IMG/VR virus record: IMGVR_UViG_3300013297_000361
Span: 1 to 29,580 of that record
Length of the DNA: 29,580 nucleotides
Direction: 5' to 3' (one strand)
Source: a virus
Translations under genes and position numbers: made by a program
In this document: positions 1 through 29,580 of the stretch, in pieces
Layout of the letters: every line of letters starts with the position of its first letter
How positions within the stretch are numbered: position 1 is the first letter of the stretch
Notes under the pieces: generated by a model
Database searches by the model: none
Told to the model about the DNA's origin: nothing
Seen by the model: only the letters and a program-made list of their open reading frames with translations

Positions 1-306
1 CCGCCCGTCGGTCACGAAGCTGTGGCAGATGCCGCATTTGAACGGTGACGGGCGCCCGATGCGCGCCTCAAAGGTGCACCAGCAATCCTTGCCCTCTTGC
101 CCCGAGCAATAATGGCCAGATTTTAGCAATACGGATGGCGTGAAGGTCGGCTTGTCGTAATTGCCGTTCCATCCCCAAGGATTGGCGCCACCGACGCGGA
201 CGGTGTGCGACGTATCGCAGCCCGGGCACCAGAACGACATGGAGTCGCCGCCATGGCTGCGGATGACCGCGGACATCCGCTCACCATATCCAGTGACGTC
301 AGTCAT
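1..306 (-). CDS. DUF6527 family phage protein (3' end cut by window edge)
   Basis: The visible 102 codons match the DUF6527 pattern: a CPGC zinc-knuckle-like pair near residues 27-30, a WGWNG stretch followed by KPTFTPSV, and a CHSFVTDGR segment at the cut end. The function of the family is unknown; it is frequent in prophages. The start ATG (306-304) overlaps the stop of the preceding 46-residue gene (TGATG), which supports the start and suggests translational coupling. The C-terminus is missing because the window ends. Confidence 0.75.
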   Translation of the reverse strand, partial: MTDVTGYGERMSAVIRSHGGDSMSFWCPGCDTSHTVRVGGANPWGWNGNYDKPTFTPSVLLKSGHYCSGQEGKDCWCTFEARIGRPSPFKCGICHSFVTDGR

Positions 307-446
307 CACAGCCGACCCTTGACCTTGCTCTCGATCGACGCGAGCCGGTCCTTGACCGCGACCAGCTCCTTGCCGATCAGCGCCCGGAAGCCATAGCCAA
401 GCGCGACGCCGACGAGCAGCAATCCAACGGCTTCGAGAATGTTCAT
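306..446 (-). CDS. Small single-span membrane protein, 46 aa
   Basis: Encodes 46 residues: a hydrophobic N-terminal span (about residues 3-24, ILEAVGLLLVGVALGYGF and on) followed by a charged, probably helical tail (KDRLASIESKVKGRL). An AGGAT-type Shine-Dalgarno lies about 8 nt upstream of the ATG. It sits between the DUF4054 gene and the DUF6527 gene and overlaps the latter by one base. The topology would suit a small accessory membrane protein, but no family was recognised. Confidence 0.6.
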   Translation of the reverse strand: MNILEAVGLLLVGVALGYGFRALIGKELVAVKDRLASIESKVKGRL

Positions 447-458
447 CGCCAGATCCTT

Positions 459-920
459 TCAGCGGAAATAATAGGTGCCGTTGCGCAGGTCGTAGGCGTC
501 GTAACAGGGCACCTCGCCGCCCCCGATCACGCGGGGCCCGGCCTTGTTCTTGCGCAGCAGGTCGAAATAGTCCTGGCCATAGATGGTCGATCGCCATCCC
601 CCGGCGACGGCAGCCTTCACGGCATCATCGGAGAAGCGGGCACGGAACGAGCCGGATTGGAAGTCCGTCACCCCTGCGGCCACCATTCCAGTCGCATCGC
701 CGCCCGCGATCTGCACACCCGCGCGCACCATGCGATGCGCTGCGGCGGCCATGATGGCGGGGGCATAATCACCTTCGGTCCACGTCTGATCTACATCGCC
801 GCCGCTGCCGGATGCACCGCTGACGCGATCGAGATAGGCCTGGATCGTGGCATCATCGACCGCGGCGAAGGCGGGATAGATGACCTTCAACTGCGACGGG
901 GTTGGGACGTCATAGGCCAT
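459..920 (-). CDS. DUF4054 head-tail connector-like protein
   Basis: A 153-residue protein. The N-terminal PTPSQLKVIYPAFAAVDDATIQAYLD and the TWTEGDYAPAIMAAAAHRM stretch (about residues 46-64) are typical of DUF4054, a family found next to capsid genes and thought to act at the head-tail joint. The position downstream of capsid genes fits that role. The ATG is not preceded by a convincing Shine-Dalgarno. Instead a 14-bp element shared with two other head genes ends 30 nt upstream (see the repeat at 951-964). The family call is firm; the connector role is inferred from the family and context. Confidence 0.8.
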   Translation of the reverse strand: MAYDVPTPSQLKVIYPAFAAVDDATIQAYLDRVSGASGSGGDVDQTWTEGDYAPAIMAAAAHRMVRAGVQIAGGDATGMVAAGVTDFQSGSFRARFSDDAVKAAVAGGWRSTIYGQDYFDLLRKNKAGPRVIGGGEVPCYDAYDLRNGTYYFR

Positions 921-936
921 GGCGTCTTTTCAGGTG

Positions 937-964
937 CTGACGGCGGGATTGTTACCGCCGTCAG
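937..964. repeat. Perfect 10-bp inverted repeat, 8-nt loop
   Basis: CTGACGGCGG (937-946) and CCGCCGTCAG (955-964) are exact reverse complements separated by 8 nt. It lies between the fibre-like gene (stop at 972) and the DUF4054 gene. No T-run follows on either strand, so it is not a standard intrinsic terminator. The right arm is part of a 14-bp element that recurs at two other head-gene boundaries. Confidence 0.8.
951..964 (-). repeat. 14-bp head-gene element, copy 1 (CTGACGGCGGTAAC)
   Basis: Read on the minus strand this is CTGACGGCGGTAAC, identical to the copies at 7330-7343 and 10788-10801. It lies 30 nt upstream of the DUF4054 start codon and just after the stop of the preceding gene. 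This copy also forms one arm of a perfect hairpin. Confidence 0.8.
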
Positions 965-971
965 TCGCGAA

Positions 972-3900
972 TTAGGCGATCAGTACTTGGTCCGGCTGCA
1001 CGTTGCTTACGTCGGCCGCGGCGCTGAACCGCCATAGATGCTGCAGATACTGCTCGCTTCCCGTGAGCGGGCTGGACGACGGGTTGACGTTCGAACCGAC
1101 CGGATCGGTATAGATCGGCTCGCTATAGACCGCCACTTCCAGAATCCCGGCCGTGCCGTCGAAGAAGCTGACGCCGCCGTTTAGCGGGGCAACGTTGATG
1201 CCACCGGCAGGCGTCGAAAACAGCGCCGTCATGTGGGTTGCGCCGATGCGCAGCTGCGTCGCGGTACCGGCCGTGAGATCCTTGTAATAGAACCATACCT
1301 GATCGCCGACGACGGTGAGCGCCAGCCAGTAGACATGCCCGAGCGCCGCGGCAGACGCAGTTGTGATGCTCGACGTCAGGGCGCTTGCCTGAATGGTCCC
1401 GGTGGTCTTGTTGAAGGTGAAATTATAGTTCCCATAGACGAACATGTTGACGTTCTGCGACGGGATCGATGCAGGCATCTTCGCGCGCATGACCAGCGTT
1501 TGGGCCATAGACGAGCTAGCGACTGCGACATGCTGGCCGCCCACCGTCAGAAGCTTGCCTGCCCCGACGCCGCCAATCATTGGGCGGCCGAACCCGATTA
1601 GCTCCGGCAACTCCGCGCCCGCATAGGTCGGCGTCACGAGCGTCGTCTGGTTGGTGTTCGACACGAACGTGATGTCGTGCATCGAATATGGCGCGACATA
1701 GGTGGGCACGTTCGCATTCGGCGATTTGGCCACGCCGGTATTGAGCGCCGCGACCGACACGCCGGTCAGGCTCGGCATGAAGCCTCGGCCGACACCGCTG
1801 ATTGTGTCGGTTCGGTCGTCGCGGATCATGTGTCCGGACATGTCGCTGAACGGGTCGGCGTCCCATGCCGGGCCGAGCCACAGGTCGAAGGCATCGCCAT
1901 CGGTCGGCGGGTTCGGCGAACTCTGCAGGTGCAAGCGAACCTGATTGGCAGACACGCCGGTCTGGTCGCCCCCCGTGATCGTCCAACGGCTGTTGGTCGA
2001 ACCAGCGATGTAGGCCACGAAGCGCAGCCACCAGCTACCGGTGAGGACGAGATTGCCTGTGAGGCTCAGCGTCGCGATGATGTCGTTATGATTGCTCGGG
2101 TCGCGGATCGCGCTGACGAGTGAGGGGCCGACACTGTCGGAGGTGGCGGCACGAACAAAGCTGGGGGCAGCCTGAACGCCGCCGACCGCCGTCGGATGGA
2201 CGAAGCCGGCATCGAGTTGCAGCCCCTCGTTCGCGACGTGAACCGCGCCGGGAGTGACGGCGCACCAATCGGCGGCACCCTTGCGGACTTCGGTCTGCCA
2301 ATTCGACGGCCCGTAGTAATAGGGACCGATCAGCATGTTGTTGATCGTGCTGATGAGGTAGCGGACGCCGCCGTTGCGCGAGGTCAGGCCGGTTGCCGGG
2401 TCAACATAGCTGTTGAGCGCCGCGAGACCGCCGGTCGTGCCCGAGCCCGTGAGGGCGCCGAACATGTGATAGTTGAGGTCCTTGGCATAATGCTTGCCGA
2501 GGATATTGCCGACGGCATCCGCCTGACCCTGCCACCACATGACGTAGCGATAGCTTCCGCCCGTCACCGCGATGATGTTGTTGAGCCGCGTTACGTTGAC
2601 GTTGCCGCCGAGCGGCTGCCAGCTTGCCTGGCTCGTTCCAGCAACCGCGTGCGAGGCCATCGCCTGATTGCGCCCACGGATCTGCGCCATCTTGGAAAGA
2701 TACATAGCGTGGCCCGGGCCGGGGTGATTGGCCGTTCCAGGCTGCTCCCAGACCACGCCGACCAGCGACGCCTGACTATAGGAATCCGAGGTCGCGAACG
2801 TACGGCAATAGGCCAGCGCGTTGATGTCCGTGGTGGTCAGGCCGGCGGCGGCCAGGGTGGTGCCTGACGTGAAGATGGAGTTGGCCATCAGGCTTTGGCC
2901 GTGGGCAAGCGTCTGGTCGCCTGCACCGATGCTCAAAGTGCCAGCGAAGGTCGACCAGGTCGATGCATCCGTCGACATGTCGACGTATCCCCAGCCGAAG
3001 CGGCCGGGCACGTCGAAGGGGATGGCCGTCGTGACGACCGTGACCTGATAAGCCGCGATCGGGCCGACCTGCAGGCCAGTGGTCTTGTCGCGGAGCCGGA
3101 CCCAAATCCAGCCGTTTGCCGTGACCGACACCGGGTAGTTGACCGTCGCCTTGCCGACGCTGAAGACCGAACCGGTCTCGGTATCGCACTGATAGGTGTG
3201 GTCGTTGAGGATGCCAGCCGGCTGGTCCGTCGGACGCGTGAACGTGGCGGCGGCGATCGTCGGCGCGGTGATCGTGTTGGACGTCGCCGGTGAGCCGGAT
3301 CCTGCGCCGTTGGTCGCTACAACCTGACAGGTGATGCTCGCGCCGCTGTCCGCGGGAACATAGGTATAGGTCGATGCTGTCGCGCCAGAGATAGCCGAGG
3401 CGCCGCGATACCATTGATAGGTATAGCTCGACGGGCTGTTCGACCATGTTCCTGTCGTAGACGTGAGCGGGCTCGCCGTGGTGCCGCTGCCAGAGATCGC
3501 TGGAGCGACGGAGTTGACCGGGACGACAGCAGCCGCCGCGATGACCGCCGCCGTGCCCGGGCTCGTCGCTGGCGTCGAACCGCCTGTATTCGTCGCGGTG
3601 ACAATGCAGGTGATCACGTTGCCGATGTCACCAACGACGGGGACGTAGGTGTTGGAGTTGGTGCCGACGTTGGCCGCGCCCGACTTCCACTGGTAGGCAT
3701 AGCCCGACGGAGAGCCAGTCCATGTGCCGTTCGATACGGTGAGCGTCTGCCCTACCTGCGCGGTGCCGGTGATGGCGGGCAGCACAGTGTTGACGGGCGC
3801 GGCGACACCGCCGACGGGCACGCTTGTGGTCGCCCCGGTCGAATCCTCGACGAACAGCGTCCAGAGCAGCGAACCGTCGCCCTGCGCCACGCCCGCCGCG

Positions 3901-4208
3901 CGGAAGCCCTTCGGGGTCGGATTGATGCCGAGAGCCTGTTGCTGGATCGCATAGGCGCTGGCAGCGGTGACGATGATGTAGGTCAGCAGACTTTCGCCCG
4001 TGCTGGGAAGCCGCTCGCGCAGGATGACCAGATTGGTGTCGGCTGGCAGCGCGCTATGAGAAAGCTTGCCGTTCGAATAGCCGAAGCCCTGCGTCCCGCC
4101 GTTCGCGATCTCGACGACCGATCCCGCCGTCTGACCCGACACAGCAGCCGCGAACGGCTTGCCGAGGACGCCGCTGGAAAGCGAGACGGTGAGAGTGTTC
4201 AGGGCCAT
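972..4208 (-). CDS. Large fibre/decoration protein: Ig-like repeats, SGNH esterase-like domain, LamG-like C-terminus
   Basis: A 1078-residue protein. Residues 139-225 and 230-315 are two Ig-like repeats of the phage-surface type (GTWTGSPSGYAYQW and GTWSNSPSSYTYQW cores). Residues about 425-690 look like an SGNH/sialate O-acetylesterase domain: HGQS at 436-439 (candidate nucleophile S439), a WWQGQAD block at 558-564, and D666/H671 in a late D...HP block. Residues about 880-1035 resemble a LamG/concanavalin-like lectin fold. A good AAGGAC ribosome site precedes the ATG. Expected role: surface binding and de-acetylation of host polysaccharide. It lies inside the head-gene cluster, between capsid and connector genes, so it may decorate the head rather than the tail. 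Domain calls rest on motifs read by eye. Confidence 0.75.
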   Translation of the reverse strand: MALNTLTVSLSSGVLGKPFAAAVSGQTAGSVVEIANGGTQGFGYSNGKLSHSALPADTNLVILRERLPSTGESLLTYIIVTAASAYAIQQQALGINPTPKGFRAAGVAQGDGSLLWTLFVEDSTGATTSVPVGGVAAPVNTVLPAITGTAQVGQTLTVSNGTWTGSPSGYAYQWKSGAANVGTNSNTYVPVVGDIGNVITCIVTATNTGGSTPATSPGTAAVIAAAAVVPVNSVAPAISGSGTTASPLTSTTGTWSNSPSSYTYQWYRGASAISGATASTYTYVPADSGASITCQVVATNGAGSGSPATSNTITAPTIAAATFTRPTDQPAGILNDHTYQCDTETGSVFSVGKATVNYPVSVTANGWIWVRLRDKTTGLQVGPIAAYQVTVVTTAIPFDVPGRFGWGYVDMSTDASTWSTFAGTLSIGAGDQTLAHGQSLMANSIFTSGTTLAAAGLTTTDINALAYCRTFATSDSYSQASLVGVVWEQPGTANHPGPGHAMYLSKMAQIRGRNQAMASHAVAGTSQASWQPLGGNVNVTRLNNIIAVTGGSYRYVMWWQGQADAVGNILGKHYAKDLNYHMFGALTGSGTTGGLAALNSYVDPATGLTSRNGGVRYLISTINNMLIGPYYYGPSNWQTEVRKGAADWCAVTPGAVHVANEGLQLDAGFVHPTAVGGVQAAPSFVRAATSDSVGPSLVSAIRDPSNHNDIIATLSLTGNLVLTGSWWLRFVAYIAGSTNSRWTITGGDQTGVSANQVRLHLQSSPNPPTDGDAFDLWLGPAWDADPFSDMSGHMIRDDRTDTISGVGRGFMPSLTGVSVAALNTGVAKSPNANVPTYVAPYSMHDITFVSNTNQTTLVTPTYAGAELPELIGFGRPMIGGVGAGKLLTVGGQHVAVASSSMAQTLVMRAKMPASIPSQNVNMFVYGNYNFTFNKTTGTIQASALTSSITTASAAALGHVYWLALTVVGDQVWFYYKDLTAGTATQLRIGATHMTALFSTPAGGINVAPLNGGVSFFDGTAGILEVAVYSEPIYTDPVGSNVNPSSSPLTGSEQYLQHLWRFSAAADVSNVQPDQVLIA

Positions 4209-4221
4209 CGTTCGTCCTTGC

Positions 4222-4256
4222 GAAAAGGGCCGCCTCGCGGTGAGGCGAAGCGGCCC
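4222..4256 (-). terminator. Intrinsic terminator or attenuator between capsid genes and fibre gene
   Basis: A 7-bp outer stem (4227-4233 with 4250-4256, GGGCCGC/GCGGCCC), with further pairing possible inside, is followed on the minus strand by TTTT (4226-4223). It sits between the end of the coiled-coil gene and the fibre-gene ribosome site. The T-run is short, so partial termination is more likely than a complete stop. Confidence 0.55.
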
Positions 4257-4281
4257 AAGTCATCCACGGCGGGGGATTGGG

Positions 4282-4707
4282 TCAGGCGGTGCGCTTCGCG
4301 TCCGGTGCGGCTCCCGCGATGTCCGCCCGGGTGACGTCCTGGCCGACGAGAGCGGAGACCGCCTCGACCTTGGGATCGCCGCCCTGCGTCCAGTGCGCGT
4401 CGTTGCCGTGATCCAGACCCGCAACCGCATCCTTGACCAGATACGGCTTGAGCTTGGCGTTCGCGGCGTCGAGCTGGTCGGTCAGATCGGAAACCTGCTG
4501 CTGCAGCTCCGCAACCTGCTCGGTCAGCGCCCCGTTCGCAGCGTCGAGCTCGTCGGCGTGCGCGGCCGGCTTGCCGAAGTCGGGAAGCGCGCCCTCGATC
4601 GTATCTTCGTCGATCTCCCGGCTTTCGCCAGGCTCGAGCCAGACCGTCGCGCCGCCCTTGATGTTGACGCCGCGCGGGCCGGGCTGGTGGTTGGTGAAGG
4701 TCTTCAT
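4282..4707 (-). CDS. Coiled-coil phage structural-region protein, 141 aa
   Basis: No family was recognised with certainty. The N-terminal half (KTFTNHQPGPRGVNIKGG...) resembles short beta-rich phage proteins. Residues about 52-88 form a clear coiled coil with regular leucine/valine heptads (ELDAANGALTEQVAELQQQ and on). The C-terminus carries a short VEAVSALVGQDVTRADI-type motif seen in Mu-like accessory proteins. The start at 4707 has an AAGGAG ribosome site; a longer in-frame extension overlaps the capsid gene and was rejected. Directly after the major capsid gene, a small head accessory or fibre-attachment role is plausible but unproven. Confidence 0.6.
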   Translation of the reverse strand: MKTFTNHQPGPRGVNIKGGATVWLEPGESREIDEDTIEGALPDFGKPAAHADELDAANGALTEQVAELQQQVSDLTDQLDAANAKLKPYLVKDAVAGLDHGNDAHWTQGGDPKVEAVSALVGQDVTRADIAGAAPDAKRTA

Positions 4708-4720
4708 CGTCCCTGCTCCT

Positions 4721-5650
4721 TCAAATGCCGTCGCGGTAGGACATCGTCTTGGGACGATAGATTTCGAGCTGACCGACGTTCGCGATGCCGTCGATGCGCC
4801 AGGACATCGAGGAGGTCGGGAATTCGGGCAGGAACTCGAACAGGCCCGGCAGGAAGAATTCGAGGTTGCCCGGATCCTTCTCGTAGGCGACCATGCGCGC
4901 CGTGCCGGATGCGCCTGCGGTGGCAAGCTCGCGGCTGGGGCGGATGTCCAGCGGCTGGTTGGTGATCGCCGTGTAGCTGTTGTTCTCCTTGATGAACGTC
5001 AGCAGCGAGTCGCCCGTGTTGGTGAGCTGCGTGTTGTTCATGAAGAGGAACTTCGACGTCGGCAGCAGCAGCGCGTTCGGCATCGCCGTCTCGCCGCTGT
5101 TCGTGATCACGTCGGTGAGGACGGTGTTCACGTCGGCGAGGATTTGCGCAGGCGTCGCCGTGCCCCACGAACCGGTCGGCGCATTCGCCGTCGGCACGCC
5201 CGCATTGTTGATCAGGCCGGTGAAGTTCTTGACCGTCGAGCCACGGATGACCTTGTCGTAGATGAACTTCTCGGCGACCTTGCGGGCACCGTCGGCCTTC
5301 TTGCTGTCGAGCGGCAAGCCCATGCGTGAGGCGCGATTGACCTCCTGCAGGCTGAGTTCGTAGCCCGCACCGCCCAGGAAGAAGTTCGACGTGCCCTGCT
5401 GCAGGTTCATGCCCACATTGGGAATGTCGAAGCCCTTGCCCGACAGGTAATGCATGGCGCCGGCCAGATCACCCGAATGGATGAGAGTGCCGATGTCCCA
5501 CATATCGCCTTCGGTGTTGACGGGGACGAGCCCGGCATAATCGAACGACGGGTACTTCTGTTCGAGTACCACCGAATGCATGCGGTACAGCGGAGGCGTG
5601 ATGAAACCCGCCGCCTGCTGCGCGTCCGCGAAAATACGACCTTCCTTCAT
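4721..5650 (-). CDS. Major capsid protein, DUF2184 family
   Basis: A 309-residue protein matching the DUF2184 major capsid family (HK97-like fold) in length and pattern. It has an N-terminal FITPPLYRMHSVVLEQKYPS region, a central YELSLQEVNRASRMGLPLD segment, a GLINNAGVPT motif typical of the HK97 P-domain, and a C-terminal WRIDGIANVGQLEIYRPKTM strand. It forms the icosahedral shell. A GGGGCAAGGACC ribosome site supports the start. It is preceded by the cement protein and the DUF2213 protease, the usual order for this head module. Confidence 0.88.
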   Translation of the reverse strand: MKEGRIFADAQQAAGFITPPLYRMHSVVLEQKYPSFDYAGLVPVNTEGDMWDIGTLIHSGDLAGAMHYLSGKGFDIPNVGMNLQQGTSNFFLGGAGYELSLQEVNRASRMGLPLDSKKADGARKVAEKFIYDKVIRGSTVKNFTGLINNAGVPTANAPTGSWGTATPAQILADVNTVLTDVITNSGETAMPNALLLPTSKFLFMNNTQLTNTGDSLLTFIKENNSYTAITNQPLDIRPSRELATAGASGTARMVAYEKDPGNLEFFLPGLFEFLPEFPTSSMSWRIDGIANVGQLEIYRPKTMSYRDGI

Positions 5651-5664
5651 GGTCCTTGCCCCTC

Positions 5665-6126
5665 TTACGAACGCGTGACGCGAAGGCGGACGATGGCGCC
5701 GGATGCGGCGGCTTCGTCGAATTTCGCGGGGATGAGCGTGTTGCTGGACGACACGTTGGTGATGGCACCAGCGCTCGTCACATAGGCCTGGTCGCCAGCG
5801 GCAACGGCGGCGCCCGCGGTCACGAAGATCACGCCTTCGTTGAGCAGGCCGGCGGTCGCATACTGCTGGTAGATGTCGGCCGTGGTCTGATCCAGGGTCG
5901 GCACGACGCCGGCATCGGCGATCGTGATTCCCATGAACTTGCCGGCGGCGGGAGTGGCGGTGCAGCCGCGATCGGTGGCACCGCGAAAAGCGGCCTTACC
6001 GAAGGCGATGCCCGCCGCGTCCTCTACGGTGCGGCTGAGGCGATTGCTCTCCTCGCCATTGGCAACCATGCCGGGGAAGCCCGCGACATAGTCGGTGAGA
6101 GTGGAATTCTGGACGATGAACGACAT
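5665..6126 (-). CDS. Structural cement / capsid decoration protein (Gp24-like)
   Basis: A 153-residue protein. The opening SFIVQNSTLTDYVAGFPGMVANGE, the central DxTTADIYQQYATAGLLNEGVIFV, and the AAVAAGDQAYVTSAGAITN beta motif match structural cement (Gp24-type, DUF2190-related) proteins that bind the outside of the capsid lattice and stabilise it. A GGGAGG ribosome site precedes the ATG. Its position between protease and capsid genes is standard for this module. Family assignment is good; the cement role is inferred from the family. Confidence 0.75.
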   Translation of the reverse strand: MSFIVQNSTLTDYVAGFPGMVANGEESNRLSRTVEDAAGIAFGKAAFRGATDRGCTATPAAGKFMGITIADAGVVPTLDQTTADIYQQYATAGLLNEGVIFVTAGAAVAAGDQAYVTSAGAITNVSSSNTLIPAKFDEAAASGAIVRLRVTRS

Positions 6127-6141
6127 GTCGTGGGCCTCCCT

Positions 6142-7296
6142 TTATGCGTTCGCGGCGATGGCGGGCTGGCGCCATGCGTCGGAGACCTTGGCGCGGCGCT
6201 TGGCCCGGTCGCCCTCGATGTCGAGGCCGTCGCTGTGGGCGACGCTGTTGGCGATGATGTCGACCATGACGTCGCGATCCTCGACCTTGATGTCGGCGGT
6301 CAGGCTGTCGAACGCGATCGCGACATGCTCGTCGCTGTAAGCCTTGGCCTTGTCGCCCATCTTGCTGTCGACCACGGCGCGCATGATGGCGTCGGTGGTG
6401 GCATTATCCGCCACCTTGACGCCCAGCTTCTTGGCCTTGAAGTTCGCGACCCTGTGCGCCGCGTCGCGCTGAGCCTGCTTGGCAGGATCATTCGCATCCG
6501 CCAGCTGGCCCTTCAGCTTCTCGATCTCGGCATCCTTGGCGACGATGGTCGCTTCGGCTGCCACGACCTTCGCGTCGGCGGCGGTGACCTTGCCGAGTGC
6601 TTCATCGCGAGCCGCAAGCAGGGTGTCGATCGTCGCGATGGCGGTATCGACATTGGCGACATCGACGTGCAGCCCGTCGATCAGCTTGGTTTTAGACACG
6701 GGCTTCTCCTTGTTGAAGCTGTCGAGAAAGGATGATGGGGCGGCGTCGCAGAGGGCGGCGTCCTTGATGGCGCACGACGGACCGGCACGGCCGCGATCGA
6801 CCAGCGCGATATGGTTTCCCTTGATGGACTTCTGCCGGGCCTGGCATTTCGTGCCGTCGGTCGCAGTGAAGTCGCCGAATTCCAGATCGGAGGTGTAGCC
6901 GTTGGAAAGCTCGCGCTTGCCGGCGTTGATCTTGTCGATGGCCGACTGGTCGGTCACCATCAGGTCGAAGGCGAGATGATCGCCGTCGCGCATCGCGCCC
7001 ATGATCGTACCCCGGCTCAGGTCGCGCCAATTCTGGGCGTTTACCTGCGTCGTGGGGTGATCGTCGGTGATCGGCTTGCCGATGAAGCTGTGAACCGCCG
7101 CCTTGTCGAAGACGGTGGCCTCGTCGCGCAGGACGTTGATCAGGCCAGCGTCGCGCAGTCCGTGGGCGTTCTCGGGATCGACTTCGGTGCCGTCATATTG
7201 GTAAACCCCGACCCTTGCGGCGCGGGCACGAACGGCCAAAAAGCCGTCCGAAGTCAGCTTGGGCGCGTCGAGCGTGAGGCGGTCCGAAAGGAACAT
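6142..7296 (-). CDS. DUF2213 prohead protease with C-terminal scaffold-like region
   Basis: A 384-residue protein. Residues 1-180 match DUF2213: KPITDDHP (H80), RELSNGY (S131) and GNHIALVDRGRAG (H162), giving candidate Ser/His protease residues. Residues about 200-285 are a low-complexity alanine/lysine coiled coil, as expected for a scaffold fused to the protease. The C-terminus is helical and charged. In the head module such proteins guide shell assembly and then process it. The start lacks a clear Shine-Dalgarno and is immediately preceded by a hairpin and, 33 nt upstream, by the 14-bp element. Confidence 0.8.
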   Translation of the reverse strand: MFLSDRLTLDAPKLTSDGFLAVRARAARVGVYQYDGTEVDPENAHGLRDAGLINVLRDEATVFDKAAVHSFIGKPITDDHPTTQVNAQNWRDLSRGTIMGAMRDGDHLAFDLMVTDQSAIDKINAGKRELSNGYTSDLEFGDFTATDGTKCQARQKSIKGNHIALVDRGRAGPSCAIKDAALCDAAPSSFLDSFNKEKPVSKTKLIDGLHVDVANVDTAIATIDTLLAARDEALGKVTAADAKVVAAEATIVAKDAEIEKLKGQLADANDPAKQAQRDAAHRVANFKAKKLGVKVADNATTDAIMRAVVDSKMGDKAKAYSDEHVAIAFDSLTADIKVEDRDVMVDIIANSVAHSDGLDIEGDRAKRRAKVSDAWRQPAIAANA

Positions 7297-7297
7297 G

Positions 7298-7314
7298 GCG
7301 GCATGAATTGCCGC
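7298..7314 (-). repeat. 6-bp inverted repeat next to the DUF2213 start codon
   Basis: GCGGCA (7298-7303) and TGCCGC (7309-7314) pair across a 5-nt loop. The base of the stem is one nucleotide from the ATG of the DUF2213 gene, where a ribosome site would normally be. It could limit initiation, but so short a stem in GC-rich DNA could be chance. Confidence 0.4.
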
Positions 7315-7329
7315 TCATGGTGCGCGCGT

Positions 7330-7343
7330 GTTACCGCCGTCAG
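7330..7343 (-). repeat. 14-bp head-gene element, copy 2 (CTGACGGCGGTAAC)
   Basis: Identical to the copies at 951-964 and 10788-10801. It starts one base after the TAA stop of the DUF433 gene, and its end lies 33 nt before the DUF2213 start codon. Confidence 0.8.
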
Positions 7344-7344
7344 A

Positions 7345-7533
7345 TTAGGCGCGGAATTTCAGCGCCGTGTCGATCTGGTCGTCGGTGATCCAGGGGAATT
7401 GATCCTTGACCCATTCCCGTCCGCCTTCCGGGTCTGCGATCATCCGTTTCACCTGCGTGACCGGCATGCGGGTGCCCGCGAGGCAGTAGGCGCCACTCAT
7501 GGTGTCGGGCCGGCGGGTGACGCCGGAACTCAC
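7345..7533 (-). CDS. DUF433-like small protein, 62 aa
   Basis: Residues 12-60 (SGAYCLAGTRMPVTQVKRMI ... DQFPWITDDQIDTALKF) follow the DUF433 pattern, a small helix-rich fold found in antitoxin-like and DNA-binding proteins. The GTG start overlaps the stop of the upstream gene (GTGA) and has a GGAGG site; an alternative ATG at residue 12 would keep the whole domain. There is no obvious toxin partner beside it. It lies between the minor head gene and the protease gene, so it looks like an accessory insertion in the head module. Function unknown. Confidence 0.6.
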   Translation of the reverse strand: MSSGVTRRPDTMSGAYCLAGTRMPVTQVKRMIADPEGGREWVKDQFPWITDDQIDTALKFRA

Positions 7534-7832
7534 CCCTCCTCCGCGAGCGCTGCGTCGATCATGGCGGTGAAGATATTACCGCACCCACGCCGTGAGCTCT
7601 GGTCCTCGAGATAGTTGGGCGCGATGACGCCCGCCTTTAGCATCCCCTCCGTCGGCTCGCGCATGGCGGCGAGGACGTGCTTGATGATCTCGGGCACGGG
7701 CATTTCGCCATCGAAGTTGAACACGCCAGTTTCGGGATGGCGGTCGGTCAGATAGCTTCCGGACCATTCCACCCGCTCCTTGCAGGCCTCGTATATCGCC
7801 GCTGTCAGGCGCTCGATCATGGGGTTAGGCAT
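7530..7832 (-). CDS. Uncharacterised phage protein, 100 aa
   Basis: A small acidic protein starting MPNPMIERLTAAIYEACKE, with an EIIKHVLAAMREPTEGML segment. This pattern recurs in many small phage proteins of unknown role (ERLTxAI ... AMREPTEGM). The ATG has a GGAG ribosome site, and both ends overlap neighbours, indicating translational coupling with the genes at 7345 and 7825. No enzymatic motif is visible. Confidence 0.6.
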   Translation of the reverse strand: MPNPMIERLTAAIYEACKERVEWSGSYLTDRHPETGVFNFDGEMPVPEIIKHVLAAMREPTEGMLKAGVIAPNYLEDQSSRRGCGNIFTAMIDAALAEEG

Positions 7833-8103
7833 TGGCCCGCTCCATGATCAACTCATCGCCGTCTACCCCCACGCAGTCGAACGGCTCGCCATCCGCGAAT
7901 ACGCGCACCCGGCCAACACATGCGGCCTTGTCGGGGAAGTGCTGGTCAAGCGCATCGCCGGGATGGAATCTAATCTCGACTTTACCGGCGATTCGGCGCG
8001 CAGGCTCAGCCGACGGCTTGTCCAAGTGGATCCTTGTGAACGGCGGCGATTCCATGCGCTCTGGATCGCGAACGAACTTTGTTTCAAAGGGTGTCTCAGC
8101 CAT
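7825..8103 (-). CDS. Uncharacterised protein, 92 aa
   Basis: Begins MAETPFETKFVRDPERMESP and ends with a beta-rich segment (VRVFADGEPFDCVGVDGDEL). The start at 8103 has a GTGAGG ribosome site; an upstream in-frame ATG at 8199 would add 32 low-complexity residues without a ribosome site and is less likely. It overlaps the next gene by 8 nt. No family was recognised. Together with the genes at 7530 and 7345 it forms a three-gene accessory block inside the head cluster. Confidence 0.5.
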   Translation of the reverse strand: MAETPFETKFVRDPERMESPPFTRIHLDKPSAEPARRIAGKVEIRFHPGDALDQHFPDKAACVGRVRVFADGEPFDCVGVDGDELIMERANA

Positions 8104-8289
8104 ATCGCGAACCTCACCGTTCGTTGTGGTCAGAGCCGGTCGGGGTGTTGCTAGCGCCCCGGTCGGCTCGTTTGCTGCTCCGGCCTGTCGCTTACTCATC
8201 GCCGTAGAAACAAGCCTTGGCGATGGGGGTTACAAGCCGTCCTTCAGATCAAGGCCAGAGCATTGGGATCGGCATAGCACACCTGCGGC

Positions 8290-9168
8290 CTAGCTCAAAT
8301 CAATCACCGCCCGCGTCCGGCACGTGCAAAACGGCGGAATGCTCGGCGCATCAGTCGGGTCGATCTGGTCCGGCCCATCAACCTGATGCAGCGTATCCCA
8401 CTCGTAAATCTTGCCATTCCGGGCGGCGTGCCACTTGCGGGGGTGCATTGGTGCGCCGTGGTGATAGGCAAACTGCGAGATGCCCGCCTGCTCCTGCCGT
8501 GCCTGGTCGAGGCGGCCGGCAAGCTTGCTGTTCTGGTCGCTGGCGATGCGAAGGGCGCGCTTGCGCGAGAAGGCGACCGCCTCCGACATCTCCTTGGCGA
8601 CTTGGCGGAGTGGAATGCGAGACGCGTACCCACGGAGCACGATGTCCGAGACCTTCGCCCGGGTGTCGTCGCTTACGGACCTGATAAGCTGCACATTCCG
8701 GCTCACGAACGCCTGCACGGTATCGTTGACGTCGGACGGGCCGAGCATGGTGCGGGGGTCGATGCCGGTGCCCGCGAGGATTGCTCCGGACCAGCGATTT
8801 CTATGCCACCTCTCGGCAGAAAGCGACCACTCCCGCAGCCGTGGTGTGACGCTGATGACCAACTGCTCAAGCGAACCCTCGATCGCGGCAAGGATGCTGT
8901 CGAGGTCGAAGACGGCGTCGTGCATAGGATTTGCATAATTCCCGCCCGATTTGGGAAAAGCATCCCGCACCGGCAGCGCAGCCTCGTACCGCGCTCCGAT
9001 CATGGTGATCGCCTGCTGCCATGCCTGAATGACGGGCTTGTAGGCCGCGGCATACAGGTCCCCAGCCATAACCGCCGTGGGCTCGATCGGGCGAAGGATC
9101 ACCTTGGGGCGACGGGGCTTCCGGCCATTGAGCGCGCGCCGGGCCATTGCGGCGATGTCAAAGCGCAT
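8290..9168 (-). CDS. Phage minor head protein (Mu gpF / SPP1 gp7 family)
   Basis: A 292-residue protein. The C-terminal third carries the family signature: helical SxxRALRIASDQNSKLAGRL, then HPRKWHAARNGKIYEW and PPFCTCRTRAVID (cysteine pair near the end). Such proteins are injected with, or sit at, the portal and act in head morphogenesis. It follows the DUF1073 portal gene, the usual order. The N-terminal 60 residues are basic. The ATG directly follows the 37-residue gene at 9172. Confidence 0.85.
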   Translation of the reverse strand: MRFDIAAMARRALNGRKPRRPKVILRPIEPTAVMAGDLYAAAYKPVIQAWQQAITMIGARYEAALPVRDAFPKSGGNYANPMHDAVFDLDSILAAIEGSLEQLVISVTPRLREWSLSAERWHRNRWSGAILAGTGIDPRTMLGPSDVNDTVQAFVSRNVQLIRSVSDDTRAKVSDIVLRGYASRIPLRQVAKEMSEAVAFSRKRALRIASDQNSKLAGRLDQARQEQAGISQFAYHHGAPMHPRKWHAARNGKIYEWDTLHQVDGPDQIDPTDAPSIPPFCTCRTRAVIDLS

Positions 9169-9171
9169 GGG

Positions 9172-9285
9172 CTAGGTCCGACGCGGCAATGCCATGATGA
9201 ACAACACGCCCAGCACGACGACAATCCCCGCCGGGACACCGACCGCGATGCCGAGGGTCCATTGGAGCCATGTGAGGAGGTTCAC
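9172..9285 (-). CDS. 37-aa single-span membrane peptide overlapping the portal stop
   Basis: Starts at a GTG (9285-9283) that overlaps the portal stop codon (GTGA), with GAGGAAGAGG upstream, and ends in TAG three bases before the gpF-like start. The product is NLLTWLQWTLG then a hydrophobic span (IAVGVPAGIVVVLGVLFIMA) and a basic PRRT tail. The exact fit between two head genes and the clean membrane span argue that it is real. Its role is unknown. Confidence 0.55.
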   Translation of the reverse strand: MNLLTWLQWTLGIAVGVPAGIVVVLGVLFIMALPRRT

Positions 9286-10754
9286 TCGGCCTCTTCCTCA
9301 ACCAGCACCCAGCGCTTGCGATCATTGACCGCGCGCGGCGGAGGGCTCGCGACGACGCGTTTGCCCGTCACCGGATCGAACTGCGCAGCAGCAGGATCAT
9401 CGGCCGGCTCAGCTTCACCCTCGGGAAACCGCTCAGCCTCCGGGACCTCCGCCAAGGCCGCATCAAGCCCGGGAATCCAGCCACGCTCCGTCATCAGGTT
9501 CTGCACGCCCTTGGACAGCGCGATATCCGGGATCGTGCCCGTTCCCTGCAACTCGACCACCGCCTCCATGGCCGTCTTGAACGTGGTCGCTTCTTCCGCC
9601 TCATCCGGCACCGAAAGCGGCGCAAAGCCCCAGGTGATGCCCTCGTCCATCTTGCCGAGCGCCGATGGGATCAGCACCGCGTCAAGCTGCTCCATGCAAG
9701 GCCGCAGGTCGAGGTCCTGCCGCGCGCTGACCGTCTTCTCCCAAGCCTCGGTGTCGCTTTCGCCGGTCGAGTTCTGCCCGTCGGGTGATTTCCCGAGCAT
9801 GATCGTAGCTGGCATGTCGGCGGCGGCGGCGCAGATCGCGAGGTAGTTGTTGTTGATGTCGGGGATTCCGGCCCACGTCATCTGGCGATCGTCGATCTCC
9901 TCGCCGTTTTTCCCGTCCTCACCGCTGTCGTAGAAAGTGACGCCCAGCATCGATTCCAGCGCGGACACCGCAGCCATGCGGGCCTGCAGGATCTTCTCGC
10001 CTTCCGCCGTTGCGAGCATGTTGGTCATGCCCGGGATGCCGATGCGGCGATTGCGGGCATCCTTGAACATCGCGGCAAAGCTGTTCTGCGAGGTGTCGCT
10101 GTTCTGGACGGCGTCCATGACGATCTGCACCGTCGACATGCCCCAGAAGGCGTCCCGCCAAGCCACGCCTGCGATATCGGGGATTTCCTGCGCCCGGAAC
10201 GGGATGACCCGGCTGGGGTGGATGCGATATTCCCGACCGTCGCGGGTCTGGTTGCGGTAGAATTTGGGGAGGCCGTACCATTCCGAGCGCGGGTCGGTCT
10301 CCATGTCCTCGATCGTCAAACGGCTGCGGTGCCAGACATGCACGCCACGCAGCGAATCCGTGGTCAGCGTGCGGGGATTGATCGGGAATGCCGGATCCTC
10401 GTTGCCGACCCAAAGCACCATGCCGCAGCCGCCCAGGGCGCGCAGCACCTCGGCTTGCTTGACCTTGGCGCGCAGGTTTAGCTTGCGCTCGTATTTTTCC
10501 AGCAGCGCAATTTGTTCGGCATCGGCCTGCCAATCCCGCCATGCCCTGACCATCTCGGTCGCGGGCTTGTTGACGATCTTGGTCATCAGCCACGAGCCCG
10601 CATAGGCCTGGTAGATTTCGCGATCGTGGAGGATGCGGCTGTAATAGGCGTTGGCGACGCGCGGATCGCGGGTGGTGCCGAGCCCGGTGACGACGTTGGT
10701 GATGCCGTCCGACATCTGGCGGGCCGGGCCGCTGTCCTTCGTCTTGGTGGCCAT
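9282..10754 (-). CDS. Portal protein, DUF1073 family
   Basis: A 490-residue protein matching DUF1073 portals: N-terminal GLGTTRDPRVANAYY, then a WLMTKIVNKPATEMVRAWRDW stretch, VLRALGGCGMVLWVG, a DIAGVAWRDAFWGMS region, and a long helical SPDGQNSTGESDTEAWEKTVS segment. It forms the dodecameric DNA channel at one capsid vertex and docks the terminase. The C-terminus is acidic. The ATG has no obvious Shine-Dalgarno (CCTCCCGCGCC precedes it), and the 14-bp element lies 33 nt upstream. Some databases label DUF1073 proteins as anti-CBASS Acb1 because of fusions; no phosphoesterase HxT pair is visible here. Confidence 0.88.
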   Translation of the reverse strand: MATKTKDSGPARQMSDGITNVVTGLGTTRDPRVANAYYSRILHDREIYQAYAGSWLMTKIVNKPATEMVRAWRDWQADAEQIALLEKYERKLNLRAKVKQAEVLRALGGCGMVLWVGNEDPAFPINPRTLTTDSLRGVHVWHRSRLTIEDMETDPRSEWYGLPKFYRNQTRDGREYRIHPSRVIPFRAQEIPDIAGVAWRDAFWGMSTVQIVMDAVQNSDTSQNSFAAMFKDARNRRIGIPGMTNMLATAEGEKILQARMAAVSALESMLGVTFYDSGEDGKNGEEIDDRQMTWAGIPDINNNYLAICAAAADMPATIMLGKSPDGQNSTGESDTEAWEKTVSARQDLDLRPCMEQLDAVLIPSALGKMDEGITWGFAPLSVPDEAEEATTFKTAMEAVVELQGTGTIPDIALSKGVQNLMTERGWIPGLDAALAEVPEAERFPEGEAEPADDPAAAQFDPVTGKRVVASPPPRAVNDRKRWVLVEEEAE

Positions 10755-10787
10755 GGCGCGGGAGGCTATGGGCGTGGTGGCCGTGGA

Positions 10788-10801
10788 GTTACCGCCGTCA
10801 G
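10788..10801 (-). repeat. 14-bp head-gene element, copy 3 (CTGACGGCGGTAAC)
   Basis: Identical to the copies at 951-964 and 7330-7343. Here the TGA inside the element is the stop codon of TerL, and the element contains a second in-frame stop (TAA). It ends 33 nt before the portal start codon. Confidence 0.8.
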
Positions 10802-12267
10802 TTCATCCAGGCGGAGGCGTTGTAGGGCGCCCCGCCCTTCAACATCAGTTCGGTCAGCGCAAACACCAACGCGTCGAGCCGGTCCGGTGAGCCTCCGCCC
10901 TGATAGCCGGAGGTCGTCGTCATCGTCATCTGCTCCTCGAGGTCCGCAAAGCTCCCGACGTGATGCACCTTGCCTTGCTCATACAGCGCGGCCACCGGTT
11001 CGGCGCGCAGCACCTTGCCGCGGCTCGAATTGACCAGTTTCACCGGTAGGTTCTTGTTGGCGGTGCGCAGCACCGATTCGACCATCGCACCGCCGTAATT
11101 CTTCTCAGCCGCGACCCGGTCGGCTTCGAATTCGCTCGCCGCGCGCGCCACAACCTGCGCCCAGCCATCTGGCGACAGCCGGCAGGTCCTATCCTTCATC
11201 ACATAGCCATGGCCGTCAGTGCCCAGCCCAGCGACGACAATGCCCTGACTGTCGCCGCCTCTGCCGTCCGATCCGGATGGATCGACACCGATCACAACAC
11301 GCGCCAGCGGTGGCATTCCCAAGGTGCGCAGCGTCTCGATCCCAGGGATAAGTCGGCCGTCCTCGGCGGTGCGGTCGGACAGCGACCAAAGCGCGCCCGG
11401 CACCTCGTTGAGGTATTTGCCATCGCGGAACCGCTGGCGTTGCTTGTCAGGCAGGCCGTCGAGCTCTTCGTGATACTCGGCAGGCAGATGCGGATTATCC
11501 GCCGGGTTCATCATGACATGGGCGCGCGTGCCCGGCTTGAGCGGGATGCTGTTGTCCGGTCGGATGCCTTCGATGAATTCCCGATGCGTCCAGTGGCCTT
11601 TGCCGGTCGGGTTGAGGTCGTAAAAGGCCTTGAGCGGAAGCGGTGAGCCGTCGCGGCGGAATGCAGCCTGCGCCAACCGGGTACGGAGCGTCAGGATCGT
11701 GTTGAAGACGACCTGACTGCTCTCGTTGACATAGATGGTCGCGAATTCCTTGCCGAGGATCTTGTCGATCCTCTCGGCATCGTCGAGCCCGCCGAACCAC
11801 ACCTCCGACCCGTTCTCGAAGGTGACATACTGGTCGGATTTGTTGATCGTGTAGCGGACATCGGGAAAGGCGAGCCGCATCATCTTCGGCCAGGTGTCGA
11901 GCATTACCGCTTGGCGCACGTCGATGTTGTGCAACCGGGCGATGAGGTGGCGGCTTTCATCCGCCTGCAGCGCCCGCTCGGCGATCAATTCGCAGAAGCC
12001 GAACGTCTTGCCTGAGCGGGAGCCACCATAGGCGAGGACATGCCGCGCGCTGCTGTTAGCGGCGTCAGCCTGCTCCTGCTGCTTTGCGGTGCGCTCGAAG
12101 GTCTCGCTATGAGCGCCGGATTGCTGACGCTTGACGTCGCTGTCGTCGGGCTCAGGCAGCGATGCGCGATCGTTGCTTGCCTCCTCGCTCGCTATCCGTC
12201 GCAGGCCTTGGATGAAGCGGCGGCGATTCGGACCGTCACGCAGGATCGAGAGGACTTCGGCGCTCAC
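10798..12267 (-). CDS. terL: Terminase large subunit
   Basis: A 489-residue DNA-packaging motor. Walker A GGSRSGKT is at 81-88, and a Walker B-like strand with catalytic Glu (ATIYVNE) at 176-182. The RNase-H-like nuclease domain has acidic residues in VIGVDPSG (D329), AAEKNYGG (E388) and SPDRLDAL (D462). The protein cuts concatemeric DNA and pumps it through the portal encoded just downstream. The GTG start overlaps the TerS stop (GTGA). The N-terminal 60 residues are polar and variable. Confidence 0.92.
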   Translation of the reverse strand: MSAEVLSILRDGPNRRRFIQGLRRIASEEASNDRASLPEPDDSDVKRQQSGAHSETFERTAKQQEQADAANSSARHVLAYGGSRSGKTFGFCELIAERALQADESRHLIARLHNIDVRQAVMLDTWPKMMRLAFPDVRYTINKSDQYVTFENGSEVWFGGLDDAERIDKILGKEFATIYVNESSQVVFNTILTLRTRLAQAAFRRDGSPLPLKAFYDLNPTGKGHWTHREFIEGIRPDNSIPLKPGTRAHVMMNPADNPHLPAEYHEELDGLPDKQRQRFRDGKYLNEVPGALWSLSDRTAEDGRLIPGIETLRTLGMPPLARVVIGVDPSGSDGRGGDSQGIVVAGLGTDGHGYVMKDRTCRLSPDGWAQVVARAASEFEADRVAAEKNYGGAMVESVLRTANKNLPVKLVNSSRGKVLRAEPVAALYEQGKVHHVGSFADLEEQMTMTTTSGYQGGGSPDRLDALVFALTELMLKGGAPYNASAWMN

Positions 12268-12698
12268 CCGATCCCCATCTGCGCCAGCAATTGCGCGGCA
12301 AGCCCGGGCTGCGTGCGGATCATGTCCATCAGCGCGTTCATTTGATCCTGACTAAGCTCGCGCTGGGTCTTCTCGACGATCATGCCGTTGAGCTTCGCGA
12401 CGTCCATCAGGGAGGCCCGCGCCACCGAAAGCATGGCGGGCTGTCCGTCATTCTCGCCCTTTTGCGCAATGTTTAGAAGGCGTTGCGTTATGTCGGCCAC
12501 GGTAATGACGGTCTTTTCAGCCACCGCGGTCTGCAATTCCGCGATCCGAGTCGCCACCCCCTCAACTTTCCTCAAACGCGCCGCGTTCTTCTCGCTCCGC
12601 TTGTAGCCCGCGGCTTCGTATGCGGCCGCGAGCGTCATGCCCTTCACGATGTTCTGAGCGAAGCGTTCGTGCGCCGGGTTCTTCAGCGGACCGGCCAT
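12264..12698 (-). CDS. terS: Terminase small subunit
   Basis: A 144-residue protein with an N-terminal helix-turn-helix pattern (ERFAQNIVKGMTLAAAYEAAGYKRSEKNAARL, residues about 9-41) typical of small terminases, a central helical oligomerisation region, and a C-terminal QMNALMDMIRTQPGLAAQLL helix. It recognises phage DNA for packaging and lies directly before terL. The ATG at 12698 sits in a TGATG overlap with a GGAGG site 7 nt upstream; a GTG one codon earlier is also possible. Confidence 0.75.
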   Translation of the reverse strand: MAGPLKNPAHERFAQNIVKGMTLAAAYEAAGYKRSEKNAARLRKVEGVATRIAELQTAVAEKTVITVADITQRLLNIAQKGENDGQPAMLSVARASLMDVAKLNGMIVEKTQRELSQDQMNALMDMIRTQPGLAAQLLAQMGIG

Positions 12699-13207
12699 CA
12701 CCTTACCTCCATCCGCATCGACCGCATCCGCTCCGCCGCATCGAGCAGCGCGGCCCTGACATCACTCGGGCTCTCCGCCGCCCATCGTTCAAGGATCCGC
12801 GCCGCACGCTCCAGCCCTGGCGCAACCCGCCTCGGCTGCGATTGCACCGCCGAAACCCCGGGTAGCAGCCCGAAGTCCCAGAACCGCGGCGCCGGCGAAG
12901 GCCAGCCCGTGGTCCGATTTGTCCGGCCAAGGACGTAGCGCGACGCCGACCGGCGGGGCTGACCCTCCGCGATGCGCTTCGGCGGCAGTGCCTTGCCGTG
13001 GCGGGACACGTAAGCGGTTCGGGCATCCTGCAGCGCCTGCAATCCCCGGCTCAACCGATCGGCATTGCGCAGGTCCAGCCACTTCCGGATCGTCTTTGCA
13101 TGGGCGTTCGTCAGCGCCTCGATCTCCGACCAGCCATGCTCGACGAAGAGCCGGTCGAAGTCCGCTGGCGGCAGCCGGTACAGGCAGGTTGTGCCTTTGG
13201 CGGGCAT
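12698..13207 (-). CDS. Uncharacterised protein with HTH-like N-terminus, 169 aa
   Basis: Residues about 17-46 (VEHGWSEIEALTNAHAKTIRKWLD) look like a helix-turn-helix, suggesting DNA contact. The middle has a basic VSRHGKALPPKRIAEGQPRR segment, and the C-terminus is helical (LERAARILERWAAESPSDV). The start at 13207 is in a TGATG overlap with a GGGAGG ribosome site; a longer reading frame to 13414 merely shadows the upstream gene. Its place between the replication protein and the small terminase could suit a replication or packaging accessory factor. No family was recognised. Confidence 0.55.
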   Translation of the reverse strand: MPAKGTTCLYRLPPADFDRLFVEHGWSEIEALTNAHAKTIRKWLDLRNADRLSRGLQALQDARTAYVSRHGKALPPKRIAEGQPRRSASRYVLGRTNRTTGWPSPAPRFWDFGLLPGVSAVQSQPRRVAPGLERAARILERWAAESPSDVRAALLDAAERMRSMRMEVR

Positions 13208-13992
13208 CAGTGCCCTCCCCCTACCGCGCCGTAGCGCTCCCGCAGGTCGGAACGATATTCCTCCGCCCTGACATCCTGGGCGTGCTCGGCTCGTACGGCC
13301 CGGTCGAAATACCGGAGCGTTGACGGTGGATCGGAGGCGTTGGCGCGCTCGGCAGCGACCCGCGTCAACACCGGGATCACCGTGGCAGCACGGTCGATCC
13401 CATCCTTTTCCCAAGCCGCAAGCTGTCGCCGATCCGCATGGCTCAGCGGCCAGGCGAAGCGAGCAGCGGTCACGATTTCGGCATCCTCGGGAGGCTGCGA
13501 AGGCACCCCTCCCCCGGCTCGGCCCTCGTGTGTGCGTGCGCGCGTTGAAGACCCGTTAGGGTCTTCTCTAACTCTGGTATTGGTTAGGCTTGAGCCCGGC
13601 CTAAGCGCGGCTTGATCTGTTTCATTGTTTTCATTGGCATTTTTTGCATTCTCGGCGCGGTTACGTCCTCCTTTCGATCCATTTTCAGCGAGTTTTCGCG
13701 CCGTTTTCGCGTCGTTTTCTATCTCGCGCTCCGCCCTGGGGTTGGTCAGATGCCCATCCTGATTGCGGACGATCTTCCGCTTGGCGATCAGGTCTTCGAG
13801 CAGGACGCGCCACTTCCGCAGCGATATGCCCATGTAGCCGGCAAGGAGACGCTCGTTATCGGGCAGCGGGCCGCCGCGGTCGTAGATCAGGTCGAGCAGC
13901 GTCTGGTAGGCGCCGCGCTCCTCGAGCGTCAGCGACATGAAGCCGGCCAGCGCATCGCTGTGGTAGCGTTTATGGTAGGGGCGCGCGCTCAT
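13207..13992 (-). CDS. DUF1376 (YdaU-like) replication-region protein
   Basis: A 261-residue protein. Residues about 5-95 match DUF1376: YHKRYHSDALAGFMSLTLEERGAYQTLLDL, then RGGPLPDNERLLAGYMGISLRKWRVLLEDLIAK, a winged-helix DNA-binding domain found in phage replication initiators. The middle is asparagine/serine-rich linker. The C-terminal part (about 180-255) is helical and may contact the helicase or loader. It lies beside dnaB in the early operon, with ATGA and TGATG overlaps at its ends. A replication-organiser role is inferred. Confidence 0.75.
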   Translation of the reverse strand: MSARPYHKRYHSDALAGFMSLTLEERGAYQTLLDLIYDRGGPLPDNERLLAGYMGISLRKWRVLLEDLIAKRKIVRNQDGHLTNPRAEREIENDAKTARKLAENGSKGGRNRAENAKNANENNETDQAALRPGSSLTNTRVREDPNGSSTRARTHEGRAGGGVPSQPPEDAEIVTAARFAWPLSHADRRQLAAWEKDGIDRAATVIPVLTRVAAERANASDPPSTLRYFDRAVRAEHAQDVRAEEYRSDLRERYGAVGGGH

Positions 13993-14741
13993 GCTGCCGC
14001 CTCGACACGTTCGATCGATTCCAGATCCTTTGCCCAGATCGCGATGTCGCCCTCGATCTCATCCCAGTTTCGGGGATGCTGGGCTTTAAGGTCCGGCGTT
14101 CGCTCGCCACGAATGTAGCCGTCGGCGCCCCGATCAAGGAAACCGTGCCAACCATCACACCACCGGGTCGGGCTGATTTGCAGTGCTTTCATGTCGGCGC
14201 GGGTAACGAAGCCACGCCGGCCGAGAACGATCAGGAGCTTGATCGCCCTGATCTTCCAGTCCGTCAGCATCACTGGTGCCGAGTGCCCGGCTTCGACGTC
14301 TGGCACATAGGCGGGGAGCTTGACGCGCTGCGCCGGCAACCATGAAGCCCAGCCGCTGTGATACGGCTCCTCGCCGGGCAGGTTCATAGCGTAGCGGACA
14401 CCACGCTCACGCGGTCGAACGGTCACGATGCCGATGCCGAGAGCGCGGGCGATGCTGGTCAAATGGTGCTGACACTTGCCTGCCGGCACGAGGACGCCGC
14501 GATAATCGGGACCGTTCGGCCGCCAGTAGCTGTCGGTTTCCTTCAGGGCCTGCTCGAGCACCTTGGCATTGAGGGAGAGCTTCGCCTCTAACCCAAGCTG
14601 GAAACCGTCACGGTGGACGAGCAGCAGGTCCCAGCCACCGGTCTCCGGATAGACGGTCCACGTCTCGCCCAAACGGGTGGCGCGCAGGTCTTCTAGCCAG
14701 TGCGCAACCATTGCTGCCTCGGAGGCAAATTCGGCACTCAC
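13989..14741 (-). CDS. Putative PD-(D/E)XK-like nuclease-fold protein, 250 aa
   Basis: No named family was recognised. Residues about 37-54 (WDLLLVHRDGFQLG then LEAKL) give the spacing of a PD-(D/E)XK core: D38 on one strand and E52-x-K54 on the next, as in VRR-NUC and Holliday-resolvase-like folds. It is followed by a helix with conserved-looking KETDSYWRPNGPDYRGVLVP. The C-terminal half has a winged-helix look (IKLLIVLGRRGFVTRADMKALQIS). It lies between dnaB and the DUF1376 gene with GTGA and ATGA overlaps, so a DNA replication/repair role is plausible. The nuclease call is inference from motif spacing only. Confidence 0.55.
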   Translation of the reverse strand: MSAEFASEAAMVAHWLEDLRATRLGETWTVYPETGGWDLLLVHRDGFQLGLEAKLSLNAKVLEQALKETDSYWRPNGPDYRGVLVPAGKCQHHLTSIARALGIGIVTVRPRERGVRYAMNLPGEEPYHSGWASWLPAQRVKLPAYVPDVEAGHSAPVMLTDWKIRAIKLLIVLGRRGFVTRADMKALQISPTRWCDGWHGFLDRGADGYIRGERTPDLKAQHPRNWDEIEGDIAIWAKDLESIERVEAAA

Positions 14742-16183
14742 AGCCCGAACGCCTCCTGCCGGTCATCCGAACCGCGCACGGCCTGATAATCGCTAAAATA
14801 ATAACCGACGCTGTGCCCGGTTCGGCCGTTGCGGCGCTTGGCCAGGATGAATTCGATGCGATCGCGCACCATGGCCATGTCGGCCTGCCAGCCGGGCATC
14901 TGCTCCTCTTTGCGCGGCTTTTTGTGCGCCAGATAATATTCCTCCCGATAGAGGAACATGACCGCGTCGGCGTCCTGCTCGATCTGGCCGGAATCGCGGA
15001 GGTCGGAGAGGTTCGGGCGCTTGTCCTCGCGCTGTTCAACGCCGCGGTTGAGTTGGGCGAGCGCCAGGATGCAAACGTTGGCGTCCTTGGCGAGCGCCTT
15101 GAGGCCCTTGCTGATCTCGCTGACCTGCTCATATGCCGAGCGGGCGTTCTTGCCCGCCTGGAGCAACTGCAAATAGTCGATTACGACCAGCTTCAGCTCT
15201 TTGCCCTGGGCCGCGAATTTGCGTTTGTGGCGCCGCACCGAGAGCGCGAGACGTGGCAATGTCACCGAGCCAGCGTCGACAATGCGCAGCGGTAATGCGT
15301 CCGACTCCCCCTTCAAGCGGTAGAGATGGCGCAATTCCTCGCGGCTGACTGTGGCCCGCACGATGCGGTCAAATGGGATGCCGTGCTGGCCGGTGTAAGC
15401 CATGTCGCAGAGAACGCGTTGGCCGAGCTCGTCGGCCTTCATCTCCAGGCTGACGCTGAGCACGCCGTGGCCAGCTTCGGCAACGCCTTTGCTGATCGAA
15501 CAGGCCACCGCTGTTTTACCCATGCCAGGGCGCCCAGCGAGCACGATCAGTTGTCCCCCATCGAACCCGCCAAGCAGGTGATCCACGTCGCTAATGTTGC
15601 AAGCGACACCAACCCGACCGTCGTTGGCTTGAATGTCGACGATGCGCTGCAACGCCGAACCGATGGCCTCGCCTATCGTGGGCTGTGGCGCGCTTTCCCT
15701 GCGCTCGACCGCGGCGACCAACGCGGCATCGGCTTCGTCGACCAGTTCGAGCAGCGTCGTCCCGAGATTGCTGACCCGGGCGCGCGTCTCGGAAAGGCCC
15801 TCGAGCAGCCGGCGGCGCGCGGCGAGTTCTGCGATATCGTTGGCGATCGACTTCAAATCGACCATCGCCACCGAGCCGTTGCCGGTCAGCTGGGCGAGAT
15901 AGGAGCCACCGCCAAGATCGACCAGGCTGGGATCGTTGTCGAACAGCGGTCGCAACGTGACGGGGTTGGCAAGCCTCTCCATCGACGTCGCGGCAACGAT
16001 CGCCGAGAAAATGGCGCCATGTGCGGCTTCGTAGAAATCTTCCGGCTGCAGGATATCGGCGACGACATCGACTGTCCGGTTGTTGAGCATGAGGCCGCCG
16101 AGCAGCGCCGCTTCGCCTTCGGTGTTCCAAAGGGTCGGTGCCGCGTCGTTGTCGGCCTGGTAACGCTGTCCCCCCGCCTGCAT
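14738..16183 (-). CDS. dnaB: Replicative DNA helicase, DnaB family
   Basis: A 481-residue helicase of normal DnaB length. The N-terminal domain includes EAALLGGLMLNNRTVDVVADIL and QPEDFYEAAHGAIFSAI (about 23-64). The RecA-like domain has Walker A GRPGMGKT (217-224), SLEMKADELGQRVL, Walker B LVVIDYLQLL (D336), and the DLRDSGQIEQDADAVMFLYRE block. It unwinds DNA at the phage replication fork. The start at 16183 overlaps the previous stop (TGATG); a longer frame to 16432 only shadows upstream genes. No intein insertion is visible. Confidence 0.92.
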   Translation of the reverse strand: MQAGGQRYQADNDAAPTLWNTEGEAALLGGLMLNNRTVDVVADILQPEDFYEAAHGAIFSAIVAATSMERLANPVTLRPLFDNDPSLVDLGGGSYLAQLTGNGSVAMVDLKSIANDIAELAARRRLLEGLSETRARVSNLGTTLLELVDEADAALVAAVERRESAPQPTIGEAIGSALQRIVDIQANDGRVGVACNISDVDHLLGGFDGGQLIVLAGRPGMGKTAVACSISKGVAEAGHGVLSVSLEMKADELGQRVLCDMAYTGQHGIPFDRIVRATVSREELRHLYRLKGESDALPLRIVDAGSVTLPRLALSVRRHKRKFAAQGKELKLVVIDYLQLLQAGKNARSAYEQVSEISKGLKALAKDANVCILALAQLNRGVEQREDKRPNLSDLRDSGQIEQDADAVMFLYREEYYLAHKKPRKEEQMPGWQADMAMVRDRIEFILAKRRNGRTGHSVGYYFSDYQAVRGSDDRQEAFGL

Positions 16184-16368
16184 CAGCCGATCCTCGCGGT
16201 GCGCTCGAACGTCGCCTTGAAGGCGAGGTCGGCAAGATGGAGCTGCTCCATGAACCCGCGGTCCAGCGCGAGACGTGGATCGTCGATGAGGCGCGCGGCA
16301 AAGCTCTGATAACGAGCCCACGCGGCGTCCGCATTGAGGCGCGGCTGTAGGGTGACGACGTTGCTCAC
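16183..16368 (-). CDS. Uncharacterised protein, 61 aa
   Basis: A short helical protein (VSNVVTLQPRLNADAAWARY start, FMEQLHLADLAFKATFERTA end) with a GTG start overlapping the preceding stop (GTGA) and a stop overlapping the dnaB ATG. No family or motif was recognised. Placement directly before dnaB suggests an accessory role in replication, without direct evidence. Confidence 0.55.
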   Translation of the reverse strand: MSNVVTLQPRLNADAAWARYQSFAARLIDDPRLALDRGFMEQLHLADLAFKATFERTARIG

Positions 16369-16538
16369 CGCCCCCGCTCCCGCGAAATAGCCGCGCGCGG
16401 GCCGCCAAGGCGCAAGGCCTCGGCTTCCGCATCCTCGGCGGTGGGAAACGGTCGGTTGCCCCAATGCCCGGGGCACGACAGGCGCCCGCCGTCCATGCGG
16501 GTGCCCGTGGTTATGACGAAGATCGGGGCGGCGTTCAT
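16365..16538 (-). CDS. Uncharacterised protein, 57 aa
   Basis: Starts MNAAPIFVITTGTRMDGG, with a CPGHWGNRPFPTAEDAEAEAL stretch that resembles short phage proteins binding or modifying small ligands, but no family was assigned. The ATG at 16538 overlaps the RuvC-like stop (ATGA), and its own stop overlaps the next GTG. A longer in-frame start inside the previous gene was rejected. Confidence 0.5.
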   Translation of the reverse strand: MNAAPIFVITTGTRMDGGRLSCPGHWGNRPFPTAEDAEAEALRLGGPRAAISRERGR

Positions 16539-17083
16539 TGCGCCGCCATCTGGGCGAGCATGCCCGTTTGCTGACGCCACGGTGGGGACAGCCCCAGCTG
16601 CTCGCACCCAAAATCCATAATTCCAATGGCCTCGGCCTGGTCATGCTTCTGCGGGTGGAAGCCCAGCATCCGCGCGCGCTTCATCGCCATGTCCTTGAGG
16701 TCGTTGGACCGCATGCCGACCGGCAGCTTGCCGAGGAAGAAGCGGCGCCAGGTCGACTGATTGACGGCATAGATCGCGCGGCAGCCCATCGCTTCACCCC
16801 AGCTTTCCGCATGGGCGGCGAGACCGGCGAGGACCCGCAGAGTGTCCGCGTTGGTGTGCCCCTGCAGCTTGGCGGGATGGATCGTCTCTTCGAAGAAGAT
16901 GGCGTCGATTTTGCCGAGCCGGTTCAGGTCGGACATGCACTGATGGAGCTTCGCGAACACCCTGCCTCGTGGGGTCAGGCTGCTCCCTAATTCCCATGTC
17001 CCGCTATGAGCGCGCGCGTCGCCGGGCCCCCACACGGCAAAGCCCGTGGAGGTCTTGCTTAAGTCGAGGCCCAGCACGCGCAT
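16535..17083 (-). CDS. RuvC-like Holliday junction resolvase
   Basis: A 182-residue protein with the RuvC/RNase-H fold: first strand VLGLDLSKTSTGFAVW with catalytic D7, second acidic position in DAIFFEETIHPAK (E65/E66), and a C-terminal helix HPQKHDQAEAIGIMDF (D148). Phage members resolve branched replication or recombination intermediates before packaging. It starts 2 nt after the upstream GapR-like gene ends and overlaps the next gene (ATGA). Confidence 0.75.
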   Translation of the reverse strand: MRVLGLDLSKTSTGFAVWGPGDARAHSGTWELGSSLTPRGRVFAKLHQCMSDLNRLGKIDAIFFEETIHPAKLQGHTNADTLRVLAGLAAHAESWGEAMGCRAIYAVNQSTWRRFFLGKLPVGMRSNDLKDMAMKRARMLGFHPQKHDQAEAIGIMDFGCEQLGLSPPWRQQTGMLAQMAAQ

Positions 17084-17085
17084 GC

Positions 17086-18021
17086 TTATTCAGCCGCGAT
17101 CTGGTGCTGATCGTCGGCAGGCTCGGGCTGCGACACCGCATCGCGCGGGATCGATGCCTTCACCGTCTCGCCCGCATCTTCATATTCGACGTCAAGCACG
17201 TCGCCGTCGATGAAGGTGATCTTGCCGGGCAGAATGTCGGTCGAGCCGACCTCGCCGACGGGGATCATGACGGCGTCGCCTTCCTTGAGGTTGGCGTGCC
17301 ACTCGTCCACCCCGGCAAGGTCGCTGTCTCCGCTCGGGATCGTCGCCAGCTGCGGCGCCGACCGCTCGCCGATCGGGATTATATTGCTTTCCGACTTGCC
17401 TTCGGCCTGGTCGACCATGTCGCGCGGCATGAAGATGCGGAACACCTGCAGGAGGCCGTTCAGCGAGCGCAGGTAATCGTCGCGCTTGCTCTCCTCCATC
17501 TCGACCAGCTTGAACGCCAACTTGGCGGCCTGGGGCTGGATATGCGCCGCGTTCTTGATCTCCTTGTAGGCGGTCGACTGCTCTTGAGCATGTTCGCCGA
17601 CCTTCGCCTGCGCAGGCTTGATGTCGTTGAAGTAGATCCGCCGTGCCAGATCGAAATCGGGCTTCTTGATCTCGACCACCTCATCGGCGGCCTTGCGTCG
17701 CGTGCGTCCCATATCGTCCTCCTTCGTGTGTGCTGCGCCGGCGGCATCCTTCGCGGGGCATGACCCGACCTCATCCCGGCCCGCGTTGACGCTTTCGCGC
17801 AGGGGAGCCTTTCCAGCCGCCGGCGCGGTCGGCTGTTTGAAATCCAGGCGAGGTGTCTCGGTGGTGTCGATGTGGGCGAGCAGCCCCTTCGCCTCGTCCG
17901 CATCATGCAGGCGTGCTTCGGCGAGGCTCATGCCTTGTTCGGCGGCAGCCTGTTCGGTGGGCATGCCGCGGCGTCTGGCGTGCAGATAGGCGTGGAGCTG
18001 GACGGAGCAATTCAGGGTCAT
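17086..18021 (-). CDS. GapR/DUF2312-like DNA-binding protein with N-terminal extension
   Basis: A single 311-codon frame. Residues 1-60 form a helical segment (HAYLHARRRGMPTEQAAAEQ, MSLAEARLHDADEAKG), possibly HTH-like, followed by a flexible linker. Residues 104-210 resemble GapR/DUF2312, an alphaproteobacterial nucleoid protein that clamps overtwisted DNA: RRIYFNDIKPAQAKVGE and LAFKLVEMEESKRDDYLRSL. Normal GapR proteins are about 90 residues. The tail (about 225-311) is acidic and beta-rich (EGDAVMIPVGEVGSTDILPG). A strong AAGGAGG ribosome site lies in frame before M104 (17712), so a shorter product 17086-17712 is likely made as well or instead. The upstream ATG overlaps the previous stop (ATGA). 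Confidence 0.65.
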   Translation of the reverse strand: MTLNCSVQLHAYLHARRRGMPTEQAAAEQGMSLAEARLHDADEAKGLLAHIDTTETPRLDFKQPTAPAAGKAPLRESVNAGRDEVGSCPAKDAAGAAHTKEDDMGRTRRKAADEVVEIKKPDFDLARRIYFNDIKPAQAKVGEHAQEQSTAYKEIKNAAHIQPQAAKLAFKLVEMEESKRDDYLRSLNGLLQVFRIFMPRDMVDQAEGKSESNIIPIGERSAPQLATIPSGDSDLAGVDEWHANLKEGDAVMIPVGEVGSTDILPGKITFIDGDVLDVEYEDAGETVKASIPRDAVSQPEPADDQHQIAAE

Positions 18022-18335
18022 GCGGCCATCCCCAGCATGACGGCCGCCTCCCAGACGTCGTTCAGCCCGCGGTCGCTCGCTATTCTGCGATAATAGTCCA
18101 TCTGCCGATCAAGCAGAGCCTTCGTGGCAATCGAGGTCTGCAATCCCTTCGCGTCGAAAACGGCGGGCGCGCCATTGCTGTTCTGGCCATGAGCCTTCCC
18201 GGCTGCGGAAAATCCGCAGGTCCCGGAGCAATATTTACGCGCCGCCCACTTCTCGTCCGTGACGCGCCCAGTGCCTGTCGGACGGCGATAATCCGCGCCG
18301 CAAGCCTCGCAAATTTTGACCAGAGGCAGGTTCAT
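18018..18335 (-). CDS. Putative zinc-ribbon protein, 105 aa
   Basis: Residues 9-40 carry CEACGADY and KYCSGTCGF: two cysteine pairs about 22 residues apart, a likely zinc-binding ribbon. The C-terminal half is helical (TSIATKALLDRQMDYYRRIA). The ATG at 18335 overlaps the preceding stop (ATGA); a longer frame to 18659 shadows the upstream genes. No family was recognised. A nucleic-acid-binding role is plausible for a small ribbon in an early operon. Confidence 0.6.
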   Translation of the reverse strand: MNLPLVKICEACGADYRRPTGTGRVTDEKWAARKYCSGTCGFSAAGKAHGQNSNGAPAVFDAKGLQTSIATKALLDRQMDYYRRIASDRGLNDVWEAAVMLGMAA

Positions 18336-18616
18336 TTCCCAGCCGCCAATCGCTCGGCGGTGGCGCGAACACGCGCCCGCTGTTGGTCCATCTGGCGCGC
18401 GCGGGCATGGGAGCCACGGCGAGACGGGATGCGGGAGAGATAGTCGGCGAGCGATGTCGCTTGGCGTTGCCAGTGGTCGGCCCATGCCTTGAGCCGACGC
18501 TGTTCGGTCAGCGCGGCGTCGCGAGCCTTGACCGCGCGGCGCCAGCCCCATGCAGCGGCGATGCCGAGGATACAGGCGGTATAGGTCAGCGCCCCGCAGA
18601 TCAGGGTGTCGATCAT
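18332..18616 (-). CDS. Small membrane protein, 94 aa
   Basis: The product opens with a hydrophobic span (residues about 3-22, TLICGALTYTACILGIAAAW) followed by a long basic helix (WRRAVKARDAALTEQRRLKAW and on). This is the layout of a single-pass inner-membrane protein with a cytoplasmic or periplasmic coiled tail. The ATG at 18616 overlaps the preceding stop and has GGAGAC upstream. No family was recognised. Confidence 0.55.
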   Translation of the reverse strand: MIDTLICGALTYTACILGIAAAWGWRRAVKARDAALTEQRRLKAWADHWQRQATSLADYLSRIPSRRGSHARARQMDQQRARVRATAERLAAGK

Positions 18617-19086
18617 TTCGATTGTCTCCGGTGTTCCGTGATCGAGCCGAGCCAATCACCGGTCGCCTGATGCAGCTGCCGGATCATGAATTCGGCGGGA
18701 ATCAATTCGGTGTGGACGACCTTTCGGCCGCCTGGGCTGTCCGGATGCTGGCTTTCGTGCAGCCAGAGCAGCACGCGCGTGATGAGCACGGACGCATCGT
18801 CCACGTCGCAGACGGCATTGGCATCGACGAGGCGCTTCCCCTTGCGGGCGAAATAGTCGTCCAGAACGGAGGGTTCGGCATCGAAGGCGCGGTCGATCGT
18901 CTCCATGTCCGGCATCGATCCGGAAAGCTGCTTGTTCAGAGCGGTGCCGCTGATCTCGAGCTTGTCGGTGAAACCGCCGCGTCCGTGGGCCACGATGCCG
19001 CGGTGCCACCCCGACATCAGCAGGGCGTGCAACTCCAGTTTGGTTAATTTGCTGCGATTGCGAACTACAGATGGGTCAGCCGACAT
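18613..19086 (-). CDS. HTH-like phage regulatory protein, 157 aa
   Basis: Residues about 36-72 (GRGGFTDKLEISGTALNKQLSGSMPDMETIDRAF) read as a helix-turn-helix of the kind in phage CII-like or Cro/CI-like regulators. The rest is mixed, with TRVLLWLHESQHPD in the C-terminal half. The start at 19086 is preceded by a G-rich site (GGGGGCGGT). It overlaps the 59-residue gene by 11 nt. Its early-operon position, several genes after cro, is where lambda has cII, so a regulatory role is a reasonable guess. Confidence 0.5.
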   Translation of the reverse strand: MSADPSVVRNRSKLTKLELHALLMSGWHRGIVAHGRGGFTDKLEISGTALNKQLSGSMPDMETIDRAFDAEPSVLDDYFARKGKRLVDANAVCDVDDASVLITRVLLWLHESQHPDSPGGRKVVHTELIPAEFMIRQLHQATGDWLGSITEHRRQSK

Positions 19087-19255
19087 TAGTACCGCCCCCG
19101 TTATGAAGGACGACGGAATCCCCATCGGCGACCTGATCGCCCGCATCCTTGAGCGCTGCGAACAGCACCAGCTCGTCCGCGAAGGCGAGGACGGCGGCCC
19201 CGGCCATGGCGACGCTGGCGGCGAACAGGAATTTGGCGGCGAGGATGATGGTCAT
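19076..19255 (-). CDS. Small hydrophobic protein, 59 aa
   Basis: The ATG at 19255 lies 3 nt after the GP88-like stop. The product is TIILAAKFLFAASVAMAGAA then VLAFADELVLFAALKDAG and a polar tail. The first 25 residues are hydrophobic, ending in AFA, and could be a membrane span or signal peptide. It ends in TGA inside the start of the HTH-like gene. No family was recognised. Confidence 0.5.
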   Translation of the reverse strand: MTIILAAKFLFAASVAMAGAAVLAFADELVLFAALKDAGDQVADGDSVVLHNGGGTNVG

Positions 19256-19258
19256 CGC

Positions 19259-20035
19259 TCAGTGGGCCAGGAAAGCGATGTTGCGCTGCGATCCCCAGCA
19301 CAGGGCGCATGTCGCACAATGGGAAGCGCCGCCGGTCTGCTGCGGGCAAACCACGGCATCACGGACCTTTGCATCCGCCTCAATATCGATCGTGACCGCG
19401 GCGAGGGCGCCGGACCAGCCGCTGAACCGGACCGCGAACCGGGAAAACCCTGCCCTGCCAATGACCCGCAGAACTGCGTCGCCGATCTCGGTGCCGGGAT
19501 GGTGCGCGGTGTAGCCGAAGACGGCGAGATTGGGGTGCAGCCGCAGCATGCCATCCCAGAAAGCGACATAATCGGTGGAGTAGAAATCGCCGAGAGCGTG
19601 GAGGCGGACCAGCACGCCGCGCTTCTTGGCGCACAGGTCGGCAAGCTCGATCTCGATCCGGCGAAGCATTTCGGGGCCGTGCTTGACCCGCTTCGCGAAG
19701 GGCATCGAATTGCCGTAGCAGCTGCGCCAGTGCTGGCAGGACGATGGGCACGTCGCCCGCTCCTCAAGGCTCAGCGTGTAGATCCAGTAGCCGCGCAAAT
19801 GGCCCTTGCGGACATCGCGGCCGATCTTGGCGTTGTTGTGGCCGGAGACGAGGACGTTCGTCATCGCGCTCGGCGGCAGCACGCGGGATTTGAACCGGGT
19901 GCCGGTCGATCCTGCGGGCATCAGAGCCGTCCGGTGATCGGAGGCGTGGCGACCTGGGGTGAAGATGAAGCGCGTCAGGGTCGTGTCGTCGCCGTGGGCT
20001 TTGTCGGCCTTCCGCATGTTGGCGAGCTGTTTCAT
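19259..20035 (-). CDS. GP88-family phage protein with two cysteine clusters
   Basis: A 258-residue protein matching the GP88 family (named for a mycobacteriophage gene product). It has a cysteine group TCPSSCQHWRSCYG (C96, C100, C106), a VRLHALGDFYSTDYVAFW barrel-like strand, an AVFGYTAHHP motif and a C-terminal group C230, C240, C243, C246. The pattern suggests a metal or Fe-S protein with a TIM-barrel-like core, distantly like radical-SAM proteins; the biochemical role is unknown. The ATG at 20035 is immediately preceded by a run of ten G, which supplies or distorts the ribosome site and keeps an upstream frame (from 20140) fused in frame. Confidence 0.65.
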   Translation of the reverse strand: MKQLANMRKADKAHGDDTTLTRFIFTPGRHASDHRTALMPAGSTGTRFKSRVLPPSAMTNVLVSGHNNAKIGRDVRKGHLRGYWIYTLSLEERATCPSSCQHWRSCYGNSMPFAKRVKHGPEMLRRIEIELADLCAKKRGVLVRLHALGDFYSTDYVAFWDGMLRLHPNLAVFGYTAHHPGTEIGDAVLRVIGRAGFSRFAVRFSGWSGALAAVTIDIEADAKVRDAVVCPQQTGGASHCATCALCWGSQRNIAFLAH

Positions 20036-20140
20036 GCCCCCCCCCCTCGTGGGTTGGACGGCATGATCCGGGCCCCAGTCAGCGCACGTCGGGTGCGACA
20101 GGATCGGGTAGCGGCCGAGATAGGGCGTCGCGCCGGCCAT
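20036..20140 (-). other. Short upstream reading frame entering a G10 tract
   Basis: An ATG at 20140 overlaps the previous stop (TGATG) and opens a frame starting MAGATPYLGRYPILSHPTCA. With ten G it runs in frame into the GP88-like gene through R-G-G-G. With nine G it would end in a TGA overlapping the GP88 ATG (ATGA), giving a separate peptide of about 35 residues. Whether it is an extension or a separate gene cannot be decided from one sequence. Confidence 0.4.
20037..20046 (-). repeat. G10 homopolymer directly before the GP88 start codon
   Basis: Ten C on the plus strand, ten G on the coding strand, one base upstream of ATG. It is the longest homopolymer I noticed in the window and lies in the Shine-Dalgarno position. 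Confidence 0.85.
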
Positions 20141-20316
20141 CACGCAAGTTCCAACCGGGCGAGCGTGCATGGATCGCAAGCGCATGGCGCCGGGTCATGA
20201 GGGTTGACCTCTTCGACCGCGCGCGCCTGGAGGGCGGCGAAGCGCTCAACATCTGCGCGGCTTTCGGGCTGGGCGCGATGTGGGCCGATGTCGGCGAGCG
20301 GAAGGTCGCGGGTCAT
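20140..20316 (-). CDS. Uncharacterised protein, 58 aa
   Basis: The ATG at 20316 overlaps the end of the Cro-like gene (ATGA), and the stop at 20140 overlaps the next ATG (TGATG). The product (MTRDLPLADIGPHRAQPESR start, helical ADVERFAALQARAVEEV middle) ends with a CACDPC cysteine motif (C45, C47, C50) that may bind a metal. Perfect overlaps at both ends support it as a real member of the operon. Unknown function. Confidence 0.5.
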   Translation of the reverse strand: MTRDLPLADIGPHRAQPESRADVERFAALQARAVEEVNPHDPAPCACDPCTLARLELA

Positions 20317-20531
20317 GCTGCGGCCTGGGATGCAGGCGCTTCGCCGAGGTCGAAGAAGTCGTTGGGCGTGACTTCGCCATCCGTCTCACGGGCGATGATC
20401 GGCATCGTCTCCTTGTCAGGAATGCGCTCGCCAGCGGCGTACCGACGCACGGCCTCGGCGGTCCGATTGATCCGGACCCCGAACTCTGCGTTGTTGAGGC
20501 CCTTCGCCTTGAGCCATTCCGCTAGCGTCAT
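20313..20531 (-). CDS. Cro-like XRE-family repressor
   Basis: A 72-residue protein with a helix-turn-helix: TLAEWLKAKGLNNAEFGVRI then NRTAEAVRRYAAGERIPDKE, the size and fold of lambda-type Cro proteins. It is the first gene of the leftward operon, divergent from the CI-like gene, with three operator-like palindromes between the two starts. It presumably binds the same operators and turns off the repressor and early promoters during lytic growth. The role is inferred from position and fold. Confidence 0.75.
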   Translation of the reverse strand: MTLAEWLKAKGLNNAEFGVRINRTAEAVRRYAAGERIPDKETMPIIARETDGEVTPNDFFDLGEAPASQAAA

Positions 20532-20549
20532 CTGCTGATCTCCAATGGA

Positions 20550-20564
20550 ACACCATTATGGTGT
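20550..20564. promoter_or_regulatory. Repressor operator O1 (ACACCATTATGGTGT)
   Basis: A perfect palindrome: ACACCAT and ATGGTGT around one central base. It covers the -10 element of the leftward promoter. Related 15-mers occur at 20584, 20610, 22342 and 22367. Confidence 0.8.
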
Positions 20565-20584
20565 CATGGAGCCGGTGTCGTCAA
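20555..20584 (-). promoter_or_regulatory. Leftward early promoter (pR equivalent, cro operon)
   Basis: On the minus strand TTGACG (20584-20579) and CATAAT (20560-20555) are separated by 18 nt, a good sigma-70-type match, 24 nt before the Cro ATG. Operator O1 covers the -10 and operator O2 touches the -35, so repressor binding would block it. Confidence 0.65.
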
Positions 20585-20598
20585 CACCATTTTGGCGT
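20584..20598. promoter_or_regulatory. Repressor operator O2 (ACACCATTTTGGCGT)
   Basis: Two mismatches from O1. Centre-to-centre spacing is 34 bp from O1 and 26 bp from O3. Confidence 0.65.
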
Positions 20599-20609
20599 GT
20601 GGGCCTTCG

Positions 20610-20624
20610 ACACCGGATTGGTGC
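20610..20624. promoter_or_regulatory. Repressor operator O3 (ACACCGGATTGGTGC)
   Basis: Keeps the ACACC and GGTG half-site cores. It lies 11 nt upstream of the chosen CI start codon, so it may mediate autoregulation. Confidence 0.55.
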
Positions 20625-20634
20625 ACAAAGCGGC

Positions 20635-21303
20635 ATGGGGAGCGCGAACAACATTCAGCTTCTGAGGGAAGCGCGCGGCTGGTCGCGGCCAGCGCTCGGG
20701 AAGCTCATGGGCACGAGCGGTCAGCAGATCGAACGTCTCGAGAAGGGTCAGCGCAAGCTCTCGCAGGACTGGATCGACAAAGCGGCTGGCGCTTTCGGCG
20801 TCCCCTCAACTGCGATAATTTCCGAAGCCCTCCCTCATGGACTCACGGACACACCAAGCGCACGGGGTTCGCGCGACGACAGTGAAAGCGCCCGGCTGGC
20901 AATGGTCGGCATCCGCTATTCCGATGCCGATTTCGGTCTAGGCGCCGTTTTCACCGATGATGCACCGCAAGTCGAACTACTGCAGTTCCCGCGCGCCTGG
21001 GTGGAAAGCATCACCTATACGTCGCCGGCGATGCTCAGCTGGGTGCGCGCCCGCGGTTCCTCGATGAAGCCGACCATAAACGACGGCGACATGATCCTGC
21101 TAGATCACTCGCAGCGGAAGGTCGAGGATCAGGACGAAATCTGGGCATTCACCGTTGGGGACACTCGGGCGATCAAGCGGCTCCGCGTGAAGGGGGACCG
21201 GTACCAGATCCTTTCAGATAACCCGAGCGTGCCGCCTGACGAGGAGCCGATCGACTTCGTCAACATAGTGGGACGCGTGATTTTTGTCGGGAGTAGGACG
21301 TGA
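20635..21303 (+). CDS. CI-like lysogeny repressor (XRE HTH + S24 peptidase-like domain)
   Basis: 222 residues from the ATG at 20635; an in-frame extension to 20545 would read through the operators and was rejected. Residues 5-60 are an XRE helix-turn-helix (NIQLLREARGWSRPALGKLM, then GTSGQQIERLEKGQRKLS). Residues 115-220 are S24/LexA-like: GSSMKPTINDGDMILLD (candidate S143) and RAIKRLRV (K181). The usual Ala-Gly or Cys-Gly cleavage dipeptide is not seen in the linker, so SOS self-cleavage is uncertain. It should bind the five operators and hold the lytic and recombination arms silent. It is divergent from cro and is followed co-directionally by three genes in rex position. Confidence 0.85.
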   Translation: MGSANNIQLLREARGWSRPALGKLMGTSGQQIERLEKGQRKLSQDWIDKAAGAFGVPSTAIISEALPHGLTDTPSARGSRDDSESARLAMVGIRYSDADFGLGAVFTDDAPQVELLQFPRAWVESITYTSPAMLSWVRARGSSMKPTINDGDMILLDHSQRKVEDQDEIWAFTVGDTRAIKRLRVKGDRYQILSDNPSVPPDEEPIDFVNIVGRVIFVGSRT

Positions 21304-21347
21304 TCGAAGAAAAAGTGTTTTGGTTGTGAGGGATTTGTGAGCGCCTT

Positions 21348-21578
21348 ATGGCATTGAATGAGACCCTGTTGAATTCATTTGCGACGCGTGGCGACATCGC
21401 GCGACTTAATCTGCAGCTACGTCAGCTAGATATGATAGTTCGGCTCGCAGTAAATATGGTTCACGTTGGAAAGCTTGACACTACACAGACTGCGCAAATT
21501 TATCAGGCCCTAGACAATTTGCAGAACGAACTTAATGCGGACTTTCGGGCACTCACCGGGTGGACCCCAGATGCCTGA
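21348..21578 (+). CDS. Uncharacterised rex-position protein 1, 76 aa
   Basis: A small, largely helical protein (ALNETLLNSFATRGDIARLN, then LQLRQLDMIVRLAVNMVHVG, ending ELNADFRALTGWTPDA). Its sequence is visibly more AT-rich than its neighbours, suggesting separate acquisition. It lies 44 nt after the CI-like gene on the same strand and overlaps the next gene by 8 nt. It is likely co-transcribed with the repressor in the lysogen. No family was recognised. Confidence 0.55.
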   Translation: MALNETLLNSFATRGDIARLNLQLRQLDMIVRLAVNMVHVGKLDTTQTAQIYQALDNLQNELNADFRALTGWTPDA

Positions 21579-21942
21579 CGCAGACGAGACGAAGCGCGAC
21601 TTTTGGGCCCAAATGCAGGCGATGCGGTCGCGACCCTATTCCGCCAGTGATGATGGAGCCTTGCGCGGAGATGGCGGAGGGGGCACATCAGGCGGCGTGA
21701 CCGAAGATTGGAAGGCGTCTGTGGATCGTCAGCTCGATCAGCTGCATAAGGACGTACGCGCTCTGCTGCGCTGGGGGGTCGCCGCCGTAGTTGCCTTGGC
21801 CTTCATGATAGCCGGCCTATACGAGCGGACCAATTCTCGTTTTGATGCCGTTACAACGCGCATCGGCGGCATGGAAGTCCAGCAGGCCCACATCAGCGAC
21901 AAGCTTGATCAGCTTTTAGAGCGCACGCCGCCTAAGAAGTGA
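21571..21942 (+). CDS. Coiled-coil membrane protein in rex position, 123 aa
   Basis: Layout: a polar N-terminus with a glycine-rich patch (about 30-42), a helix DRQLDQLHKDVRALLRWG, a single membrane span (about 71-88, VAAVVALAFMIAGLY), then a second coiled-coil segment to the end (SRFDAVTTRIGGMEVQQAHI, SDKLDQLLERT). This resembles XhlA-like and other small phage membrane proteins. The chosen ATG (21571) overlaps the end of the previous gene; a longer in-frame GTG-type start is possible. Expression with the repressor and a membrane span would suit superinfection exclusion, but that is inference. Confidence 0.6.
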   Translation: MPDADETKRDFWAQMQAMRSRPYSASDDGALRGDGGGGTSGGVTEDWKASVDRQLDQLHKDVRALLRWGVAAVVALAFMIAGLYERTNSRFDAVTTRIGGMEVQQAHISDKLDQLLERTPPKK

Positions 21943-21943
21943 A

Positions 21944-22333
21944 GTGCCGATCACGGGGCTAACGCTCGCCGTCGTTGGCGCTGACTTCCCAAACAAGCGC
22001 GGCCCGACGCGCCGCTTCGCCATCTCACTCTGCCGTCCGGGTGATCCGGTGCTGCTCGTCCCTGAGCCAAAGAACCCAGCAGACCCGCGCGCCGTGCAGG
22101 TTCAAAGCGCCGAACGTGTCGTCATGGGCTACCTAACGGCCGAACGCTGCGGCTGGATCGGCGGCATGATCGCGGAAGGGCGAGACATCAAGGCCATCTT
22201 TCAGGAGCCGACGAGCTACGGCGCGCTGATACGCGTGACGCTCGACGCGAACCCGCCTGATCTGCCGCCAGAACGCGAGCCGCCGAATCACGATCCCGAT
22301 TGGTGGCCGGACGAGATGCCGCCAGACGAGTAA
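21944..22333 (+). CDS. Stand-alone HIRAN-like domain protein, 129 aa
   Basis: Residues about 4-100 follow the HIRAN pattern: VVGADFPNKRGPTRRFAISL, then PGDPVLLVPEPKNPADPRAV with conserved P-x-NP-x-DP-x-AV, VMGYLTAERCGWIGGMI and a closing beta strand. In HLTF-type proteins HIRAN binds 3' single-stranded DNA ends; here it stands alone with a proline/acidic tail. The GTG start is one base after the previous stop. It ends just before the second operator cluster, so it is the last gene of the repressor unit. Likely expressed in lysogeny; a role in sensing damaged or invading DNA is speculation. Confidence 0.7.
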   Translation: MPITGLTLAVVGADFPNKRGPTRRFAISLCRPGDPVLLVPEPKNPADPRAVQVQSAERVVMGYLTAERCGWIGGMIAEGRDIKAIFQEPTSYGALIRVTLDANPPDLPPEREPPNHDPDWWPDEMPPDE

Positions 22334-22341
22334 CACCATCA

Positions 22342-22356
22342 ACACCAATACGGTGT
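22342..22356. promoter_or_regulatory. Repressor operator O4 (ACACCAATACGGTGT)
   Basis: A 15-mer palindrome of the same family as O1-O3. A further half-site ACACCAT lies just upstream at 22333-22339. It overlaps the first base of the -35 element of the rightward promoter. Confidence 0.75.
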
Positions 22357-22384
22357 TGACATGCCGACACCAATGTGGTGTTAT
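22356..22384 (+). promoter_or_regulatory. Rightward early promoter (pL equivalent, recombination arm)
   Basis: TTGACA (22356-22361) and TGTTAT (22379-22384) are separated by 17 nt. Operators O4 and O5 bracket and overlap it, so the same repressor that silences cro should silence the recombination/integration arm. Confidence 0.65.
22367..22381. promoter_or_regulatory. Repressor operator O5 (ACACCAATGTGGTGT)
   Basis: A near-perfect palindrome lying in the spacer and -10 of the rightward promoter, 25 bp centre to centre from O4. Confidence 0.75.
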
Positions 22385-22447
22385 TACTCCCACACCAGCT
22401 GATCGCCCTCGGGCCGAAGACGCTGGCACCTTTGGGAGTGAACGTCG

Positions 22448-22741
22448 GTGCAAACAGCCCGTGAGATAGCCAAAGCATGGCGCGCCAACCCGGCCGACCG
22501 CTTGCGCATCGAGCGCGAGATTGCGGTATCTGGTCGGCAGGACGAATTCCGCCGCGACGCTGCGGGCAGCTTGATTGCTCTGCGTACTGATGATGACCGA
22601 CAGCGCTCGCTAGGGGCTTCGGCTTCGATCCGGGCTTTCAAGTCGTCATCGGCGGGTGTGCGGGAGATGCCGTCGATCGGCTTCGAGCGCGAGGCTTCGA
22701 CTGGGCTCATTCACTGCGGTGAAGATCGGCGGGCCGCGTGA
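22448..22741 (+). CDS. First gene of the rightward operon, uncharacterised, 97 aa
   Basis: A GTG start with GGGAG about 10 nt upstream, 63 nt after the promoter -10. The product is polar and arginine-rich (QTAREIAKAWRANPADRLRI, then EREIAVSGRQDEFRRDAAGS). No family was recognised. In lambda this slot (first gene of pL) holds the antiterminator N, which is also small and basic; the comparison is positional only. The stop overlaps the next ATG (TGATG). Confidence 0.5.
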   Translation: MQTAREIAKAWRANPADRLRIEREIAVSGRQDEFRRDAAGSLIALRTDDDRQRSLGASASIRAFKSSSAGVREMPSIGFEREASTGLIHCGEDRRAA

Positions 22742-23022
22742 TGGGACAGGTTCTCTCCCTCCGCCGCGACACGCCGATCAACATCAGCGCCGCGAGCAAC
22801 TACGAACTGTGGGTCCGCCTGCACGATTGCGAACGCCTTGAGCGCGAACTTGAGGGTATCATCGACGCCGACCAGACGCTGACCGCGCGCGCGGGTGATG
22901 CCTACCGGCAGGTCGCCGCCGTCCGTCGCGAAATCGCTGCCATCGAGGCCGCGCTGCAGGCCCGGTTCCTGTCGTTTTGCGGCGGGGTTTCGATGCGCGC
23001 TTTTCTGGAAAGGCTTGGGTGA
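22741..23022 (+). CDS. Uncharacterised coiled-coil protein, 93 aa
   Basis: A helical protein with a probable coiled coil at about residues 25-72 (LHDCERLERELEGIIDADQT, then GDAYRQVAAVRREIAAIEAA). The start and stop both overlap neighbours (TGATG at each end). No known family was identified. It belongs to the small-gene run leading to the RecE/RecT pair. Confidence 0.55.
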   Translation: MGQVLSLRRDTPINISAASNYELWVRLHDCERLERELEGIIDADQTLTARAGDAYRQVAAVRREIAAIEAALQARFLSFCGGVSMRAFLERLG

Positions 23023-23201
23023 TGGACACGATCACCCCCTTCGACACGACACCGCGCTCCGAGCCGGCCATCGAGCCTATGGACGAGGTTCTCGGCTGGC
23101 CGCGCCTGGAAGCGGCATCGGTCCGGCTCGCGAAGGCGGTTATCTTCGGCCTGCTGCCGATTTGTTTCATGGCTTGGCTCGTGGCGGGGAAGGCGCACTG
23201 A
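23022..23201 (+). CDS. Small membrane protein, 59 aa
   Basis: A polar N-terminal half (MDTITPFDTTPRSEPAIEPM) is followed by a C-terminal hydrophobic span (about 38-56, AVIFGLLPICFMAWLVAG) ending KAH: a tail-anchored single-pass layout. The ATG overlaps the preceding stop (TGATG). Unknown function. Confidence 0.5.
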   Translation: MDTITPFDTTPRSEPAIEPMDEVLGWPRLEAASVRLAKAVIFGLLPICFMAWLVAGKAH

Positions 23202-23251
23202 TGCGGCCCTCTCAATCCCCCGCTGCGGGCCAAGATCGGGCGTCGCTATGA
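23201..23251 (+). CDS. Possible 16-codon micro-ORF before the RecE-like gene
   Basis: ATG overlaps the preceding TGA (TGATG), and its own TGA overlaps the RecE-like ATG (ATGA). The peptide (MRPSQSPAAGQDRASL) is featureless. It may simply carry ribosomes across to the next start; low confidence that the peptide itself matters. Confidence 0.25.
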   Translation: MRPSQSPAAGQDRASL

Positions 23252-24528
23252 GCCGCCGCGACTTCGAGACGTGGACAACCGATGAGGTTGCCATGTGGCC
23301 CGGCGCATCGGTGACGTTCGGCGATCGGGCCAAGCATCGTGAGGCTGTGCTGCGGTTCGGCGATGCGGAGCGGTTCGTCGTTTATCCGTCGACCCCGAGC
23401 GACAGCGGGCGCGCGCTCTACAATCACGTTGCCGACGTGCGCCGTGAGCTTTCCGCTATGGGGGCAGAGCGCGCCGCTACCCCGAAATCGGAGCGGCCGA
23501 AGTCGGAGCGCAATCCGGGCGTGGATCAACGCGAGACGATGCCTGATAGCGCGCCGGCGCAGAATTTCCGCGACCCATGGGAGGCGCTGCAGGCACTGGC
23601 AAATCAACCCCTGATCACCGCCCCGGGCGCCTACAGCAACATCGACACGCTGGACTATCACCGCAACCCGAACCTACTCCCGGCACCGTCGGTAAGCGCG
23701 TCGGGCCTGAAAACGCTGCTCTCCAAGTCGCCGCGGCATTTTTGGTTCGATAGCCCGCTCAATCCCGATCGGCCGCCAGAGCAGGACAAGGCGCACTTCA
23801 ACGTCGGCAAGGCCGCGCACGATATGCTGTTGCTGAGCGACCGCTGGCCGGAATGCTACCACATACTGCCGGATGGCTACACGGCACCGAGCGCGCGCAC
23901 GGTCAACTTCAAGGACGAGCAGCTTGCCGCGATGGCCGCCCAGGAGGCCGGCAAGACGCTGATCCGATGGGATGATGCGGCCCTGATCCGCGGCATGGCG
24001 GCATCGATCCGCGCGAACCCGCTGGCGACCGCCGCGCTGAGCCACGGCGAAAGTGAGGTCACGCTATGCTGGCAAGACAAGGAAACCGGCGTCTGGCTTC
24101 GTGCCCGGCCCGACTTCCTACCCGCCAAGCGCCGGATCATCCCCGACCTGAAAACGGCGGCTGATGCCAGCCCCAAGGGCTTCCAGCGCACGATTGCCAA
24201 CTTTGGATATGCGCAGGCAGCCGCGCTCTATCTCGACGGGATCGAGGCCGTGTTCGGCGACAAGCCTTCGAACTGGATCCACGTCGTCATGGAGAAGGAG
24301 CCGCCGCATGTGGTCGCGCTCTACGAGCTACCGTCCGAGGATATCGGGCGCGGCCGCTGGCTGAACCGTCGTGCGATCCGGATTTTCGCCGACTGCCTGA
24401 GCAGCGGGAAATGGCCTGGCTATGCGGATGAGCCCGTGATGCTCGGGCTGCCGGGCTGGGAACGCAAGGTCATCGACGAAGCGATCACGCCTGAGGCCGC
24501 CGCATGGGGCGATCGGGCGGCAGCCTAA
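23248..24528 (+). CDS. RecE / exonuclease VIII-like PD-(D/E)XK nuclease with extra N-terminal domain
   Basis: 426 residues. Residues about 145-426 are a RecE C-terminal type nuclease: SVSASGLKTLLSKSPRHFW, GKAAHDMLLL (H191), E268/E270, RARPDFL (D289), RIIPDLKT (D300, K302) and a QAAALYL helix (Q323, Y328). It digests one strand from a duplex end to load the RecT protein encoded next. Residues 1-75 are a separate small domain (KHREAVLRFGDAERFVVYPS, TPSDSGRALYNHVADVRREL) that resembles stand-alone phage proteins, joined by a serine/proline linker. The start overlaps the previous frame (ATGA). Confidence 0.82.
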   Translation: MSRRDFETWTTDEVAMWPGASVTFGDRAKHREAVLRFGDAERFVVYPSTPSDSGRALYNHVADVRRELSAMGAERAATPKSERPKSERNPGVDQRETMPDSAPAQNFRDPWEALQALANQPLITAPGAYSNIDTLDYHRNPNLLPAPSVSASGLKTLLSKSPRHFWFDSPLNPDRPPEQDKAHFNVGKAAHDMLLLSDRWPECYHILPDGYTAPSARTVNFKDEQLAAMAAQEAGKTLIRWDDAALIRGMAASIRANPLATAALSHGESEVTLCWQDKETGVWLRARPDFLPAKRRIIPDLKTAADASPKGFQRTIANFGYAQAAALYLDGIEAVFGDKPSNWIHVVMEKEPPHVVALYELPSEDIGRGRWLNRRAIRIFADCLSSGKWPGYADEPVMLGLPGWERKVIDEAITPEAAAWGDRAAA

Positions 24529-24555
24529 CTCAAAATCACTCGAAAGGAACTCGAA

Positions 24556-25446
24556 ATGGCATCCGCAGTAGAAAACCTTCCCGCCGTCCAGCAATCACAG
24601 ATGACGCCGCAGCGCGAACGTTACGCGATGCTGAAAGATCAGGCGAAGATGTTCGCCATGTCGCCGCTTATCCCTGAGCATTTGCGCAAGGGCACGCCGG
24701 ACCAGACCGCCGCGAACTGCATGATCGCGATCCAGATGGCGGAACGCATGGGCGAAATGCCGCTCGTCGTGATGCAAAATATCCACATCATCAACGGCAA
24801 GGCAGGCTTCGCGTCGCAATACATGATCGCGCGCGCCAACGCTTCCGGCGTGTTCGTCGGCCGTATCAACTGGCGGATCGAAGGCGAGGGCGACGGGCTC
24901 GAGGTCACGGCCTTTGCGAGCCTGCGCGAGACCGGCGAGGAAGTCTCGTTCACCGCCTCCATGCGTATGGCGAAGGCTGAGGGTTGGGTTTCGAACAAGA
25001 AATACCAATCCATGCCCGAGGTGATGCTGCGCTATCGATCGGCGGCGTTCCTCGTCCGCTTCTACGCGCCCGACGTGATGCTCGGCCATCAGACCACCGA
25101 AGAAATCGAGGACGTTGTGCTCGCCGGCGTTTCGGTTTCGCAGCCGGTTACGGCGGCCGCATTGCTCGAGCAGGCCCAACCCGACGTAACGGAAGCAGAG
25201 GTCGAGGAGGTCGCGGAAGGCCCCGCCCAATCCCAGCAAGGCGAGCAATTCACCGCCAATGCGGAGGAAGACGCCCGTGTCGACGAGTTCATCGGCTTCC
25301 TCGCCACCAAGGTCACGGTGATCGATGTGAACTCGCTCGGGTCCGACTGGAAGGACGAGATTGCGAGCTGGTCGGAGGATAACCGGGCGCGCGCGGCAGA
25401 GGCTCAACAGGCGCGGGTAGACGCGATCAAGGGCGGGGCGGCCTGA
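24556..25446 (+). CDS. recT: RecT-family single-strand annealing protein
   Basis: 296 residues. The core (about 20-185) matches RecT: MFAMSPLIPEHLRKGTPDQTAANCMIAIQMAERMGEMP, then MQNIHIINGKAGFASQYMIA and a VMLRYRSAAFLVRFYAPDVMLG helix near the end. It anneals single strands made by the upstream RecE-like nuclease, driving phage recombination. An AAGGAA ribosome site precedes the ATG. The C-terminal 100 residues are acidic and low-complexity, with a final helical segment (ASWSEDNRARAAEAQQARVD) that may bind partner proteins. Confidence 0.85.
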   Translation: MASAVENLPAVQQSQMTPQRERYAMLKDQAKMFAMSPLIPEHLRKGTPDQTAANCMIAIQMAERMGEMPLVVMQNIHIINGKAGFASQYMIARANASGVFVGRINWRIEGEGDGLEVTAFASLRETGEEVSFTASMRMAKAEGWVSNKKYQSMPEVMLRYRSAAFLVRFYAPDVMLGHQTTEEIEDVVLAGVSVSQPVTAAALLEQAQPDVTEAEVEEVAEGPAQSQQGEQFTANAEEDARVDEFIGFLATKVTVIDVNSLGSDWKDEIASWSEDNRARAAEAQQARVDAIKGGAA

Positions 25447-25448
25447 CG

Positions 25449-25664
25449 ATGGCCGAGCCGACGCCAGCCGAGATAGCGGCGCTCATGCCAGAGCCTCAGC
25501 GCGACAATTTGGTGCGTTGTTCTCGCCTGTCGCTGGCCATCGGGTGCCTGTGCTTGGCGGTCCGCGAGTTTCGCGAGGTCCTGGCGGTGCGTCGCGTGAT
25601 CATCGCCGACCGCCAGCCCCCCGACGACAGCGATGAGTCCCTCTGGTGGCAGGCGAATAAATGA
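25449..25664 (+). CDS. Uncharacterised protein, 71 aa
   Basis: Starts MAEPTPAEIAALMPEPQRDN two bases after the recT stop, with an amphipathic or weakly hydrophobic middle (RLSLAIGCLCLAVREFREVL) and an acidic C-terminus ending WWQANK. The stop overlaps the next ATG (ATGA). No family was recognised. Confidence 0.5.
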   Translation: MAEPTPAEIAALMPEPQRDNLVRCSRLSLAIGCLCLAVREFREVLAVRRVIIADRQPPDDSDESLWWQANK

Positions 25665-26356
25665 TGGACGCCCCCACCGCGATCGCAACCGCGCTCCCCT
25701 TCCTGACGCACACCCCGATCTGCGAGATATGGGCCAACAACGCGGACCGCTCCGAACCGGATTCCCGGCGCGATCATCCCTGCACCTGTGGGATGCAGGC
25801 GGCGCGCGAGGCATTGGAAACGGCCGCGCTGTTCCTGCGCAAATCCTCGGGCACCATGGAGGAGACAGCACGCGAATTGCTGGCGATGCTGGTAGCCGCC
25901 GACGAGGAGGCCAAGCCCAACGGCATCCAGGATTGCGTCGATAACGACGGCCATCCCTACCAGAGCGCCTATATGGCGGGACTAATCACCCATGCTCGCA
26001 TGCTAGTCGACCCCCACCGCCTCTCCGCCCTTGGCCCCCCTCCTACCGAGGGGCGGGAAGGGGTGCGAACCGAAGCGCGCAAGCTGCTGGCGGGCATTCT
26101 CGCTACATGCTCCGTGTGGCCGAATATGGCGCTTCATTGCCGCTCGTCCGAAGCGCTGGACCTCATTGAAACCACGCTTCTCTCCCTCTCCCCATCTCCT
26201 TGTGACTGCCTTGTGCGGGAGGCGGTAGAAGGCCTGTTCGCAAATGGCTTTGTCGAGGCGGGGCTTCGTGGCGAGCCTGACCAATGGAAGCAGGAATTCG
26301 AAACGCGCACCAACGCGCTTCGCACCGCTCTCCAAGGCCCTGGGGGAGAGGAATAA
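25661..26356 (+). CDS. Uncharacterised cysteine-containing protein, 231 aa
   Basis: A mostly helical protein with HPCTCGMQAAREALETAALF near residue 40 and CDCLVREAVEGLFANGF near residue 180. These read as repeated short helical units like those in small phage proteins of the MREPTEAM type. It may be a composite of several small reading frames. The central region (about 125-140) is coded by a GC-rich stretch with runs of C. The start overlaps the previous stop (ATGA). Function unknown. Confidence 0.5.
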   Translation: MMDAPTAIATALPFLTHTPICEIWANNADRSEPDSRRDHPCTCGMQAAREALETAALFLRKSSGTMEETARELLAMLVAADEEAKPNGIQDCVDNDGHPYQSAYMAGLITHARMLVDPHRLSALGPPPTEGREGVRTEARKLLAGILATCSVWPNMALHCRSSEALDLIETTLLSLSPSPCDCLVREAVEGLFANGFVEAGLRGEPDQWKQEFETRTNALRTALQGPGGEE

Positions 26357-26529
26357 TGGACGAAGCATGGAAACAATACGCCGCCGACTTCAGCGCGATG
26401 AGCGATGAAGAGATCGAGCGCGAAAGCAATCAGTGCCGCGATCAGGTCGATGAAGCGGAAAGCTGGCTAGAGGCCGTCGCGTCTTGGGAGGCGGCGGGTA
26501 GGCCCCGTGCAAAGGATCAGTCCGCATGA
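26356..26529 (+). CDS. Uncharacterised acidic protein, 57 aa
   Basis: ATG overlaps the preceding TAA (TAATG) with GGGGGAGAGG upstream. The product is a charged helix (AWKQYAADFSAMSDEEIERE, then QVDEAESWLEAVASWEAAGR), probably a short coiled coil. An upstream in-frame start at 26284 lies within the previous gene and is less likely. Unknown role. Confidence 0.5.
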   Translation: MDEAWKQYAADFSAMSDEEIERESNQCRDQVDEAESWLEAVASWEAAGRPRAKDQSA

Positions 26530-26747
26530 CCCCTCCCGATGAAGTGGTGGGCTTGGCTGCCAAGCTGAGTGAGGCGCAGAGGGTGGCGATTATTCGCAGG
26601 GCCACGTCGCGCGGAATCGCCAATCGCCTACTCCGCAAGGGGTTGGTGCGGACAACCGAAGCGCACGACGGGATCGGCATTGTCTTGACGCTGTCGGCGG
26701 CCGGCCTCGCCCTTCGCGCCCATCTCACCGGAGGTATCCATGAGTAG
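26526..26747 (+). CDS. Small winged-helix-like protein, 73 aa
   Basis: The helix pattern KLSEAQRVAIIRRATSRGIA, LLRKGLVRTTEAHDGIGIVL, TLSAAGLALRAHLTG resembles a compact winged helix in which TxxGxxLRxHL is the last helix. Many phage and MarR-like small regulators share this look. ATGA overlap with the previous gene. Assignment by eye only. Confidence 0.45.
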   Translation: MTPPDEVVGLAAKLSEAQRVAIIRRATSRGIANRLLRKGLVRTTEAHDGIGIVLTLSAAGLALRAHLTGGIHE

Positions 26748-26865
26748 TATCAATGAATTAGGGCGAATGCCTGACGGCACCGCGCTTTCGTCCCTTCGGG
26801 ATCGAGCCCCGCTGCGCGTGTCTCGCCCGTCCCGGCTTCAATCGACTTTCGCAAAGGAAATCTGA
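26740..26865 (+). CDS. Small protein or leader, 41 aa, overlapping a repeat element
   Basis: ATG (26740) has a strong GGAGG ribosome site at ideal spacing and overlaps the previous gene's stop region. The peptide (MSSINELGRMPDGTALSSLR, then an arginine-rich tail ending FAKEI) is not recognisable. Most of its coding DNA coincides with a repeat (26770-26845) whose second copy encodes a different peptide, so the DNA or RNA, not the protein, appears conserved. Confidence 0.4.
   Translation: MSSINELGRMPDGTALSSLRDRAPLRVSRPSRLQSTFAKEI
26770..26845 (+). repeat. Diverged repeat with hairpin, copy 1
   Basis: Shares with 28342-28425 the blocks GACGGC, CGCTTTCGTCC, TTCGG, ATC-AGCC, CGCGT and CAATCG in the same order. 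It contains a hairpin with stem TCCC/GGGA around TTC. Confidence 0.6.
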
Positions 26866-26867
26866 TC

Positions 26868-27785
26868 ATGGCGCGTGCAGTTCATTGGAGCGATAATGAT
26901 CATCGCTGGGGGCCGTTCACCTATGCCCGTGAGCGCCGCTATCGCCAGTTAGGCGCGGTCATCACCTCCGGCAAAGAGGAGGACGATGATTGGAATAACG
27001 GGTGCTACGTTCGCTTCCACGCGTTCGGGCACACGCTGATCATCGCTCTGCCGCAGATTATCCAGCCCGCCCGGATATGGGTCGACACATCACGCCACAC
27101 TTGGGCGTCGGCGCGAGGCGGATACTGGCAGATCTGGCCTCGCGATTTTGGTTTCTCGTTCTCCGATGGCGCGCTGCACGTCCACAGCGGACAGAGGACG
27201 CACGACAGCACCACGGATCGGACGAAGGTCTATTTCCTGCCTTGGCGGGCGTGGCGGCACGTTCGGCACAGCTTCTACGATCTGGAGGGGCGGCACGTCG
27301 CTACCATGCCGCAGATGAAGGGCGGCTATCTCGCCAATCCGCATCGCTGGGAGGTTGAGCGCGCAATTGAGGCCGTTTGCCCGACCGCGTCATTCGACTT
27401 CCTCGATTTCGATGCCGAGGCCCTCGTGGCCACGACCAAGATTGAGGAGCGTGAATGGTGGTTCGGCGAAGGCAAGTTCAAATGGCTGTCGCTGTTCCGG
27501 CGGCCCAAGGTTCGGCGGTCGCTCGACATACGCTTCTCCGGCGAGACTGGCAAGCGCAAGGGATCGTGGAAGGGTGGCACTGTAGGCCACAGCATCGACA
27601 TGCTGCCCGGCGAACTGCACGAGCCCGCGTTCCGCCGATATTGCGTTGAGAACGGGATGACGTTCGTCGGTCCCGCGTCAGTCGATACCCACCCGGAGGG
27701 CGGAGACGCGAAGCAGGCTCCGTGCGCAAGCATGGGTAGCGCGATCAGCGAAGCTGAGACGCCCGAAAGGCCCACCCATGAATAA
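26868..27785 (+). CDS. Uncharacterised phage protein, 305 aa
   Basis: Aromatic-rich and basic: ARAVHWSDNDHRWGPFTYAR opening, WNNGCYVRFHAFGHTLIIAL, WASARGGYWQIWPRDFGFSF and a C-terminal WKGGTVGHSIDMLPGE. An AAGGAAATC ribosome site precedes the ATG. The pattern (R-RYRxLGAxI ... LPQI) recurs in alphaproteobacterial prophages, but no function or catalytic motif is known to me. It is the largest unassigned protein of the right arm, with recombination genes on one side and integration genes on the other. Confidence 0.6.
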   Translation: MARAVHWSDNDHRWGPFTYARERRYRQLGAVITSGKEEDDDWNNGCYVRFHAFGHTLIIALPQIIQPARIWVDTSRHTWASARGGYWQIWPRDFGFSFSDGALHVHSGQRTHDSTTDRTKVYFLPWRAWRHVRHSFYDLEGRHVATMPQMKGGYLANPHRWEVERAIEAVCPTASFDFLDFDAEALVATTKIEEREWWFGEGKFKWLSLFRRPKVRRSLDIRFSGETGKRKGSWKGGTVGHSIDMLPGELHEPAFRRYCVENGMTFVGPASVDTHPEGGDAKQAPCASMGSAISEAETPERPTHE

Positions 27786-28089
27786 CATAACACTACCGGT
27801 AAGCCAGGAGGCGAGGATCGCGGCTATCGATTACTTCTTCGCCATCCGCCCCAACGACGAAAACACTGCGCAATTAGCAGATGGCATTCGCGGCGGCCAG
27901 CACGACAATCTCGCGGAAGTCCAAGCCTTCGCCAAGTTCGAAACCCAAATCCGTAATGCTATTCTAGAAGAAGCGGCGGGGGTGGCTGAGAATTACTGCG
28001 CTACACACCAAAGTTGGTCGACGCCAGCCGGATCGCTCGGTGATTACATAGCTGCATCCATCCGCCAGCTTAGGGAGAGAGGGGCGTGA
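27778..28089 (+). CDS. Uncharacterised protein, 103 aa
   Basis: A helical protein (NNITLPVSQEARIAAIDYFF, FAKFETQIRNAILEEAAGVA, GDYIAASIRQLRERGA) of a type common among small phage proteins; no motif was recognised. Its start lies inside the end of the previous gene and its stop overlaps the next GTG (GTGA). Its coding DNA is somewhat more AT-rich than the flanks. Confidence 0.55.
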   Translation: MNNITLPVSQEARIAAIDYFFAIRPNDENTAQLADGIRGGQHDNLAEVQAFAKFETQIRNAILEEAAGVAENYCATHQSWSTPAGSLGDYIAASIRQLRERGA

Positions 28090-28337
28090 GCGGGGACTGG
28101 CTACATTACGGCGTTTGCCCGTGCGGCTTCATGCGTGAAGCTCCGTTCGGCGACAAGTTCCATATTCATCTGGAGGTCTGCCCGAGGTGTGGCACGGACA
28201 AGAAGAATTGGGCGCTGCGGGTGATGCGCTACGTCGCAACCGGGCGCCTATTCCAGCCTTCGACCTGGGGCACCGGCTATTGGCAGGATCGCCCCACCCC
28301 AACTCCTGTAGAGAAGGAGCCGGTTGATGGGAGATAG
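28086..28337 (+). CDS. Putative zinc-ribbon protein, 83 aa
   Basis: Two cysteine pairs, CPC (residues 11-13) and CPRC (32-35), with histidines between (KFHIHLEV), suggest a zinc ribbon. A basic, aromatic C-terminus follows (NWALRVMRYVATGRLFQPST). The GTG start overlaps the previous stop. No family was named. Confidence 0.55.
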   Translation: MSGDWLHYGVCPCGFMREAPFGDKFHIHLEVCPRCGTDKKNWALRVMRYVATGRLFQPSTWGTGYWQDRPTPTPVEKEPVDGR

Positions 28338-28449
28338 AAGTCGGACGGCGGCGTTGCCGCAACCCGCTTTCGTCCTTCGGATCAAGCCGCGTGCCGCGTC
28401 TTGCCGCCTTTCGGCGCATCAATCGGGCGTAGGGCATGGGCGCGCATAG
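28327..28449 (+). CDS. Small protein or leader, 40 aa, overlapping a repeat element
   Basis: An AAGGAG ribosome site lies 7 nt before the ATG (28327). The peptide (MGDRSRTAALPQPAFVLRIK, then basic/serine-rich) is unlike the peptide at 26740, although the DNA beneath is related. It overlaps the starts and ends of both neighbours and runs into the excisionase-like start, so it might couple or attenuate translation. Confidence 0.35.
   Translation: MGDRSRTAALPQPAFVLRIKPRAASCRLSAHQSGVGHGRA
28342..28425 (+). repeat. Diverged repeat with hairpin, copy 2
   Basis: Related to 26770-26845. The hairpin is shortened on both sides to TCC/GGA around TTC, a paired change. An extra short hairpin (GCGGC/GCCGC around GTT) is present near its start. 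Confidence 0.6.
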
Positions 28450-28780
28450 CCTCATCTCACAACAGGCCTTTACGGTCGAAGGCCTTGCGTCACGCTGGGG
28501 CTGTAGCGAAGGTGCGATTCGAAAGCGCATCCGGGAAGGTGATCTGCATTGCTTCCGGATAGGAACGCTGATCCGGATACGGCTGGAAGAGGTGGAGCGA
28601 TTCGAATGCCAGACTACAGCGTCCAGCGGTTCCGCGGCGGATTCGCACTCGTCTATCGAGACGCGAGCGGAAAGCGGTGCAGGCATGCCCTTGGGGCCGC
28701 CGATCGGATTGGGGCGGAGGCGGAGGCCCGTCAACGATGGAGGCTCGGCGACCGTTCTACATGGACCGTGGGACGCATAG
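28436..28780 (+). CDS. Excisionase-like HTH protein, overlapping the integrase
   Basis: Residues about 10-58 are a MerR-like/excisionase helix-turn-helix: QAFTVEGLASRWGCSEGAIR, KRIREGDLHCFRIGTLIRIR, LEEVERFECQ. Such proteins bend att DNA to direct excision. The remaining 56 codons overlap the integrase in another frame (175 nt overlap) and are low-complexity, so the essential part is the N-terminal half. It directly precedes the integrase as in many phages. Directionality-factor function is inferred. Confidence 0.65.
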   Translation: MGAHSLISQQAFTVEGLASRWGCSEGAIRKRIREGDLHCFRIGTLIRIRLEEVERFECQTTASSGSAADSHSSIETRAESGAGMPLGPPIGLGRRRRPVNDGGSATVLHGPWDA

Positions 28781-29580
28781 TGGAAGCCTATATGCAGGAC
28801 CGCGCCCGTGAGGGTATCGCGACCGCAACCCGCCAGCGCGACGCATGGAAGGCGATGCGAGGCCATTGGGAGCATGTGAACCCGCGCCTGATCGATAAGG
28901 AGATGGCGCAGGGCTATAACCGGCAGCGCGCCCGCTCTGCGTCCACGGTCCGTTATGAACTGTCGATGCTGGCCGTTGCGCTGCGCTGGGGTAAGTCGAA
29001 TGGCCTAATCCAGGAGGCGCCCGAGATATGGCGGCCAGATCCCCCGGAACGCCGCGAGCGCCATTTGTCCCGAGACCAGTTCCGCCGCTTCCTGACAGGC
29101 GTCAAAGCCCCGCACGCGCGTCTCTACATGGTGCTAGGCATCGCGACCTGTGCGCGGCCCACGGCACTGCTCGAGCTTACGTGGGATCGCGTGGACTTCG
29201 ACCGGGGGCTTATCGACCTTAATCCGCGTGGACGATCGCAAACAGCCAAGCGCCGGCCGACCGTTCCGATAGCCGATTACGCCCTGGAGCCCTTGCGCTC
29301 TGCCTATGAGGCTCGCCAATCAGAATATGTGATCGAACGTGGCGGGAGGCGTGTCGCCAGCATCAAGAAAGCCTTTTCGGCTGCCAGCGAAAGGAGCAAT
29401 GTTGTCGCGACGCCCTACACGCTCCGGCATACGGGCGCCGTCTGGCGGGCGGAAGATGGCGTTCCAATGAGCGAAATTGCGCAGCTTATGGGGCACGACG
29501 ACAGCGCGACCACGGAAAAGCATTATGCCCGCTATAGTCCTACCTATCTCCGAAAGGCGGCCAATGCTGGATCGTGGTGA
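28606..29580 (+). CDS. int: Tyrosine-type phage integrase
   Basis: 324 residues from the ATG at 28606 (GGTGGAG upstream). An N-terminal arm/core domain (about 50-140) is followed by the catalytic domain: CARPTALLELTW (R184), K215, YTLRHTGAVW (Y271, R274), MGHDDSATTEKHY (H297, nucleophile Y307). The usual first histidine of the H-x-x-R box is tyrosine here, a variant also known in other integrases. It performs attP x attB recombination and ends at the window edge. Confidence 0.9.
   Translation: MPDYSVQRFRGGFALVYRDASGKRCRHALGAADRIGAEAEARQRWRLGDRSTWTVGRIVEAYMQDRAREGIATATRQRDAWKAMRGHWEHVNPRLIDKEMAQGYNRQRARSASTVRYELSMLAVALRWGKSNGLIQEAPEIWRPDPPERRERHLSRDQFRRFLTGVKAPHARLYMVLGIATCARPTALLELTWDRVDFDRGLIDLNPRGRSQTAKRRPTVPIADYALEPLRSAYEARQSEYVIERGGRRVASIKKAFSAASERSNVVATPYTLRHTGAVWRAEDGVPMSEIAQLMGHDDSATTEKHYARYSPTYLRKAANAGSW

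Follow-up and report, generated by a model that had tools for sequence, protein, structure and literature searches.

What do the genes that a temperate phage places directly behind its repressor do in the lysogen? Phage lambda keeps rexA and rexB downstream of its repressor, and whatever a prophage encodes in this rex position should, unlike most of its genes, be active in every lysogen. The window analyzed here, a viral contig of 29,580 bases, carries three genes in this position (21348-22333), and a preliminary description regarded them as a candidate exclusion unit, in which a HIRAN-like protein would be paired with a membrane protein in the manner of RexA and RexB.

The three genes lie in a putative lysogeny operon

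The minus strand of the contig encodes head, terminase, portal, and replication genes, and the plus strand carries a RecE-/RecT-type recombination module. A tyrosine integrase gene (28552-29580, plus strand; PF00589, 7.9e-17) supports the view that the phage is temperate; its open reading frame (ORF) runs to the edge of the contig, which is thus incomplete. The host is probably a Sphingomonas-type bacterium. Two further genes were recognized in the window, one coding for a protein that strongly matches Acb3, an inhibitor of CBASS (26868-27785, plus strand; PF25187, E 2.7e-78), and the other for a GP88-family phage protein (19259-20185, minus strand; PF17338, 2.7e-10). The phage is, by this match, predicted to carry an anti-defense gene downstream of its recombination genes.

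The immunity region is a mirror image of that of lambda, with a Cro-like gene on the minus strand and an S24-type repressor gene on the plus strand diverging from each other. The Cro-like helix-turn-helix (HTH) protein (20313-20531, minus strand) matched HTH_3 at 0.0007, which is under the cut-off of that model, and the transcriptional repressor family phrog_35 at 1e-4. The CI-type repressor (20635-21303, plus strand, with the start codon at 20635 picked by eye) consists of an HTH domain and an S24 peptidase (Pfam Peptidase_S24, 2.3e-18; HTH_31, 5.4e-09; phrog_4, 1.6e-32). It is followed on the plus strand by g1 (21348-21578), g2 (21571-21942), the HIRAN gene (21944-22333), two operator copies, and early genes including RecE and RecT. 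From the repressor to the three genes, no intrinsic terminator was found on the plus strand. Moreover, g2 overlaps g1 by 8 nt and the HIRAN ORF starts with a GTG 1 nt past the g2 stop codon, and since these ORFs overlap or almost touch each other, the repressor, g1, g2, and HIRAN are likely to be cotranscribed.

A pattern scan of the whole window revealed 7 copies of the operator ACACCA-N3-TGGTGT at two or fewer mismatches, compared with 0.7 per window in shuffled sequences. Three of them form a first cluster between the Cro-like gene and the repressor gene (20550-20564, 20584-20598, and 20610-20624), and two, with the same 15-bp motif, form a second cluster downstream of the HIRAN gene (22342-22356 and 22367-22381). 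Thus, the three genes do lie in a rex-like position, running in the same direction between the repressor and the second operator cluster. This layout supports their membership in the lysogeny operon.

The last gene encodes a stand-alone HIRAN domain

The third protein (129 aa; 21944-22333, plus strand) scored 33.8 bits against PF08797 (cut-off, 24.7), and a profile of 72 HIRAN sequences matched the HIRAN domain of human HLTF at 6e-07. Its AF2 model (pLDDT 90.6) matched HLTF HIRAN (PDB 4S0N, 5BNH, and 6KCS) with a Foldseek probability of 1.00 and VIA Z scores of 11.7 to 12.4, the rmsd being 2.3 to 2.9 Å over 92 to 99 residues. Every confident match of this model in the PDB was a HIRAN entry; RexA was absent from this list, an absence that by itself does not exclude it. 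These results firmly indicated, from Pfam, the PDB profile match, and the predicted fold, that the protein is a true HIRAN domain, and the earlier term "HIRAN-like" can be upgraded to "HIRAN." HamB of the Hachiman system was also matched by fold, but with a Z score of 7.2, under the level that means kinship, and this candidate was rejected.

In HLTF, Y72 and Y93 line the HIRAN pocket (PMC4666394), and the N90A-N91A mutation disables the domain (PMC11237066). The counterparts of HLTF N91 and D94 were invariant among the relatives (72/72), and that of Y72 was a Phe in 67 of the 72, whereas the counterpart of Y93, the second stacking tyrosine, is A46 in the window protein and is not conserved among the 72 relatives. 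With Y93 lost, DNA may be bound more weakly or in another way; yet, with N91 and D94 kept and an aromatic residue at the position of Y72, the protein shares part of the 3′-end pocket of HLTF, and it is plausible that this pocket binds 3′ DNA ends.

Unlike HLTF, the window protein is not fused to a helicase and has an added C-terminal tail. In 60 of the 72 relatives, a variable linker is followed by the acidic-aromatic motif F-W/Y-P-D-x-x-W/P-P-D-D/E, which bears no more than a resemblance to the acidic SSB tip. Such a tail is also present in HIRAN copies outside phages, which suggests that its partner would be found in the host cell. The protein has no transmembrane segment (maximum hydropathy, 0.98), and the HIRAN gene is under strong purifying selection, with a median dN/dS of 0.07.

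HIRAN is coupled to diverse repressors in viral loci

Scanning viral contigs with the HIRAN alignment yielded 80 loci, 76 of which were nonredundant and scorable. A same-strand upstream repressor was present in 71 of these 76 loci, in a search that began with a phage protein and covered viral contigs, and 3 of the 5 unlinked loci have less than 1.5 kb of upstream DNA. The repressor gene directly adjoins HIRAN in 39 of the 71 linked loci, with start and stop codons overlapping in 23 of the 39 (by four nt in 15 and by one nt in 8), and cargo genes lie between the two in 32. Among the loci compared, the repressors were 26 to 55% identical (often about 30%) to that of the window and the HIRAN proteins 48 to 68%. 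Judged by this gene order, HIRAN is the final, conserved member of the predicted lysogeny operon.

For the 71 loci, palindromes upstream of the repressor were compared with those downstream of HIRAN, using mismatched loci as the control. At least 11 of the 12 arm bases agreed in 45% of the loci versus 3% when the flanks came from different phages (p 2e-10), and the agreement reached 67% in cargo-bearing loci versus 28% in adjacent ones. Since the operator motif varies between phages, this agreement reflects matching within each phage and not a common background sequence.

We also found HIRAN matches in Sphingomonadaceae genomes (40 of the 299 sampled species). Among the best 30 genome loci, a repressor lay within the 1.5-kb flank in 13, and the flank ended early in 3 more. 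The remaining genome copies look like orphans, as do the plasmid copies, which lie outside phage repressor operons, and this suggests that the protein has uses outside lysogeny. On the HIRAN tree, which was built from few columns and has many open forks, linked and orphan states changed at least 10 times. In a class-wide search, HIRAN matches beyond the genome used as the start were only weak (the next best having 3e-20), and the tail-bearing family therefore looks largely confined to the Sphingomonadaceae. As for the surroundings of plasmid copies, the orphan on the Sphingobium plasmid pTK4 (L014) is near SOS-peptidase and polymerase Y genes, and those on two other plasmids (L013 and L018) are directly behind MucR-type regulators.

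Prokaryotic HIRAN domains are still termed uncharacterized (PMC11090510). In HipL kinases and HipN antitoxins, the bacterial HIRAN, for which a role in sensing the ends of phage DNA has been proposed, is fused to kinase or HipS-like domains (PMC8262856), whereas that of the window is stand-alone and resides in a repressor operon. The preliminary description knew of no superinfection-exclusion system of this composition, and this is nearly right, except that a published relative in kind exists: ThaL is reported to be a transmembrane HIRAN protein from a temperate pneumococcal phage regulated by C1, and its gene belongs to the lysogeny module (PMC12637031). ThaL is from Streptococcus and is named transmembrane, whereas the sphingomonad HIRAN is a soluble protein with the membrane protein encoded apart from it; still, the sphingomonad group is not the only one with a HIRAN gene in a lysogeny module. 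In the literature searched, we found no paper on HIRAN in sphingomonad phages, nor a description of a stand-alone HIRAN coupled almost constantly to a repressor across a variable slot. Lambda already provides precedent for the position and for the idea of lysogeny cargo.

g1 and g2 constitute a separable cassette in a variable cargo slot

The first gene of the cassette, g1 (21348-21578, plus strand), codes for 76 aa predicted to form a helical hairpin (helices 14-40 and 45-70; AF2 pLDDT 81), and its GC content of 0.49 is lower than that of the repressor gene, the HIRAN gene, and the genes farther downstream (0.61 to 0.66). The product of g2 (21571-21942, plus strand; 123 aa) has a Gly-rich linker, a coiled coil, and a single hydrophobic span with a maximum 19-residue hydropathy of 2.09. 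Both proteins are therefore as first described, an AT-richer helical one and a coiled-coil membrane protein with one span.

Single-sequence searches of phages and viral contigs returned no close relatives of g1 or g2, and relatives were reached only via HIRAN neighbors and a bridging genome locus (L112), in which the product of the gene at the same position (L112:1901-2248, minus strand) is 40% identical to g2 over 82 aa. The g1 family of other loci gave a colinear profile match to g1 of the window, with a P value of 1.6e-4 in one comparison and 0.16 in the control, which is weak support for direct homology between them. Neither protein had a convincing match in Pfam, NCBIfam, or PADLOC. A match to the PADLOC candidate PDC-M03B (E 2.6e-05) covers only residues 145-183 of the 245-aa model.

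A helical gene and a gene for a Gly-rich coiled-coil membrane protein precede HIRAN in L035, L043, L048/L118, L056, L075, and L112, and the trio therefore recurs at the same position in at least six phages or prophages besides the window. Pairs of the g1-g2 type were also found without HIRAN, in the repressor operons of L146, L147, and L151 and elsewhere in L148 and L150, indicating that the cassette is separable. In the latter two loci, both from Sphingomonadaceae genomes, it sits beside genes that look like (2Fe-2S) subunits of the xanthine dehydrogenase type, apparently outside a phage.

The slot between repressor and HIRAN holds many other genes. Sixty percent of 47 slot genes were envelope-like (membrane or signal peptide) versus 11% of 539 other ORFs of the same loci (p 1e-13), as called by a hydropathy rule and against a background in which some ORFs are spurious. 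Candidate defense families of PADLOC were matched by several of the slot genes: a HipA-like kinase (HipA_2) paired with a DUF3037 protein (L046:3275-4980; PDC-M66A/B, 7e-63 and 6e-78), a DUF1828 protein with a 157-aa partner (L057:3727-4991; PDC-M24B), and a PDC-S42 candidate (L019:3828-4739). A 383-aa protein matching the Nal1 C-terminal domain (L052:3623-4774; PF25819, 2e-13) occupies the slot as well. Filled and empty slots changed at least 14 times on the HIRAN tree, and L019, the nearest HIRAN relative of the window in the tree, carries a different cargo. Viewed across these loci, g1-g2 is an exchangeable cassette, apparently one of many cargoes in the slot, and a constant HIRAN behind diverse repressors, together with the variable slot, provides a marker for cargo and defense genes in sphingomonad prophages.

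Proposed role of the operon and alternative explanations

Considering the operon layout, the bracketing operators, the predicted fold, the linkage, the cargo turnover, and the purifying selection, we rate the chances as about even that a HIRAN encoded in the lysogeny operon acts on DNA ends in the lysogen and is accompanied by a separable, swappable membrane cassette. The three genes would then be the downstream part of the repressor operon, expressed from the prophage, with g1-g2 as one of many envelope- or defense-type cargoes alternating in the slot. The small, cytoplasmic HIRAN protein would most likely bind 3′ single-stranded DNA ends with its pocket, and its acidic-aromatic tail would most likely recruit a host DNA metabolism protein. 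Its targets in the lysogen would be the ends that infecting phage DNA or intermediates of recombination and replication expose, and competitors would be excluded or the prophage state would be held, with the membrane cassette not being needed. A more far-reaching model, which we put forward tentatively, is that a repressor-coupled HIRAN end-binder both guards the lysogen and sets the induction threshold in Sphingomonadaceae phages, with the tail docking a host DNA repair protein and the middle of the operon serving as a hot spot for envelope and defense cargo. With the HIRAN-repressor system, it can be clearly tested whether the binding of DNA ends serves phages in the control of superinfection or of induction, two roles between which sequence cannot decide.

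That HIRAN tunes prophage induction and does not exclude other phages is possible but clearly less probable than a general action on DNA ends. Occupancy of 3′ single-stranded DNA ends would alter RecA loading and thereby cleavage of the adjacent S24 repressor. Such a role agrees with the tie of HIRAN to the repressor itself, with start and stop codons often overlapping, and with retention of the S24 serine motif in 73 of the 75 repressors compared. It also has a parallel in SzaL of another pneumococcal lysogeny module, which is reported to alter prophage activation through single-stranded DNA-binding host proteins (PMC12637031). However, HIRAN is better conserved than the neighboring repressors, and orphan copies with the same tail exist on plasmids and chromosomes. 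HIRAN thus does not depend on a particular repressor.

Another explanation, which we regard as rather unlikely, is that g1-g2 is a self-contained toxin-antitoxin-like or abortive infection pair and HIRAN a mere neighbor. In nearly all cassettes examined, with or without HIRAN, the small helical-type gene overlaps or abuts the membrane gene, which favors this reading, but neither protein was convincingly matched in the three databases named above.

Still less probable is a true RexAB-like exclusion, in which HIRAN would sense the ends of incoming phage DNA and then trigger a membrane-damaging g2. The arrangement does resemble lambda cI-rexA-rexB, in that same-direction genes behind the repressor end at a second operator cluster with a shared motif and a protein with a DNA-binding-type fold is encoded beside a membrane protein, and the recurrence of the trio in at least six other loci is in favor of this reading. 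Likewise, in prophage P1 of Pseudomonas putida, a CI-like repressor gene is followed by RexAB, again with one DNA-binding and one membrane protein (PMC12894663). That pair, however, has a fold of the RexA type, a membrane protein with four spans, and no HIRAN, whereas in the window HIRAN takes the place of RexA and the membrane protein has a single span. In addition, the Pfam, PHROGs, NCBIfam, and PADLOC matches of the three proteins included no Rex family. More importantly, unlike in lambda, the gene of the DNA-binding type persists without a membrane gene, as in the 39 linked loci in which HIRAN directly adjoins the repressor, and g2-type cassettes occur in three repressor operons that lack HIRAN. 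The RexA/RexB-like pairing suggested in the preliminary description is thereby rejected as a general rule, since either module is often found alone and a Rex-style pairing of sensor and effector does not fit.

Finally, the deviant GC content of g1 and the lack of close viral relatives of g1 and g2 in single-sequence searches could point to functionless moron genes carried by chance, but this is very improbable in view of the strong purifying selection on HIRAN and its conserved place across very divergent phages.

As a separate observation on the repressors, nearly all of those from the window and L019-L098 have Met-Gly or Leu-Gly at the position of the cleavage pair, which is Ala-Gly in LexA and lambda CI. 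Repressors of this type may differ in their cleavage behavior.
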